DNA from: Chitinophagaceae bacterium
GTDB taxonomy: Bacteria; Bacteroidota; Bacteroidia; Chitinophagales; Chitinophagaceae
Length of the DNA: 64,000 nt
Assembly (NCBI GenBank): GCA_027489035.1
Contig: JAIYAN010000023.1
Coordinates: forward strand, 186,001 to 250,000
Direction: 5' to 3'
Shown here: piece by piece, positions 1 to 64,000 of the stretch
Numbering within the stretch: position 1 is the stretch's first letter
Layout of the letters: every line of letters starts with the position of its first letter
The notes under the pieces: model-generated
Told to the model about the DNA's origin: nothing
Database searches by the model: none
What the model saw: only the letters and a program-made list of their open reading frames with translations
Position numbers and translations under genes: made by a program

Positions 1-1
1 A

Positions 2-118
2 ACATTATCTAACGCTGGTCAATATGCGCTACGGTTACCAGTTGCAAAAATGGAATTATTTAAATCTTCTAAATACGAAATTTTGAATGCGTGTATTCAG
101 TTTCTGATGGAGAATTGA
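2..118 (+). CDS. C-terminal end of an unidentified protein (partial)
   Basis: An open frame runs in from the window edge and stops at TGA 116-118, giving 38 residues that end in ACIQFLMEN. It keeps a balanced amino-acid composition (NAGQYALRLPVAKMELF) and no low-complexity bias, so I read it as the tail of a real gene. I do not recognise the family from so short a piece. It converges on pabB, and the space between them is filled with repeats. Confidence 0.45.
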   Translation, partial: TLSNAGQYALRLPVAKMELFKSSKYEILNACIQFLMEN

Positions 119-187
119 ATGTAATTTGATGAATGGTGGAAACGTCAACACAAGGCCACGAAGTTCAAATGCTTGCAGCATTTTTTT

Positions 188-266
188 GACACGAAGGCAC
201 AAAGACACGAAGGCACGAAGTTTTTTTGCTTCACGCAAAGCTCGCAAAGATGCAAAGGCGCAAAGT
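188..266. repeat. CACGAAGG / CGCAAAG-type intergenic repeat
   Basis: Two degenerate arrays lie side by side: CACGAAGGCACAAAGACACG and its continuation, then a GCAAAG-based array (TCGCAAAGATGCAAAGGCGC). Related sequence in inverse orientation occurs at 19855-20000. A 66-codon open frame across the region is a by-product of the repeats. Confidence 0.7.
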
Positions 267-279
267 GGAAAATACTTCC

Positions 280-372
280 AACCTCATAAACCTCATAAAC
301 CTCATAAACCTCATAAACCTCTTTAAAAACTTTTTGAACTCATTGAACCTTTTGAACCTCATTTTTTAACAC
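280..372. repeat. AAC-anchored 9-nt repeat island
   Basis: Four perfect copies of the nonamer AACCTCATA are followed by degenerate units (AACTCATTG, AACCTTTTG) with the AAC kept. The island ends 12 nt before the 3' end of pabB, so on the pabB transcript it would read as GTT-type units. It belongs to the family described for the islands near 4.8, 5.0, 19.9, 22.6, 34.2, 39.0, 56.1 and 60.5 kb. Confidence 0.8.
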
Positions 373-384
373 CAATCGGAAGAC

Positions 385-1686
385 TTATAGCAACTCATTT
401 TTCAAAATCCTTTCTATCGCAGATACTTTTACATTTGTTTCTTCAAATTCTTGTAAAGGGTTGCTATTTATTGTAATTCCACCGCCTGCAAAATAGGCGA
501 GATGTTTTTTTGTTTCATTATAAAATATACTGCGGATAATTACATTAAAATCAAAATCACCATCAGGAGTAACATATCCAATTGTACCAGAAAAAAGTCC
601 CCTTGGAACGGTTTCGTATTTTTCAATTAATTCCATTACTTTTTTCTTTGGTGCGCCTGTCATAGATCCCATCGGAAAACATGCTTCTATGATTTCCGTC
701 CAATGCATCGATTTATCTACGTTTGCGGCGATAGTGCTTATCATTTGATGCACTTGCGGGAAACTATACATTTCAAATAATTCTTCCACCCTTACAGAAC
801 CTTCAGTAGATATTTTACTTAAATCATTTCTTACCAAATCCACAATCATTACATTTTCACTTCTTTCTTTTGGCGAATTTTTAAGTTTGTTTTTTAAATC
901 CTCGTCTTTAGAAATGTCGGTCAAATCTCGTCTACTCGTTCCTTTTATCGGCTGCGAAATAACCGTTTCTCCTGTCTTTTTTAAAAAGCGTTCGGGGCTC
1001 GAGCAGATGCAATACTTATTAGATAATTTATAAAAAGCTGCAAATGGATTCGGCGAAACCGTTTTTAATTGTTGAAACAAATAAACAGGATTCACTTCAA
1101 CATCATTTGAAAAAAAATGTCTACAAAAATTAATTTCATAACAATCTCCACGTTGTATATGCGCTAAAATATTTTTTAATTTTTCAAGATATTCGTTTTG
1201 AGTATGATCTGGTTTGCAAATGATTTGAGCAGCATTATTTTGTGCTATAACGTCTGATTGCTTTTCAATTTCTTGAAAGATATCTTTTGTATTCTGCTTT
1301 TTATTTGAAACTATACGAACCTGATTATTTGAAACAGTAACCATTATTTCTGGCTGAAAAAAGTATGCCGATGGAAATCCGATTTCATTTTGTTCGGCAG
1401 AAGGATAATTGATATGACCAAATAGCCAACCTGGATTTTTTTGAGCAAATGATTTTAAATTGTCAAAAAGGTTTTCGTTTGATAATTCTATAGATTCATT
1501 TGCTCCAATAGCAAGCATGCATTCAAACACAGGCTGTTCAAAACTGTAGTTATTGTTATCTAAAAAACAAAAAATGTTGAATTGATTAGACCAATTCAAC
1601 ATTTTTATTTTAAAGGATTCTGTATTATCTACAAAAAAAGTATCGTGTAATGTTTGATTCAATTTATAATTAAAAGTCATCGTCAT
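385..1686 (-). CDS. pabB: Aminodeoxychorismate synthase component I (chorismate-binding)
   Basis: The protein is predicted to aminate chorismate to 4-amino-4-deoxychorismate for folate synthesis, together with a glutaminase subunit not seen here. The C-terminal chorismate-binding domain is complete: QPIKGTSRR near residue 245, ENVMIVDLVRNDLSKIS, FPMGSMTGAPKKK, GTIGYVTPDGDFDFN and GGGITINSNPLQEFEET. The lysine in PIKGT is typical of PabB; anthranilate synthases have PIAGT there. The N-terminal third is divergent. I place the start at ATG 1684-1686 (ATG 1678-1680 is also possible). The longer frame back to 1716 runs through the acidic tail of the upstream gene, which overlaps by 11-17 nt, so the two are probably translationally coupled. 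About 433 aa. Confidence 0.88.
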   Translation of the reverse strand: MTMTFNYKLNQTLHDTFFVDNTESFKIKMLNWSNQFNIFCFLDNNNYSFEQPVFECMLAIGANESIELSNENLFDNLKSFAQKNPGWLFGHINYPSAEQNEIGFPSAYFFQPEIMVTVSNNQVRIVSNKKQNTKDIFQEIEKQSDVIAQNNAAQIICKPDHTQNEYLEKLKNILAHIQRGDCYEINFCRHFFSNDVEVNPVYLFQQLKTVSPNPFAAFYKLSNKYCICSSPERFLKKTGETVISQPIKGTSRRDLTDISKDEDLKNKLKNSPKERSENVMIVDLVRNDLSKISTEGSVRVEELFEMYSFPQVHQMISTIAANVDKSMHWTEIIEACFPMGSMTGAPKKKVMELIEKYETVPRGLFSGTIGYVTPDGDFDFNVIIRSIFYNETKKHLAYFAGGGITINSNPLQEFEETNVKVSAIERILKNELL

Positions 1687-2086
1687 CAAATCCACCATCT
1701 CCCATATCATCATCAAACAAACCTAAATCTTTGAAATCGTCATCGAAATCATCATCATTTTTTGATGGTTTTTTTCCTGATGAAGGTGCTTTTTTATTCT
1801 TTGATTTTGGAATATCAAATTCTTCAAAGTCAGGATCCCAATCGTCACTATCTTCTGGGTTTTCCCAATCGTCTTTAATATCTACATCATCATCGTCGTC
1901 ATCATCATCATCGTTTGATGATTTTTTAGAAGATGATTTTTTTGATTTTGGAGTTTCTTCAAAATCATCGTCATCATCATCTTCTTCTTCAGATTTTGAT
2001 TTTGCTTTAGATTTCTTTGGCGCCTCTTTTTTAGGGGCAGCAGCTTTTGTTGTTGTCTTTTTTTCGCTTTCTTTTTTTGTTGCCAT
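1670..2086 (-). CDS. Acidic/lysine-rich disordered protein, unknown function
   Basis: The 138 residues are of extreme composition. Residues 1-30 are a Lys/Ala histone-tail-like segment (KKTTTKAAAPKKEAPKKSK). Alternating blocks of poly-Asp (runs of 6 and 9), Lys/Ser blocks and an acidic aromatic stretch (DDWENPEDSDDWDPDFEEF) follow, and it ends in DDDDF. It has no signal peptide, membrane segment or recognisable domain, and is surely disordered. It starts about 80 nt after purA's 3' end on the same strand and overlaps the start of pabB. A charged nucleic-acid or RNA-polymerase-associated role, by analogy with RNA polymerase delta-type acidic tails, is only a guess. The opposite strand has a long Ser/Phe frame that is a shadow. 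Confidence 0.75.
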   Translation of the reverse strand: MATKKESEKKTTTKAAAPKKEAPKKSKAKSKSEEEDDDDDDFEETPKSKKSSSKKSSNDDDDDDDDDVDIKDDWENPEDSDDWDPDFEEFDIPKSKNKKAPSSGKKPSKNDDDFDDDFKDLGLFDDDMGDGGFDDDDF

Positions 2087-2166
2087 TTCTATACTGGATT
2101 AGTTATGTAAAATTTCCACGAGATTTTTAAATAGCCAAATATTTTTGCAAGTTTTTTTAAAAAATT

Positions 2167-3429
2167 TTATGCAACAATCAGCTGTTCTCTTCCCGGACCG
2201 TTGCTGATGTATTTTACTTCAACATTTAGATAAGCATTGATGAATGAAATATAGGTTTTCATTTCTTCAGGCATTTCTGAAATATTTTTTAAAGTAGAAA
2301 TATTTTTCTTCCAACCTTTAAAAGATTGATAAACAGGTTTTAAATCTAGGTTATGCATTTGAAAAGGAACCTGCATTGACTCAACACCATTAACAAGATA
2401 ACCTTTGCAAACTTCAAGCGTGTCTAATTCATCCATTATATCCGCTTTTGTCATTACAATTTGTGTAACGCCATTGATCATACAAGCAAAATTTAAGGCA
2501 ACTAAATCAATCCATCCACAGCGTCTAGGCCTGCCTGTTGTACTTCCAAATTCGTTTCCTGTTTTTCTTAAGAATTCGCCTTTATCATCAAAAAGTTCAG
2601 TTGGAAATGGACCGCTACCAACGCGTGTACAATAAGCTTTTGTAATACCGATGATTTCTTTTATTTTTTGAGGAGCAATACCTAAACCAGAGCAAACGCC
2701 AGCAGAGATGGTATTGCTACTGGTAACAAACGGAAACGTACCAAAATCAACATCTAACATACTTCCTTGCGCACCTTCAGCAAGTACACGCATTCCCTTG
2801 TTTATTTTTTCATTGATAAAATATTCTCCATTTACAATATTAAAACCTTTTATAAATTCAATGGCTTCAAAAAATGCGTTCTCCCATTCTGTAATTTCTT
2901 CTTGAAAATCAAAATTCCCCAACAATTGATAATGCTTGGCGCGAAGTTTATTATACATTTCCAAAAAATCGGGATTTAAAATATCGCCAACCCTCAAACC
3001 ATTTCTTCCAGTTTTATCCATGTATGCTGGCCCAATTCCTTTAAGCGTACTTCCAATTTTATCTAATCCTTTTGAAAGTTCACTTGCTTTATCCAATGCT
3101 CTATGCGTAGGTAAAATCAAGTGTGTTCTTTCGCTGATAAAAAGATTCTTTTTATAATCAACACCAAACGCAGATACTGCTTCACATTCTTTTTTAAATG
3201 TCACCACATCTAATACTACGCCATTTCCAATTAGGTTTATTTTATCTTGATGAAAAATTCCACTTGGAATTTGGTGTAATACCACTTTTTTATCGCCTAT
3301 GTATAGCGTATGGCCTGCATTTGGACCACCTTGAAAACGTGCAATAACATCGTAGTTTTTTGCAAAATAATCTACGATTTTTCCCTTTCCTTCATCTCCC
3401 CATTGTAAACCTAAAATAACATCTACCAT
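2167..3429 (-). CDS. purA: Adenylosuccinate synthetase
   Basis: It catalyses GTP-dependent condensation of IMP and aspartate to adenylosuccinate, the first committed step of AMP synthesis. The N-terminal phosphate-binding loop GLQWGDEGKGK (residues 7-17) with catalytic Asp, GGPNAGHT, the IMP-binding EGAQGSMLDVDFGTFPFVT segment and the C-terminal GPGREQLIV are all present. Its 420 aa match the family. The ATG at 3427-3429 fits the conserved MVDVILGLQWGDEGKGK start. It stands as a separate unit between clpX and the acidic-protein/pabB pair, with about 88 nt to clpX. Confidence 0.97.
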   Translation of the reverse strand: MVDVILGLQWGDEGKGKIVDYFAKNYDVIARFQGGPNAGHTLYIGDKKVVLHQIPSGIFHQDKINLIGNGVVLDVVTFKKECEAVSAFGVDYKKNLFISERTHLILPTHRALDKASELSKGLDKIGSTLKGIGPAYMDKTGRNGLRVGDILNPDFLEMYNKLRAKHYQLLGNFDFQEEITEWENAFFEAIEFIKGFNIVNGEYFINEKINKGMRVLAEGAQGSMLDVDFGTFPFVTSSNTISAGVCSGLGIAPQKIKEIIGITKAYCTRVGSGPFPTELFDDKGEFLRKTGNEFGSTTGRPRRCGWIDLVALNFACMINGVTQIVMTKADIMDELDTLEVCKGYLVNGVESMQVPFQMHNLDLKPVYQSFKGWKKNISTLKNISEMPEEMKTYISFINAYLNVEVKYISNGPGREQLIVA

Positions 3430-3517
3430 TGTGTGTTTTTTCTAAAATTTTAATTGAAAATATTTTTAAAACTGAAATGCGAAAATAAAATTACATTATT
3501 AAGTTGCACCAATAAAT

Positions 3518-4759
3518 TTATGCAACTTTTAAAATGCCCATTTTAGTAACATTGAATTTATTTTCGGCGTATTCTAAAGTAACATTGAATTCTGTAACTT
3601 TTTTTGAGGGCAACTCAAACATGGCATCTGTTAAAATTCCTTCGCAAATGCTTCTTAATCCTCTAGCGCCTAATTTATATTCTAATGCTTTTTGAACCAT
3701 AAATTCAAAAACTTCTGGCTCAAAAGTTAGTTTGATTCCTTCCATTTCAAACAAGCGGATAAACTGTTTAATCAATGCGTTTTTGGGCTCTGTCAAAATG
3801 CTTCTCAATGTTAGAACATCCAAAGGATTTAAATAAGTAACCACTGGTAAACGTCCCAATAACTCGGGGATCAACCCAAATTGCTTTAAATCAACGGCAT
3901 TAATAAATTGCAAAAGATTGTCTTGTTGATAATCTTGTAATTCTTTATTCACATTAAAACCAATTGCATTTGTATTGATTCTTTTTGCAATAATTCTATC
4001 GATGCCATCAAAAGCGCCGCCACAAATGAAAAGTATATTTTGTGTATTTACTTTAACCATTTTTTGTTCGGGATGTTTTCTGCCACCTTGAGGCGGAACT
4101 AAAACCTCAGCACCTTCTAAAAGCTTCAATAATCCTTGTTGAACGCCTTCTCCACTTACATCTCTTGTTATTGAGGGATTGTCGCTTTTACGGGCAATTT
4201 TATCAATCTCATCAATAAAAACAATTCCCCTTTCTGCACTTTCAACATCATAATTACATGATTGTAATAATCTGCTCAACATGCTTTCTACATCTTCCCC
4301 CACATACCCAGCTTCTGTAAAAACAGTTGCATCCACAATAGCAAATGGTACATTCAGCATGCGTGCAATAGATTTTGCTAAAAGTGTTTTTCCTGTTCCA
4401 GTTTCCCCAACCATAATAATGTTGCTTTTTTCAATCTCAACATCATCGTTTTCTGTTTTCTGATTTATTCTTTTGTAGTGATTGTAAACTGCAACGGATA
4501 ATACCTTTTTGGCATCTTCTTGTCCAATTACATATTCATCCAAAAAAGCTTTGATTTCAGCAGGCTTTTTGATGGTTATTTTATTTTTTGAATCAGATTG
4601 AGTATCAGATTTTTGAGGTACGACTTCTACTTTGATAATTTCTTGTGCATGTTCAACACAATTTTCACAAATATGGCCATCTTGACCGGCAATAAGTATT
4701 TTAACTTCATCGCGATTTCTGCCGCAAAATGAACAATGCAATGATTGTTGCTTAGCCAT
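3518..4759 (-). CDS. clpX: ClpX ATPase subunit of the Clp protease
   Basis: AAA+ unfoldase that recognises substrates and feeds them into ClpP. It has an N-terminal C4 zinc finger (Cys9, Cys12, Cys31, Cys34), Walker A GETGTGKT near residue 117, the pore-loop region [17 protein letters not shown], Walker [12 protein letters not shown], the RKHPEQ segment and sensor 2 GARGLRS. The 413 aa match the family. It lies downstream of the two clpP genes on the same strand, but a 354-bp repeat-filled gap and its own -7-like element separate it from them, so it is probably transcribed independently. Confidence 0.97.
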
Positions 4760-4785
4760 AGATTATTTATTGAAAAGGTAGGACG

Positions 4786-4793
4786 CAAAGATA
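4786..4793 (-). promoter_or_regulatory. Candidate -7 promoter element of clpX
   Basis: On the minus strand the octamer TATCTTTG matches the Bacteroidota -7 consensus TAnnTTTG, 26 nt upstream of the clpX ATG. No TTTG is found at the expected -33 distance, so this is a partial match. Confidence 0.45.
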
Positions 4794-4825
4794 ACGAAGG
4801 GATGTAAAAAGAGGTAAATTAAAAA

Positions 4826-5110
4826 GAGGTTTTTTTGAACGTTTTGAACGTTTATAATGTTTGAGAAGTTTTTGAGGTTTAGGTAAGGGTTGAATATTTT
4901 CAACCCTTACACTTATGTTTTTTGATGATTAGAGATAACAACCACGGTTACAGAAAAATCCTTCAATAAAACAAAAGGTTTGAAACGTTTTACACATTCC
5001 AAACCTTTTGAACTTATTGAACCTTTTGAACCTATTAAACGTCTAAAACCTCAAAAACCTCTTAAACCTCAAAAAACCTTTTGTAAGGGTTGAATATTTT
5101 CAATCCCTAC
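4826..5110. repeat. Composite repeat island between clpX and clpP
   Basis: This 354-bp gap has no gene. It contains, in order: an AAC-nonamer array read on the minus strand (4826-4882); a 28-bp palindrome with 12-bp perfect arms, GTAAGGGTTGAA, loop TATT (4883-4910); about 90 bp of non-repeated AT-rich sequence; an AAC-nonamer array read on the plus strand (5002-5080: AACCTTTTG, AACTTATTG, AACCTATTA, AACCTCTTA and others); and a second palindrome with two arm mismatches (5083-5110). The two arrays are inverted relative to each other. The second palindrome sits 3 nt after the clpP stop and may serve as its transcript end. Confidence 0.75.
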
Positions 5111-5113
5111 AAC

Positions 5114-5731
5114 TTAAATCTTCTCAAGCAAATGATCTACAATGCCATATGCGATTGATTCTTGGGCATTCATCCAATAATCTCTATTAAAATCTGTCAT
5201 TACTTTTTCGAAAGTTTGACCACAATTATCAGCTAATAATTGCGCGCCCATTTCTTTTGTTTTTTGCATTTGTACAGCCATGATTTCTAAATCTGCACTC
5301 GTGCCTCTTCCGCCACCACTTGGTTGGTGTATCATCACTTCGCCATGCGGAAAAATAAATCTTCTTCCTTTTTGCCCACCACTTAATAATATACTTCCCA
5401 TGCTTGCAGCCATCCCCATACAAACTGTACTAACTGGCGATGATATCATTTGCATTGTGTCGTAAATAACCATTCCACTCGTTACTACACCACCTGGACT
5501 GTTGATGTAAAATGTGATTTCTTTTCCTGGGTCAATGGCTTCTAAATAAAGTAAACGATCTGTAATGTCTTTAGCAGTTTTGTCTTCTACCGCACCCCAT
5601 AAAAACACTTTGCGTTGTTCAATAAATTTCTTGTCAAACATCCAACCGCTCATCATTTTTTCCATTGGATTTTCTGGAGATTCCATTGGTGATTCATCTT
5701 CTAGGCGAATATTACTTTTATTGTAATTCAT
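5114..5731 (-). CDS. clpP: ATP-dependent Clp protease proteolytic subunit (second copy)
   Basis: Self-compartmentalised serine peptidase. The triad is visible: Ser110 in GMAASMGS, His135 in IHQPSGGG and Asp184 in NRDYW. NSPGG and the handle-region Gln/Lys helix (QMQKTKEMGAQ) are also present. The 205-aa protein carries a roughly 30-residue N-terminal extension before the core, rich in Met/Pro/Glu (SPMESPENPMEKMMSGW), and begins 22 nt after the stop of the other clpP, so both are co-transcribed. The two copies are clearly different sequences, as in bacteria that build mixed ClpP1/ClpP2 barrels; whether they hetero-assemble cannot be seen here. Confidence 0.95.
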   Translation of the reverse strand: MNYNKSNIRLEDESPMESPENPMEKMMSGWMFDKKFIEQRKVFLWGAVEDKTAKDITDRLLYLEAIDPGKEITFYINSPGGVVTSGMVIYDTMQMISSPVSTVCMGMAASMGSILLSGGQKGRRFIFPHGEVMIHQPSGGGRGTSADLEIMAVQMQKTKEMGAQLLADNCGQTFEKVMTDFNRDYWMNAQESIAYGIVDHLLEKI

Positions 5732-5753
5732 AATTATTTTATTGTTGTGTTTA

Positions 5754-6446
5754 TTAATCTTTTTTTAATTTTCTTGGATTCATGATTAACACTTCATCCA
5801 CTAAACCGTATTCTTTAGCTTCAGTTGATGTCATCCAATAATCTCTATCACAATCCAAAGCTACTTTGTCAAAAGGTTGACCTGTATGGTTGGCTAAAAT
5901 TTCGTAAAGTTCTTTTTTGATTTTACGAATTTCATTTACAGTGATTTCAATATCAGTTGCTTGTCCACCAGCACCTGCACTTGGTTGGTGCATCATAATG
6001 CGACTATGTTTTAAAGCAGTACGTTTGCCTTTTGCACCTGCGCACATTAATACAGCGCCCATACTTGCTGCCATTCCTGTACATATTGTAGCAATATCTG
6101 GAGTTATGAATTGCATGGTGTCGTACATTCCTAATCCTGCATATACACTTCCTCCTGGGCTATTGATATACATTTGAATATCACGTGTGCGGTCGGTACT
6201 TTCTAAAAAAAGCAATTGAGCAGTTACAATGTTTGCAACCTCATCATTAATTGGATATCCTAAAAAAATTATTCTATCCATCATCAAACGGCTATAAACA
6301 TCCATAACGGCAACGTTCATTGGACGCTCCTCGATAATGTTTGGTGTAAGGTTTGTAACGTTGTGATTGATATAACTATGTAAGGTGTTGCTACTAACAC
6401 CCATATGTTTTACTGCGTACTTTTCAAATTCTTTTCCAAATTCCAT
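5754..6446 (-). CDS. clpP: ATP-dependent Clp protease proteolytic subunit (first copy)
   Basis: First gene of the clpP pair. The catalytic triad is Ser128 (GMAASMGA), His153 (MHQPSAGA) and Asp202 (DRDYWM); NSPGGSVYAG precedes it. At 230 aa it is longer than most ClpP (about 195-210). The extra N-terminal 45 residues contain KYAVKHMGVSS and EERPMNVAVMDVYSRLM, possibly a processed propeptide. The C-terminus ends in a basic patch (RKLKKD). The trigger-factor gene, often next to clpP, is elsewhere in this window (58.8 kb). No clear promoter was seen upstream. Confidence 0.95.
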   Translation of the reverse strand: MEFGKEFEKYAVKHMGVSSNTLHSYINHNVTNLTPNIIEERPMNVAVMDVYSRLMMDRIIFLGYPINDEVANIVTAQLLFLESTDRTRDIQMYINSPGGSVYAGLGMYDTMQFITPDIATICTGMAASMGAVLMCAGAKGKRTALKHSRIMMHQPSAGAGGQATDIEITVNEIRKIKKELYEILANHTGQPFDKVALDCDRDYWMTSTEAKEYGLVDEVLIMNPRKLKKD

Positions 6447-6540
6447 AGTAGTAATTGATTGTTTATTAAAAATATTATTTTGATTGGGTGATAATGTTGC
6501 TAAGGTATTAATTATCTGTAATTAAAATGATGATTAGTTT

Positions 6541-6632
6541 CATGAAAAGGGAAAAAAGTAAAAAGCAAAAAATCAAAAGTAAAAAGTTCTGAACCCAGTT
6601 TTTGATTTTTTACTTTTAAATTTTGAATTTAT
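6541..6632. repeat. AAAAGTAAAAA inverted repeat
   Basis: Perfect 11-nt arms AAAAGTAAAAA (6575-6585) and TTTTTACTTTT (6607-6617) flank a 21-nt loop, in a setting of further AAGTAAAAAG and TTTTTACTT copies. It lies at the 3' end of the zinc-peptidase gene and could act as an AT-rich transcript end. A sister element is at 42602-42702. Confidence 0.6.
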
Positions 6633-6639
6633 TTACAAT

Positions 6640-7335
6640 TTAATCTCTATCTCTTCCAACATAAATTAAAATGTATTGAACTAACATAGCAATTGAAGCT
6701 AATGCGGCAACCACATAAGTTAACGCAGCCCATTTCAATGCGTCTTTTGCTTTTTCTTGTTCTGGTGCATTTGTAATATTGGCATGAGTCAACCATTTCA
6801 ACGCTCTTGCTGATGCGTCAAATTCAACGGGTAATGTTACCAATGAAAACAATGTGGTTATGGCAAACAACACGATGCCTATTAACAATACAGTTGAGTT
6901 TCCTCCGCCAAATCCCATGAAGCCAATACCTGCCATTATTACCCATTGAGATAACGTACTGCTTATTTGAACAGCAGGCACCAATTTACTTCTAAGCATC
7001 AACATCGAATAAGCGGTTGCATGTTGAACCGCATGCCCACATTCGTGTGCAGCAACAGCGGCGGCGGCAACGTTTCTACCTTCGTAAACTTCTCTACTTA
7101 GGTTTACCGTTTTATTCAATGGGTTGTAATGATCTGTTAATGAACCCTCAACAGAGGTGATTTGTACATCGTAAATGCCATTGTCGTTTAGCATTTTTTT
7201 TGCGATTTCTTGACCACTTAAATGACTGCTTGTAGGTGATTGACTGTATTCTTTAAATTTGCTTTTAAGCTGCGATTGAACACTCATGCCAATCAACATA
7301 AAAATAACGGAAATGAAAATAATACCTATTGTCAT
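6640..7335 (-). CDS. Membrane zinc metallopeptidase, YugP family
   Basis: Predicted integral-membrane neutral zinc peptidase of the YugP family (DUF/PF04298). It has an N-terminal membrane helix (residues 1-18), the motif H97-ECG-H101 within AAHECGHAVQHA, and further hydrophobic helices near residues 125-165 and 200-225. A Glu in the FDASARA segment (LPVEFDASARAL) is the likely third ligand. At 231 aa it matches the family length. Function is unknown in general; membrane proteostasis is the usual inference. It is downstream of atpA but separated from it by a good terminator, so I do not see them as an operon. Confidence 0.88.
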   Translation of the reverse strand: MTIGIIFISVIFMLIGMSVQSQLKSKFKEYSQSPTSSHLSGQEIAKKMLNDNGIYDVQITSVEGSLTDHYNPLNKTVNLSREVYEGRNVAAAAVAAHECGHAVQHATAYSMLMLRSKLVPAVQISSTLSQWVIMAGIGFMGFGGGNSTVLLIGIVLFAITTLFSLVTLPVEFDASARALKWLTHANITNAPEQEKAKDALKWAALTYVVAALASIAMLVQYILIYVGRDRD

Positions 7336-7417
7336 AAATTTTTTTACAGTAAAGTTTCAAATATTGTTCCAATAATTTTTACTGACAAAATAGCAAAATG
7401 CGTAGAATTTGACTATA

Positions 7418-7447
7418 AAAAAAGGAGCCGAAAAATTCGACTCCTTA
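7418..7447 (-). terminator. Rho-independent terminator after atpA
   Basis: On the minus strand AAGGAGTCG and CGGCTCCTT pair over 9 bp (one G-T wobble) around a 7-nt loop, followed by a T run. It lies 25 nt past the atpA stop codon. Confidence 0.75.
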
Positions 7448-7471
7448 AGAATATGTATTTAAAATTAGTGC

Positions 7472-9049
7472 TTATTTATATTGAGTAGCTATGCCATTTG
7501 CCAATTCTACCATTTTCTTCAAACCATCTTCTGGTAAGTTTCCTTTTTTGAATTCAGCTAAAATATCAGCATGTTTGTTTTCCATTTCCATTAAGAAATG
7601 TTCTTCAAAAGCTTTTACATTTTTCACAGCTACGTTTTTCAATAAACCTTGTGTACCCAAATAAATGATGGCTACTTGTTTTTCTACTGAAAAAGGAGAG
7701 TATTGAGCTTGCTTCAATACTTCCACGTTTCTTGCACCTTTGTCAATTACATTTTTAGTAGCGGCATCCAAATCTCCACCGAATTTAGAGAACGCTTCTA
7801 GTTCACGGTAAAGCGCCTGATCTAATTTCAACGTACCAGCTACTTTTTTCATTGATTTAATTTGCGCATTACCACCCACACGACTAACAGAGATACCCAC
7901 GTTAATCGCAGGACGAATACCTGCATTAAACAAGTTACTTTCAAGGAAAATCTGTCCGTCGGTAATAGAAATTACGTTTGTAGGAATATAAGCAGATACG
8001 TCACCAGCTTGAGTTTCAATGATTGGAAGTGCAGTTAATGATCCACCACCTTTTACCAAATGCTTGATAGAAGCTGGTAAGTCATTCATTTGTTGTGCAA
8101 TTTCATCTTTAGAAACCACTTTCGCAGCTCTTTCTAATAAACGACTGTGTAAATAGAATACGTCTCCAGGATAAGCCTCACGACCTGGTGGACGACGAAG
8201 CAAAAGAGAAACCTCACGATAAGCAACCGCTTGTTTAGATAAATCATCATAGATAATTAAAGCTGGACGACCGGTGTCACGGAAGAATTCGCCAATTGCA
8301 GCTCCAGCAAATGGTGCGTAGAACTGTAATGGAGCTGGATCAGAAGCAGAAGCCGAAACAATAGTAGTATATGCCATTGCGTCGTTCTCTTCCAATGTTT
8401 TCATAATACCTGCAATGGTAGACGCTTTCTGTCCAATTGCTACATAAATACAATAAACAGGTTTTCCTGCCTTAAAAAATTCTTTTTGATTGATTATGGT
8501 ATCAATTGCAATCGCAGTTTTACCCGTTTGACGATCACCAATGATCAACTCACGTTGTCCACGACCAACTGGAATCATCGCATCAATCGCTTTGATACCT
8601 GTTTGTAGAGGTTCTTTAACTGGCTCTCTGAAAATTACCCCTGGCGCTTTACGCTCCAATGGCATTTCATATAATTCGCCTTTTAAAGGTCCTTTACCAT
8701 CAATTGGTTCTCCCAAAGTGTTGATTACACGACCACTCATTCCTTCACCTACTTTAATAGATGCGATTTGACCTGTACGTTTTACTTTGTCGCCTTCTTT
8801 GATTTCGCCGCTATCACCCATTAATACCACACCCACATTGTCTTCTTCAAGGTTTAAGGCAATTGCTTTAACGCCATTATCAAATTCCACCAATTCACCC
8901 GAACGAACATTGTTTAGTCCGTAAATACGAGCAATACCATCTCCAATTTGAAGTACAGTACCTACTTCTTCTAAGCTGGCTCCAACATTAAAGTTGCTTA
9001 ACTGCTGGCGAAGTATCGCCGAAATTTCATCTGGTTTGATTTCTACCAT
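7472..9049 (-). CDS. atpA: ATP synthase F1 subunit alpha
   Basis: Non-catalytic nucleotide-binding subunit of F1. The Walker A loop GDRQTGKT (near residue 170), [37 protein letters not shown] and the C-terminal alpha-domain are intact. The start is set at ATG 9047-9049 ([17 protein letters not shown]), giving the normal 525 aa. An in-frame extension upstream to 9187 covers the promoter and is not translated. Oddly, no other atp gene is near: atpH and atpG normally flank atpA in Bacteroidota, but here the neighbours are a YugP peptidase and a divergent secreted protease, and the gene has its own promoter and terminator. Confidence 0.97.
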
Positions 9050-9124
9050 AATATTAAAATTGAATATTAAATTGAATACTAAGAATGTTGAATCAACTGA
9101 AACGACACCTTTTAAAATCGGTTG

Positions 9125-9155
9125 CAAAGGTAGGGTTGATGAGATGAATGACAAA
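9125..9155 (-). promoter_or_regulatory. Consensus Bacteroidota promoter of atpA
   Basis: On the minus strand TTTG (9155-9152), exactly 19 nt, then TACCTTTG (9132-9125) match the primary-sigma consensus TTTG-N19-TAnnTTTG perfectly. The -7 element ends 75 nt before the atpA ATG. The region from here to the M36 gene at 9415 is AT-rich, and I see no other feature in it. Confidence 0.8.
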
Positions 9156-9414
9156 AAAAGAAACAAGAAAATGTAAAAATATCTCAAACAACCAAAATAT
9201 TAGGGGAACTAATTTTGTGCAAAGACCTAATTTCAAAAAATATCGTTGAAAATTGATTTTGAAAATCAGGCCTAAAAGGTTTGATTTATCTCAAATATAA
9301 ATTTTTTAAAAAATGTTTGAATTAAAATAAACTATAACTTACGTCTCTTTTCTATTTTTTACATTAAAAACAGAAATTAGAAACAGATTTTATTATCCTA
9401 AATGATTTAATTTA

Positions 9415-12400
9415 ATGAAAAAGTTATTCGTTGTTGTAGCGCTGCTTTCAAGTTTTTTTGTAAAAGCACAAGATTTAAACAAACAAGTTGTGGTTGATTT
9501 GCTTGAAAAGAACAAAGCAAATATTGGATTGACAAGTGTAGACATTGACAACTCAATCATTTCAAATGCGTATAAAAGTCCTTCATCAGGGTTGACTTTT
9601 ATTTATTTACAACAATCGCATAATGGGTTGCCGATATTTAACCAATTAAAAACGATTGTTTTTAAAGAAGGAAATCTCGTTTCTAATGAAGGATTTCGTA
9701 TTGAAAATATAGATGCGTTGACCAAACAAATACGTGTTTTTCCATCAGTTACACCAACAGACGCGTTGATTACTGCGTTGAAAGCACATAACATTTTCAT
9801 TCCGTCGACGCTTAATGCCTCTACTGTTACTCCTGGTAGAAAGTATAATTTTGGCAAAGCAAATATTGCATCAGAAAATATTACTGCAGAATTATTATGG
9901 GTGCCTTTAAATGAAGCCAATGAAGTTAAACTTGCTTGGCAGATTTATTTGGTTCCAAAAAATACTTCAGATTATTGGATGATTAGAGTTGATGCACATG
10001 AAAACAAAATCATCAACAAAAACAATCTTACCGTTTACTGTGATTGGAAATCTAATAAAACAGAAGCAACTAAAATATGGGAAAAAACCAATTTTATTTT
10101 AGCAAATAAAGAAAATAAAAAAGTCCAATTTGATGCGCCATTTTTTGGGTTAAATGAATTTATAAATACAAGTCCATCAATTGTAAATAGCGCAACTTAT
10201 CGGGTTATTAAACTTCCCGCTGAAAGTCCAATTCATCCCGGAGGTACACCTCAATTGGTTACTAATCCATGGACTGCTGCACCAGGAAATGCAACAAGTT
10301 TAAAGTGGCATAGTACCGGAGCTGCAGACTATAATTATACGCGTGGGAATAATGTTTGGGCAAGAGAAGATAACAACGGTAGCAATATCCCGGGAAATCC
10401 AGCAACATCAACTACTTCTTCAGATCCACTGAGTTTTGATTTTGTGCCAAACTTTACTTTATCACCATCAACAAATATTGACGCGCCCAATCAGTCTTTT
10501 AACATCACAAATTTGTTTTATTGGAATAATGTTTTTCACGATGTGCTTTATCAGTATGGTTTTGATGAAGTATCTGGAAATTTTCAATCAAATAATCAAG
10601 GGCGTGGCGGAGCAGGAAACGATTATGTATTAGCGGATGCACAAGATGGAAGTGGCACAAATAACGCTAACTTTTCTACGCCTACTGATGGTTCAAGTGG
10701 GAGAATGCAAATGTATTTGTGGAATTCGGTTCCTACATTAACGGTAAACACACCGGTATCAATCGCTGGTCAATATCAAGCAATAGAAAGCAATTTTAGC
10801 ACCGCAAATAAATTAATCAATGTTGGGCCACGTACAGCACAAGTGGTATATTATAATGATAATGCAGCAGGCACTACACATGAAGCATGCTTGGGGGTTT
10901 CTACAAATGTTGTTTTAGGAAAAATTGCATTAATTGATAGGGGAAATTGCAATTTTACCATTAAAGTAAAAAATGCGCAGGATGCTGGTGCAATCGGGGT
11001 AATTATGGTTAATAATGTACAAGGTCCGCCAATTACAATGGGCGGCACGGATAATACCATTATTATTCCAGCTGTTATGATTACTTTAAATGATGGACTA
11101 ATACTCAAAAATCAATTGTCAAACAATCTAAATGTAACGTTGGCTGTTGGCCCAAGTATTGATGGAGATGTAGACAACGGAGTAATTTGTCATGAACATG
11201 CACATGGTTTAAGCACTCGTTTGACCGGCGGTCCAGGAAATTCTTCTTGCTTAGGGAATCCTGAGCAAATGGGAGAAGGATGGAGCGATTATTATGGATT
11301 GATGCTTACTCAAGATTGGGCTAATGCTAATTTGAATACAGGTTCTATTGCAAGAGGAATTGGTACTTATGTAGTAGGACAAACGCCAAGTCAAGTTGGA
11401 ATTAGATCGCAACAATATAGTACAGATTTTGATCTCAATAACAAAGCATATCTTCCTACACTCCCAACTGGAGTTCATGATGTTGGTGAAATTTGGTGTG
11501 CTACAATTTGGGATATGACTTGGAATATTATAAATCAAACAGGAATTATCAATCCAAATATTTATGATGCAAATTCAACAGGAGGAAATAACATAGCCAT
11601 GAAGCTTGTTACAGAAGGTATGAAAATTCAACCATGTAGCCCTGGTTTTATTGATGGAAGAAATGCTATTTTAAAAGCAGATTCTATATTGTATGGAGGC
11701 ATTCACACTTGCCCAATTAAGGAAGCATTTAGAAGAAGAGGTATGGGTGAAAAAGCTTCACAAGGTTCATCAGCAAGCGGAACAGATCAAGTGGCAGACT
11801 ATACACCTTTCATCAAACTATCTAAAACGCAAAGTATCAGCGAAGCGCTTGAAGGGCAAAGCATAACCTATACAAGTGTATTGAGCAGCTGTAGTCCTTT
11901 ATTGGATTATGTTTTAAGAGACACATTACCTACTAATGTAACTTATGTTTCTGGTGGTACTTATGATGCAACCAACAGGGTTGTTAGTTTTCCAGTGAAT
12001 TTTGCAGCAGCTCAAACCCAATCATTTTCATATGTTGTTTCTGTAAATACAGGAAGTTATTTTACGCCGGTTACCTTATTAGATGAACAAATAACTAGCA
12101 CTACAATTCCGACAACATTAGCAGCAAGTTCAACAACAGCCAATACTTGGACGGTTTCAAATGTTCAAAGTCAGAGTGCGCCAAATGCATTGTTTACCAA
12201 TAATGCAGCAACCACATCCGATCAAAAACTAGAGAGTACAAATGCCATTTCATTAGCAAGTGGGACATCTTCTTTCACCTTTAATCATTCATTTAATACA
12301 CAATCAAAAACAGATGGCGGCTTGGTAGAAATATCAACAAATAATGGAACTACATGGCTTGATTTAACCAACAAAATAACCAGCGGATACTATAATAGCG

Positions 12401-15129
12401 TGTTAGGAACAACGGGAGCAAATCCATTGGCAAATAGAAATGCTTGGTCCGGAAATTCGGGTGGGTTTATTAAAAGTTCGATTAACCTTAGCAGTTATGC
12501 TGGCCAATCAGTAAAATTAAGATTCAGATTTGGATCAAATTCAACAGTTGGTGGAACGGGTTGGTTTGTGGATGATATTTTGTTGAAACAAGAACCAGTT
12601 GTAAATATTCGCACTAGTTTGTTTGATGGCACAAGTACTCGTGTAAATTATTCAGACACCGTTACCAAAATTGTACAAACAGTAACTTGTACCAATGTTG
12701 CGGTAAATGCACAGCCAAATAACATTACAGCATGTGTAGGAAGTTCAGTAAGTTTCAATGTTGTTGCTAATGGCACAACGCCAATATACCAATGGCAAAT
12801 AAGCACAGATGGGGGCATTAACTTTACAGATATTTCAGGTGAAAATACTTCAACGCTCGTATTAAATGCAGTTACAAGCAATATGGAAAACTACAGATAT
12901 CGTGTACAAATCAGCAACGCTTGTCCATCAACAGCTACTTCTACAACAGCAATATTACATGTTGGATTACCAGCAGAGATTTTGAATCAACCATTAGGGG
13001 TTACGACATGTGTTGGAACGAATGCCAATTTCAGTGTTTTGGCAAATGGCAATCCAAATACTTACCAATGGCAAGTAAGTACAGACGGAGGCGTAAATTT
13101 CATTGACATATCAGGAGCTACCGCTAATGCATATACGTTAACTAATGCTACTGCTGCTCAAACAGGAAATAAGTATCGTGTGGTTATTTCAAGTTGCAGT
13201 ACTTTGCCAGTTATTTCAAATCCGGCTACACTAACCGTAAGTAATTTGGCAACCATTGCTACACAACCAACCAGCGTTAATGCTTGTAATGGTGGAAATG
13301 CAACAGTTTCTGTTTTGGCTTCTGGAAGTGAATTGGTATATCAATGGCAAGTGAGTACAGATGGCGGAATTACTTACAATGATATTTCTGGTGCAACTTC
13401 AAGTAGCTTATTGATTAGTGGAATAACCAATGCGTTTAACAATAACCAATACAGGGTAAATATCAGCAATAACTGTGCTTCAAATGTAACATCTGAATCT
13501 GCTACATTATTGGTTAGCGAACCTGCAACAATAACCAGTCAGCCCTTAAGTCAATCCATTTGCGAAGGCACCAATATTAATTTTGCTGTAACAACAGCAG
13601 GAAATAATGTTAGTTACCAATGGCAAGTAAGTACAGATGCTGGCATTAGCTTTACAAATATTACGGGAGCAACAAATGCATCATACCAATTAAACAGCGT
13701 AACACCTTCATTAAACAATAATTTATATAGAGCGGTGGTATTTAGTTGCAGTGCCGTTGGATTAAATTCAGCGACTGCATTATTGAATGTAACCAGTTTA
13801 CCTTCGATATTAACTGCGCCATCAAATACAACAGCTTGTGTAGGAAACGCTGCAGTATTTGGCATAGAAGCAACAGGCGATAATGTACAATATCAATGGC
13901 AAATGAGTACTGATGGAGGAATCACATTCAATGATATTTCAGGCGCTACAGCAGCTAGTATTACAATCAATAATGTTGGACTAAGTATGAACAATTATTT
14001 AATTAGGGTTTTATTGTCAAATACTTGTTCTGCTTCAGTTTTGTCTCCTGCTGCAACATTAACGGTTAATGCTCAAGCGTCAATTGTTTCAGATCCAGCC
14101 AACCAATCTGCTTGTCCAGGAAACACAGCCTCTTTTAGCGCAGTAGCAACAGGACCAGATTTAAGTTACCAATGGCAAATAAGTACTGATGGAGGAACAA
14201 CATTCAATGATATTTCTGGAGCTTCTTCATCAAGTTTAAACATTACTAATGTTACAGCATCAATGAATAACAATCAATACCGTGTGAAATTATCAACGAG
14301 TTGTTCGGTGTCTTCAATATCAACAAATTCGGCAGTTTTAACGGTTTTGCCTCAAGCAAATATTTTGAGCAATCCTTCAAATATTTCTGCTTGTGCAGGT
14401 TCAGATGCGACCTTTAGCATTTCAGCGGAGGGAACGAATGTTCAATACCAATGGCAAGTAAGTACAGATAACGGTGTTAGCTATACGAACATTAGTGGGG
14501 CTACAAACAATACGTTATTATTGTCTGCAATTACAACTAACATGAACAACAACAAGTACAGGGCAATAGTATCTGCTAATCCTTGTGGAAACGTTAGTAC
14601 AACAGCAACATTAAACATTTCAGCTTCACCAATTGTATCCATTCAAGCATCTCCGTATAAAAATCTATTCCCTGGGCTATCTACAACATTAACAGCAAGT
14701 TCAGTTCCAGCAAGTACTTCATTTAATTGGTTTAAAAATGGAAATTTAATTTCTGGAGTAACCGGCAATACATTGACAGTTGATTTTGAAGGCAGGGGAA
14801 GCTACACAGCAAAGGCATTATCTGAGTGTAATAACATTTCGAATACATTGATAATTGGAGATTCTGCAACGAGCAATATGTTTATTTATCCTAATCCAAA
14901 TAATGGACAGTTTTATATACAATTTTTTGGGAGAGGTCAAAGTCAATCTGGAAAAATTACGATATATGATTCAAAAGGAGCAAAGGTTATTTCGCAAGCA
15001 TTCAATTTGACTACCAACTATGAAAAGATTGAAGTGATTGCTAAAAAATTAGCGGCCGGAACGTATATGATAATGGTTAATGATAGTAAAGGGAATAAAA
15101 TTAATTCTGGAAAACTAATCAAGTTATAA
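9415..15129 (+). CDS. Secreted M36 (fungalysin-type) metallopeptidase with PA domain, seven Ig-like repeats and T9SS signal
   Basis: A 1904-aa exported protease. Order: signal peptide (1-19, ending VKAQ); FTP-like propeptide to about 200; M36 catalytic domain with zinc ligands His593 and His597 (HEHAHG) and Glu621 (MGEGWSD); a PA domain inserted at about 445-580, directly before the zinc motif; a DUF11-like segment near 800-900 (LPTNVTYVSGGTYDA); a MAM/jelly-roll-like domain to about 1060 (GWFVDDI); seven Ig-like repeats of roughly 85-90 aa, each with YQWQxSTDxG and DISGA-type motifs and a conserved Cys pair; one divergent repeat (FNWFKNG); and a type A T9SS sorting domain starting at IYPNPNNGQF. 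It is the tandem paralogue of the next gene. Confidence 0.93.
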   Translation: MKKLFVVVALLSSFFVKAQDLNKQVVVDLLEKNKANIGLTSVDIDNSIISNAYKSPSSGLTFIYLQQSHNGLPIFNQLKTIVFKEGNLVSNEGFRIENIDALTKQIRVFPSVTPTDALITALKAHNIFIPSTLNASTVTPGRKYNFGKANIASENITAELLWVPLNEANEVKLAWQIYLVPKNTSDYWMIRVDAHENKIINKNNLTVYCDWKSNKTEATKIWEKTNFILANKENKKVQFDAPFFGLNEFINTSPSIVNSATYRVIKLPAESPIHPGGTPQLVTNPWTAAPGNATSLKWHSTGAADYNYTRGNNVWAREDNNGSNIPGNPATSTTSSDPLSFDFVPNFTLSPSTNIDAPNQSFNITNLFYWNNVFHDVLYQYGFDEVSGNFQSNNQGRGGAGNDYVLADAQDGSGTNNANFSTPTDGSSGRMQMYLWNSVPTLTVNTPVSIAGQYQAIESNFSTANKLINVGPRTAQVVYYNDNAAGTTHEACLGVSTNVVLGKIALIDRGNCNFTIKVKNAQDAGAIGVIMVNNVQGPPITMGGTDNTIIIPAVMITLNDGLILKNQLSNNLNVTLAVGPSIDGDVDNGVICHEHAHGLSTRLTGGPGNSSCLGNPEQMGEGWSDYYGLMLTQDWANANLNTGSIARGIGTYVVGQTPSQVGIRSQQYSTDFDLNNKAYLPTLPTGVHDVGEIWCATIWDMTWNIINQTGIINPNIYDANSTGGNNIAMKLVTEGMKIQPCSPGFIDGRNAILKADSILYGGIHTCPIKEAFRRRGMGEKASQGSSASGTDQVADYTPFIKLSKTQSISEALEGQSITYTSVLSSCSPLLDYVLRDTLPTNVTYVSGGTYDATNRVVSFPVNFAAAQTQSFSYVVSVNTGSYFTPVTLLDEQITSTTIPTTLAASSTTANTWTVSNVQSQSAPNALFTNNAATTSDQKLESTNAISLASGTSSFTFNHSFNTQSKTDGGLVEISTNNGTTWLDLTNKITSGYYNSVLGTTGANPLANRNAWSGNSGGFIKSSINLSSYAGQSVKLRFRFGSNSTVGGTGWFVDDILLKQEPVVNIRTSLFDGTSTRVNYSDTVTKIVQTVTCTNVAVNAQPNNITACVGSSVSFNVVANGTTPIYQWQISTDGGINFTDISGENTSTLVLNAVTSNMENYRYRVQISNACPSTATSTTAILHVGLPAEILNQPLGVTTCVGTNANFSVLANGNPNTYQWQVSTDGGVNFIDISGATANAYTLTNATAAQTGNKYRVVISSCSTLPVISNPATLTVSNLATIATQPTSVNACNGGNATVSVLASGSELVYQWQVSTDGGITYNDISGATSSSLLISGITNAFNNNQYRVNISNNCASNVTSESATLLVSEPATITSQPLSQSICEGTNINFAVTTAGNNVSYQWQVSTDAGISFTNITGATNASYQLNSVTPSLNNNLYRAVVFSCSAVGLNSATALLNVTSLPSILTAPSNTTACVGNAAVFGIEATGDNVQYQWQMSTDGGITFNDISGATAASITINNVGLSMNNYLIRVLLSNTCSASVLSPAATLTVNAQASIVSDPANQSACPGNTASFSAVATGPDLSYQWQISTDGGTTFNDISGASSSSLNITNVTASMNNNQYRVKLSTSCSVSSISTNSAVLTVLPQANILSNPSNISACAGSDATFSISAEGTNVQYQWQVSTDNGVSYTNISGATNNTLLLSAITTNMNNNKYRAIVSANPCGNVSTTATLNISASPIVSIQASPYKNLFPGLSTTLTASSVPASTSFNWFKNGNLISGVTGNTLTVDFEGRGSYTAKALSECNNISNTLIIGDSATSNMFIYPNPNNGQFYIQFFGRGQSQSGKITIYDSKGAKVISQAFNLTTNYEKIEVIAKKLAAGTYMIMVNDSKGNKINSGKLIKL

Positions 15130-15150
15130 AAAAATACATTTGAAATTGTT

Positions 15151-15179
15151 AAGGGTCTCCTCATCGGGACCCTTTTTTT
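15151..15179 (+). terminator. Terminator between the two M36 genes
   Basis: AAGGGTC pairs with GACCCTT (extended by two further pairs, one of them a wobble), followed by a run of seven T. It starts 22 nt after the stop of the first M36 gene, so the paralogues are probably transcribed separately. Confidence 0.8.
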
Positions 15180-15256
15180 ATTAAACAGGCGGGAGTTAGT
15201 GACAAAAAAGATGTATTTTACGTCGCGATTTTACAAACCAAAATCGAATATTTTAT

Positions 15257-18200
15257 ATGAAAAAAATTCTACTCGTTATTTTTTCTGTTTTATCTATTAT
15301 CACAACTTTTGCTCAGAATATTTCTCAAGCTGATGCAATGAAATTGCTACAACAAAATAGCATTGAGCTTGGATTAAATACAGCTGATTTAAATAACTCA
15401 ATCATTAGTGATGCTTACAACAACAATTATTCAAATCTGCAAATGATTTATGTTCAACAGTCGCATTTGGGTTTGCCAATTTACAATCAAATACAAACGT
15501 TGGCATTTAAAACAGGAAAATTGGTTTCTAAAACAGGAAGTAGAATTTCAGGAATAGAAAAAAGAACGCTTGGCAATAATGGAATCCCTTCAATTGATGC
15601 AACATCTGCAGTTTTATCTGCAATGTCTGATCGTAAGTTATCAACCTCAAGAAATCTTGAAATCATCAAGGTTGAAAAAAATGGCCATAAAGTTTTCTTT
15701 GACAAAATGAATGTATCAAGAGAAAATATAACTGCTGAATTGGTTTGGGTTCCAATTGAAGAAGGTAAAAAAATAGTGCTATGTTGGCAAGTTTATTTGA
15801 TCCCAACAAACGCTTCTGATTATTGGATGATTCGCGTAAATGCAAATGATAATTCGATTGTAGGTATAGATAATTATACCGTTACTTGTAATTGGGGTGA
15901 ACCAGAAATCGGGTTTTTACATTTACATGATCACTCTAAAAATGAAGTTATTTCACTTGATAATGTTTCACCAACTTTTTCACAAAATCAAATTTTAGAA
16001 AACAGTCCAAGTATTGTAAATAATGCTACTTACCGAGTTATTCCTTATCCTGCAGAAAGCCCACAACATAATGGTGGTGCACATGCTGTGGTAACTAACC
16101 CATGGACATTAACGCCTGGAAATGCAACCACTTTAAAATGGCATAATAATGGTACATTGGATTTTAATTATACTAGAGGAAACAATGTTTGGGCACAAGA
16201 AGATAGAAATGGTAATAATGGAACGGGTATTCCGGCTACATCAACTACGCAAACTGAGCCATTAAGTTTTGAATTTACACCAAATTTCACCGTTACACCA
16301 ACGCAAATTTCTCCAGTTCAAAATCAGCAATTTAATATCACCAATTTATTTTATTGGAATAACATTATTCATGATTTAAGTTATCAATATGGGTTTGATG
16401 AAGTATCTGGAAATTTCCAAGCGTCTAACCTTGGACGTGGTGGTGCTCAAAATGATTTTGTGTTAGCAGATGCACAGGATGGCTCTGGAACAAACAATGC
16501 TAATTTTGCTACGCCTCCAGATGGTGGAAGTGGAAGAATGCAAATGTATCTTTGGGGAAATGGTATTCAAAAAGATGGCGATGTAGATAATGGCATCATC
16601 AGTCACGAATTTGCACATGGTATTTCAAATCGTTTAACTGGTGGACCTGCACAAGCTGGATGTTTACAAAACGCAGAACAAATGGGTGAAGGCTGGAGTG
16701 ATTATTATAGTTTAATGTTTACACAAAACTGGGCAACATCTACTTTGACCACAGGATTCAGTTCGCCAAGGTCAATAGGTACATATGCTTCCGGACAATC
16801 GGCAGCTTCTTTAGGCATTCGTTCGCAGCGTTATTGTACCAATTTTAATGTTAATAATAAAGTATATGCTGCTACAATTTCTTCTGCAGTTCATGATAGA
16901 GGTGAAATTTGGTGTGCTGCGCTTTGGGATATGACATGGAATATTATTAATCAAGTAGGGTTCATTAATCCTAATTTATTTGATACCACGAATCAAGGGG
17001 GTAACAGCATTGCATTACGTTTGGTAACAGAGGGTATGAAGTTACAGCCTTGTAGTCCTGGCTTTATTGACGCAAGAAATGCAATATTACAAGCCGATCA
17101 AATTTTATATGGTGGGGCACATTTATGTGCAATTTGGGAAGCTTTCAGAAGAAGAGGGATGGGTGCTTTCGCTTCGCAAGGTTCATCTGGAAGTGTAACT
17201 GATCAGGTAGCAGACTTCACGGTTGGAACAGCAACATTAAGATTAACACAAAGTGTGCAACAAGTTTTGGAAGGCGATAATGTTACGTACACCAACACAA
17301 TAACTACAGATAATTGTGGTGGAATTACCAATTTCTTACTTACAGATACTTTGCCAACAAACGTAACGTATATAAGCGGCGGAACCTATAATGCAGCGAA
17401 TCGTGTGGTGAGCTTTATCGTAACACAAGCAGCCGGTCAATCACAACAGTATTCATTTACCGTAAGAACAAATCCAGGAAGCTATTTCCCAACGGTAAGT
17501 TTATTAGAAGATTCAGCAAATGGTCCTGGAACCTCACCATATTGGACAACAACTTCTACAACAGCTGGAAACTGGATTGTTTCAAATGCAAGAAGTTTTA
17601 GTCCTACTAAATCATATTTTTCAACTAATCTTGATATTCAATCTGATCAATCATTGGTATTGACAAACCCAATTGCGCTAGGTGCAACACCGCCACCATT
17701 AACATTCCGTCATTGGTATAATTGCGAAAGCACGTATGATGGGGGTGTACTTGAAGCAAGTACAGACGGAGGTGCAACTTGGAATGATATGCAACCAAAT
17801 TTCTTAAGTGGCGGATATATTGCTACTATGGATGCAACGACACTATTAAACGGAAGAAGAGCATGGTCTGGAAGTAGTGATAATAAATTTATCAAAACAA
17901 AAGTTAATCTAACTCCATACGCCAACCAGAATATCAAAATCAGATTTAGATTTACTACAGATGTAGGAACAAATTTGGAAGGATGGTATGTTGATGATAT
18001 CGCCTTTAAAAATCAAGCAGTTGTAGAAATTCAAAGTAATTTGTTTGGAAGCAATGGCACTCGTGTAGCCATCACCGATACGTTTACCATCATCAATCCA
18101 CAAAATACTTGTGTGGCTGCAGCTGTTGGAACGCCACCATCAGACGTAACGGCATGTGTTGGCGGAGACATAACATTTACTCCAGCAATTACAGGTACCA

Positions 18201-19732
18201 ATCCAACTTACCAATGGCAAGTGAGTAATGATGGTGGTTTGACGTTTAATGATATCAGTGGTGCAACAAGTGCAACATATACAATAAATAATGTTGGGTT
18301 AAGTTTAAGCAACAACAAATACAGGGTTATAGTAACCAATGATTGTCCATCAACAGCTACTTCTTTAGCGGCAACATTAACCGTAACAACGCCTCCAACA
18401 ATAGTATCAGAGCCTGTTTCTCAAACTATTTGTGCAGGTGGAAATGTAACATTTAATGCACAAACGTCTGGAACTGTTCAAAGTTATCAATGGCAAGTAA
18501 GTGAAGATGGTGGAACAACGTTTACAAATATTCAAGGTGCAAATAGTACAACATTAAATCTAACCAATGTTACTTCATCAATGAACAATCAATTATTTCA
18601 TTTAAATATATTGGGATGTGGTACTACACCTATAGTTACTTCGAATGTTGTTTTAACAGTTAACTCAACAGCTACAATAGTTTCACAACCATCTAATGCT
18701 AACATTTGCTTAGGAAATAATGCAAGTTTTAATGCAATCGTTTCTGGAACGAACTTAACTTACCAATGGCAAATGAGTACTGATGGCGGTGTAAGTTTTA
18801 CAGATATTTCAGGCGAAACAAATGCAACTCTTTCAATAAATAATGTTACAAATGCCATGAACAATTATCAATATCATGTAATTGTAAATAGCACAACTTG
18901 TCCGAGTGCAATAACTTCAACCAATGCTGTATTAACAATAAATAACGGGCCTTCAATTAATGCTCAACCAACTAGTTCAGCAGTTTGTGTAGGCAAAAAT
19001 GTGACTATTTCAGCATCTTCAAATGATCCAAACATTACTTATCAATGGCAAGTGAGTACTGATGGCGGTACAGTGTTTAACAATATTTCGGGCGAAACCA
19101 ACAGCAGCATCGTTTTAAACAATCTAACTTTTTCGATGAACAATAATAAATACAGGGTGGTAATAACAAATGTATGTACTAGTGTTAATTCAAATGTTGC
19201 TACAATTACGGTAAATCAATTGCCACTGATTTCTATAACAGCTTCCCCTTCTACTGTTATTTTCCCTGGACAAAATATTAATTTAACAGCAAATGTAAAT
19301 TCTAGTGTTAATACGTACAATTGGTACAATAATGGAACACTGTTAACAGGACAAAATTCAAGTACAATAAATGTCACGTCTGCTTCTTTAGGTAATTACA
19401 GTGTTTCTGTAGTTGATTTAAATGGTTGTGTAAACAGTTCAGAAAACATCAATGTTAGAGATACTATTTTAACGTACACATTTATTTTCCCAAATCCTAA
19501 CAATGGTAAGTTTAAAGTAAGATTTGAGGGAGTTCCTTATAATGCTTTACCAAGATTTATTACAATTTACGATACAAAAGGAGCAAGAGTATACAAGCAA
19601 TCATTTATCCTTACTGCATCTTATCAAATCATGGATGTGGATGCTTCTCATTTGAGTTCGGGTGTTTATGCTTTGGCACTTACGGATGCTAATGGAGAGA
19701 TTTTGGAAACTGGGAAGGTGGTTATACAGTAG
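15257..19732 (+). CDS. Secreted M36 (fungalysin-type) metallopeptidase with four Ig-like repeats and T9SS signal
   Basis: A 1491-aa paralogue of the preceding gene. It has a signal peptide (1-20, ITTFAQ), propeptide to about 210, and catalytic domain with His450 and His454 (HEFAHG) and Glu478 (MGEGWSD). It lacks the PA domain: MQMYLW is followed after only a few residues by DGDVDNG. The same DUF11-like and MAM-like segments follow (GWYVDDI near 915), then four YQWQ-type Ig-like repeats, one divergent repeat (YNWYNNG) and a T9SS type A sorting domain from FPNPNNGKF to the end. Likely role: degradation of extracellular protein. Substrate cannot be inferred. Confidence 0.93.
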   Translation: MKKILLVIFSVLSIITTFAQNISQADAMKLLQQNSIELGLNTADLNNSIISDAYNNNYSNLQMIYVQQSHLGLPIYNQIQTLAFKTGKLVSKTGSRISGIEKRTLGNNGIPSIDATSAVLSAMSDRKLSTSRNLEIIKVEKNGHKVFFDKMNVSRENITAELVWVPIEEGKKIVLCWQVYLIPTNASDYWMIRVNANDNSIVGIDNYTVTCNWGEPEIGFLHLHDHSKNEVISLDNVSPTFSQNQILENSPSIVNNATYRVIPYPAESPQHNGGAHAVVTNPWTLTPGNATTLKWHNNGTLDFNYTRGNNVWAQEDRNGNNGTGIPATSTTQTEPLSFEFTPNFTVTPTQISPVQNQQFNITNLFYWNNIIHDLSYQYGFDEVSGNFQASNLGRGGAQNDFVLADAQDGSGTNNANFATPPDGGSGRMQMYLWGNGIQKDGDVDNGIISHEFAHGISNRLTGGPAQAGCLQNAEQMGEGWSDYYSLMFTQNWATSTLTTGFSSPRSIGTYASGQSAASLGIRSQRYCTNFNVNNKVYAATISSAVHDRGEIWCAALWDMTWNIINQVGFINPNLFDTTNQGGNSIALRLVTEGMKLQPCSPGFIDARNAILQADQILYGGAHLCAIWEAFRRRGMGAFASQGSSGSVTDQVADFTVGTATLRLTQSVQQVLEGDNVTYTNTITTDNCGGITNFLLTDTLPTNVTYISGGTYNAANRVVSFIVTQAAGQSQQYSFTVRTNPGSYFPTVSLLEDSANGPGTSPYWTTTSTTAGNWIVSNARSFSPTKSYFSTNLDIQSDQSLVLTNPIALGATPPPLTFRHWYNCESTYDGGVLEASTDGGATWNDMQPNFLSGGYIATMDATTLLNGRRAWSGSSDNKFIKTKVNLTPYANQNIKIRFRFTTDVGTNLEGWYVDDIAFKNQAVVEIQSNLFGSNGTRVAITDTFTIINPQNTCVAAAVGTPPSDVTACVGGDITFTPAITGTNPTYQWQVSNDGGLTFNDISGATSATYTINNVGLSLSNNKYRVIVTNDCPSTATSLAATLTVTTPPTIVSEPVSQTICAGGNVTFNAQTSGTVQSYQWQVSEDGGTTFTNIQGANSTTLNLTNVTSSMNNQLFHLNILGCGTTPIVTSNVVLTVNSTATIVSQPSNANICLGNNASFNAIVSGTNLTYQWQMSTDGGVSFTDISGETNATLSINNVTNAMNNYQYHVIVNSTTCPSAITSTNAVLTINNGPSINAQPTSSAVCVGKNVTISASSNDPNITYQWQVSTDGGTVFNNISGETNSSIVLNNLTFSMNNNKYRVVITNVCTSVNSNVATITVNQLPLISITASPSTVIFPGQNINLTANVNSSVNTYNWYNNGTLLTGQNSSTINVTSASLGNYSVSVVDLNGCVNSSENINVRDTILTYTFIFPNPNNGKFKVRFEGVPYNALPRFITIYDTKGARVYKQSFILTASYQIMDVDASHLSSGVYALALTDANGEILETGKVVIQ

Positions 19733-20150
19733 AGGAAGCCCCATCCCCAACCCTTCCCCCAAAGGTGAAGGGAGTTTGAGTTTTGTAAGGGTTGAAGATT
19801 TTCAACCCTTACAAAAGGTGGAAGTGTTTTCCATTTATTAGCATCTTTGTTTTATCAAACTTTGTGCCTTTGCGTCTTCGTATTTAGAAAACGTTCAATG
19901 AGTTCAATGGGTTCAAAAGGTTGGAAACAAATTCTATTTATCAGCATTTTTGTTTTTAAAATACTTAGAGCCTTCGCGTCTTCGTGCCTTAGTGTGAAGA
20001 AATAATTCTCTTAGAGAATTTATTCAAAAGGTTGGAAGTATTTTCCCTATTTTGTTTCTAGAATCTTTTTAATATTTTGAAAATCATGAAATTTAGATTG
20101 ATCAAGCTCCCTTCACCTTTCGGGGGAAGGGCTGGGGAAGGGGGCTTCCC
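19733..20150. repeat. Composite intergenic repeat island with inverted C-rich ends
   Basis: This convergent 472-bp gap has no gene. In order: a C-rich element (19735-19774, CCCCATCCCCAACCCTTCCC then AAAGGTGAAGGGAG); a palindrome with perfect 16-nt arms and a 4-nt loop (19781-19816, arm TTTTGTAAGGGTTGAA); a CACGAAGG-type repeat in inverse orientation (19855-19885); GTT-type nonamers (19893-19930: GTTCAATGA, GTTCAATGG, GTTCAAAAG); another CACGAAGG-type copy (19966-20000); and an inverted copy of the C-rich element (20106-20148). The two C-rich copies bracket the island. Confidence 0.8.
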
Positions 20151-20156
20151 AAAACA

Positions 20157-20187
20157 AAAAAAGCCGACTATCAAAGCCGGCTTTTCA
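20157..20187 (-). terminator. Terminator of the metzincin-type protease gene
   Basis: AAAAGCCG (20159-20166) and CGGCTTTT (20178-20185) form an 8-bp stem with an 11-nt loop. On the minus strand a T run follows, 18 nt after the protease stop codon. Confidence 0.75.
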
Positions 20188-20204
20188 TTTTTTAAATCTT
20201 GGTT

Positions 20205-21788
20205 TTATTGTTTAATAATGCGTTCTGTCATTTTTTGAGTTGCTCCAAAAAGTTGTAGGAAATATATGCCAGAACTCTTTCCGATCATATTGATTTGTTG
20301 ATTCCCCTTATATCCGCTTCCCATTTCCAATACTCTACCATAATTATCCATTAGTTTGTATTGGTAGTTTTCGTTAGCGGTTAATGAAATTTTATCAGAT
20401 ACAAAATTGCTAATTGTGAATGCTTTTATTTTAGTTTCTATTCCTTTTAAATAAATAACATTTGAATACATAATTTGATTGTAAACAGATGTCGCTTTTA
20501 AACGATAAAATCTATTGTTATTATCTGTAGGCAAGCACGTAAATACTTTCGATTGACTTGTTATCGTAGAAATTTTATCGAACCGCTCTCCATTTAATGA
20601 ACTTTCAATTTCTAATTTTTGTAATGGCTCATCTGTAATAATATCCCAATTTAATTGATGTGCATTTTTTACTAAGCTACCACTTAATGATACTTTTGTT
20701 ATTGGTAAAGCACTTCTAAATCCAGTTATCGTATATGAACCAATACTGCTGTAATTGTTGGCATTTGCATTTCCTGTTCCATCTAAGGCTAAATAATAAA
20801 TTCCTGTTTTTAAAGAAGTATCCAAACTAACAGATAATGATGTTAATGGATCATAAGTTCTGATTAATTGTTTTGCTTCGTTATATAACAACAATTTGAT
20901 GTCAAGATTTGATCCGCTGTTACCAACGCCATTACTATATGGAGTTGCATCAATGTGAAGTGTTGAATTTTGTGTGAATTGTAATCTAAACACATCTTTA
21001 TCGGTATTGGTTGTAATGATACCACCGTTACTAAAAGATGTACTGCTTAAGGTGTATGAATTTGCATCCAAAGAATCTGAGTAATCATCTGTGCGATAGC
21101 CAAATCCGTTTGCGTTTGTTATGATACTTAAATTATCTTGAGTATTTGCACATCCATAAGGAGTTGGGCCATTGTTCCAACCTGTCATGTTACGATTATA
21201 ACTATTTCCCATGATAGGTGCCCAACCAGTTTCACCTGTACCATTTCCTGTACTGTATGTTTCAGCTAACGTGCAATTGGTGTTGTATTTAGATTGATGT
21301 GATAAACCTAAAGTATGACCGCTTTCGTGGCTACAACATTCTGCAATAAATTTGGTGTTATTTGGTCCAAGGCGATCAGAAAATACAAAACATGGCGTAT
21401 CATCGCCCCAAGTAAAAGACCCCACAAATGAAATACCACCTACATTTGGCTTCCAGCTGCTTGTAGGCGTAATAATAATTCTAATTCTTCTTGATAAAGG
21501 AGCAGATAAAAATTTTGTAGAATCTGTTGTAATATTTACATTGAAAGGACGGTAATCTTCAGATACACGTTGAAATATTTCTGTGATTTGTGCATCTGTT
21601 AATGATGGTGCAACACAATATAATTTATTTCCTCCATTCCAATATGCACTAGAAACTGTTTGTCCATCAAAGTCTAAAAATATGGTTGCGGTTGCAGAGG
21701 TAAGACTATTTAATTTGGGCAATGCAAAAGCAAAATTTGCCGAAAGGGTGATTAAAATAACTAAAGTTGATTTGGTAAAGTTTTTCAT
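20205..21788 (-). CDS. Secreted metzincin-type zinc protease with T9SS sorting domain
   Basis: A 527-aa exported protein. Signal peptide (1-22, NFAFA); a metallopeptidase domain with the full metzincin motif H154-ESG-H158-TLG-LS-H164, preceded by TIFLDFDGQTV and PFNVNITTD; a bacterial pre-peptidase C-terminal (PPC)-like beta domain near 240-350 (DKDVFRLQF, GIYYLALDGTGNANA); and a C-terminal T9SS-type domain (DNYGRVLEMGSGY, SSGIYFLQLF). The family has no settled substrate; homologues are common T9SS cargo in Chitinophagales. It follows a small secreted-protein gene by 40 nt, so the two form an operon, ended by a terminator. Confidence 0.88.
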   Translation of the reverse strand: MKNFTKSTLVILITLSANFAFALPKLNSLTSATATIFLDFDGQTVSSAYWNGGNKLYCVAPSLTDAQITEIFQRVSEDYRPFNVNITTDSTKFLSAPLSRRIRIIITPTSSWKPNVGGISFVGSFTWGDDTPCFVFSDRLGPNNTKFIAECCSHESGHTLGLSHQSKYNTNCTLAETYSTGNGTGETGWAPIMGNSYNRNMTGWNNGPTPYGCANTQDNLSIITNANGFGYRTDDYSDSLDANSYTLSSTSFSNGGIITTNTDKDVFRLQFTQNSTLHIDATPYSNGVGNSGSNLDIKLLLYNEAKQLIRTYDPLTSLSVSLDTSLKTGIYYLALDGTGNANANNYSSIGSYTITGFRSALPITKVSLSGSLVKNAHQLNWDIITDEPLQKLEIESSLNGERFDKISTITSQSKVFTCLPTDNNNRFYRLKATSVYNQIMYSNVIYLKGIETKIKAFTISNFVSDKISLTANENYQYKLMDNYGRVLEMGSGYKGNQQINMIGKSSGIYFLQLFGATQKMTERIIKQ

Positions 21789-21828
21789 TGGTCTGTTTTT
21801 ATCGGAATTAAGTTTTTAAATTTTGATA

Positions 21829-22284
21829 TTAATAGCTGCAATCTTGAAGTATTTTGTCTAAATCTATTTTTTGCAGGCTGTAATTATCCGCCAAATAGCT
21901 TTTAATTTCATACACTTCCATTGCTTCATTGTTCATAATTCTCCCTATGTATGAAATGGAGTTGTCTTTATTCGATATTCTAGAAAGTTGAAAAAGTGTA
22001 TTGGGATATAGCTCAGATTTGATGACCATGGTTTGTAAATCAGCATATTTCATTTCATTACTAACTACTTTTCCGGTAAAAATAAATTTTTCATTAAACG
22101 GAATTGAAACCAATTGACCTGGCATTGAAACCAACGTATTTTTTAATGTATTTTTTGAAATCTCAATACTTCCAGGAAATTCTGTAAAAAGCGATTTTTT
22201 TAATTCATTTGATTTTTGAGCTTGTGCAGAGGTAACGCAAAGGCCAATAAATAACGCAAAAATGGTTTGTTTTAAGTTTTTCAT
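21829..22284 (-). CDS. Small secreted protein of unknown function upstream of the metzincin protease
   Basis: A 151-aa protein with a clear signal peptide (MKNLKQTIFALFIGLC, cleavage after AQA). The mature part is predicted beta-rich with strands around SIPFNEKFIFTGKVV, LQTMVIKSELYPNTLFQLSRI and SYIGRIMNNEAMEVYEIK. It ends in DCSY and has one Cys. I do not recognise a named family. The strand pattern resembles the region found ahead of the catalytic domain in some Bacteroidota secreted metalloproteases (from memory, not searched). Encoded 40 nt ahead of the protease, it could be a separate propeptide, chaperone or inhibitor; that is inference only. Confidence 0.7.
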   Translation of the reverse strand: MKNLKQTIFALFIGLCVTSAQAQKSNELKKSLFTEFPGSIEISKNTLKNTLVSMPGQLVSIPFNEKFIFTGKVVSNEMKYADLQTMVIKSELYPNTLFQLSRISNKDNSISYIGRIMNNEAMEVYEIKSYLADNYSLQKIDLDKILQDCSY

Positions 22285-22671
22285 ATTGGGTATATTTTAG
22301 ATTAAATTATATGCAATGCTTACTTAAAATAAGGAATTGCTTCACTATAACGTATGTGAAAGGAAGTTTATTATGTGGGAGGGGGATAAATTTTGAAGGG
22401 GGGATGAAAGATGCTAGATTAGATTTCGTTCCAATTTGGGAATTCAAAACGTTTGGTGTTTGCCGTTTGGTGTTGAATTAAAGCGTTTGTTGTTTGTTGT
22501 TTGGCGTTTGGCGTTGAATTTCGGAAGGTTGAACATTCATTTATCCTTATAGGGGTAGAATAATAAATTAGGAATAAGAAAGTGGAAGCAGATAAAATAA
22601 AGGAATAATCTAACCTTTTGAACCCATTGAACTTATTGAACATCTCAAACCTCTCAAACCTCTCAAACCTC
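22285..22671. repeat. Intergenic region with TTTGGYG heptamers and an AAC-nonamer island
   Basis: No gene seen. Near 22450-22515 there are TTTGGTG/TTTGCCG/TTTGGCG heptamer runs. At 22612-22680 an AAC-nonamer array reads AACCTTTTG, AACCCATTG, AACTTATTG, AACATCTCA, then three copies of AACCTCTCA. The array runs into the 3' end of the DCC-family gene. Weak open frames here (Asn-Leu-Ser repeats on the plus strand) follow the 9-nt period and are not believed. Confidence 0.75.
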
Positions 22672-23058
22672 TCAAACCTCTGTTACCTCACAACTCTTCT
22701 TCCCAAACCACCTGTATCTATTTTTGGCAATAACCGAATAAACGGCGTCCCTTATAAATGGGGGAATTATGATAAAAATGTAGAGGATTTTTATTGGCCC
22801 GCTTAGTTTTTTTACCACCCTTAATGCAGCGGTAGATTTATAATATACTTTGTTGTTTTCTATTAAAATAATGCTGTTTAAAAGCGGTTGTTTAAAATGG
22901 AATTGCTCGTTTAAAGTTTCACTGAAACTACTTTGTAATGGCGAGAGGTTAAATATTTTTTTCTTATCTCGTTTAATGATAAACGCTACAGCCGAGTTAC
23001 ACAAATTGCAAACGCCATCAAATAAAACGATAGACTGATTTTCATTGATGTGCAACAT
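22672..23058 (-). CDS. DCC-family thiol-disulfide oxidoreductase-like protein
   Basis: A 128-aa member of the DUF393/DCC family, named for the motif seen here as FDGVCNLC (Asp14, Cys17, Cys20), with a CxxC pair suited to redox chemistry. SVIAKNRYRWFG near the C-terminus is the second family motif (YxxxxxxRYxxFG). One hydrophobic segment (ILYIFIIIPPF) is present. No specific substrate is known for the family. It lies 50 nt downstream of pdhC, but a terminator separates them. The 3' end overlaps the edge of a repeat island, so the last residues (CEVTEV) are partly encoded by repeat sequence. Confidence 0.85.
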   Translation of the reverse strand: MLHINENQSIVLFDGVCNLCNSAVAFIIKRDKKKIFNLSPLQSSFSETLNEQFHFKQPLLNSIILIENNKVYYKSTAALRVVKKLSGPIKILYIFIIIPPFIRDAVYSVIAKNRYRWFGKKSCEVTEV

Positions 23059-23076
23059 AGGAATTTGTTTAGGTAT

Positions 23077-23103
23077 AAAAAAAGGCGGATAAACCGCCTT
23101 TAA
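23077..23103 (-). terminator. Terminator after the E2 gene
   Basis: AAAGGCGG (23081-23088) and CCGCCTTT (23094-23101) form a perfect 8-bp stem with a 5-nt loop, followed by T on the minus strand, 8 nt past the stop codon. Confidence 0.85.
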
Positions 23104-23108
23104 AGATA

Positions 23109-24350
23109 TTAAACCAGCATGGTTACTGGATTCTCTATGAATTTTTTGAGTGTTTGCAAAAAGCTTGCTGCTACTGCACCATCAACACTTCTATGATCGC
23201 AACTTAATGTCACTTTCATGAAGTTTGATACGCCAAACCCTTCGCCTTTTTTAACTACCACTTCTTTTATTTTTCCAACAGCCAAAATACAGCTGTCTGG
23301 AGGGTTGATGATGGCCGTAAACTCTTCGATGTCCATCATCCCCAAATTAGAAATGGTAAATGTATTGCCTGTAAATTCTGAAGGTTGAATTTTTTTATCT
23401 TTTGCTTTTGCGTATAAACCTTTTGCTTCTGCTGCAATTTGTGATAAAGACTTTTGATCCGCAAACTTAATTACTGGAACAATTAAACCATCAGGCATTG
23501 CTAAAGCAGAACCAATGTGAATATGATGATTTTGACGAATGAAATCTCCCATCCAACTGCTGTTTACATCAGGATGTTGGCGTAATGCTGATGCACATGC
23601 CTTGATGATCATATCGTTGAAAGAAATTTTTACCGGACTAACTTCATTGATAGCGTTTCTAGAAGTCATGGCGTTATCCATGTTTAATTCTATAGTAAGA
23701 TAAAAATGCGGTGCACTAAATTTACTTTCGCTTAACCTGCGTGCAATTGTTTTACGCATTTGTGTTAAAGCGATATCAGTGTGCCCTTCAGTTCCATTTG
23801 GTAAAAACGCTGCTACTGTTGCAGTTGAAGCTGAACTTTGTTGTGCAGCACTTGGTGTATATTGATCTACATCTTTTTTAATTACCCTTCCATTATCGCC
23901 ACTTCCTGTTAACTTACTTAAGTCTATTCCTTTATCTGCAGCAATTTTCTTTGCTAATGGCGATGCTTTGATTCGGTCATCATCACTTGATGAAACTGAA
24001 GATACAGCTTCTGCAGCAACAGTTTCAACAACGGCTTCTGATTGTTTTGCTTCTGTTGGAGTTGAAGTAGCCGCAACTGGAGCACCTTGTAATAAAGATT
24101 GAAATTCATCACCTTCTTTACCAACTACTGCAAGGATGCCATCTACTACAACTGCATTTCCCGCTTCCACGCCAATATATAGCAAAGTGCCTTCATTATA
24201 ACTTTCGAGTTCCATCGTGGCCTTGTCAGTTTCCACTTCTGCCAATACATCTCCCGGCTTGATTTTATCTCCCACTTTTTTGTTCCAATTAACTATTTTA
24301 CCCTCAGTCATTGTATCACTCAAACGGGGCATTCTTAATACCTCTGCCAT
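23109..24350 (-). CDS. pdhC: Dihydrolipoamide acyltransferase (E2) of a pyruvate dehydrogenase-type complex
   Basis: Transfers the acetyl group from lipoamide to CoA. Domain order: one lipoyl domain (1-80, lipoylated Lys43 in ETDKAT); an Ala/Glu/Val linker; a peripheral-subunit-binding domain near 130-165 (ASPLAKKIAADKGIDL, GRVIKKDVD); and a catalytic domain from about 190 with DHRSVDG near the C-terminus. At 413 aa with a single lipoyl domain it is a short E2. The PMLFP-like start MAEVLRMPRLSDTMTEGK favours the pyruvate complex (PdhC) over 2-oxoglutarate. E1 and E3 genes are not adjacent, so substrate specificity is inferred from sequence only. Confidence 0.9.
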   Translation of the reverse strand: MAEVLRMPRLSDTMTEGKIVNWNKKVGDKIKPGDVLAEVETDKATMELESYNEGTLLYIGVEAGNAVVVDGILAVVGKEGDEFQSLLQGAPVAATSTPTEAKQSEAVVETVAAEAVSSVSSSDDDRIKASPLAKKIAADKGIDLSKLTGSGDNGRVIKKDVDQYTPSAAQQSSASTATVAAFLPNGTEGHTDIALTQMRKTIARRLSESKFSAPHFYLTIELNMDNAMTSRNAINEVSPVKISFNDMIIKACASALRQHPDVNSSWMGDFIRQNHHIHIGSALAMPDGLIVPVIKFADQKSLSQIAAEAKGLYAKAKDKKIQPSEFTGNTFTISNLGMMDIEEFTAIINPPDSCILAVGKIKEVVVKKGEGFGVSNFMKVTLSCDHRSVDGAVAASFLQTLKKFIENPVTMLV

Positions 24351-24460
24351 AATATTTTTATTTCAATTTTTTAGATGCTCGAAATTAATACAAAAACCTT
24401 TAAATATCATACAGAATTGTTAGAAGGTTTCTATTATTTCATACAAATTCCGGTGTTTGT

Positions 24461-26242
24461 TTAAATTTCTAGGTCTAAATTTAATTTTTCTTTTAAATCT
24501 TTTAGTAATGGAAACTTAGCAGCCAATAATGCAAACCTTTCTTTGGTGTTTTTTTGTACTTCTGGCTGTTCTGTAAACGTTTCTTTTTCTTCTAATAAAA
24601 CATTGTATTTCAAAAATCTATTTTCAAAAAATTGCTGCATATGTGTTATCAAAGCAGCCCTTTCACTTTCAATGAATTTTTGTTGTATTACGGATTCTGC
24701 TACAATGTCGAAATTGTTTGCATCTATCACTCTTAGCTCGGCAAATTTAAAATTGGTTGCAGATGAATGATTGTTATCGGCACTAAGTCTATCTATAAAT
24801 AATCCCCAAGCTTCTTGTAGTAATTCTGGTGTTATGGGCTTTGAGCTATTTAACTTTTGCTGTTCTAATATTACCCTGTTTTTTATTGATGCCAACGACC
24901 CAAGTTTATTGCTCACTTTTTCGGGTTGATTTTTTTCAACTATCGTTTTAGGAGTAGCTATTGTTGGCTTGGGTTCTTGAATGATAAGTTTCGCTTCAGA
25001 GCTTGATTTTGTTGGCTGGCTTGCTACAATCTTTTTTGAAAGAACTTCAACAGCTTCAATAATGGGTAAAGATTTGAAAGAAAGCACTTTATTCTGCTCA
25101 GTTATCTTTTTTTTTTCTAAACCATTTTCATTCACCGATAATTGTATGGCTTGACTTAAATAGCTTAGTTTTATTAGAAGCAATTCGATGTGTAATTTCT
25201 TGTTGCGTACAACTTTATAGGATATCGCACATTCGCTGATTAAATTTAGCGTAGCAATCAACCAACCTGTTTCTACCTTGTTTGCAATTTGTAAGTACTT
25301 AGGCTTGAAATCAATAGCGACATCCAGCAATTTTAAAGCTCTTTCATCTTTACAAACCAAGATGTTTCTGATAAATTCTGCAAATCCATCCAGTAAAGTA
25401 TCTCCTTCAAATCCTTTTTGATTTATTTCATCGTGCAACAAAAGTGCATCAGGAAGTTGCTGTTGGGTAAGGTGTTCAATAAATCGGAAGAAATAATCTT
25501 CATCCAAAATATTCAAATGCTCCAACGTATTTTGATAGGTCAAATTCCCACCGGTAAAGCTCACGATTTTATCCAAAATACTAAGCGCATCTCTCAAACA
25601 ACCTTCGCTTTTTTGAGCAATCACATGAAGCGCTGCTTTTTCGGCTTGGATGTTTTCCTTTTCTGTGATGGATTCAAGTTGTGTTACCGTATCATTTGTT
25701 GTAATTCTTTTGAAATCAAAAATTTGACAACGACTTAATATGGTGGGTAAAATCTTATGTTTTTCTGTAGTCGCTAAAATAAAAATGGCATGGGCTGGAG
25801 GTTCTTCCAGCGTTTTTAGAAACGCATTAAACGCATGAGAAGTGAGCATGTGAACCTCATCCACGATATATACTTTGTAGCGTCCTGCTTGTGGTTGAAA
25901 ACGAACTTGTTCTATCAAATCTTTTATTGCATCCACACCATTGTTACTGGCTGCATCCAGCTCATTTATATTAAATGAATTTCCATGATCAAATGAAACG
26001 CAGCTGTTACAAGTGTTACAAGCTTCGCCATCTGGGGTTTTGTTTTCGCAATTAATGGTTTTTGCTAAAATACGTGCGCATGTAGTTTTCCCTACACCCC
26101 TTGGTCCACAAAATAAAAAAGCATGTGCAAGCTTATTGTTATTTATGGCATTTTTTAATGTAGTGGTAATATGCGATTGACCAACAACAGTATTGAAATT
26201 TTGAGGGCGGTATTTCCTTGCGGAAACGATAAATTTATCCAT
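24461..26242 (-). CDS. dnaX: DNA polymerase III subunits gamma/tau
   Basis: Clamp-loader ATPase. It has Walker A GPRGVGKT near residue 45, a Cys4 zinc module (CENKT...CNTCNSC, about 64-79), ELDAASNNGVDAIKDLI, Walker B VYIVDEVHML and sensor ATTEKHKILPTILSRC. The 593 aa cover domains I-III plus a long tail. The tail from about 370 is low-conservation with Lys/Gln/Pro (SQPTKSSSEAKLIIQEPKP), as in tau. I see no obvious slippery A-run frameshift site. About 110 nt separate it from pdhC downstream. Confidence 0.95.
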   Translation of the reverse strand: MDKFIVSARKYRPQNFNTVVGQSHITTTLKNAINNNKLAHAFLFCGPRGVGKTTCARILAKTINCENKTPDGEACNTCNSCVSFDHGNSFNINELDAASNNGVDAIKDLIEQVRFQPQAGRYKVYIVDEVHMLTSHAFNAFLKTLEEPPAHAIFILATTEKHKILPTILSRCQIFDFKRITTNDTVTQLESITEKENIQAEKAALHVIAQKSEGCLRDALSILDKIVSFTGGNLTYQNTLEHLNILDEDYFFRFIEHLTQQQLPDALLLHDEINQKGFEGDTLLDGFAEFIRNILVCKDERALKLLDVAIDFKPKYLQIANKVETGWLIATLNLISECAISYKVVRNKKLHIELLLIKLSYLSQAIQLSVNENGLEKKKITEQNKVLSFKSLPIIEAVEVLSKKIVASQPTKSSSEAKLIIQEPKPTIATPKTIVEKNQPEKVSNKLGSLASIKNRVILEQQKLNSSKPITPELLQEAWGLFIDRLSADNNHSSATNFKFAELRVIDANNFDIVAESVIQQKFIESERAALITHMQQFFENRFLKYNVLLEEKETFTEQPEVQKNTKERFALLAAKFPLLKDLKEKLNLDLEI

Positions 26243-26299
26243 ATTCTAAACGCTATTGCGGTGTTTTAGATTTCAAATTTAAACTATTAATGGCAACCT

Positions 26300-27466
26300 T
26301 TATAAAATTGGGTGCCTTTTAAATGTTATTGTAGGGTCAAAAATATATCTATAAGTAGCCAATGTTCTAGATGGAAATACATCCCCAAGATTTTGAGCAA
26401 TATTCAGCATCTTAGGATTGAAATCGCCAATCCACTGCATTTCGAAATCACTATATGGAACCACTTTTTCCTGCATTAGTTTAGCTGATTCAGCTACAAT
26501 ATAAGAATCTATGCCCTTGCCTTGAAACTCAGGTATGATACCAAATACCAGCCCTGTAAATTTTTTGTTGGGCTTAAATTGCTTTATCCATAAAAATTGC
26601 AGTTTTTGCAAAAGTCCAAATTTACCTTTCAAATGTTTAAACCAATGATTCAAATCCGGGATACTTATAAAAATAGCAATCGGCTCCGAATTGTAGTAAG
26701 CAAACCATAAAAGCCTTTCGTCCATTACCGGCTTCATTTTGTTAAACATTAAAATCGCTTGTTCTTTTGCAATTTGTTTCATCCCCGAATGACCTGCCCA
26801 AGCTTTATTGTAAACAATTGAAAAGTCTGTTGCATATTTTTCAAGATCTTTTTTTGTGGCATGTTTTGCAGAAAAGTTAGTGTCTAATGCAACCAAATCA
26901 TGCCTTTCCCAAATCTTTTTTTGCAAAGGTGCTTTTGTATTCATGCCCAAGCAAATCTGGTTGTAAAAAACTTTAAAACCGTAATTTTCAAAAAGCGTTT
27001 TATAATAAGGTGGATTGTAATTCATGCCATACAATGGCGATTTGTATCCTTCTGTTACCAAGCCCCACCAACGATCTCTTTCCCCAAAATTTATTGGGCC
27101 GTCCATGGCCTCCATCCCCATTTTTGTTAACCAATGGCGTGCATTATCCAACAATAAATCTGCTGCATCCTGATTGTTGATACATTCAAAAAAACCGATT
27201 CCACCAACGGGCATTTCATCACCCTTGTTTTTATATTTTTGATTTTGAAAAGCAGCAATTCTTCCAATTAATTGTCCGTCATTGTTTTTTAGAATCCATC
27301 GAATTGCTTTTCCAAACCGAAATGCTTTATTCTTTTTTTCATCAAAAACCTCTTCAATGTCTTTATTTAAGGGCTGTATCCAATTTGCATCATTGGCATA
27401 AATTAAACCCGCAACATCTATAAATTGTTTAGCCAATAAAGGGGTATCTACCTGTATGATTTGCAT
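26300..27466 (-). CDS. GNAT-like acetyltransferase-fold protein, YghO-type
   Basis: A 388-aa soluble protein with the features of the uncharacterised YghO-like family: GRIAAFQN, VGGIGFFECINNQDAADLLLDNARHW in parts, DGPINFGERDRWWGLV, YNPPYYKTLFENYGF and a C-terminal GIIPEFQGKGIDS that resembles the acetyl-CoA loop of GNAT enzymes. The substrate is unknown, and an acyltransferase role is inferred from the fold. It precedes dnaX by 57 nt on the same strand and follows the sterol-desaturase pseudogene. Confidence 0.75.
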   Translation of the reverse strand: MQIIQVDTPLLAKQFIDVAGLIYANDANWIQPLNKDIEEVFDEKKNKAFRFGKAIRWILKNNDGQLIGRIAAFQNQKYKNKGDEMPVGGIGFFECINNQDAADLLLDNARHWLTKMGMEAMDGPINFGERDRWWGLVTEGYKSPLYGMNYNPPYYKTLFENYGFKVFYNQICLGMNTKAPLQKKIWERHDLVALDTNFSAKHATKKDLEKYATDFSIVYNKAWAGHSGMKQIAKEQAILMFNKMKPVMDERLLWFAYYNSEPIAIFISIPDLNHWFKHLKGKFGLLQKLQFLWIKQFKPNKKFTGLVFGIIPEFQGKGIDSYIVAESAKLMQEKVVPYSDFEMQWIGDFNPKMLNIAQNLGDVFPSRTLATYRYIFDPTITFKRHPIL

Positions 27467-27493
27467 ATCATGAAATTAACGGAATTAAGGCAA

Positions 27494-27810
27494 TTATTTA
27501 GCAGTGTGTTGTTTTCTCAATTGTTCACTAGTAAATGAAGGACCATCGTGGCTCATACCTGGCGGCACAAACACCTATTTAAATTGGGAAGAGAAAGGAA
27601 CCTTTTTAGAGATCTCGTTTTTTATTGATGTCCACTTTTGAAAATGAGTTTTAATGCATTGTTTTTTGGTGGCAATGGCTTTGCAAGTCCAAATTTTACA
27701 AGTGCTTAATCCAATTCATCTTAGAAGGTGCCAAACATTTTATCCCAATGATTAAACATTTCCCAATATTCTTATTAAAATGAGTCATGTTTCTCGAATG
27801 ATAAAACCCG
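27494..27810 (-). pseudogene. Remnant of a sterol desaturase / fatty acid hydroxylase family gene
   Basis: Conceptual translation of the minus strand in three frames gives, in order: YHSRNMTHFNKNIG (about 27800-27765); then, one frame over, NHWDKMFGTF-stop-DELD-stop-ALVKFGLAKPLPPKNNAL; then, in a third frame, KWTSIKNEISKKVPFSSQFK-stop-VFVPPGMSHDG to a final stop at 27494. This is the colinear C-terminal pattern of membrane sterol desaturases (His-box Hx2-4H, DKNYG, WDxxFGTF, KP, PPG), broken by at least two frameshifts and four internal stops. The N-terminal two thirds are absent; frr begins just upstream. Matching is from memory of the family, not a search. Confidence 0.75.
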
Positions 27811-27864
27811 ATTTAAACCATTCGTACATTTTTTAAATCAACGGTTACGTTATTTCAAAAAATC

Positions 27865-28425
27865 CTAAACAGACATGATTTCTTTTTCTTTAGCTACAAG
27901 GTGTTTTTCAACAAGTGCGATAAATTTATCTGTTGTTTCTTGCACTGTAATTTCAGCTGATTTACATTCGTCTTCGCTTACGCCGTCTTTTTGTAATTTT
28001 TTGATTTGTTCAATACCATCTCTTCTGATGTTTCGAATGGAGATTTTTGCATTTTCACCTTCTCCATTACATTTTTTTACCAATTCTTTTCTTCTTTCCT
28101 CGGTTAATGGGGGTAAAAACAAACGAATGTTTACACCATCATTTTGTGGAGTAATGCCAATGTTTGCAGCCATAATACCTTTTTCAATAGGTTGTAACAT
28201 TGATTTTTCCCAAGGTTGAATGGAGATTGTTCGAGCGTCTAATATTGAAATGTTGGCAACCTGACTTAATTGTGTTGGGTTGCCATAATAATCTACCATT
28301 ATACCATCAAGCATTGATGGTGTTGCTTTTCCAGCTCTAATTTTTGTAAGTTCCGATTCTAAATGACCAATTGCTTTAGTCATTGTAGTTTCTGTATCGG
28401 TCAATATTTGGTTTATATCTGACAT
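27865..28425 (-). CDS. frr: Ribosome recycling factor
   Basis: Releases 70S ribosomes from mRNA after termination, together with EF-G. The 186-aa sequence has the characteristic three-helix-bundle and beta/alpha segments: KIRAGKATPSMLDGIMVDYYG, AQPWEKSML-like QPWEKSMLQPIEKGI, LPPLTEERRKELVKK and IRNIRRDGIEQIKKLQK. The pyrH gene, a frequent neighbour, is not present. A -7-like element (TATTTTTG on the minus strand, 28444-28451) lies 18 nt upstream, with only a near match (TTTC) at the -33 distance. Confidence 0.96.
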   Translation of the reverse strand: MSDINQILTDTETTMTKAIGHLESELTKIRAGKATPSMLDGIMVDYYGNPTQLSQVANISILDARTISIQPWEKSMLQPIEKGIMAANIGITPQNDGVNIRLFLPPLTEERRKELVKKCNGEGENAKISIRNIRRDGIEQIKKLQKDGVSEDECKSAEITVQETTDKFIALVEKHLVAKEKEIMSV

Positions 28426-28515
28426 AAATTATAAAATTGTGCGCAAAAATATCGAAAACTAGTTTTATTTGAAAAGGTTTTTTATAAAAACGCTAAAAGA
28501 AACAATTTGATTTTT

Positions 28516-29643
28516 TTAATCAACCTCTAAAACTTCTGGTTTTGTAGATAAAAAACGATGTGAACTAACTGTATCTTTTTTCAGATCGGCCATTTTCGAA
28601 TCTATTTTTTGATTTTTGTTTTTTAATAAATAGATTGACCACATAAATATAGTTCCCACACCAATTAGGATGAGGAATACATAATTTACGCCCAATCCAT
28701 CAAAAAACAAAGCAATTCCGATAAACAATAAGTTTGTTAACACACAGATTAAAGTAGCTTGTTGATGTGAAAATCCAGCATCTAATAAAAAATGATGAAT
28801 ATGATTTCTGTCTGGACTAAAAGGTGATCTTCTATTTAAAATACGCAAACTAAAAACCCGAATGGTATCAAACAAAGGAATCATTAGAATTGAAAAGCCA
28901 ATAGCAGGAGCAGAATGAAATGAAATGCTATGATTTCCTGCAGAAGCAATGGCGATGAATTTAATCACCAAAATTGAGTTAACCAATCCCAACAACAATG
29001 AGCCGGTATCGCCCATGAAGATTTTTGCAGGTGGAAAATTAAAAATAAGAAACGCAATTAAACTGCCCGTTAGCGCCAGTGACATTGTAGCATATGCCGT
29101 TTCATGCACCAAAATAAAATAAATCCCAAAACTAGCTGTGGAAATAATGCCTAATGCACCAGCCAAACCATCAATGCCATCAATTAAATTGAATGAATTG
29201 ATTATCATTACTATCGTTACCACGGAAAGAGCCAAGTTCGCTAAATGCGGTATTGTATGAATGCCCAATAAACCATGTAAGCTATTGATTTGAATACCGC
29301 CAAATTGAACCAAAATTCCTGCTGCAATCACTTGGCCAATAAATTTTTTAGAGGGGGAAATGATTAGAATATCATCTTTCAAACCTAAAAAGAATACAAC
29401 AATAGTAGAAGCAATGAAAAATTGAAATTCAGGATGTTTCCCAAAAGAAACGCCCATTAGAATTGAAAAAACAAATCCTGAAAAGATGCCCAATCCTCCC
29501 AAAGTAGGAATGACTACTTGATGAATTTTACGTTCATCAGGTTCGTCGAATAGTCGTTTTTCTTTTGCTACCTGAATGATTACAGGGATAGCAAAAAAGG
29601 TAATTAAAAACGACAAGCCGCCACATAGGAAAATATTATCCAT
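28516..29643 (-). CDS. WecA/TagO-like UDP-sugar:undecaprenyl-phosphate sugar-1-phosphate transferase
   Basis: Polytopic membrane enzyme of the MraY/WecA family that starts a lipid-linked glycan. Family motifs: DEPDERKIH near residue 36 (after LF), FLGLKDD, NLIDGIDGLAG near 152, FMGDTGSLLLG near 210 and the cytoplasmic HxxH-type loop RNHIHHFLL near 280. About ten membrane helices can be seen in 375 aa. IDGIDGLAG and RNHIHH favour the WecA/TagO (GlcNAc-1-P) branch over MraY. A TACATTTG -7-like element on the minus strand (29667-29674) lies 23 nt upstream. Confidence 0.88.
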   Translation of the reverse strand: MDNIFLCGGLSFLITFFAIPVIIQVAKEKRLFDEPDERKIHQVVIPTLGGLGIFSGFVFSILMGVSFGKHPEFQFFIASTIVVFFLGLKDDILIISPSKKFIGQVIAAGILVQFGGIQINSLHGLLGIHTIPHLANLALSVVTIVMIINSFNLIDGIDGLAGALGIISTASFGIYFILVHETAYATMSLALTGSLIAFLIFNFPPAKIFMGDTGSLLLGLVNSILVIKFIAIASAGNHSISFHSAPAIGFSILMIPLFDTIRVFSLRILNRRSPFSPDRNHIHHFLLDAGFSHQQATLICVLTNLLFIGIALFFDGLGVNYVFLILIGVGTIFMWSIYLLKNKNQKIDSKMADLKKDTVSSHRFLSTKPEVLEVD

Positions 29644-29818
29644 TAGTCTTAAATAAATGCTGACTACAAATGTATCAATTTAGTTTCGAATTACGCTTTT
29701 GCCAAATATTAATTTATGTTTCGTTTTTTGATATATTTTTCAGTAATGTGAAGGAATTTCAAATAATAATCAATCAATCAATTTGTTTATTGAATTTAGA
29801 AAATCATTTTTTTAATTC

Positions 29819-29849
29819 TTTGACTTTGTAAAGTTTTGATTTAGGTTTG
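29819..29849 (+). promoter_or_regulatory. Consensus Bacteroidota promoter of the transketolase N-terminal gene
   Basis: TTTG at 29819-29822, exactly 19 nt, then TAGGTTTG at 29842-29849: a perfect match to TTTG-N19-TAnnTTTG. It overlaps an in-frame TTG at 29847, so that codon cannot be the translation start. Confidence 0.8.
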
Positions 29850-29870
29850 CATTTCATAAATCAAAATATT

Positions 29871-30710
29871 GTGGAAATAAATACTTTAAAACAAACTGCA
29901 TCACAAATTAGAAGAGATATTGTAAGGATGGTACATGCTGTTCAGAGTGGTCACCCAGGCGGATCTTTGGGTTGTACAGACTTTTTAACTGCCTTGTATT
30001 TTGATGTAATGCATCATAATCCTCAATTTTCAATGGATGGGGTTAATGAAGATGTGTTCTTTTTAAGCAATGGGCACATATCACCCGTTTTTTACAGCTG
30101 TTTGGCGAGAAGCGGATATTTCCCTGTATCAGAATTGGCAAGTTTTAGAAAAATAAATAGCCGTTTACAAGGCCATCCAACCACACATGATCATTTACCA
30201 GGCGTAAGAATGGCAAGTGGTTCATTGGGACAAGGATTAAGCGTAGCTATTGGCGCAGCTTTAACCAAAAAATTAAACAACGATTCCAAAACAGTTTTTG
30301 CGTTATTGGGTGATGGCGAATTGGATGAAGGCCAAAATTGGGAAGCTATTTTGTTTGCAGCACATAAAAAAGTTGATAATTTAATTGCAACAATAGATTG
30401 CAATGGCCAACAAATCGATGGTTCTACAAAAGATGTAATGGGATTGGGGAATTTGAAAGCAAAGTTTGAAGCATTTGATTGGATTGTTACAGAAATGGAC
30501 GGCAACAATATGGAAGAAGTGATTGCAGGTTTAAACAAAGCCAAATCATTATTGGGCAATCAAAAACCTGTTGTGATTTTAATGAAAACCGAAATGGGTA
30601 AAGGCATTGATTTTATGGAAGGCACGCACGAATGGCATGGTATTGCGCCAAACGACGAGCAATTGGCAAAAGCATTGGCACAACTTCCTGAAGCGCTTGG
30701 AGATTATTAG
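29871..30710 (+). CDS. Transketolase, N-terminal (TPP-binding) subunit
   Basis: N-terminal half of a split transketolase (non-oxidative pentose phosphate pathway). It carries the pyrophosphate/Mg-binding half of the TPP site: GDGELDEGQNWEA near residue 150, IDCNGQQIDG, SGHPGGSLGC near 28, and GHP/ASGSLGQGLS. It ends after EMGKGIDFMEGTHEWHG (279 aa), about where the N-terminal domain ends. The partner C-terminal subunit, usually the next gene, is not in this window: a permease gene on the opposite strand ends 3 nt away. GTG at 29871 is chosen as start because the promoter -7 box covers the earlier in-frame TTG. Confidence 0.9.
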   Translation: MEINTLKQTASQIRRDIVRMVHAVQSGHPGGSLGCTDFLTALYFDVMHHNPQFSMDGVNEDVFFLSNGHISPVFYSCLARSGYFPVSELASFRKINSRLQGHPTTHDHLPGVRMASGSLGQGLSVAIGAALTKKLNNDSKTVFALLGDGELDEGQNWEAILFAAHKKVDNLIATIDCNGQQIDGSTKDVMGLGNLKAKFEAFDWIVTEMDGNNMEEVIAGLNKAKSLLGNQKPVVILMKTEMGKGIDFMEGTHEWHGIAPNDEQLAKALAQLPEALGDY

Positions 30711-30713
30711 TAT

Positions 30714-31934
30714 TTATTTCAACATTAGTGGTTGCTTAGATGCTTTGTGTGCGGGTAGCCACGAAGCAATGAATACAATAATAAAGGCAACGCAAATAAC
30801 CATAAGAAAATCTGTCAACAACATTTTTACCGGGAAGTAATCAATTAAAAACGATCCACCCTGTATTTTTATAATTTCAAATTTGAGTTGAAGCAAACAA
30901 ATTACAATTGCAGAAACTACGCCAATCGAAGTGCCTATTATCCCCAACAAGAAACCTTCGCTTAAAAATATTTTCTTTATTTGGGCTGATGATGCACCCA
31001 TACTCTGAAGGATAGAAATATCTTGCTTTTTTTCCAACACCAACATGGTTAATGCGCTGATCATATTGAAAGCTGCAATGATTAAGATTAAAGTAAGAAC
31101 AAAATAAATTGCCCATTTTTCAATGGCCATGGTTTGGTATAATGAGGCATTTTGTTCAAACCGATTTTGTACTATTGTATTTTTCCCTGTAATCGTTTTT
31201 AAAAAATCAATCGCTTTTTTTGCGTCTGTATTTTTTTTCAATTTTATTTCAATTGCCGAAAAAGTATTTTCTGGCATTCCAGTTTGCTGTCTTAAAAAAT
31301 CAATATTCGTGACTGCATAACTGTTGTCAAATTCTTGTTGAATGGAAAACACGCCAGAAGCTTGAACAACACCTTCACTTAAATTTGATAGCGGATCGCT
31401 TTGAACAGCATTCGATTTTGGCAGAATAATCGATAATTTTTCTGGGCCAAAAGCTTCATTTAAAACAATACCCGAGGCTTGTTGAACACCATAGCCAACA
31501 ACGATTTTCGGCGTATCAATATTCCCCAATTGATATTTTCCTTTGATGATTTTATCCGAAATGTTTCCAAGGTTTTGAAAATCTTTATCAACACCCTTTA
31601 CTTTTACGACCGATTGGTAATCGCCATTTTTCAAAAGTGCTTTTTCTTCAATGTTGTATGAAGCGATTTCTACAAAATCATTGCGATTAATTTTATTAAT
31701 TAATTCAGCATTTAGTGTAATTGTTTTTCCCGTAGCGGGAATGATTTTAATTTCTGAATAGAAAGAATTGTATAGTGATTTTACCAAATCTTCAAAACCA
31801 TTATAAACACTGAGTACCAATATTTGACAACAAGTGGCAAATGCAATAACACCTGTTGTAATCCATGAAATAATGTTGATTGCGTTGGCAGATTTCTTTG
31901 CCTTAAAATATCTCCAAGCAAAATCTAAATACAT
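30714..31934 (-). CDS. FtsX/LolE-type ABC transporter permease
   Basis: A 406-aa inner-membrane permease of the MacB/FtsX superfamily. One N-terminal helix (about 20-45) follows the LolC/LolE-like start YLDFAWRYFKAKKSANAINIIS in part; a large periplasmic domain (about 45-265) comes next; then three C-terminal helices (about 275-300, 325-350, 370-395) with the FtsX motif SILQSMGASSAQIKKIFLSEG. It probably takes part in lipoprotein release (Lol system) with an ATPase encoded elsewhere; a different cargo cannot be excluded. It begins 2 nt after the rbfA stop, so it is in one operon with rbfA. Confidence 0.82.
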   Translation of the reverse strand: MYLDFAWRYFKAKKSANAINIISWITTGVIAFATCCQILVLSVYNGFEDLVKSLYNSFYSEIKIIPATGKTITLNAELINKINRNDFVEIASYNIEEKALLKNGDYQSVVKVKGVDKDFQNLGNISDKIIKGKYQLGNIDTPKIVVGYGVQQASGIVLNEAFGPEKLSIILPKSNAVQSDPLSNLSEGVVQASGVFSIQQEFDNSYAVTNIDFLRQQTGMPENTFSAIEIKLKKNTDAKKAIDFLKTITGKNTIVQNRFEQNASLYQTMAIEKWAIYFVLTLILIIAAFNMISALTMLVLEKKQDISILQSMGASSAQIKKIFLSEGFLLGIIGTSIGVVSAIVICLLQLKFEIIKIQGGSFLIDYFPVKMLLTDFLMVICVAFIIVFIASWLPAHKASKQPLMLK

Positions 31935-31936
31935 GT

Positions 31937-32317
31937 TTAGTCTTGTTTTGGTTTGTTTTGTTCTTCTTGTGTTTTGATGTCTTTAAACAACTTGTCTATT
32001 TTATCTACATAATCCAAAGTGTCATCAATATAAAAATTAAGTTGAGGCATCGATCTAAGTTGATGTCTTACACGCGTAGTAAGTTCTTTTTTAATTTCCC
32101 ACGATCTATCTTGAATTGTTTTAAGTGTGGCAATTGGATCGCTCACTTTAAAAAAACTCAGGTAAATTCTCGCATCAAATAAATCAGGTGTAATCTTTAC
32201 GCCAGCTATCGAAACCATACCTCCCTGAAGCATGGTTAAGCCTAATCGTTGAAAAATTTCATTCAATTCTTTTTCAAGTACAGCTGCAACTTGTTTTTGT
32301 CTTTTACCTTCAATCAT
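31937..32317 (-). CDS. rbfA: Ribosome-binding factor A
   Basis: Small KH-fold protein that assists late maturation of the 30S subunit and 16S 5' end. The 126 aa contain the family pattern RQKQVAAVLEKELNEIFQR, ITPDLFDARIYLSFF, LTTRVRHQLRSMPQLNFYIDD and DYVDKIDKLF. It is divergent from the exporter gene across 67 nt and is followed 2 nt later by the LolE-like permease. Confidence 0.9.
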   Translation of the reverse strand: MIEGKRQKQVAAVLEKELNEIFQRLGLTMLQGGMVSIAGVKITPDLFDARIYLSFFKVSDPIATLKTIQDRSWEIKKELTTRVRHQLRSMPQLNFYIDDTLDYVDKIDKLFKDIKTQEEQNKPKQD

Positions 32318-32384
32318 GGCATTATCCTTTTATTCGCTGTAAAATTAGTTACTTTGTGCCAACTTAGATTTATATTATTACATC

Positions 32385-34193
32385 ATGAAGCGATATTCCA
32401 GAATTTTTAATTATTTAAAATCGTACAAACCTGCGATTATTCAATATCTCATCACCATTTTGTTGTCTATTTTCTTTTCCGTGCTGTCTTTAGCCATGCT
32501 GTTCCCATTTTTACAGCTGCTTTTTGGCGTTAATCAATCAACAAGTATTAAATCGAACTCCAATTTTGTAATGCAATGGGTAAATGATTACTTAGGGAAT
32601 TTGATTAAAAATGGGGAGTCATTTTCAGCTTTAGGGATTGTATGTATTTTAATTGTAGTTACCATTTTCTTGAAAAATTTGTTTCTGTATCTTTCGTTTC
32701 GCACATTGGGTCCGGTAAAAAATGCCATAGCCAATAAATTAAGGGTTGATATGCATGATAAACTGTTGCAACTTCCTATTGGATATTTTACCGAACAAAG
32801 AAAAGGCGACATCATGAGTAGAATGACCAATGATGTTAACGAAATAGAGGGCTCTGTAATTGGTGCTTTAGAAGGTTGGATAAAAGATCCGTTGGCCATC
32901 ATTATAAACCTAACGGTATTGTTTTATATCAGTCCGAAACTCACGATGTTTATTTTGATTTGCTTGCCAATAATGGGTTTCGTCATTGGAAAAGTAAGTC
33001 GTTCTTTAAAAAAGCAATCGATGAAAGTAGCCGAAAAAAGCGGTGAAACCTTTTCAACCATTGAAGAAACATTAGGCGGATTAAGGGTGATAAAAGCATT
33101 TAATGTAGAGCAAAAACTCAGACAGAAATTTTTAGCGTTAAGCGATGAATTTTTAAAAGCCAGAAATCAAGTTGGGTTTAGACGTGATATGGCTTCTCCG
33201 ATGAGTGAATTAATGGGTGTAACCATTTTTGCTGGTATTTTATGGTTTGGTGGAAGATTGGTTTTGTCGCATGAAATTGCCATGAACGGAGCATTGTTTC
33301 TGACGTACATGGGATTGTTTTACAACATTATAGACCCAGCAAAATCAATATCATCTGCGTTTAGCAATATGCAAAAAGGAGCTGCCGCAATTGAAAGAAT
33401 TGAACAAGTATTGCAAGCGCCTGTTACGGTAGATGAGAATCCAAACGGGAAAAAGATACACGAATTTGTACATAGTATAGAGTTTAAAAATGTTGGTTTT
33501 TCTTATGATGATGTGGTTATTTTAAAGAACATTAATTTAAAAATTGAAAAAGGGAAAACAATTGCCTTGGTGGGAAGCAGTGGCGCTGGAAAATCTACAT
33601 TAGCCGATTTGATTCCTCGTTTCCATGATGTAACCTCTGGCGAAATTTTGGTAGATGGTGTAAACATTAAAGATTACTCTTTGCATGCAATTCGATCGTT
33701 GATTAGTATTGTAACCCAAGAGCCGATTTTGTTTAATGATACCATTGCCAATAATATTGCATTAGGTATGGAATCTACCAATCTTTCTAGCATTCAAGAA
33801 GCCGCAAAAATTGCCAATGCGGATAGTTTTATTCAGAAAAAAGATTCAGGTTACGATACGAATATTGGCGACAGGGGCTCTAAATTGAGTGGCGGCGAGC
33901 GTCAACGATTAACAATTGCTAGAGCGGTTTTGAAAAATCCACCCATTTTAATATTGGATGAAGCCACATCATCATTAGACACAGAAAGCGAAAGACTGGT
34001 TCAAGATGCGATAAACAATTTAATGAATAACAGAACCTCAGTGGTAATCGCTCATCGGTTAAGTACCATTCGTCACGCAGATGAAATCATCGTTTTAAAT
34101 AAAGGGGAAATTGCCGAAAGGGGAACGCATGATGAGCTTCTTTCACAACAAGGTATTTATTTCAAGCTTGTAGAAATGCAGGAAGTGAGGTAG
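32385..34193 (+). CDS. MsbA-like ABC exporter (fused permease and ATPase)
   Basis: A half-transporter of 602 aa: six-helix membrane domain (about 15-320) and ATPase domain (about 350-600). The ATPase has Walker A GSSGAGKST near residue 395, Q-loop VTQEPILFND, signature LSGGERQRL near 500, Walker B ILILDEATSSLD and switch His in IAHRLSTI. It is most similar in layout to MsbA lipid A-core flippases, which fits a Gram-negative, but multidrug exporters share this form, so the cargo is not certain. The 3' end runs directly into a GTT-type repeat island. Confidence 0.9.
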   Translation: MKRYSRIFNYLKSYKPAIIQYLITILLSIFFSVLSLAMLFPFLQLLFGVNQSTSIKSNSNFVMQWVNDYLGNLIKNGESFSALGIVCILIVVTIFLKNLFLYLSFRTLGPVKNAIANKLRVDMHDKLLQLPIGYFTEQRKGDIMSRMTNDVNEIEGSVIGALEGWIKDPLAIIINLTVLFYISPKLTMFILICLPIMGFVIGKVSRSLKKQSMKVAEKSGETFSTIEETLGGLRVIKAFNVEQKLRQKFLALSDEFLKARNQVGFRRDMASPMSELMGVTIFAGILWFGGRLVLSHEIAMNGALFLTYMGLFYNIIDPAKSISSAFSNMQKGAAAIERIEQVLQAPVTVDENPNGKKIHEFVHSIEFKNVGFSYDDVVILKNINLKIEKGKTIALVGSSGAGKSTLADLIPRFHDVTSGEILVDGVNIKDYSLHAIRSLISIVTQEPILFNDTIANNIALGMESTNLSSIQEAAKIANADSFIQKKDSGYDTNIGDRGSKLSGGERQRLTIARAVLKNPPILILDEATSSLDTESERLVQDAINNLMNNRTSVVIAHRLSTIRHADEIIVLNKGEIAERGTHDELLSQQGIYFKLVEMQEVR

Positions 34194-34252
34194 GTTTTTT
34201 AAAAGGGTTTAAGGTTTAATGGTTTAAAAGTTTAATGGTTGAGGAGGTTTTT
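34194..34252. repeat. GTT/AAC repeat island after the exporter gene
   Basis: Plus-strand GGTTTAA/GGTTTAAT units (minus strand AACCATTA, AACTTTTA, AACCATTA, AACCTTA) with an 8-nt rather than 9-nt spacing begin immediately at the stop codon. The unit is related to the copies at 39.0 and 56.1 kb. Confidence 0.65.
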
Positions 34253-34316
34253 TTATTCCATTAATTTCAAAATATGCCCGATTTCTAAATCAAATAAAGA
34301 AAGACTTGTGTAAATA

Positions 34317-34347
34317 AAAAAAGAGCGTAATTAACGCTCTTTTTTTA
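34317..34347. terminator. Bidirectional terminator between exporter and H1/DksA-like genes
   Basis: AAAAGAGCGT (34319-34328) and ACGCTCTTTT (34334-34343) form a perfect 10-bp stem with a 5-nt loop. There are T runs on both strands, and it sits between converging genes. Confidence 0.85.
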
Positions 34348-34367
34348 TTATACTGTATATCATAAAA

Positions 34368-35498
34368 TTATTTCACTATTCCCATTTTTGCTTCGATGCT
34401 TAATGTAGCATGTGGCACTGCTCTTAATCTTGCTTTATCAATTAATTTACCGGTTACTCTACAAACGCCGTAAGTTTTACTTTCAATGCGCATTAAAGCT
34501 TTTTCCAAATGGTCGATAAACGTAATTTGGCGACTTGCCATTTGACTAAGTTGTTCTCTTTCCATGCTCAAGCTTCCATCTTCCATAGTCATGTAACGGT
34601 TTTCACTTTCATCACCACCATTTTCATCTTTTCTCGTAATAAGTCCCTGCAAATAATTCAATTCTTTTTTTGCAGAATCTATCTTGCGATGAATTAAATC
34701 TCTAAATTCTTGTAAATCATTATCTGAGTAACGAACCATTGGCGCACCTGGATCATTTTTTTGAGTGTCTAAAACTGATTTCATGAAATCAGGCGAGTAT
34801 TTCCTTACCGTTTTTGTTGTTATTGTAGGAATTACAACTGGCTTTGCTGCTGGAATTTTTATATCCTTAGGATTTTTTGCCATTGCTTTAATAACAGGCG
34901 CTTTTTCAACATGCTTTACTACTTCTGCTTTTTTCGCTTTTGGCGCTTCAACAACAGGTGCTTTTTTTGTTTCTTCTTTTTTAGATTTCATGGGGGGAGT
35001 GGGTGTTGTTGCTTTTGGTTTTGTAACAACAGCTGCAACAGGCTTTTTAACTTCGGCTTTTTTAACCAGAGTTGGTTTATTTTTAGTTGTTGCTACTTTT
35101 TTAGCAACAGCAATTGGTTTTGAGGGTTTTTTAGCAACTGGTTTTGTTGCTTGTACTTTTGTGTTTTTTACTGGCGTAGCTTTTTTGGCAACAGGTTTAG
35201 GAGTAGGCTTTGAAACAGGTTTAACAGGCACTTTAGCTTTAACTGCGGCTACTTTTTTAGCAACAGGTTTAGCAATTGGCTTGACTGCCTTTTTTGCTGG
35301 AGCTGCAACCTTTTTTACAGGTGCTTTAGCTTTTGCAGGCGCAGCTTTTTTTGCTACTGGTTTCGGAGCTGGCTTAGCTACTTTTTTTGCTGGTGCAGCT
35401 TTTTTTGCTACTGGTTTTGCAGCCGGCTTAACTACTTTTTTAGCAGGTACAGCAGCTTTTTTTGCTACTGGTTTCGCTGTTGGTTTTTTACTAGCCAT
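34368..35498 (-). CDS. Histone H1-like tail fused to a DksA/TraR-like domain
   Basis: A 376-aa fusion. Residues 1-225 are a low-complexity basic tail of KPVAKK, PAKK and APAKKV units, as in H1-like proteins. From about 230 (RKYSPDFMKSVLDTQKND) a DksA/TraR-like coiled-coil and finger domain follows, with ENRYMTMEDGS and YGVCRVTGKLIDKARL near the end. Of the four zinc-finger cysteines of DksA only the first is kept (YGVCRVTG, then RAVPHATLS), so zinc is probably not bound. It starts 2 nt after the ileS stop, so it is translationally coupled to ileS. The tail likely binds nucleic acid and the DksA-like part may bind RNA polymerase. The long opposite-strand frame is a shadow of the repeats. Confidence 0.85.
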   Translation of the reverse strand: MASKKPTAKPVAKKAAVPAKKVVKPAAKPVAKKAAPAKKVAKPAPKPVAKKAAPAKAKAPVKKVAAPAKKAVKPIAKPVAKKVAAVKAKVPVKPVSKPTPKPVAKKATPVKNTKVQATKPVAKKPSKPIAVAKKVATTKNKPTLVKKAEVKKPVAAVVTKPKATTPTPPMKSKKEETKKAPVVEAPKAKKAEVVKHVEKAPVIKAMAKNPKDIKIPAAKPVVIPTITTKTVRKYSPDFMKSVLDTQKNDPGAPMVRYSDNDLQEFRDLIHRKIDSAKKELNYLQGLITRKDENGGDESENRYMTMEDGSLSMEREQLSQMASRQITFIDHLEKALMRIESKTYGVCRVTGKLIDKARLRAVPHATLSIEAKMGIVK

Positions 35499-35500
35499 AA

Positions 35501-38500
35501 CTAGATCGTTTTTTTGTTAACACTTATATACAAAGCAACATCATTTACCTCAATTGTTTGGTTTGAAGTAAATGCTGATTGAAATTCTAGCGTGTCGGCT
35601 AGGATTTCCCGGCAAATATATGCTTTAAATTCAATTAAAGAAGGTGTTAATTCATCATTTTCCCCAACCACTACATTAATCTTATCGGTTAGTTCAAAGT
35701 TTTGTTCTTTGCGTATGGATTGAATTCGGTTGATGAATTCTCTTGCATTTCCTTCATTTTGAAGCACTTGTGTAATGGTAATGTCCAATGCAACGGTTAA
35801 ATTGCCCTTACCAGCAATCTCAAATCCTGGTATGCTATCGGTAATAATTTCTAAATCTTCACCCGAAATAATGATTGCTTCTTCCCCTTTTTCTACCATT
35901 TCGGCATTAAGAACATAGTCTCCAGCCTGAACTTTTTCAATCATTGCATTATCAAATTTCTCAATTTCATTGGCTGCCCATTTCATTTTAGCCCCCAATT
36001 TCTTTCCAAGTGTCTTGAAATTTGCCTTTGCTTTTTTTCTTATAAAATCATTTCCAGCATCTAAAAGTTCAATTTCTTTGATATTGGTTTCTGATTTAAT
36101 GATTTCTTCTACTTGTTTAATATTTTTTGCCATTTCCGCATCTAAAGCCGGGATAAATACTTTTTGAAGCGGTTGCCTTACTTTAATGTTTACTTTTTTA
36201 CGAATAGACAAGATTAAAGACGATGCATCTTGTGCGATTAACATCCTTTTTTCTAAATCTGCATTGATACTTTCTTCATTTGCAACCGGAAACAAACAGT
36301 GATGAACCGATTTTTGTTGAAACTTTTTTGTGGTTTCATTCAAATTGTTAAACAGCCAATCTGCAAAAAACGGTGCAATTGGTGCAATTAATTGAGAAAC
36401 GGTTTCTAAACACTCATATAATGTTTGGTAAGCACATTTTTTATCATGTTCATATTCTCCTTTCCAGAAGCGTCTTCTACATAAACGAACATACCAATTG
36501 CTCAATTGGGCATCTACAAAATCTTCTATTGCTCTACCCGCTTGCGTAGGTTCGTATGCATTTAGATTTTCAGTTACATTTTTAACCAATGTGTTTAATG
36601 AAGAAATAATCCATTGATCAATTTCTGGTCTTTCTGATAATGGAATATATTTTTCTTCAAATGCAAACCCATCTAAATTGGCATAAAGCGCAAAAAACTG
36701 ATACGTATTATATAACGTGCCGAAAAATTTACGTTGTACTTCTTTAATGCCTTCTTCATCAAATTTCAAGCTATCCCATGGAGACGCGTTGGTAATCAAA
36801 TACCATCTAGTAGCATCGGCACCATAATTATTAATCGTTTCAAATGGATCTACTACATTGCCTAAACGCTTACTCATCTTGTTCCCAGCTTTATCAAGCA
36901 CCAAACCATTACTCACTACTGTTTTGTAAGCAACGCTATCAAATAGCAACACACTTAATGCATGCAAGGTGTAAAACCATCCACGGGTTTGATCCACACC
37001 TTCGGCAATAAAATCTGCAGGAAAACTAGCTTCGAAAGTTTCTTTATTTTCAAATGGGAAATGCCATTGCGCATAAGGCATCGCACCACTGTCGAACCAA
37101 ACGTCAATCAAATCTGGAACCCTTTTCATCGGTTGGCCAGATTCGCTAACTAAAATAATATCATCAACAAAAGGCTTGTGTAAATCTGAAGTCAAATGTT
37201 GTATGTATTCATCAGGTGTTTGACCGTTTGTAATTTCAAAACATCCCGCTTCAAATGATTTTTTTAATTCGAATTTCAATTGCTCAACGGAGCCAATGCA
37301 AATTTGTTCTGCGCCATCTTCTGTTTTCCAAATGGGAAGCGGCGTACCCCAATAGCGGCTACGACTAAGATTCCAATCCACCATATTTTCTAGCCAATTG
37401 CCAAATCTACCAGAACCTGTACTAGCTGGTTTCCATTGAATGGTTTTGTTTAGTTCTACCATTCTGTCTTTTACTGCGGTAGTCTTAATAAACCAAGCAT
37501 CCAATGGGTAATAAATAATTGGTTTATCTGTTCTCCAGCAATGTGGGTAATTGTGCTCGTATTTCTCTACTTTGAAGGCGCGATTTTCCATTTTTAAACG
37601 AACAGAAATATCAATGTTTACATCAACATAATCCGCTTCGTCTTTATAATTTTTAACATAGCGACCGCTGTATTCCCCAACGCCATCAACAAATTTTCCT
37701 TGTTTATCTACCAAGGTTAAAATACCGATATTGTTTTTCTTTCCAACTTTATAATCATCTGCGCCAAATGCAGGAGCAGTATGCACAATTCCGGTTCCAT
37801 CTTCTGTAGTTACAAAGTCACCAATGATCACTTTGAATGGTGTTGCCCCAGGCGTTTCTTCTATAATTTTTTCTAAACTATTGGCTTCAAAAGGCAAAAG
37901 TTGTTCGTATTGCGCATTTTCCAATTCTTTGCCTTTCAGCGATGCTAAAATCTTCCATGGAATAGCTTTATCGCCTTCTTTATAACTATCGAAATCTACA
38001 TTTTCAGCATCTGCTTTGAAATATTTTCCAATTAGCGGCTTAGCTAAAATTACATTTATGGGTAAATAAGTATATGGATTAAAAGTGCTTACCAACACAT
38101 ATTCAATTTCTGGTCCAACGGTAAGTCCTAAGTTTGAAGGCAAAGTCCATGGCGTAGTGGTCCAAGCCATGAGATACATTTCTTTTTGCGCATGTTCACC
38201 CAAAGAAGAAATAGCAGCAGCTGGAAGAGTGTCATTTTTTACTTTAAACATCACCACAGCACTGGTATCTTTTACATCTTTATATGTACCTGGTTGATTA
38301 AGTTCATGAGAAGAAAGTCCGGTCCCAGCAGCAGGTGAGTATGGTTGAATACTTACGCTTTCGTATAAATAGCCTTTTTTATGAAGCTCGCTTAAACACC
38401 ACCAAAGTGTTTCAATATAATTGTTTTCAAAAGTTACATAAGGCGTTTTTAAATCTACCCAATAACCCATTTTTTGGGTAATGTCGTCCCATTTGTCTTT

Positions 38501-38887
38501 GAACTGCATTACCACTTCGCGACATTTTTTATTATAATCTTCAACAGATATTTTTTTGCCAATATCTTCTTTGGTGATACCCAATTGTTTTTCCACACCA
38601 AGTTCAACGGGAAGTCCGTGCGTATCCCAACCGCCTTTTCTATTTACTTGAAAACCTTGCATGGTTTTATAGCGGCAAACCAAATCTTTTAAGGTTCTGG
38701 AAATTACGTGATGAATACCTGGCATTCCGTTAGCGCTTGGCGGTCCTTCAAAAAAAACAAAAGGCTTATTGCCTTCACGAATAGAAATGCTATTTTGAAA
38801 AGATTGTTCAGATTCCCATTTTTCGAGAATTTCTTTACCAATATTGGGCAAATTAAGCTGCTGGTATTCTCGGTATTTAGACTTCAT
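35501..38887 (-). CDS. ileS: Isoleucyl-tRNA synthetase (long, eukaryote-like type)
   Basis: Class I synthetase charging tRNA-Ile. The HIGH motif is present as GIHHV within PPSANGMPGIHH near residue 55, and KMSKR as GNKMSKRLGN near 670. The editing domain lies between (TTPWTLPSN, DGTGIVHTAPAFGADDY). At 1128 aa, with an extended C-terminal region and no Cys4 zinc finger at the end, it is the long IleRS type shared with eukaryotes, which is generally insensitive to mupirocin; that property is inferred from type, not shown. It is the first gene of an operon with the H1/DksA-like gene. Confidence 0.96.
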   Translation of the reverse strand: MKSKYREYQQLNLPNIGKEILEKWESEQSFQNSISIREGNKPFVFFEGPPSANGMPGIHHVISRTLKDLVCRYKTMQGFQVNRKGGWDTHGLPVELGVEKQLGITKEDIGKKISVEDYNKKCREVVMQFKDKWDDITQKMGYWVDLKTPYVTFENNYIETLWWCLSELHKKGYLYESVSIQPYSPAAGTGLSSHELNQPGTYKDVKDTSAVVMFKVKNDTLPAAAISSLGEHAQKEMYLMAWTTTPWTLPSNLGLTVGPEIEYVLVSTFNPYTYLPINVILAKPLIGKYFKADAENVDFDSYKEGDKAIPWKILASLKGKELENAQYEQLLPFEANSLEKIIEETPGATPFKVIIGDFVTTEDGTGIVHTAPAFGADDYKVGKKNNIGILTLVDKQGKFVDGVGEYSGRYVKNYKDEADYVDVNIDISVRLKMENRAFKVEKYEHNYPHCWRTDKPIIYYPLDAWFIKTTAVKDRMVELNKTIQWKPASTGSGRFGNWLENMVDWNLSRSRYWGTPLPIWKTEDGAEQICIGSVEQLKFELKKSFEAGCFEITNGQTPDEYIQHLTSDLHKPFVDDIILVSESGQPMKRVPDLIDVWFDSGAMPYAQWHFPFENKETFEASFPADFIAEGVDQTRGWFYTLHALSVLLFDSVAYKTVVSNGLVLDKAGNKMSKRLGNVVDPFETINNYGADATRWYLITNASPWDSLKFDEEGIKEVQRKFFGTLYNTYQFFALYANLDGFAFEEKYIPLSERPEIDQWIISSLNTLVKNVTENLNAYEPTQAGRAIEDFVDAQLSNWYVRLCRRRFWKGEYEHDKKCAYQTLYECLETVSQLIAPIAPFFADWLFNNLNETTKKFQQKSVHHCLFPVANEESINADLEKRMLIAQDASSLILSIRKKVNIKVRQPLQKVFIPALDAEMAKNIKQVEEIIKSETNIKEIELLDAGNDFIRKKAKANFKTLGKKLGAKMKWAANEIEKFDNAMIEKVQAGDYVLNAEMVEKGEEAIIISGEDLEIITDSIPGFEIAGKGNLTVALDITITQVLQNEGNAREFINRIQSIRKEQNFELTDKINVVVGENDELTPSLIEFKAYICREILADTLEFQSAFTSNQTIEVNDVALYISVNKKTI

Positions 38888-38921
38888 ACACGTAAAAAAT
38901 AAAAATTTATAAAATTGTCCG

Positions 38922-38952
38922 CGAAGTTAATGAAATGAAATAGGAAAGCAAA
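38922..38952 (-). promoter_or_regulatory. Near-consensus promoter of ileS
   Basis: On the minus strand TTTG (38952-38949), 19 nt, then TAACTTCG (38929-38922). The spacing is exact and the -7 element differs from TAnnTTTG at one base. It ends 34 nt before the ileS ATG. Confidence 0.65.
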
Positions 38953-38954
38953 AA

Positions 38955-39065
38955 GAGGGTTTTGTAGGGGTTTGTGATGTTTATGAGGTTTGAGATGTTT
39001 GAGAGGTTTAACGGTTTAATGGTTTAAGTCGCTACGCTGGTTGACCAAACACCAAACACCAAACA
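38955..39065. repeat. AAC-nonamer island plus CCAAACA heptamers
   Basis: On the minus strand the units read AACCATTA, AACCGTTA, AACCTCTCA, AACATCTCA, AACCTCATA, AACATCACA, AACCCCTAC (39028 down to 38955). Next to this, 39045-39065 on the plus strand is three copies of CCAAACA. Between them is GTCGCTACGCTGG, matching the CCAGCGAAGCGATTTA segment at 56151-56164 in inverse orientation. It lies between the 5' side of ileS and the stop of the AraC-type gene. Confidence 0.75.
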
Positions 39066-39067
39066 AT

Positions 39068-40009
39068 CTACCTCCCCAGCAATTCACAAGGTTTCAACCC
39101 CGTATGATTTTTAAAGCCTGTACTAAAATGAGAAATTGAAGAATATCCCAACATTGCGGATACCTCGGTTACGCTTAGGCCTTTTTCGTAAAGTAAGTAT
39201 TTGGCATGTTCCATACGTTGACTTTGATAAAAATCAAAAATGGTGGTACCGAATATTTCTTTAAATCCTTGTTTGAGATAGCATTCGTTGATGGCTACTT
39301 TTCGGCTCAAAGCCTTAATGGTTATAGGTTCTCCAATATGTTGCAACAATATTTCCCTTGATTGAATGATTTTTTCGCGGTCTTCTGGGTTAGATAAAAA
39401 CTTACAACCAAATGTTGTTTCATCTTTACTGCCCAACATACAATCTGTACTGTATAATAGGATGATTTGCGTTTGCGCGTTTATGAAAATATTTTCTCTT
39501 GTATCGGTATAATTATGATTTAGCAAAGCTTGGATCGCAGAAGTGGTTTTGCTGCAAAGCGGGCCTATTTTATTAAAAGGTTCATTATGTGAAAACGAAA
39601 CAACGGTGTCAATAAGCGTTCCATCATTTTTATTCGATTTTGCAAATTGGTTTAGATAGCTAGGTGTGTATATAAAGCTTAGCACATCAACGCTTTCAAT
39701 CTTTTCAACACAGCTAGCCGACTCGTTAAATTTACAACGGTCACACTCCATCAATTTCTCTCTACAATAATAGTTGCCAGAAACACAAAAACGGAGTTCT
39801 AGGTGGTTTTCTTCCGGATGTTGCGCATCGAAATGATAAATCAACATGCCTGAATCTTCAATTTGCCAGTTGGGCTGTTTGCGATATCTTTTTATTGAAT
39901 ATTTTACAGAACCAGGCACTTGGCGATTGATATCTTGTAAAATATTCACTTCGTCGTATAGTAACGGCAAAGCGCTCGAAATGTCTAATATATTGGGTAG
40001 CGATTTCAT
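39068..40009 (-). CDS. AraC-family transcriptional regulator with a cysteine cluster
   Basis: A 313-aa regulator. The C-terminal 100 residues are a double helix-turn-helix AraC domain (ITIKALSRKVAINECYLKQ, GTTIFDFYQSQRMEHAKYLL, VTEVSAMLGYSSISHFS, TGLKPCELLG). The N-terminal sensor region has a tight set of cysteines, Cys82-x6-Cys89-x2-Cys92-x7-Cys100, with Cys75 nearby, which could bind a metal or sense redox state. No effector is known. It is divergent from gyrB across about 200 nt; a target cannot be named from the context. Confidence 0.88.
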   Translation of the reverse strand: MKSLPNILDISSALPLLYDEVNILQDINRQVPGSVKYSIKRYRKQPNWQIEDSGMLIYHFDAQHPEENHLELRFCVSGNYYCREKLMECDRCKFNESASCVEKIESVDVLSFIYTPSYLNQFAKSNKNDGTLIDTVVSFSHNEPFNKIGPLCSKTTSAIQALLNHNYTDTRENIFINAQTQIILLYSTDCMLGSKDETTFGCKFLSNPEDREKIIQSREILLQHIGEPITIKALSRKVAINECYLKQGFKEIFGTTIFDFYQSQRMEHAKYLLYEKGLSVTEVSAMLGYSSISHFSTGFKNHTGLKPCELLGR

Positions 40010-40155
40010 TTTAATAGCGTGTAAAGTTAATGATTAAATTTTTCAAGAATCCTCTTTTTGTGATTCTATATACATAAACAAACTAAATATAATTTGGGTG
40101 GAAAAAAACACCTTCAATTGGGGATAATTAATCCGTTATTAGCGCTTATTTTAGG

Positions 40156-40163
40156 TATATTTG
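40156..40163 (+). promoter_or_regulatory. Candidate -7 promoter element of gyrB
   Basis: TATATTTG fits TAnnTTTG, 44 nt upstream of the gyrB ATG. No TTTG is found at the standard upstream spacing. Confidence 0.4.
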
Positions 40164-40183
40164 CCTAAATACGATTTTGATAA

Positions 40184-42190
<2,007 letters not shown>

Positions 42191-42208
42191 TTCAGCTGAA
42201 AAAAAGTA

Positions 42209-42236
42209 GTCCACATAATGTGGACATATCTTTTTT
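42209..42236 (+). terminator. Terminator after gyrB
   Basis: GTCCACA and TGTGGAC form a 7-bp stem with a 3-nt loop, followed 5 nt later by a run of six T. It starts 19 nt after the gyrB stop codon. Confidence 0.65.
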
Positions 42237-42325
42237 ATTGTTTTTGGGAAAATTCGATTTTTTTAGTAGCTTGTTGTCTGAGCGAAAAATTCGTTCTTTA
42301 TTTACTAACTATAAATTATATTCAA

Positions 42326-42526
42326 ATGTCAAAAATGTTAACAGCGTATTGCATGAAAACCAAAGAAAAAAATGTTCCAATGCAAGAAGCAGTAATTACC
42401 AAAACAGCTCGCGGTGGTTATATGGCTCAAGGTCATGATGGAAAAGGAAACAAAATGACTACAATGCTAGGTGAAGCAACCGCTTTAGAAGCCGTTAAAA
42501 ACGGTGTTGCTAAAAAAGCTTGGTAA
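42326..42526 (+). CDS. Small conserved protein, DUF5679-like
   Basis: A 66-aa protein beginning MSKMLTAYCMKTKEKNVPMQ and ending GVAKKAW. The TAYCxKTKEKxxMQ start resembles the YCVKCKxKxEM start of DUF5679 proteins, but the second Cys of that motif is Thr here and the later zinc cysteines are missing. The remaining part (GGYMAQGHDGKGNKMTTML) looks like a small beta-hairpin domain. Function unknown. I take the ATG at 42326 rather than the in-frame upstream codons from 42218, because that stretch covers the gyrB terminator. A good terminator follows. Confidence 0.75.
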   Translation: MSKMLTAYCMKTKEKNVPMQEAVITKTARGGYMAQGHDGKGNKMTTMLGEATALEAVKNGVAKKAW

Positions 42527-42546
42527 TTTTTTAAAAAGTTAATTTT

Positions 42547-42575
42547 AGCCGTTCTATTTAGAGCGGCTTTTTTGT
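42547..42575 (+). terminator. Terminator of the DUF5679-like gene
   Basis: AGCCGTTCT (42547-42555) and AGAGCGGCT (42560-42568) pair over 9 bp with one G-U, then six T. It starts 20 nt after the stop. Confidence 0.85.
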
Positions 42576-42601
42576 TTTAAATAACGATGTTTTAATAATT
42601 C

Positions 42602-42702
42602 AAAAGTAAAAAGTGAAAATTCAAAATGCAGTTGATAAAAATCTTTTAAAATATTGTACTAAAATGGATAATCCGTTTTTATTTTTTTTACTTTTTACTT
42701 TT
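42602..42702. repeat. AAAAGTAAAAAGT inverted repeat
   Basis: The perfect 13-nt arms AAAAGTAAAAAGT (42602-42614) and ACTTTTTACTTTT (42690-42702) are separated by 75 nt of AT-rich sequence. It is the same family as the pair at 6575-6617. No gene is seen between 42527 and 42819. Confidence 0.65.
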
Positions 42703-42819
42703 CACTTTGATTGACATTTTTGTTCGCAACCGGCCATCACCTAAAATAACTTTATGTCTATTTACGGAGTTAATAACATAAATTGTATTTTTAGATATCT
42801 CAGTTAAAAAATAAGCTTA

Positions 42820-45552
42820 ATGAAGAATTTCTTATTGGTTCGCTTAATAGTATTGACTATTCTATTTTTTAATGTTAATTCAATTAATGCGCAATACACC
42901 GTAAATGGATCTGCGTTTCAAAATAGTTGCAGATGTTATACAGTTACACCTAATATAGCTACACAGAAAGGCAGTGTTTGGAATAACAATAGAATAAATT
43001 TAAATCAATCATTCGATTTTACTTTTCAAGTTTTTTTGGGCTGTAGTGATGGAAATGGTGCTGATGGAATGGCGTTTGTATTACAACCAATGGGACCATC
43101 AACCCTTTCTGCATCACCCGCTGGTGGTGGAATGGCATTTTTTGGATTGACCCCTTCTTTAGCAGTTTCATTAGATACATATCAAAATATTGACGTTTCT
43201 AATACCAATGACAATGACCCAACTTATGATCATATCGCCATTCAATTAAATGGTGTAACGAGCCACAACTCTGTAAATACCATTACACCCCCTACACCAG
43301 CATCTGCCACCAGTAATAATATTGAAGATTGTATTGACCATAAATTACGTGTAGTATGGAATGCAGTTACCAAAAACATGCAGGTTTTTTTTGATGGTCA
43401 ATCACGTTTAAACGTAACAAATGATTTTGTAAATACTACTTTCGGAGGAAATGGTTTGGTTTACTGGGGTTTCACTGGCGCAACAGGTGGCCTTTCAAAT
43501 GTTCAAAGATTCTGTACAGAATTAACGCCTCGATTCAGACTTTTACCCAATCAAATAAAATGTGTTAATCAGCCGGTATCTTTTATAGACTCTACTACTT
43601 CATTTGCAGGAATTGTAAAATTCTACTGGAATTTTGGTGATGGCAGCCCAATTGATTCTGTAAATCAAAATCCAATTCATACGTATACTGTTGGTGGTGA
43701 TTATACCATCACCTATACCGTTTTTGGTTTTGATGGCTGTAGCGAAACATACACTCAACCTTTAAGAATTGGAAGTAAACCCATTGCAGGTTTTTCATAC
43801 ACCGCTTCTTGTCAAAATTCACCTGTACAATTGGTAGACACTTCAGATGTTGCTGTTGGTACCATAAACAATTGGTATTGGGATTTAGACAACAATGGAC
43901 AAACATCCACATCGCAATTTGTTTTAACCACTTATACAACTCCTGGAATAAAAAACATAAAATTTGTCGTTAAGTCTGCTGAAGGTTGTTTGTCGGATAC
44001 TTTACGAACAACCATAACCGTTAGTCCACGTCCTACCATTAATTTTAGTTTCACCGATTCTGTTTGCTTAGGTACTCCAACCATATTTACAGATCAATCA
44101 TTTGTAAATGGCAGTACAACAACACCTATAAATTATTGGCAATGGTTTTACGGAGATAGTAGTGCGCCAGCAATCATTCAAAACCCAACGCATGTATTTA
44201 CCAATCCTGGCAATCAAACAGTTAGCTTAATTACATCAGCATCAGGTACAAATGCTTGCGCAGGAACCGCTATAACAAAAACTGTTTTTGTTTCTGATAA
44301 GCCTGTTGCAAAAATCAAGTCTATTATTCTTTGCGAAAAACAACAAGCGCAATTTCAAGATTCCTCTTATTCTGCTGATGGCTTAGCCATTACAAATTGC
44401 TGGTGGGATTTTGGTAATGGTCAAACCTCAAATCAATGCAATCCAAATTTTACATTTACCACTCCAGGTCCTAAAACCATAAAACATGTGGTGTTTAATT
44501 CCAGAGGTTGTAAATCAGATACATTAACTGTTTCATTAAATGTTGCTGATAAACCCTTGGCTAATTTTACTTTCAGTCAACCTATTTGTAACGACAACAG
44601 CATTCAACTAACAGATATTACAACAGTACAAAATGGAAGTTTGAATCAATGGAATTGGATATATAATTCAACAACATTTAGTACAACTCAAAACACAATA
44701 GGAAATTTCCCTTTTGGAAATGTGCAAGTTGGATTAGTTGCTACCAGTAATTTAGGATGCTTTAGTGATACCGTTTTTCATACATTTAAACTTATAAAAA
44801 ATCCAGTTGTGGATATGCAGTTTAATGATACGTGTAAAAACGCATTGGTTCAAATCACATCTGGAGAAACTACAACAAGTATAGGCATCAATCAGTGGCA
44901 ATGGAATTTTGGAGACGGATTTCAAGGAACGGGATCGCCTGTAACACATACCTACACAAATAATGGTCAGTATACTATTACACTTTATGCAACTTCAATT
45001 GAAGGTTGTAAAGACACCGCAATAGAAAGTATAAATATTTATGGAACAAATGTTTTTGCAGGCAATGATACCATTGTGGTTACCAATCAACCGATTCAGT
45101 TGAACGCAACCGGAGGTTTCAGTTATCAATGGACTCCTTCAATTGGATTGAGTGCAGACAATATTCCAAATCCAATCGCAATTGTTTCTTCTGATCAAAC
45201 TTACTATGTGGTGGCATTTACACCAACTGGCTGTAAAAGCTATGATACGATAAAAATTAAAGTGTATGATGGTGATCCGCAAATGTTTTTCCCAAATGCA
45301 TTTACACCAAATGGTGATGGATTGAATGATGTATTTAAACCATTCCCTGTTGGTTTAAAAAGGTTTGAATATTTTGCCATTTATAATCGTTTCGGTCAAC
45401 AATTATTTTATTCTACAAAAGCATACAAAGGTTGGAATGGAGAGTACAAAGGAATCAAACAACCGGCTGGAACGTATGTTTGCATTGCAAAAGGGATTGA
45501 TTACAGAAACAATGCATTGACTGTTAAGCGAACAATCTTATTGATTAGGTAA
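42820..45552 (+). CDS. Secreted L-type-lectin-like / PKD-repeat protein with gliding-type T9SS C-terminus
   Basis: A 910-aa exported protein. It has a signal peptide (1-24, NSINAQ); an L-type-lectin-like domain at about 30-230 (GADGMAFVLQ, GGGMAFFGL, AVSLDTYQN, LRVVWNAVTKNMQVFFDG); then five or more PKD-type domains to about 750 (FYWNFGDGSP, NWYWDLDNNG, WQWFYGDSS, CWWDFGNGQ, WQWNFGDGF); and a gliding-motility-associated C-terminal domain (FPNAFTPNGDGLNDVFKPF, IYNRFGQQLF, GTYVCIAKGIDYR), the T9SS type B signal. Probably a cell-surface or adhesive glycan-binding protein. Its last 15 nt overlap the 3' end of mfd on the other strand. Confidence 0.9.
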   Translation: MKNFLLVRLIVLTILFFNVNSINAQYTVNGSAFQNSCRCYTVTPNIATQKGSVWNNNRINLNQSFDFTFQVFLGCSDGNGADGMAFVLQPMGPSTLSASPAGGGMAFFGLTPSLAVSLDTYQNIDVSNTNDNDPTYDHIAIQLNGVTSHNSVNTITPPTPASATSNNIEDCIDHKLRVVWNAVTKNMQVFFDGQSRLNVTNDFVNTTFGGNGLVYWGFTGATGGLSNVQRFCTELTPRFRLLPNQIKCVNQPVSFIDSTTSFAGIVKFYWNFGDGSPIDSVNQNPIHTYTVGGDYTITYTVFGFDGCSETYTQPLRIGSKPIAGFSYTASCQNSPVQLVDTSDVAVGTINNWYWDLDNNGQTSTSQFVLTTYTTPGIKNIKFVVKSAEGCLSDTLRTTITVSPRPTINFSFTDSVCLGTPTIFTDQSFVNGSTTTPINYWQWFYGDSSAPAIIQNPTHVFTNPGNQTVSLITSASGTNACAGTAITKTVFVSDKPVAKIKSIILCEKQQAQFQDSSYSADGLAITNCWWDFGNGQTSNQCNPNFTFTTPGPKTIKHVVFNSRGCKSDTLTVSLNVADKPLANFTFSQPICNDNSIQLTDITTVQNGSLNQWNWIYNSTTFSTTQNTIGNFPFGNVQVGLVATSNLGCFSDTVFHTFKLIKNPVVDMQFNDTCKNALVQITSGETTTSIGINQWQWNFGDGFQGTGSPVTHTYTNNGQYTITLYATSIEGCKDTAIESINIYGTNVFAGNDTIVVTNQPIQLNATGGFSYQWTPSIGLSADNIPNPIAIVSSDQTYYVVAFTPTGCKSYDTIKIKVYDGDPQMFFPNAFTPNGDGLNDVFKPFPVGLKRFEYFAIYNRFGQQLFYSTKAYKGWNGEYKGIKQPAGTYVCIAKGIDYRNNALTVKRTILLIR

Positions 45553-48500
45553 CTTTTTCACATGATTGTGCATGCGTAAAATGAACTCGTAAATGTGGTT
45601 CATTGTTTTGATGTCTTCTACAATTAAAATTCCGTTTTTACCTACTTGTTTTAAACGAGCTTTATTGGTACCCGTTTGTAAAAACATCAATATTCTATTG
45701 AAGGTTTCACTTTGGAAATAAGGAGAATCAGGGTTGCTTACAAAAAAGCATTTCATATTTTCGTTTCTTAGTAAAAGCTTTTCGAATCCTAAATCTACTG
45801 CCATTTTTCTACAACGTACAATCGTAAACAAATCTTCGGCTTCTGGTGGAACAGCACCAAATCGATCAACCATTTCTGCATGAAAATTTACCAAGTCTGC
45901 CTCTGTTTCGCAATTGTCTAATCTGGAATATAAGCTCAATCTTTCTGTAATGCTTTCTACATATTTATCAGGTATTAAAATTTCAAGATCGGTGTCAAAT
46001 GTGCAGTCTTTTACAAAATCATCTTGCTTGCTGATTTCTTCTTTAAACAATTCTTTAAAATTATTTCTTTTCAATTCACGCACCGCTTCATCCAAAATTT
46101 TCTGATACATTTCAAATCCAATTTCTGAAATAAAACCACTTTGTTCGCCACCAAGCATATTTCCCGCACCACGAATATCTAAGTCGCGCATGGCAATTTG
46201 AAAGCCACTGCCTAAATCACTGTATTGCTCTAATGTTGATAAACGTTTTCTACTATCTGTAGGAAGCGTACTCATTGGTGGAGCAAGTAAATAACAAAAT
46301 GCTTTTTTATTGCTTCTGCCTACGCGTCCTCTTAATTGATGCAAATCGCTTAATCCAAACTGATGTGCATTGTTTACAATGATGGTGTTTACATTAGGAA
46401 TATCTACGCCACTCTCTACAATGTTGGTACATACCAGCACATCATATTTTTTATCCATGAAATCAAGTATCGTATCCTCAAGCTGATCGCCTTCCATTTG
46501 GCCATGCGCAAAAGCAATGCTTATATCCGGACAAAGCCCTTGAATAAAGCTTTTCATTTCAGGCAAACCTTTTACACGATTGTGTATAAAGAATACTTGT
46601 CCGCCGCGTTCTGTTTCATAATAAATGATGTCTCTAATATTGTCTTCATTAAAAACAGCAACTTCAGTTTGAATGGGTTGTCTGTTTGGCGGTGGCGTGT
46701 TGATGATGCTCAAATCTCTTGCGCCCATCAAACTAAATTGCAACGTTCTTGGGATAGGGGTTGCCGTTAGCGTTAGCGAATCTACTGTAGCACGAAGCTG
46801 TTTTAATTTCTCTTTTGCAGTTACGCCAAATTTTTGTTCTTCATCAATAATCATTACACCCAAATCTTTAAACTTCACATCTTTGCTTAACAATGCGTGG
46901 GTTCCGATAATGATATCAATTTTACCTTCTTCTAATTTCTTTAATGTTTCTTTTTTTTCTTTTGCTGTTTTAAATCGATTTACAAAATCGACCGTTACTG
47001 GAAAATCTTTCAATCTATCTTTAAACGTTTTGTAATGTTGATAAGCCAAAATGGTTGTCGGTACTAAAATGGCAGCTTGCTTACCATCACAGCAGGATTT
47101 GAATGCAGCCCTGATGGCCACCTCTGTTTTTCCGAATCCAACATCACCACAAACCAATCGATCCATGGGCGCATCTTTTTCCATGTCGCGTTTTACATCA
47201 TCTGTAGCTTTTGCCTGATCGGGTGTATCCTCATAAATAAAGCTTGCCTCCAATTCGGTTTGCATATAATTATCCTGGCTATGCTGAAACCCTTTCTGAC
47301 TTTTTCTTTGAGCGTAGAGCTGTATTAAATCGTTGGCAATGTCTTTTACCTGCTTTTTTGTTTTTTCTTTGAGTTTACTCCACACATCACTTCCCAATTT
47401 ATTCATCTTTGGAATAGAACCCTCTTTGCCACTGTATTTGCTGATTTTATGCAGCGAAGAAATATTTACATACAATAAATCACCATCTTTATATTGTATT
47501 CTAACGGATTCCTGTAAACGTCCGTTTGCCTCTATTTTTTGCAGACCAGAATACACACCAACACCATGATCAATATGTGCTACATAATCACCAGGTTGTA
47601 AGTCGCGCAAGGTTTTTAACGTCAGTGCTTTGTTTTTACTAAACGCTTGTTTTACTTTGTACTTATGATAACGTTGAAATACTTGATGGTCGGTATAACA
47701 AATTAATTTATTGTCATCGTCTATAAATCCTTCATGTATGGAAACAGGAATTGGGGTGACTTGAATTTCTGCTTTTAAGTCGGTAAAGATGATGTGCAAT
47801 CGTTCTAGCTGTTTTGGATTTTCGGCAAAAATGAAAATATTATATTTCTGCTTCTCATACTCCTGCAAATTTTTAATCAACAAATCAAACTGTCTGTTAA
47901 AGGCAGGTTGTGGCTTTGAGGCAAAATTGATTTGCTCAGCTGCTTTTTTATAATTTTCAAATGCTGCTTTTTTCCCAACCTCAATCAAATGCTTTTTTGC
48001 AATTTCTTTTTCAAATGAAGCTAAATTTATGAATTCATTTGTCTCAAAATTTATTTTAAAATTTATTTCTGCAAGTTCATCTATGGCCTCTTCTTTCTGC
48101 GTGTCTGATTTTACATGTTCTAAGAAAATGGAAAGATATTCTTCTTCCAATTCAAGTTTGTCTTTTATGTAATTCCAATCTCTAACCCAAATGATGGTTT
48201 GCTCGGGAAGAAATTCTAATAAAGAAACTTTCTCGCCAGTTTCGAATTGTGTTTCTACATTTGGGATAATATTTACTTGCAAAAGTTTGCGTTCGCTCAA
48301 TTGAGTTTCTGGGTCAAAAATTCGGATGCTATCAACTTCGTTTCCAAAAAGTTCAATGCGATAAGGCTTTTCGTTTCCAAAAGAATAAATGTCTAAAATC
48401 CCACCGCGTACTGCAAATTGACCAGGCTCGTACACAAAATCAGTACGCACAAATCCATGATCAACAAATTTTTGCAAGATTGCATTTACATCCAACTCAT

Positions 48501-48957
48501 CTGCTTGTTTGATGCTGATGATGTTGTCCGATAAAGATTTTGATAAAACAACTTTTTCAAAAATGGCTTCGGGGTAAGTGACTAATATTTTTTTATTTCC
48601 ACCTGATGCAATTTTTGTGAGTGCTTCAGTTCGTAACATCACGTGACTGCTGTTGAGCAGCTGATAGTTTTTTTTATTTTTAAAAGAAGAGGGGAAATAA
48701 AAAATATCAAGGGCGTTGGTGATATTCTCAATAGTGTTGTGAAAATACGCCGCTTCTTCTGGATCGCGTAAAATAACCAAATGATTGGTTTGAGATAAAT
48801 ATTCGTTGCTGTGTAAAGCCGCAACAATGAATTCTAAGGAGCTACCTTCTAAACCAGACAAGAGCAAATGCTGGGGTTCGGACAAAGTGGTTCTATTCGC
48901 TATCTGAAAACAGCGGGGATCATTTTTATAAAAATTCAACAACACATCCAAATTCAT
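45538..48957 (-). CDS. mfd: Transcription-repair coupling factor
   Basis: Superfamily 2 translocase that removes stalled RNA polymerase at lesions and recruits UvrA. Across 1139 aa: the UvrB-like N-terminal region; the RNA-polymerase-interacting domain (LQPGDYVAHIDHGVGVYSG near 480); helicase motifs with Walker A GDVGFGKTEVA near 607, DEEQ box (IDEEQKFGV), TATPIPRTL and RIGRxGR-type QLRGRVGRSNKKAFCYLL; and the C-terminal TRCF domain (DLDIRGAGNMLG, LYSRLDNC). A TATCTTTG -7-like box (48979-48986, minus strand) precedes the start. Its 3' end overlaps that of the lectin/PKD gene by 15 nt. Confidence 0.97.
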   Translation of the reverse strand: MNLDVLLNFYKNDPRCFQIANRTTLSEPQHLLLSGLEGSSLEFIVAALHSNEYLSQTNHLVILRDPEEAAYFHNTIENITNALDIFYFPSSFKNKKNYQLLNSSHVMLRTEALTKIASGGNKKILVTYPEAIFEKVVLSKSLSDNIISIKQADELDVNAILQKFVDHGFVRTDFVYEPGQFAVRGGILDIYSFGNEKPYRIELFGNEVDSIRIFDPETQLSERKLLQVNIIPNVETQFETGEKVSLLEFLPEQTIIWVRDWNYIKDKLELEEEYLSIFLEHVKSDTQKEEAIDELAEINFKINFETNEFINLASFEKEIAKKHLIEVGKKAAFENYKKAAEQINFASKPQPAFNRQFDLLIKNLQEYEKQKYNIFIFAENPKQLERLHIIFTDLKAEIQVTPIPVSIHEGFIDDDNKLICYTDHQVFQRYHKYKVKQAFSKNKALTLKTLRDLQPGDYVAHIDHGVGVYSGLQKIEANGRLQESVRIQYKDGDLLYVNISSLHKISKYSGKEGSIPKMNKLGSDVWSKLKEKTKKQVKDIANDLIQLYAQRKSQKGFQHSQDNYMQTELEASFIYEDTPDQAKATDDVKRDMEKDAPMDRLVCGDVGFGKTEVAIRAAFKSCCDGKQAAILVPTTILAYQHYKTFKDRLKDFPVTVDFVNRFKTAKEKKETLKKLEEGKIDIIIGTHALLSKDVKFKDLGVMIIDEEQKFGVTAKEKLKQLRATVDSLTLTATPIPRTLQFSLMGARDLSIINTPPPNRQPIQTEVAVFNEDNIRDIIYYETERGGQVFFIHNRVKGLPEMKSFIQGLCPDISIAFAHGQMEGDQLEDTILDFMDKKYDVLVCTNIVESGVDIPNVNTIIVNNAHQFGLSDLHQLRGRVGRSNKKAFCYLLAPPMSTLPTDSRKRLSTLEQYSDLGSGFQIAMRDLDIRGAGNMLGGEQSGFISEIGFEMYQKILDEAVRELKRNNFKELFKEEISKQDDFVKDCTFDTDLEILIPDKYVESITERLSLYSRLDNCETEADLVNFHAEMVDRFGAVPPEAEDLFTIVRCRKMAVDLGFEKLLLRNENMKCFFVSNPDSPYFQSETFNRILMFLQTGTNKARLKQVGKNGILIVEDIKTMNHIYEFILRMHNHVKKLPNQ

Positions 48958-48978
48958 TCACCCAAAAAATTAATGCAG

Positions 48979-48986
48979 CAAAGATA
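48979..48986 (-). promoter_or_regulatory. Candidate -7 promoter element of mfd
   Basis: TATCTTTG on the minus strand fits TAnnTTTG, 21 nt upstream of the mfd ATG. There is no matching -33 TTTG. Confidence 0.4.
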
Positions 48987-49048
48987 AGTGTCTAAGAGAA
49001 AATTTTATATTAATTCTACATGATGTATCTTACTAAAAATAAAAAAGT

Positions 49049-49768
49049 ATGTCGTTACAACCTTGGCTAACTGGAACAGTAATAAAAATTGTAGACGAAA
49101 CAAATGATACCAAAAGATTTTGGATACAAGTGCCCTCATTAGAGAAATTTGATTTTTTACCTGGTCAATTTGTAACATTGGATTTACCGATTCATGAAAA
49201 ATCAAATAAAAGATGGAGAAGTTATTCCATTGCATCTTGGCCTGATGGCACAAATGTATTTGAATTGTTGATTGTACTTAATCCTTCTGGAACAGGAACG
49301 CCATATTTATTTAATGAGATTAAAGTTGGAAGTGAAATTACATTAAGAGGTCCACAGGGCGTGTTTACAATACCTCAAAATTTAGAAAAAGAACTGTTTT
49401 TAATTTGCACGGGTACAGGCATTGCACCATTTCGTAGTATGGTAAATTTTATCTTTCAAAATAATGTACCTCATAAAAAAATTTACCTCATTTTTGGTAC
49501 ACGTACAAAATCGAATCTTTTGTATTTCGAAGAGATGAAAAATTTAGAAATTGATTTCGCGGATTTTTACTTCCATCCAACTTTGTCTAGAGATGATTGG
49601 GAAGGAGAGAAAGGCTATGTTCATTCTGTTTATGAACGACTTTGCAGCTCAAAACCTGATGCTCAATTTTATTTATGTGGCTGGAAGAATATGATTGATG
49701 AAGCCAAATCAAGATTACTTGAAATGGGTTACGATAAAAAAGACATTCATCTAGAAATTTATGGGTAA
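49049..49768 (+). CDS. Ferredoxin-NADP reductase-like flavin oxidoreductase
   Basis: A 239-aa FAD/NAD(P)-binding protein of the ferredoxin reductase superfamily. FAD-binding RSYSIAS near residue 57; LRGPQGVFT; NAD(P)-binding GTGIAPFRSMV near 128; LIFGTRTKSNLLY; and a C-terminal YLCGWKNMIDEAKSRL. There is no iron-sulfur domain, so it needs a separate partner (ferredoxin or flavodoxin). The C-terminus lacks an aromatic last residue and ends LEIYG. It is divergent from mfd; a weak terminator at 49926-49950 ends it. Confidence 0.88.
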   Translation: MSLQPWLTGTVIKIVDETNDTKRFWIQVPSLEKFDFLPGQFVTLDLPIHEKSNKRWRSYSIASWPDGTNVFELLIVLNPSGTGTPYLFNEIKVGSEITLRGPQGVFTIPQNLEKELFLICTGTGIAPFRSMVNFIFQNNVPHKKIYLIFGTRTKSNLLYFEEMKNLEIDFADFYFHPTLSRDDWEGEKGYVHSVYERLCSSKPDAQFYLCGWKNMIDEAKSRLLEMGYDKKDIHLEIYG

Positions 49769-49925
49769 TGAATTTATTAAATCAGAAATGAATTATGTAG
49801 TATAATTTCTACAAGAAAATTTATATATAAAACGTTGATATTCAATATTGTTAACTTAAATTTGAATTCCTAAATACCTGAATCAACTAACTGAAAACTA
49901 TGAACGAACCAAACCAATAAATAAA

Positions 49926-49950
49926 GAGTCGACTTGTGTCGGCTTTTTTA
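49926..49950 (+). terminator. Terminator downstream of the reductase gene
   Basis: AGTCGAC and GTCGGCT pair over 7 bp with one G-U around a 4-nt loop, then six T. It lies 158 nt after the reductase stop and 2 nt before the end of the converging acyl-CoA ligase. The 179-nt gap is otherwise AT-rich with no gene. Confidence 0.6.
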
Positions 49951-51735
49951 TTTATATATCCATTCAATTTCTTGTTGATATTTTTCCATAATTACTTTAC
50001 GTTTTATACTCAGCTTCGGTGTCATTTCTCCAGTAAATACGCTCCATTCTTCAGACAATAGTTTTATCTTTTTTACTTGTTCTACATGATTGAAATAGCC
50101 ATTATAAGTTTCAATGATTCCGTTGTAAAAATGCACCACTTCGGGATGTTGAATGGCTTCATGGTTGGTTGTAAATGTTATGGATTTGCTCATCATCCAT
50201 GTTTGTAAATTTGAAAAAGAGGGAACGATTAATGCGGATACAAATTTTTGGTTATCGCCTAAAACCATTAACTGCTCTACAAATGGCGACTCTTTTAATT
50301 TGTTTTCGATTACTTGAGGTGCAACATATTTTCCGCCACTGGTTTTAAACATCTCTTTTTTTCGATCTGTTATTTTCAAGTATTTACCATCTTCAAATAT
50401 GCCAATGTCTCCTGTGTGTAACCATCCATCTTTAATTACTTCTTCAGTCCATTCGGGGTGTTTGTAATAACCCATCATTACACTAGGTCCCTTTACACAT
50501 ATTTCACCATCAGCTTCGATTTTTACTTCTTGTCCGTCGATAACCAAACCAACAGTTCCAAATTTTGTTCCGCCCTTTTTATTGCAATTCACACTGATCA
50601 CTGGACAGTTTTCTGTTGGGCCATAACCTTCAAAAACGGGGATTTGAGCAGCTGTAAAAATCCTTAAAAGTTTAACCTGACAAGCTGCACCACCAGTGAT
50701 AATGTATTTTACATTTCCGCCTAATGCCTCACGCCATTTTTTAAAAATCAACAGATTCGCTATTGCCAATTGAACTCGATAACTTAAACTGCCTTTATTT
50801 ATATTGTCGAATTTTTCCGCTAATCCAACAGCCCAATAAAATAATTTTCTTTTTACACCTTTTAACTCCGCGCCTTTTGCCATTATCTTATCAAATACTT
50901 TTTCGAGTAATCTTGGAACGGTGGAGAATAATAATGGTTTTACTTCTTTTAAATTTTCCCCAATAGTGTCTAAATTTTCGGCATAATAAATGGAAATGCC
51001 TGTAGAAATATAAATGTAGGAAGCCATTCTTTCAAAGATGTGATTGAGCGGCAGAAAGCTTAACGCTCGTTCGTTGGGCGCAACTGGAAATGGAAAGCTT
51101 TTAGTAGAGTTTAATACATTCATCACTAACCCATGATGACTTAACATTACGCCTTTTGGAACACCAGTAGTACCAGATGTATAAATGATGGTTGCACACT
51201 GTGTAGCTTTTATAGAAGATTTAATTTTCTCTAATTGATTTAATGTTTCCCCGTTTGGTTCTATCCAAATATCTTTCCAATATTTTGCTTCGGGGTCATT
51301 GTCAAAACTATATATATCAATAAGTGAAGGAACATTGGACTTAATGCTGTTTACTTTTTCAAGAATGTCGGCATCACTTACAAATGCATATTTTATTTTT
51401 GCTTCATTAAAAATAAATTCAATTTCGTTGGCATTTGTTGTGGGGTAAATCGGACAAATTAAAATACCCAATTGTTGTGTTGCCAAATCAAGCATTAACC
51501 ACTCTGGTCGGTTTCGCGAAATGATGGCAATTTTATCTTGGTTTTCGGGTTGCATATCATGTCCACTCAAACCCAATTTTAGCAAACCTGCACCTATTTT
51601 TTTTTTTTTTTTTATAATCGAATCCGTAGAATGCAAAACCCACTTACCGTTTTCTTTCCCAGCTAACATATCATTTTTTGGAAAGTTGGCTTGTTGCTCA
51701 TACAAAAAATCAAATAGTCTGGAATTCTCATTCAT
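49948..51735 (-). CDS. Long-chain acyl-CoA synthetase (AMP-binding)
   Basis: Adenylates a fatty acid and transfers it to CoA. ANL-family motifs: IIYTSGTTGVPKGVMLSHHG near residue 183 to 202; GYGPTENCPVIS; HTGDIGIFEDGKYLKITDRKKEMFKTSGGKY in sections near 440-470; GEMTPKLSIKRKVI near the end. The 595 aa match FadD15-like long-chain ligases. Odd: residues Lys42-Lys46 are encoded by 17 consecutive A (51597-51613), with the frame intact in this sequence. Slippage there would truncate the protein after about 45 residues. Confidence 0.92.
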   Translation of the reverse strand: MNENSRLFDFLYEQQANFPKNDMLAGKENGKWVLHSTDSIIKKKKKIGAGLLKLGLSGHDMQPENQDKIAIISRNRPEWLMLDLATQQLGILICPIYPTTNANEIEFIFNEAKIKYAFVSDADILEKVNSIKSNVPSLIDIYSFDNDPEAKYWKDIWIEPNGETLNQLEKIKSSIKATQCATIIYTSGTTGVPKGVMLSHHGLVMNVLNSTKSFPFPVAPNERALSFLPLNHIFERMASYIYISTGISIYYAENLDTIGENLKEVKPLLFSTVPRLLEKVFDKIMAKGAELKGVKRKLFYWAVGLAEKFDNINKGSLSYRVQLAIANLLIFKKWREALGGNVKYIITGGAACQVKLLRIFTAAQIPVFEGYGPTENCPVISVNCNKKGGTKFGTVGLVIDGQEVKIEADGEICVKGPSVMMGYYKHPEWTEEVIKDGWLHTGDIGIFEDGKYLKITDRKKEMFKTSGGKYVAPQVIENKLKESPFVEQLMVLGDNQKFVSALIVPSFSNLQTWMMSKSITFTTNHEAIQHPEVVHFYNGIIETYNGYFNHVEQVKKIKLLSEEWSVFTGEMTPKLSIKRKVIMEKYQQEIEWIYK

Positions 51736-51786
51736 AGCTCAATAATTTTATTGTAATAGAATATTGTAGTAATTACAAATTGGGGA

Positions 51787-52782
51787 TTAATGATAAAATT
51801 CGTCTTTAGCAGGTTTATAAGGGTAGGCTTTAAAATACTGCATGAATTCACCGTATTCTTGATTGTGCAATTGTGTCCAATTTTGAAATGCGGTTAAATT
51901 TTCTGATGAGCCAAATAACCATTGGTTATAAGATTCAAAGAATCCCTCTCGCAATAATTTCAAATGAAAGTCAAACAGTTTAAATGGATATTTTTCTGTT
52001 TTATCTTGATACCATTCTAAAATAAATTTCGTTCTAATCATTGTTAAGGAAGATGTGGTAACGCCTTTTTCCCTTGCGATATCATTTTGTTTCGAAAGAT
52101 TTGAAAGTACTTTCTGTGCGAATTTATTTTTTTCTTTGAGGTATTTTTCATTAGAAAAATCGGAGAAATAATTTTTATAACTATTGATTAAGATGTCTTT
52201 TATTTCTGGGCTTTTAGGGTTTAATGGGTCAAGATTTACATATATTTCGCCATAAATGATGCTCCATATTGGCTCCAAATTTTCATAGTATTTAGATGCA
52301 TTAAAATAGTTGCGCGCGTAAGTTGGATCGAGTTCAATGCCTCTTTCCCAAAAATCAATGCACTGATTTTTTTGTTGACGAGAGAGCAGTTCTCCTAAGT
52401 CATTGTAAAATGCGCCATTGCCTGGGAACTTCTTAATGGCTTTTAAATATAAATTTTCGGCTTCTACAAATTGTTGGTTTGCAGAATAAATGGTTCCTGC
52501 AATTTGATAAGTTTGATCATCAGCAACACCTGAATCAATTTTTTGGGATAAAAGTTTGATGCCTCTTTTATATTCCTTTTCAAAATATAAACAAAGCGCT
52601 AAGTCTTTTGTGAAAATGATATTGTTTGTGTCTAATTTGTAAGCATCGTTTAAAAGTGACTCAGCATTTGAATAATCACCTTCTATCATATAATTTTTAC
52701 CCATTTCATGCAACCGCATTGCATCTTGTGCAATTCCTTTTTGTGCAATTGAAATTAAAATGATAAAAATGAATTTCTTCAT
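51787..52782 (-). CDS. Secreted TPR-repeat protein
   Basis: A 331-aa protein when started at ATG 52780-52782, which gives a clean signal peptide (MKKFIFIILISIAQKGIAQ). The seven codons before it belong to an AT-rich leader. TPR-like helical repeats run from about 27 to 170 (YMIEGDYSNAESLLNDAYKL, YEKEYKRGIKLL in part, GTIYSANQQFVEAENLYLKA, WERGIELDPTYARNYF). The C-terminal half is helical without a known domain. Role unknown; likely periplasmic scaffold. It is 78 nt downstream of the DUF1015 gene on the same strand and may be in its operon. Confidence 0.78.
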   Translation of the reverse strand: MKKFIFIILISIAQKGIAQDAMRLHEMGKNYMIEGDYSNAESLLNDAYKLDTNNIIFTKDLALCLYFEKEYKRGIKLLSQKIDSGVADDQTYQIAGTIYSANQQFVEAENLYLKAIKKFPGNGAFYNDLGELLSRQQKNQCIDFWERGIELDPTYARNYFNASKYYENLEPIWSIIYGEIYVNLDPLNPKSPEIKDILINSYKNYFSDFSNEKYLKEKNKFAQKVLSNLSKQNDIAREKGVTTSSLTMIRTKFILEWYQDKTEKYPFKLFDFHLKLLREGFFESYNQWLFGSSENLTAFQNWTQLHNQEYGEFMQYFKAYPYKPAKDEFYH

Positions 52783-52859
52783 GTTGATTATTGTTGAATA
52801 CATATTGTTGAATTCAATTTCAATAAATCTGATACTGGAATTGGTTCAATTTCTATAAA

Positions 52860-54092
52860 CTAACTTGAAATTAAATGTGTCAACAAGCCATCTCTAAGTT
52901 TTGGCTCAAACCAAGTGCTTTTTGGAGGCATCACGTTTCCACTATCCGAAATATCAAATAATTGCTGAATACTTACTGGGTATAAGCTAATCGCCAACGC
53001 CATCTCGCCACTATCTACTCTGTTTTCTAATGCTTCTAGTCCACGAATTCCACCTACAAAATCAATGCGTTTATCCGTTCTTTGATCCTTGATGTTTAGC
53101 AATGGGTCAAGAATATTATTTTGTAAAATCGTTACATCCAACACGCCAATTGGGTCTTCGGTATAAGTGCCTTGTAATGAAGTTAATTTGTACCAAGTCT
53201 TGTTGATGTAAAGTCCAAAACTATGCAGTTCCTCTGGGCGATAAGCGACATCTACTTTTTCTACGGAAAATTTATCATTAAGTTTTTGCAAAAAAGTTTC
53301 CGCACTCAAATCACCCAAATCTTTTACCACACGGTTATAATCCATGATCATCAATTGATTTGATGGAAACAAAGTGGTTAAAAAGTAGTTGGATTCAGGT
53401 GTTGCTTTGCCGCCTAAAGCCGCGCGCACTTTTGCTGCAGATGCTGCACGATGGTGACCATCTGCAATATATGTACATGGTACTTTTGTTTTGAAAAGTT
53501 CAGTTATTTTTTCAATCGTATTGTCATCATTTACAATCCAAATGCTGTGTTGAATGTCATCGTCTGCTACAAAATCGTATTGCGGATTTTTTTCTGAGGT
53601 CCATTTTTGTATTATGGCATCTACTTCATCTACATTACGGTAAGCTAAAAATACGTTTCCTGTTTGAGCTCCTGTAGTTTTAATGTGGTTGATGCGATCT
53701 AATTCTTTCTCCGGACGAGTAAACTCATGCTTTTTAATCAAATCGTTTTCATAATCATCAACCGAGCTGCCACAAACCAATCCAGTTTGGCTTTTGCCAT
53801 TCATAATCAAACGGTAGATGTAGTAACAAGGTTTGCTTTCAATGAATAAAATATTTCTACTGATAAATGCCGTTAGGTTTTCTTTGGCCTTATCGTAAAC
53901 TTCTTGTGAATGAATATCAACAGATTCTGGTAAATCAATTTCGCTTTTGGTGATATGTAAAAAAGAAGAATGGTTCCCTTGAGCTTCAATTTTTGCTTCT
54001 TTGCTGTTTAATACATCATAAGGTCTTGATGCAACTTGTTTTGCCAACTGGGCTTCTGGCCTTAATGCCTTAAATGGAGAAATCGTTATCAT
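52860..54092 (-). CDS. DUF1015 family protein
   Basis: A 410-aa soluble protein of the DUF1015 family: SPFKALRPEAQLAKQVASRP with YDVLNSKEAK, HEFTRPEKELDR, YIADGHHRAASA (Asp-Gly-His-His), and PVSIQQLFDISDSG with MPPKSTWFEPKLRDGL at the end. The GHHR and PPKSTWF blocks are the family hallmarks. Biochemical function is not established. It lies 69 nt downstream of serC on the same strand, a pairing often seen in Bacteroidota, so a link to serine or one-carbon metabolism is suggested by context. No serA is found between them. Confidence 0.88.
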   Translation of the reverse strand: MITISPFKALRPEAQLAKQVASRPYDVLNSKEAKIEAQGNHSSFLHITKSEIDLPESVDIHSQEVYDKAKENLTAFISRNILFIESKPCYYIYRLIMNGKSQTGLVCGSSVDDYENDLIKKHEFTRPEKELDRINHIKTTGAQTGNVFLAYRNVDEVDAIIQKWTSEKNPQYDFVADDDIQHSIWIVNDDNTIEKITELFKTKVPCTYIADGHHRAASAAKVRAALGGKATPESNYFLTTLFPSNQLMIMDYNRVVKDLGDLSAETFLQKLNDKFSVEKVDVAYRPEELHSFGLYINKTWYKLTSLQGTYTEDPIGVLDVTILQNNILDPLLNIKDQRTDKRIDFVGGIRGLEALENRVDSGEMALAISLYPVSIQQLFDISDSGNVMPPKSTWFEPKLRDGLLTHLISS

Positions 54093-54161
54093 TTATTTTT
54101 TTATAATTAAAACAAAAATAGGGTTATTAAAATAGGTTATTACATATTATTGGACAAAGTT

Positions 54162-55229
54162 TTAAACAACGGATTGCTCAAAATTTTTCATCAGGTCAAC
54201 GAGTACTTCTACACTGCTTAAAGGTAATGCATTATATAAAGATGCTCTAAATGCCCCAGAAAGTCGATGACCTTGAATACCAATAATGCCATTTGAAGCG
54301 GCAAAATCTAGAAAAAGCTTTTCGTGCGCTTTGTTTTTTGTGGCAAAACAAACATTCATTTTACTTCTGTCGGCAGGATTTACAGATGTTTCGAAAATTT
54401 CATTTCTATCAATTTCATTATAAAGTAAAGTGGCTTTCTTTATGTTTAATTTCTCTATTTCTTTCACACCTCCCAATTCTTTCAGCCATCTTAGTGTTAG
54501 CAAACAAACATATACTGCAAAAACAGGTGGTGTGTTTAACATGCTTCCTTCTGCAATATGATTTCTATAATCCATAATGGTTGGGATAGGGTGCTTTACT
54601 TTTCCCAAGATATTGGAATCTACCACCACTAAATTTACCCCGGCTGGTCCCATGTTTTTTTGAGCACCGGCATATATCAATCCAAAGTCATTGAAATTTA
54701 ATTCGCGACTAAAAATATCGCTACTCATATCTGCGACAAGAACATTGCTGGTTTTTGGAATCGATTGCCATTGCGTACCGTAAATTGTATTATTGGTGGT
54801 AATGTGAAAATATTTCGAATCGTTTGGAATGGCGAAATCATTTGGTATGTATGAATAATTTTTGTCTTTAGAAGAACAAGCGATTTCAACTTTTCCAAAC
54901 AATTTAGCTTCTTTAATGGCCTTGCTGCTCCAAACCCCAGTATCTGCGTAAGCCACAGTGTCTTTAGGGTCTAATAAATTCATGGGCACTTGCATAAATT
55001 GTGTAGATGCGCCACCATGTAAAAACAAAACCTCGTAATCATCATTCAAATGCATCAATTCTTTCACCAGCGATCGTGCTTCTTCCATTACTTCGGTAAA
55101 GGCTGGTGTTCTATGCCCCAATTCGAGAATGGATAAGCCCGAATTATTGAAGTTTATTACAGCTTCAGCAGCTTGTTGGAAAACAGTTTTTGGAAGAATA
55201 GAAGGCCCTGCGTTGAAATTATGAATCAT
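54162..55229 (-). CDS. serC: Phosphoserine aminotransferase
   Basis: PLP-dependent class V aminotransferase converting 3-phosphohydroxypyruvate to phosphoserine; it also acts in pyridoxine synthesis in some bacteria. The PLP lysine is Lys191 in GAQKNMGPAGV. Other conserved parts are HNFNAGPS at the start, LFLHGGASTQF near 70, NNTIYGTQW, and HRLSGAFRASLYNA near the end. The 355 aa match the family. Probably first gene of a serC-DUF1015 operon. Confidence 0.95.
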   Translation of the reverse strand: MIHNFNAGPSILPKTVFQQAAEAVINFNNSGLSILELGHRTPAFTEVMEEARSLVKELMHLNDDYEVLFLHGGASTQFMQVPMNLLDPKDTVAYADTGVWSSKAIKEAKLFGKVEIACSSKDKNYSYIPNDFAIPNDSKYFHITTNNTIYGTQWQSIPKTSNVLVADMSSDIFSRELNFNDFGLIYAGAQKNMGPAGVNLVVVDSNILGKVKHPIPTIMDYRNHIAEGSMLNTPPVFAVYVCLLTLRWLKELGGVKEIEKLNIKKATLLYNEIDRNEIFETSVNPADRSKMNVCFATKNKAHEKLFLDFAASNGIIGIQGHRLSGAFRASLYNALPLSSVEVLVDLMKNFEQSVV

Positions 55230-55377
55230 CGAAAATATTGCGTCTGAGTTTTAACAGACATTGATTTTAAAAATAAAAAGTAAAGGTAATAAATTATAAA
55301 TAGTTAGCCGATTGATAAAACGAGAAACGTAATATTAAAACCCATTATTTTCAATAAAAAAAGGAAAAATGACACAA

Positions 55378-55878
55378 TTATGAGATAAATGGCGAATTGA
55401 AATCTGAAATAAATTGCTCCGCTTCGTCAGGGGTAATCACTATCTTTTTGTTGTTGATTTTGGTAATTAAAACGATTTTATTTTTTCTTGTAGCGTACCA
55501 TGTCATGCTGCCTAATTTTGAGCTAGAAAATCTACCCCAATAGCCAAATAATCCACCAACGCCAAATGTTCGGATTATCCAACCCATTTGTTCTTTTTCA
55601 ATAATTTCTACAGATAATATTTCGCTTCTTTTAATTTTTACATTTCCTAAAAGTCGTCGAACGATTATTTCATCTGTTGTTAGTTGATAATCTTTTGTGC
55701 TAAACCCGTAAGTGATAATATAAATAGCAAGCAATGCAACTCTGGTGTATATCGCGTTTTGATCACTTGTACCGTCTGTTATAAATATGAGCGGCAAAAA
55801 GATTATAAAGGCAAATAAAATGGTTAAACCAATGGTTAAGATTTTGGTTATATTATCGAATGAAGCTTTGTATGTCAT
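55378..55878 (-). CDS. Membrane protein with bacterial PH-like domain
   Basis: A 166-aa protein with two N-terminal membrane helices (about 12-34 and 46-60), then a PH-like beta domain: YQLTTDEIIVRRLLGNVKIK in part, RSEILSVEIIE, a Gly-rich GVGGLFGYWGRF and KIVITPDEAEQFI. This is the layout of bPH-domain membrane proteins of unknown function. It is 148 nt upstream of serC on the same strand, with no clear terminator between, so co-transcription is possible. Its 5' side is bounded by repeats. Confidence 0.75.
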   Translation of the reverse strand: MTYKASFDNITKILTIGLTILFAFIIFLPLIFITDGTSDQNAIYTRVALLAIYIITYGFSTKDYQLTTDEIIVRRLLGNVKIKRSEILSVEIIEKEQMGWIIRTFGVGGLFGYWGRFSSSKLGSMTWYATRKNKIVLITKINNKKIVITPDEAEQFISDFNSPFIS

Positions 55879-56186
55879 TTATTGTTTGTTGTTTGTGGTT
55901 TATTGTTTGGTGTTTGAAGCCCCCATCCCCAACCCTTCCCCCGAAAGGTGAAGGGAGCATGACCTAGTTCAGTTTTAGCATCTAATATCCAGTAAATCTA
56001 ATCCCAAAAAAAGAGTAGATACATTCACCTTAAACCATTAAACCCTTAAACCAGCGAAGAGATTTAAACGCTCTAGTATCTCGTATCCCCAAAATTACGA
56101 TACACCCAAAGTGTAGATACATTCACCTTAAACCATTATACCCTTAATCCAGCGAAGCGATTTAGACGCTTTTACATCTCCCATCC
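55879..56186. repeat. Repeat island between the SpoT homologue and the PH-domain gene
   Basis: No gene in this 308-bp gap. It contains TTTGGTG-type heptamers (55880-55915), the C-rich element (55916-55958, same as at 19735 and 20148), and a 58-bp direct repeat, 56015-56072 and 56113-56170, differing at about five positions (GTAGATACATTCACCTTAAA ... AGCGAAGCGATTTAGACGCT in the second copy). Within the repeat are AACCATTA and AACCCTTA units. The second copy ends 16 nt from the 3' end of the RelA/SpoT homologue. Confidence 0.8.
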
Positions 56187-58427
56187 CTACTTCTTCTCTT
56201 CCATTTCGTAACGGTCAACTTTTTCAATACCCGGTAAAGCAAGTAGTTTTTTTACCAATAAATCCAATTGTTCTTTGTCTTGTACATATACTTTTACATT
56301 GCCTTCAAATACGCCGTCGTGTGCTTCAATGGTCATTGCGGAGATATTGATTTTCAGTTCGCCGCTAAGCAGATTGGTGATTTTATGGATTACCCCAACA
56401 TCATCTAAACCTAATATTTTTAAGCCCGTAAGGAAAGAAATTTCTTTATTTTTTGCCCATTTGGTTTTTACCACGCGGTGCCCATAATTGGCCAATAATC
56501 TAGTAGCATTTGGACAACTCGTTCTGTGAATTTTAAGGCCTTCACCTGTTGTAATAAAACCAAATACATCATCACCCGGGATTGGCTTACAACAATTTGC
56601 CAAGGTGTACATGATTTTATCGCTACGTTCGCCAAATATGATTAGCTCAGTATCTTTTTTGGGTAATGACTTTAATTCATTTTCATCAAATTTCTCTTCT
56701 GGTATCTTTAATGGTTTCGGCGCAATTAATTTATCAACATGTATGGTAAATTCCTTTAGTTCTTTAAGCTCATTTTTTTTGATGGCGATATCATATAGCA
56801 AATCCAAACTGCTTGGATATTTATAAAAATTAACCAATTCATCAATATTTGTTTGATGGAAAGAAGCGTTTAAAGCTTTTAATTTCCTTTCCAAAATACT
56901 TTTCCCCAAATCGGCAATTTGTCTACGTTCATCTTTTAATGAGTCTTTTATTTTAGCTCTAGCCTTCGACGTTACAACAAAATTCAACCATTCTGCATTG
57001 GGTTTCTGCTTAGCACTGGTGATGATTTCTATTTGATCGCCACTTCTTAATTTATAACTTAAAGGCACCAATTTGTGATTCACTTTTGCACCTATACATT
57101 TTTCCCCAACTGCAGTATGTACGCTAAAGGCAAAGTCTAATGTACTTGCCCCAACAGGAAGCATTTTTATATCACCTTTGGGCGTATACACGTAAATCTC
57201 TTCTGATAAAAACGAAGTTTTGAAATCCTGTAAAAAATCGAGCGAATTGGTGTCTTGATTGGCTAATGCTTCCCTGATCTGATTAAACCATTTGTCGAAA
57301 TTACTTTCATCATCTTTTTCTTCTTTGTATTTCCAATGTGCAGCTAAACCTTTTTCTGCAATATCATTCATACGCTTTGTTCTGATTTGAACTTCTACCC
57401 ATTTTCCCATTGGTCCCATTACCGTGGTGTGCAAAGCCTCGTAGCCATTACTTTTAGGGTTGCTCAACCAATCTCTAAGTCGCTCTGGCGAAGGGTTGTA
57501 TTCATCTGTGATGATGCTATATATTTTCCAACAATCTTCTTTTTCTTTTTCTGGTATTGCATTCAAAATAATTCGAATGGCAAATAAATCATACACCTCT
57601 TCAAATGAAACGCCTTTCTTTTTAATTTTTGTCCAAATGGAATGTATGCTTTTTGGTCTGCCGTAAATTTCAAATTCCAAACCAGTGGATTGCAATTTTT
57701 CTTTTAATGGCTTGATGAAATCATTGATGTAACGCGTTCTTTCTCTTTTAGTATCTTGAAGTTTTTTGGCAATAAACTTATATGTTTCAGATTCCATGTA
57801 TTTCATGGATAAATCTTCCATTTCTGTTTTGATGTTGTAAAGCCCCATACGGTGTGCCAATGGCGCATAAACATAAATGGTTTCTGATGAGATTTTAAGT
57901 TGTTTCTCTCGCTTCAAACTATCAAGCGTTCGCATGTTGTGAAGCCGATCAGCAAGTTTTATTAAAATCACCCTTGGGTCATCGGTTAATGTGAGCAGAA
58001 TCTTTTTGAAATTTTCAGCTTGTTGACTGGTGTTGGCATCCATTACGTTGGCAATCTTGGTAAGACCATCAACGATTTTTGTGATTTCAATTCCAAATTC
58101 TCTTTTAATATCATCAAGGGTAATGTCGGTATCTTCAACGGTGTCGTGTAAAAGTGCACAAATGCTACTTCTAACACCCAACCCAATTTCTTCAACGCAT
58201 ATTTTAGCAACGGCAATGGGATGTAAAATATAGGGCTCGCCACTTTTGCGCCTCATGGTTTTATGGGCATTAACCGCCATTTCAAATGCAGAGCGCACCA
58301 GTTCTTTATCTCCTGGTTTCATTTTTTGTTTTAAAACCCTCAATAATCCACGATATTCTCTAAGAATTTCTTTTTTTTCTTCCTCTTCGGAAAGATGATA
58401 GGTTGATATGTTTTCTGTATTTGGCAT
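56187..58427 (-). CDS. RelA/SpoT homologue, bifunctional (p)ppGpp synthetase/hydrolase
   Basis: Controls the stringent response. Across 746 aa: HD hydrolase domain with GEPYILHPIAVAKI, LLHDTVEDTDIT near 90 and ADRLHNMRTL near 160; synthetase domain near 240-380 (EIYGRPKSIHSIWTKIKK, YDLFAIRIIL, GYEALHTTVMGP); TGS domain near 400-460 (EEIYVYTPKGDIKMLP, DFAFSVHTAVG); a zinc-type conserved Cys region (LANCCKPIPGDDVFGF); and a C-terminal ACT domain (ILGLDDVGVIHKITNLLS). Both catalytic HD residues are kept, so it is probably a Rel-type bifunctional enzyme. Confidence 0.95.
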   Translation of the reverse strand: MPNTENISTYHLSEEEEKKEILREYRGLLRVLKQKMKPGDKELVRSAFEMAVNAHKTMRRKSGEPYILHPIAVAKICVEEIGLGVRSSICALLHDTVEDTDITLDDIKREFGIEITKIVDGLTKIANVMDANTSQQAENFKKILLTLTDDPRVILIKLADRLHNMRTLDSLKREKQLKISSETIYVYAPLAHRMGLYNIKTEMEDLSMKYMESETYKFIAKKLQDTKRERTRYINDFIKPLKEKLQSTGLEFEIYGRPKSIHSIWTKIKKKGVSFEEVYDLFAIRIILNAIPEKEKEDCWKIYSIITDEYNPSPERLRDWLSNPKSNGYEALHTTVMGPMGKWVEVQIRTKRMNDIAEKGLAAHWKYKEEKDDESNFDKWFNQIREALANQDTNSLDFLQDFKTSFLSEEIYVYTPKGDIKMLPVGASTLDFAFSVHTAVGEKCIGAKVNHKLVPLSYKLRSGDQIEIITSAKQKPNAEWLNFVVTSKARAKIKDSLKDERRQIADLGKSILERKLKALNASFHQTNIDELVNFYKYPSSLDLLYDIAIKKNELKELKEFTIHVDKLIAPKPLKIPEEKFDENELKSLPKKDTELIIFGERSDKIMYTLANCCKPIPGDDVFGFITTGEGLKIHRTSCPNATRLLANYGHRVVKTKWAKNKEISFLTGLKILGLDDVGVIHKITNLLSGELKINISAMTIEAHDGVFEGNVKVYVQDKEQLDLLVKKLLALPGIEKVDRYEMEEKK

Positions 58428-58550
58428 GACGATGCACGAATTTACTTTAAAAGTACCAACGGATTAAAATTATAAAGATTGTTTTCATCCCCTTTTTTAC
58501 TTGAAAAATAAATTACTTGAAAAATTACTCCATTTACAGAAGAAAAGTAT

Positions 58551-58558
58551 TAGTTTTG
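58551..58558 (+). promoter_or_regulatory. Candidate -7 promoter element of tRNA-Leu
   Basis: TAGTTTTG matches TAnnTTTG, 29 nt upstream of the tRNA 5' end. No -33 TTTG at the usual spacing. Confidence 0.4.
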
Positions 58559-58587
58559 CCCCCCGTTTATTAATTAAGTTCAATAAT

Positions 58588-58669
58588 GCGGATGTGGCGA
58601 AATTGGCAGACGCACCAGACTTAGGATCTGGCGCCGCGAGGCATGTAGGTTCGACCCCTATCATCCGCA
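58588..58669 (+). tRNA. tRNA-Leu (anticodon UAG)
   Basis: An 82-nt class II tRNA. Acceptor GCGGATG (58588-58594) pairs with CATCCGC (58662-58668), discriminator A. The anticodon stem is CCAGA/TCTGG with loop CTTAGGA, so the anticodon is TAG and reads CUN leucine codons. There is a variable arm (GCGCCGCGAGGCAT area) and a T arm with GGTTCGACC. The 3' CCA is not encoded. It is 105 nt upstream of the trigger-factor gene, transcribed in the same direction. Confidence 0.95.
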
Positions 58670-58773
58670 CACATGAAGTTGATAAGTTGATTGCGTTATT
58701 GTATTGTTTCTTTACTTTAACCGTTTGACTTATCAACTTTAATTTTTTATCTAAATCGCAAAAACGAATATCA

Positions 58774-60138
58774 ATGTCTACAGTTGAAAGAGTAAACATC
58801 GGGTTATTAACCGATAAGCTAACCGTAAAAGTTTCTACAACGGAATATTTACCAAACTTCGAAAAGAAATTAAAAGAATACAGCAAAACAGCCAATATTC
58901 CTGGATTTAGAAAAGGAATGGTACCTGTTGGCATGATTAAAAAAATGTACGGACCATCTGTTTTTAACGAAGAAGTGTTAAGGGCTGTGGAATCAAAATT
59001 GTACACTTATTTGAATGAAGTAAAGCCAGATATTTTTGGACAACCTTTACCGCTTCAAGAGTTCAGCAATATGGATGTAAACAATCCTCAAGATTATGAT
59101 TTTTCATTTGAAATTGGATTAAAGCCAACATTTGAATTGCTTGATTTTTCTAAAGAATCTTTAACCATACATAATGTAGACGTTACGGACGAAATGGTTT
59201 CGGAAGAAATCAACCGCATGCAAATTAAAGGCGGTAAAATGACTGAGCCAGAAGCAATCGACAATGAGGAAAATGTGTTGAATGTATTGTTTACAGAATG
59301 CGATTCAAAAGGAAACACAGTTGAAGGTGGCATCAGCAAAGAAAATTCTGTTTTGCTAAAATATTTTACCCCAAAAATGCAAAAAGAATTGATGGGTAAG
59401 AAAATGGCAGATTGTGTTGTGTTTCAATTGAGTAAAACGTTTGAAGGAGATAAGCTTGATATGATGCTTCATGATTTGGGATTGGATAAGAACGATAAAG
59501 AGGCGGCAGCTAAATATTTCAAATTGGATATTGTAAAAATTGGCTTGGTTGAAAAACGCGAATTGAATGAAGAATTTTTCAACGAAGTTTATCCAGGAAA
59601 AGGAATTACTACTGAAGCTGAATTACGCGATACGTTAAAAGCGGAAATTGAAAAATATTGGGAGAGCCAATCTAAAAATCAACTACACGATCAATTGTAT
59701 CATTTGTTATTGGATAAAACCAGCATGGAATTTCCAGAAGCATTTTTAAAAAGATGGTTACAAACAGGCGGAGAAAAACCTAAAACTGCAGAAGAAGCTG
59801 AAAAGGAATATCCAACGTTTAGCAATCAATTGAAATGGACATTAATCAGCGATAAGTTAATCCAAGACAACAAACTTGATGTTTCTGAAGAGGATTTAAG
59901 AACGCACATGAAAGAAGAAGTAATGCGTTATTTTGGACAAATGAACATGGGTGAAGACATGAGCTGGTTGGATAGTTATATCGACAGAATGATGAAGGAT
60001 GAAAAGCAAATCGATGCCACATACAGAAGATTAATCACCGAAAGATTATTCAGCTTCATGGAAGGCCAGGTAAAAACAAAATCTAAAAAAGTTACGCCTG
60101 ATGAATTAAATGCGATGCAGCATAATCATCAGCATTAA
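58774..60138 (+). CDS. tig: Trigger factor
   Basis: Ribosome-associated chaperone for nascent chains. The ribosome-binding signature is present as GFRKGMVPVGMIKKMYG (residues 49-65), followed by a degenerate PPIase region and the C-terminal helical chaperone arms, rich in Glu/Lys. The 454 aa match. The usual tig-clpP-clpX cluster is split here, with clp genes over 50 kb away in the window. The gene ends with a strong terminator. Confidence 0.92.
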   Translation: MSTVERVNIGLLTDKLTVKVSTTEYLPNFEKKLKEYSKTANIPGFRKGMVPVGMIKKMYGPSVFNEEVLRAVESKLYTYLNEVKPDIFGQPLPLQEFSNMDVNNPQDYDFSFEIGLKPTFELLDFSKESLTIHNVDVTDEMVSEEINRMQIKGGKMTEPEAIDNEENVLNVLFTECDSKGNTVEGGISKENSVLLKYFTPKMQKELMGKKMADCVVFQLSKTFEGDKLDMMLHDLGLDKNDKEAAAKYFKLDIVKIGLVEKRELNEEFFNEVYPGKGITTEAELRDTLKAEIEKYWESQSKNQLHDQLYHLLLDKTSMEFPEAFLKRWLQTGGEKPKTAEEAEKEYPTFSNQLKWTLISDKLIQDNKLDVSEEDLRTHMKEEVMRYFGQMNMGEDMSWLDSYIDRMMKDEKQIDATYRRLITERLFSFMEGQVKTKSKKVTPDELNAMQHNHQH

Positions 60139-60166
60139 TCTTTTTTAAAAAATATATTTTACAATG

Positions 60167-60195
60167 AAGAGCTCGTTTTTAACGGGCTCTTTTTT
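60167..60195 (+). terminator. Terminator after tig
   Basis: AAGAGCTCGTT (60167-60177) and AACGGGCTCTT (60181-60191) pair over 11 bp with one G-U and a 3-nt loop, then T. It starts 28 nt past the stop. Confidence 0.85.
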
Positions 60196-60249
60196 ATTGG
60201 AAGAAATTTAAATGCAGGATTCTGGATTTGATTTTGTTTCAGTTGGAGA

Positions 60250-60600
60250 TTTAACGCCAAACACCAAACGCCAAACGTTTTTGATTCGTGGTTTGATTTT
60301 GTTCCGATTGGATAGTGAGGAATAAAGAAGTGGAGTTTATTCCATCATTTGACAATTTCAATGCTTACAACATTATTCATAGACCACGGTCTCAACCGTG
60401 GGAGAAGAAAATTCAAATGCAGACTTTTTTTTCTTTTTGAGAAGCATCTACAGACACCGGTTGAAAACCGGCGCCAATTAAGAACACCAACATCGGCAGA
60501 CGAAAATCCCCAACCTTTTGAAAGCATTGAACGTATTGAACCTTTTGAACATCATAAACATCATAAACATCACAAACTTCTCAAACCCCTACAACCCCTA
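60250..60600. repeat. Repeat island between tig and the RNase G gene
   Basis: This part of the 462-bp convergent gap holds: CCAAACR heptamers (60253-60280, ACGCCAAACACCAAACGCC); a palindrome CCACGGT-CTCA-ACCGTGG (60384-60401); a second palindrome CCGGTT-GAA-AACCGG (60457-60471); and an AAC-nonamer array (60512-60600: AACGTATTG, AACCTTTTG, AACATCATA twice, AACATCACA, AACTTCTCA, AACCCCTAC twice) that runs to the stop codon of the RNase gene. No coding gene is seen; the open frames here follow the repeats. Confidence 0.8.
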
Positions 60601-62148
60601 CTAGATTTTGATCTCCTCCTCATTTGCATCAAAAAAGGTAAACTCTGTAAGGTGGTAGGTGCTTTTTGAAATAATTTTAATGTTCTGCTTGTATTTCCAG
60701 ATCCATTTTAGTCTTCTGGAAATTAGGCCACTGGTGAGATATGTGTACATAATAGGGTGCACCGCAATGGTAAGTCCCTTATGCTTTTGGGTAATTAAAT
60801 AATTTAAGTTTTTGGCAATTTCATCTTCAAAAATCAGGGTAGAAGAGATGGTGCCAGATCCGTTGCAACTTGGACAAACCTCGCTGGTATTGATGTTCAT
60901 CTCAGGTTTCATGCGCTGTCTGGTGATTTGCATCAAACCAAATTTAGAAATGGGAAGAACCGCGTGTTTGGCCCTGTCGTTTCTCATTAATTCTTCCATC
61001 GAATCAGCCAAACGTTTTTTGTTTTCCATCAACTTCATGTCGATGAAATCAACAACGATAATTCCACCCAAATCACGTAGTCTTAATTGACGTGCAATTT
61101 CTTCAGCAGCTTCAAGATTGGTTTCTAAAGCATTTTGCTCTTGGTTGTTGCTTACACTTTTATAACCACTATTTACATCAATTACATGAAGTGCTTCGGT
61201 ATGTTCAATGATAAGATACGCGCCACTTGGCAAGTTTACGGTTTTACCAAATGAAGCTTTTACTTGTTTGGTAACCCCATAGGTATCAAAAATGGCATTC
61301 TCGTTGGTGTTCAACGAAATGATATCAAGTTTGTCGGGAGCTATTTTTTGTAGATAAGTTTTAGTTTCAGCAAATAATGCTTTATCGTTAACCACAATTT
61401 TGTTGAAATCTGCACTAAGCAAATCCCTTAAAATGCTATTTGTTTTTCCTTGTTCGCTTAGAATTCTTGTTGGAGGTACCGCTTGACATAGATTATGTTG
61501 AATGGTTTTCCAAGTGTTTTCTAGGCTAAGTAAATCTTCGTGAAGTTCGGCAGTGCTTTTTCCTTCAGCAGCCGTACGCACAATAACCCCAATGTTTTTG
61601 GGTTTTACTGCTTCAATAATTTTTTGCAAACGCTTCCTTTCATCTGAAGAATGAATTTTTCTAGAGATGGCAACGATATCATTGAAAGGCGTAACTACAA
61701 CAAATCTTCCTGGAAGAGAAATTTCACAAGTTAGTCGGGGTCCTTTAGCAGCAATAGGTTCTTTTAATATTTGAACCAATACATTGGGCTTCCCGGTAAG
61801 TACTTCGTTGATCTTTCCTGTTTTGAGAATTTCTGGTTCTACTTTAAACTTCGAAAAATCAATGAGTTCACCTTTTTTTTGATTTGTACAAATGTTCGTA
61901 AACTTTAAGATAGAACGGACATAAGGACTAAGGTCCGTATAATGAAGAAAAGCGTCTTTTTCAAAGCCTACATCAATAAAAGCAGCATTCAATCCTGGAA
62001 TGAGTTTTTTAACTTTTCCAAGATAAATATCTCCAACTGCAAAGTTGGCATCTGCATTTTCACTATGTAACTCTACTAATTTCTTATTTTCCAGCAAGGC
62101 AATTTCAACACCTTGCGGAATAACGTTAATGATTAATTCCTTGGTCAA
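60601..62148 (-). CDS. rng: Ribonuclease E/G family endoribonuclease
   Basis: Single-strand-specific endoribonuclease for rRNA maturation and mRNA decay. S1 domain near 37-125 (GDIYLGKVKKLIPGLNAAFIDVG); the catalytic DNase I-like core has HVIDVNSGYKSVS near 320 and IIVVDFIDMKLMENKKRL near 360, with the Mg-binding Asp residues; a zinc-link CPSCNGSGT lies near 425. At 515 aa it resembles RNase G rather than full-length RNase E. The start is TTG at 62146-62148 (MTKELIINVIPQGVEIAL): tandem TAA codons lie two codons upstream and no ATG or GTG precedes the conserved N-terminus. Confidence 0.92.
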   Translation of the reverse strand: MTKELIINVIPQGVEIALLENKKLVELHSENADANFAVGDIYLGKVKKLIPGLNAAFIDVGFEKDAFLHYTDLSPYVRSILKFTNICTNQKKGELIDFSKFKVEPEILKTGKINEVLTGKPNVLVQILKEPIAAKGPRLTCEISLPGRFVVVTPFNDIVAISRKIHSSDERKRLQKIIEAVKPKNIGVIVRTAAEGKSTAELHEDLLSLENTWKTIQHNLCQAVPPTRILSEQGKTNSILRDLLSADFNKIVVNDKALFAETKTYLQKIAPDKLDIISLNTNENAIFDTYGVTKQVKASFGKTVNLPSGAYLIIEHTEALHVIDVNSGYKSVSNNQEQNALETNLEAAEEIARQLRLRDLGGIIVVDFIDMKLMENKKRLADSMEELMRNDRAKHAVLPISKFGLMQITRQRMKPEMNINTSEVCPSCNGSGTISSTLIFEDEIAKNLNYLITQKHKGLTIAVHPIMYTYLTSGLISRRLKWIWKYKQNIKIISKSTYHLTEFTFFDANEEEIKI

Positions 62149-62228
62149 AATTTATTAATTTATGACAACCATGCATAACGGTACGAAAAACAACTAACAC
62201 GAAAAATCGCATTAATGTAATGAAGTAG

Positions 62229-62303
62229 GTAGGTGCGTTAATTTCACACCTATACAAAGAAAAAATCAATTGCATACAAGCGCATTAAAGTGCTTGTATG
62301 CAA
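62229..62303 (-). promoter_or_regulatory. Tandem hairpins in the RNase G leader
   Basis: A 14-bp stem (12 perfect pairs TTGCATACAAGC / GCTTGTATGCAA plus a wobble and one pair, 62270-62303) with a 6-nt loop, followed on the minus strand by TTGATTTTTTC. A second weaker stem TAGGTG/CACCTA (62229-62252) lies just downstream. They stand between the bS22-like gene and the RNase gene: either a terminator for the first or a leader element of the second. Confidence 0.6.
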
Positions 62304-62338
62304 TACACAATTGGTCAAACTAAAAATGATGTTTGAAA

Positions 62339-62428
62339 TTATTTCTTCTTATGACGATTTTTTCTTAAACGTTTTTTACGCTTATGAGTAGCGATTTTAT
62401 GACGTTTTCTTTTTTTACCACAAGGCAT
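62339..62428 (-). CDS. Mini basic ribosomal protein, bS22/mS38-like (AURKAIP1/COX24 domain)
   Basis: A 29-aa protein, MPCGKKRKRHKIATHKRKKR then LRKNRHKKK, nearly all basic. This is the conserved short protein annotated in Bacteroidota as AURKAIP1/COX24-domain; it is related to mitochondrial mS38 and to actinobacterial bS22, which bind the small subunit near the decoding centre (family knowledge). It starts 47 nt after the TPR gene stop and is in the same direction, so it is likely the third gene of an HU-TPR-bS22-rng run. Confidence 0.9.
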   Translation of the reverse strand: MPCGKKRKRHKIATHKRKKRLRKNRHKKK

Positions 62429-62475
62429 AACCGAGTCTTTTTTGTTTAAAAATATTATTTACGACGTATAATTTA

Positions 62476-63327
62476 TTACTTTGTTTCAAGTAATTTAATT
62501 CTATTATCTACTTCTTTTGCGTATTCAGGGTTGTTGGCTAAACGCTTACTTACATTGTACCATTTGATTGCATCTACTTTATTTCCTTGAGCTGCATAAG
62601 TATCGGCTAAAAATGCAATTGCTTCCAGATTATCAGGTTGTGCAATGATAACTTTTGTAAGTCTTGAAATGGCTTTATCGTATTGACCTGAAACATAACC
62701 TCCAATACCCAGCACCAATTGTGCCCTCATATTGGTTGAGTCACGTCTAACTACGCCCAACAATTCCTGAATTCCTTTCATGGTTTCTTGCGGATCGCCA
62801 TTTCTTCCTTTCCCAAATACATAAGAACTACCCAAACCAATTTTTAAATCTTCGTTATTCGGATTTAATTTTATGGCCTCTTGAAAAAGTTGAATTGCTT
62901 CGTCTGATTCCCAGGCCAACATTGCTTCATTATGTTCATCTCGAAGCAAGGTTAAAAATTGTTGGGCAGCGAAGGTGAGGTTTTTTTCTGAATTATCCAA
63001 CTTTGCGGCCTCACTATTATAAAAAGCGTACAATTTAAAATTTTGAGCCGTGTCTTTCCAAAAGCTTGCAGCGGTTTTAAATCCAATCAATTTTTGAGAT
63101 GTATCTGCTGATTGTAGCAAGGAATTTTCTATTTGACTGATGCTTTTTGATTGTTCTGGAGTCAGTTTCTGCTTTTCTTGCAGAATAAATTGCTGAACAT
63201 CAAATTGATTTGAAGCTTCTGGCTTCATTGGTGGAGTTGGCTTAGTTTCGGTAGTGGTTTTTCCAAAATAAAATAAAACCAAAACAAATGCAAAGCCAAT
63301 TGCAGCTATTAAATATTGTTTTTTCAA
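62476..63327 (-). CDS. Membrane-anchored TPR protein
   Basis: A 283-aa protein with an N-terminal membrane anchor (about 5-22, LIAAIGFAFVLVLFYFG), a Pro/Thr linker and TPR repeats from about 125 to 270 (DEAIQLFQEAIKLNPNNEDL, KAISRLTKVIIAQPDNLEAI, NKVDAIKWYNVSKRLANNPE). Bacteroidota genomes often carry such a gene between HU and rng; its role is not known. It begins 40 nt after the HU gene stop and precedes the bS22-like gene by 47 nt. Confidence 0.8.
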   Translation of the reverse strand: MKKQYLIAAIGFAFVLVLFYFGKTTTETKPTPPMKPEASNQFDVQQFILQEKQKLTPEQSKSISQIENSLLQSADTSQKLIGFKTAASFWKDTAQNFKLYAFYNSEAAKLDNSEKNLTFAAQQFLTLLRDEHNEAMLAWESDEAIQLFQEAIKLNPNNEDLKIGLGSSYVFGKGRNGDPQETMKGIQELLGVVRRDSTNMRAQLVLGIGGYVSGQYDKAISRLTKVIIAQPDNLEAIAFLADTYAAQGNKVDAIKWYNVSKRLANNPEYAKEVDNRIKLLETK

Positions 63328-63367
63328 AGTAGAACCGCAGATTTAAAATGCGGTGCGCAAATGTACA

Positions 63368-63691
63368 TTAATCCTCATTATCATCCTTTACTTCTGGCGC
63401 CTCTTTAATATTGGGTGAGGATTTCACTTCATGCATAAATTCTTTTGCGGGCTTAAAAGCAGGAATAAAATGCTCAGGAATGTTTACAGACACATTTTTC
63501 TTGATGTTACGGCCAACTTTTGCGGCACGTTTTTTTATAATAAAACTTCCAAATCCTCTGATGTAAATGTTTTCGCCATGCGACAATGAGTTTTTTACTT
63601 CTCTCAACATCGTTTCAATCGTTACCAGTACATCCACTTTTGGAATCCCTGTTTTCTCAGAAATGACGTGTATTAAATCAGCTTTTCTCAT
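63368..63691 (-). CDS. HU/IHF-family DNA-binding protein
   Basis: A 107-aa nucleoid protein. HU-fold: KADLIHVISEKTGIPK at the start, the dimer helices, and the beta-arm segment with IRGFGSFIIKKRAAKVGRNI followed by NIPEHFIPAFKPAKEF. The GRNI-x-x-V-x-IPEH-x-x-x-FKP pattern places it in the HU/IHF family; the C-terminal 15 residues are an acidic tail (EVKDDNED). First gene of the HU-TPR-bS22-rng run and divergent from mutY across 95 nt. Confidence 0.92.
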   Translation of the reverse strand: MRKADLIHVISEKTGIPKVDVLVTIETMLREVKNSLSHGENIYIRGFGSFIIKKRAAKVGRNIKKNVSVNIPEHFIPAFKPAKEFMHEVKSSPNIKEAPEVKDDNED

Positions 63692-63786
63692 ATTAAAAAT
63701 TAATTTATTAGTAAATTAAAAAATATTTCTCGAAAAACAAAATAATCAAGTGAATATCAATTTATTTGTAACAAATTTACATTCAA

Positions 63787-64000
63787 ATGGATGTGAAAGA
63801 AAAATCTGTACAGTTATTTTTTGTGTCGGCTTTGATGGATTGGAATCAAAACCAAAACGATCGATCAATGCCTTGGAAAGGAATTAAAGATCCCTATAAA
63901 ATATGGCTTAGTGAAATCATTTTACAGCAAACTAGGGTTGAACAGGGCTTGGATTACTACAATAAGTTTGTAAAAAAATATCCAACCATCAATGATTTAG
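63787..64000 (+). CDS. mutY: A/G-specific adenine glycosylase (partial, cut by the window end)
   Basis: An open frame from ATG 63787 runs off the window with 71 codons. It reads MDVKEKSVQLFFVSALMDWN, then SMPWKGIKDPYKIWLSEIIL, then QQTRVEQGLDYYNKF. The PW-x-DPYKIWLSEIxLQQTRVEQ block is the N-terminal signature of MutY, which removes adenine opposite 8-oxoguanine. It is divergent from the HU gene, as commonly seen in Bacteroidota. Confidence 0.93.
   Translation, partial: MDVKEKSVQLFFVSALMDWNQNQNDRSMPWKGIKDPYKIWLSEIILQQTRVEQGLDYYNKFVKKYPTINDL

Follow-up and report, generated by a model that had tools for sequence, protein, structure and literature searches.

Organisation of the locus

The window, i.e. 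the whole stretch of 64,000 nucleotides that was analysed, carries a gene whose product joins a basic, histone H1-like tail to a DksA/TraR-type domain (Table 1). Such a fusion had been proposed in an earlier note on this DNA and proved to be real: the reading frame of 376 amino acids is intact, and the protein reaches 31.9 bits against the Pfam family PF01258 (cut-off 24.9), with no other Pfam family above its cut-off. Against the NCBIfam DksA equivalog TIGR02420 it scores 44.7 bits and stays below the cut-off of 115.5. The tail had been estimated at about 225 residues, which is nearly right, because the K/A/P-rich part ends at about residue 212 and residues 213-252 form a different, conserved linker. 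Residues 1-252 together contain 69 K, 50 A, 38 P and 37 V.

Table 1. Features of the DksA-like gene and its surroundings, with positions in the window
Feature	Position	Strand	Basis
CDS of 376 aa: H1-like tail, linker and DksA/TraR-type domain	34368..35498	-	ATG start, intact ORF
Tail rich in K, A, P and V (residues 1-212); disorder expected from composition	34863..35498	-	sequence, composition
Conserved linker, residues 213-252 (KDIK...KPVVIP.ITTKTVRKYSPDFMKSVLD...DPGA)	34743..34862	-	comparison of relatives
DksA/TraR-type domain, residues 253-376: predicted helical hairpin and finger without four cysteines	34371..34742	-	profile, model
Region around the tip of the coiled coil (residues 294-309), acidic as far as MEDGS; modelled with low confidence	34572..34619	-	alignment, model
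Sole remaining finger cysteine, C346 (YGVCRVTG)	34461..34463	-	sequence
ileS, 1128 aa, upstream of the DksA-like gene	35501..38887	-	ORF; adjacency kept in relatives
Palindrome A7-GAGCGT-aatta-ACGCTC-T7 between converging genes	34316..34346	no strand	by eye in the sequence

The gap of 2 nt between ileS and the start of the DksA-like gene (35499-35500), already described in the earlier note, was confirmed from the ORF coordinates. On the other flank lies a converging ABC-transporter gene. The palindrome between the two converging genes is likely to act as a two-way terminator; it was spotted by eye and is absent from the output of the terminator scan. A promoter scan of positions 34200-39200 gave 12 promoter-like sites, compared with 15.3 in shuffled sequences. 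An ORF of 251 aa on the plus strand (34765-35520) mirrors the DksA-like gene and is an antisense shadow of its repetitive tail.

A profile search of the 3.0-Mb source genome (G000) found one match to PF01258, which is the window gene. The only RelA/SpoT-domain match of this genome is also located in the window (57315-57662, minus strand), some 22 kb away from the gene studied here. A search for further tailed proteins in the source genome returned the window gene and a read-through of it in a second frame (11 stops), low-complexity searches of this kind being weak. The single lspA match lies on a different contig from the window gene; in two other loci (L154 and L050), an lspA-like frame was recognised by eye 3' of the DksA-like gene.

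Fold and key residues of the DksA-like domain

For residues 201-376, a model was built with AlphaFold2 on 38 sequences. Its mean pLDDT is 78, with ten-residue blocks of 80-97 over most of the hairpin and of 82-97 in the C-terminal part. Low confidence was found for blocks at the hairpin tip (55 and 64) and in the linker (47-62). The top solved match in VIA-align was DksA2 of Pseudomonas aeruginosa (4ijj; Z 13.7, rmsd 2.1, 113 aligned residues), followed by Escherichia coli DksA (1tjl; Z 13.4, rmsd 3.3, 119 aligned residues), and unrelated helical hairpins appear from Z 8.5. According to the model, the domain has the DksA fold; at the tip of the coiled coil, for which the earlier note had proposed structure prediction, the confidence is low.

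In E. coli DksA, the acidic residue at the coiled-coil tip is D74. Acidic residues, considered in the earlier note to be needed for an action on the polymerase, are kept in the window protein: alignment column E106 (residue 306, in MEDGS) is acidic in 38 of 38 rows (E 35, D 3), the register to D74 being unsure. A gap-free alignment to the Chlamydia protein 6ptg uses MEDGS, whereas in the profile alignment the E. coli tip falls on GGDESE, which precedes MEDGS; both stretches are acidic. Over the 117 Chitinophagaceae loci, the tip motif is MEDGS in 113, MEDGG in three and LEDGS in one. Since the predicted fold is combined with an acidic tip, an action of the domain in the secondary channel of RNA polymerase is plausible.

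E. coli DksA contacts ppGpp (site 2) through K98, R129 and K139. In the profile alignment these residues correspond to H330, V361 and K371, so that one of three is kept. The K98 column contains H in 25 of the 38 rows, N in four, D in four, Q in two, S in two and K in one; the R129 column is V and the K139 column K in all 38. With two of the three contacts replaced, the link to stringent control suggested in the earlier note is weakened.

The single Cys of the window protein is C346, in agreement with the earlier count of one out of four finger cysteines. All 117 Chitinophagaceae loci have one Cys in the domain. In the phylum survey described below, one Cys in the finger region was found in 47 of 78 rows and in 29 of 45 families; these rows are the 45 rows of the window's class, covering all of its 27 sampled families, together with f31 and f57, and the remaining 31 rows have 3-6 Cys. 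As the whole sampled class of the window has one Cys, the finger cysteines were lost early and throughout the class, and their absence is no peculiarity of the window gene. Out of 14 pairs of relatives, dN/dS of the domain could be computed for 12 and lay between 0 and 0.06; the domain is thus under very strong constraint.

The DksA proteins of E. coli (1tjl, 5vsw, 7khi) and DksA2 of P. aeruginosa (4ijj) share the predicted fold of the C-terminal 125 residues of the window protein; acidic residues occur in the hairpin tip here as there, in an unsure register. In DksA2, too, the set of four cysteines is incomplete, with two in the aligned part. The window protein differs from DksA by its one Cys, the equivalog score below the cut-off, the replacement of K98 and R129 and the long basic N-terminal tail. 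Short TraR/DksA proteins of Bacteroidia (about 127 aa) have the same domain with one Cys and are in many cases located beside ileS, but they have neither the tail nor the PDF.KSVLD-type linker of the window protein.

Constraint on the basic tail in Chitinophagaceae

The 5' end is complete in 111 of the 117 Chitinophagaceae loci, some of which come from the same genomes, and every one of the 111 has the tail. The tailed form is therefore the normal form in Chitinophagaceae, and the window gene is an ordinary case. One further gene of the Chitinophagaceae type, with a domain 90% identical, was found on a MAG contig titled Streptomyces griseus (L066); the organism label is probably wrong.

Contrary to the expectation of the earlier note that tail length should not vary freely, the part before the domain, linker included, ranges from 142 to 268 aa in the 111 loci. 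The longest tail of the phylum survey, a K/A/P repeat region of about 508 residues on the N-terminal side of the domain, belongs to another family (L142, G048, family f14). Indels in the tail are common between close relatives. Composition and charge were analyzed for 70 less redundant rows (69 from Chitinophagaceae and L054): the K content is 18-34% (median 27%), and the net charge, between +13 and +61 (median +46), is positive in all rows. In 13 of the 14 pairs of relatives, which are partly non-independent, dN/dS of the tail is 0.10-0.37; the remaining pair shows 0.84 at a dS of just 0.02. From the varying length and the preserved charge and dN/dS it follows that tail length drifts while positive charge and composition are kept.

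Between tail and domain, the linker carries a motif of the [FY]..S[VIL]LD type (PDF.KSVLD-type) in 113 of the 117 Chitinophagaceae loci, and the four misses include L077, which is cut by a contig end. This is possibly a short binding motif. A conserved internal start for a tail-less product in Chitinophagaceae was considered and rejected: most of the relatives compared have T, I or another residue in place of the Met in FMKSVLD and PMVRYSD of the window protein.

The ileS neighbourhood

In 108 of the 117 Chitinophagaceae loci, ileS ends between -20 and +9 nt from the start of the DksA-like gene. Six of the other nine loci are cut at the contig end on the 5' side, and three have no ileS in the available stretch. 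The coupling to ileS, to which the earlier note had drawn attention, is thus conserved. It also exists beside tail-less relatives, where gaps of 0-10 nt were found, e.g., in L042, L043, L045-L053, L055 and L060; in L041, L044, L056 and L058, ileS was not found beside the DksA-like gene. Since tail-less relatives often share the ileS neighbour, the coupling follows the domain and not the tail. Taken with the class-wide loss of cysteines, this argues that neither feature is tied to the tail. The DksA-like gene may be controlled by the transcription of ileS or co-transcribed with it. In G114, a frame of 1307 aa had suggested that ileS and the DksA-like gene are naturally fused; this was discarded, as a stop is seen between the two genes.

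Recurrence of tails across the phylum

All 198 genomes of the phylum sample contain the domain, as do 55 of 59 relatives, including 43 of 43 genomes of good quality. For the survey of tails, one to several loci were read in each of 46 families, of which 45 were kept (f56 was dropped), giving 78 rows; f31, f57, f40 and f50 were scored as lacking a tail. Tails occur in 22 of the 45 families. In the window's class, a long basic tail (110-508 aa) was found in eight of 27 families (f1, f3, f4, f8, f14, f16, f19 and f27). The other 19 families of the class have a tail-less domain, so that the tail is dispensable for the core role. Outside the class, a lysine-rich tail of 38-368 aa was found in 14 of 18 families, and that of f42 lies in another frame. 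Two loci of family f18 (L152, L160) have no N-terminal tail; their C-terminal extensions are lysine-rich and then acidic.

On a domain tree of the 78 rows, built by a quick method on 120 columns and with many forks unresolved, the label for the tail needs eight changes, five of them forced by starred branches. This points to at least five to eight gains or losses of the tail. Together with its presence in 22 of 45 families, the label changes suggest that the tail is an old partner of the DksA clade which was repeatedly lost or regained. This is a phylum in which a factor of the secondary-channel type was repeatedly joined to an H1-like tail; by this joining, a single molecule could couple the control of transcription to binding of the nucleoid.

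Tail and domain in different frames in family f42

Family f42 lies outside the window's class and is represented here by 23 genomes of seven genera (loci L163-L185), all of which contain the DksA-like domain. In the 19 of 23 loci that were parsed by script, the tail is a separate ORF which starts with ATG (mostly MAAAKKAAKK...), ends with KKKAK and a stop or similar, and has an AGG-containing stretch 5' of its ATG. Relative to the tail ORF, the DksA-like frame is -1 in all 19. The other four (L168, L176, L179 and L185) lie at contig edges or were lost to the tail-ORF filter, and in three of them the end of the tail is visible at the run. The two frames meet at a run of adenines, which was found in all 23 loci as A10 (22 loci) or A11 (one locus), and the tail stop follows 0-9 nt past the run in the 21 loci parsed for it.

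This run stands out from its surroundings. Two other A or T runs of at least eight bases occur in the 74,390 bases of the f42 loci. In five whole f42 genomes, the pattern NGC-A10-G was found once in four and twice in G162, compared with a single occurrence, in G162, of the reversed control pattern. Upstream of the run, the tail frame uses AAG for lysine 583 times and AAA 82 times; the three consecutive AAA codons in each genome are hence not a codon habit. From the run to a conserved GTG or ATG, the domain frame is free of stops in 23 of 23 loci, whereas each of the other frames contains at least one stop per locus. Changes at the three codon positions of the linker (130/106/165 over 12 pairs) show a weak bias, and its coding nature follows mainly from the open frame.

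The junction points to programmed transcriptional slippage (or -1 frameshifting), by which a free tail and a tail-DksA fusion would be produced. An RNA structure 3' of the run that might stimulate frameshifting was not detected (mean z of -0.01 over 23 loci), and slippage of the polymerase therefore fits better than structure-aided ribosomal frameshifting. The unslipped mRNA would encode a free basic protein of about 80-120 aa, and the slipped mRNA, or -1 slippage of the ribosome, the tail-DksA fusion. It is reasonably likely that f42 has one gene in which slippage at A10/A11 yields the free H1-like protein and the fusion at a set ratio, and that the in-frame fusions of Chitinophagaceae are a fixed form of the same pairing. 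Judging by the run, it may matter to the cell that tail and domain are paired and in which proportion free and fused tail are made. As the product would act on RNA polymerase, the level of the fusion may even feed back on slippage. Release factor 2, which regulates its own frameshift, is a known case of such feedback.

A tail-less product is possible as well. About 46-57 codons past the run, behind an AGGA-like stretch, lies a conserved GTG (18 loci), ATG (four) or GCG (one, L170), in a context of the type AGCA.CAAGTAGGAAC-GTG/ATG-ACG. In this stretch, the identity of codons for the same amino acid is 0.89; the values are 0.62 on its 5' side, 0.69 on its 3' side and 0.43 within the domain. Because of this position and the raised codon conservation, the site could start a tail-less DksA-like product, with or without slippage.

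An arrangement similar to that of f42 is described for dnaX, where a run of about ten A lies at the end of one frame and the next frame is open. In the available part of that report, nine dnaX genes with 10 A align with the Thermus motif and are assigned to programmed transcriptional realignment, and three dnaX genes of Chlorobi have 9, 8 and 7 A (PMC3711429). PF02327, taken up as a possible marker of Chlorobi, gave no match in nine genomes of f42 and f45, and the control also gave none. In contrast to dnaX, the partners brought together by the slip in f42 would be a DksA-like factor and an H1-like protein; the words DksA, TraR and histone are absent from the main text of the dnaX report (PMC3711429). 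A study of E. coli polymerase reports that this enzyme slips more readily at T runs than at A runs and that, in its poly-A test, slippage did not reach the detection limit (PMC6260861), which counts against a high efficiency of slippage in E. coli. Among the matches listed from the open part of PubMed Central, we recognised no report of a DksA with a tail or a frameshift, and the f42 arrangement would be the part likely to surprise a specialist. In annotation, genes of this type are readily split in two or taken for a frameshifted pseudogene.

Proposed function of the tailed factor

Gene structure, conservation, the likeness of the predicted model to DksA, the constraint on the tail and its recurrence in the phylum are directly supported. 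We infer binding to the polymerase, binding to DNA and independence of ppGpp for the window protein. It seems somewhat probable that the gene, as the sole factor of the DksA/TraR clan found in its Chitinophagaceae genome, combines a secondary-channel domain with a nucleic-acid-binding tail that is selected for bulk charge, and that it does not need a ppGpp site of the E. coli type. The domain, with a DksA fold of the Bacteroidia type lacking the four finger cysteines, would most likely insert its acidic tip into the secondary channel of RNA polymerase. The basic tail, expected to be disordered, would most likely bind nucleic acid by charge and thereby keep the factor and the bound polymerase at the nucleoid. 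Selection would act on the bulk charge of the tail and not on its length, and the factor probably works without the E. coli-type ppGpp site at the interface of DksA and polymerase. The conserved run at the junction of tail ORF and domain frame in f42 argues for a functional joint between tail and domain.

Instead of DNA, the ligand of the tail could be RNA or polyphosphate. We regard it as unlikely, but worth weighing first among the alternatives, that the tail is a polyphosphate- or RNA-binding or condensing segment similar to that of P. aeruginosa AlgP, through which the factor would enter granules or condensates during starvation, and that it does not coat DNA. AlgP has a KPAA-type tail of like composition, a K/A/P repeat segment of about 150-200 residues; the protein is located at polyphosphate granules, and its KPAA tail is required for their normal number and spacing (PMC9239181). 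However, the AlgP tail sits at the C-terminus, next to a different folded domain (PMC9239181), whereas that of the window protein is N-terminal, and the only family above the cut-off in the window protein is PF01258.

Rather improbable is the full proposal of the earlier note, in which the factor would serve the stringent response and its tail would connect the structure of the nucleoid with control by ppGpp. The predicted DksA fold, the genome's single RelA/SpoT match in the same window and the neighbouring ileS are in line with it; the replacement of the K98 and R129 equivalents, the latter by V in every row, and the loss of the finger cysteines speak against it.

Slightly less probable still is a nearly functionless low-complexity expansion, persisting since repeats grow and shrink easily: the variable length, the frequent indels between close relatives, the many families lacking a tail and the one pair with a high dN/dS would suit it, but the low dN/dS of the other 13 pairs, the invariably positive charge, the tail in every complete Chitinophagaceae locus and the conserved run at which tail and domain frame meet in f42 stand against it.
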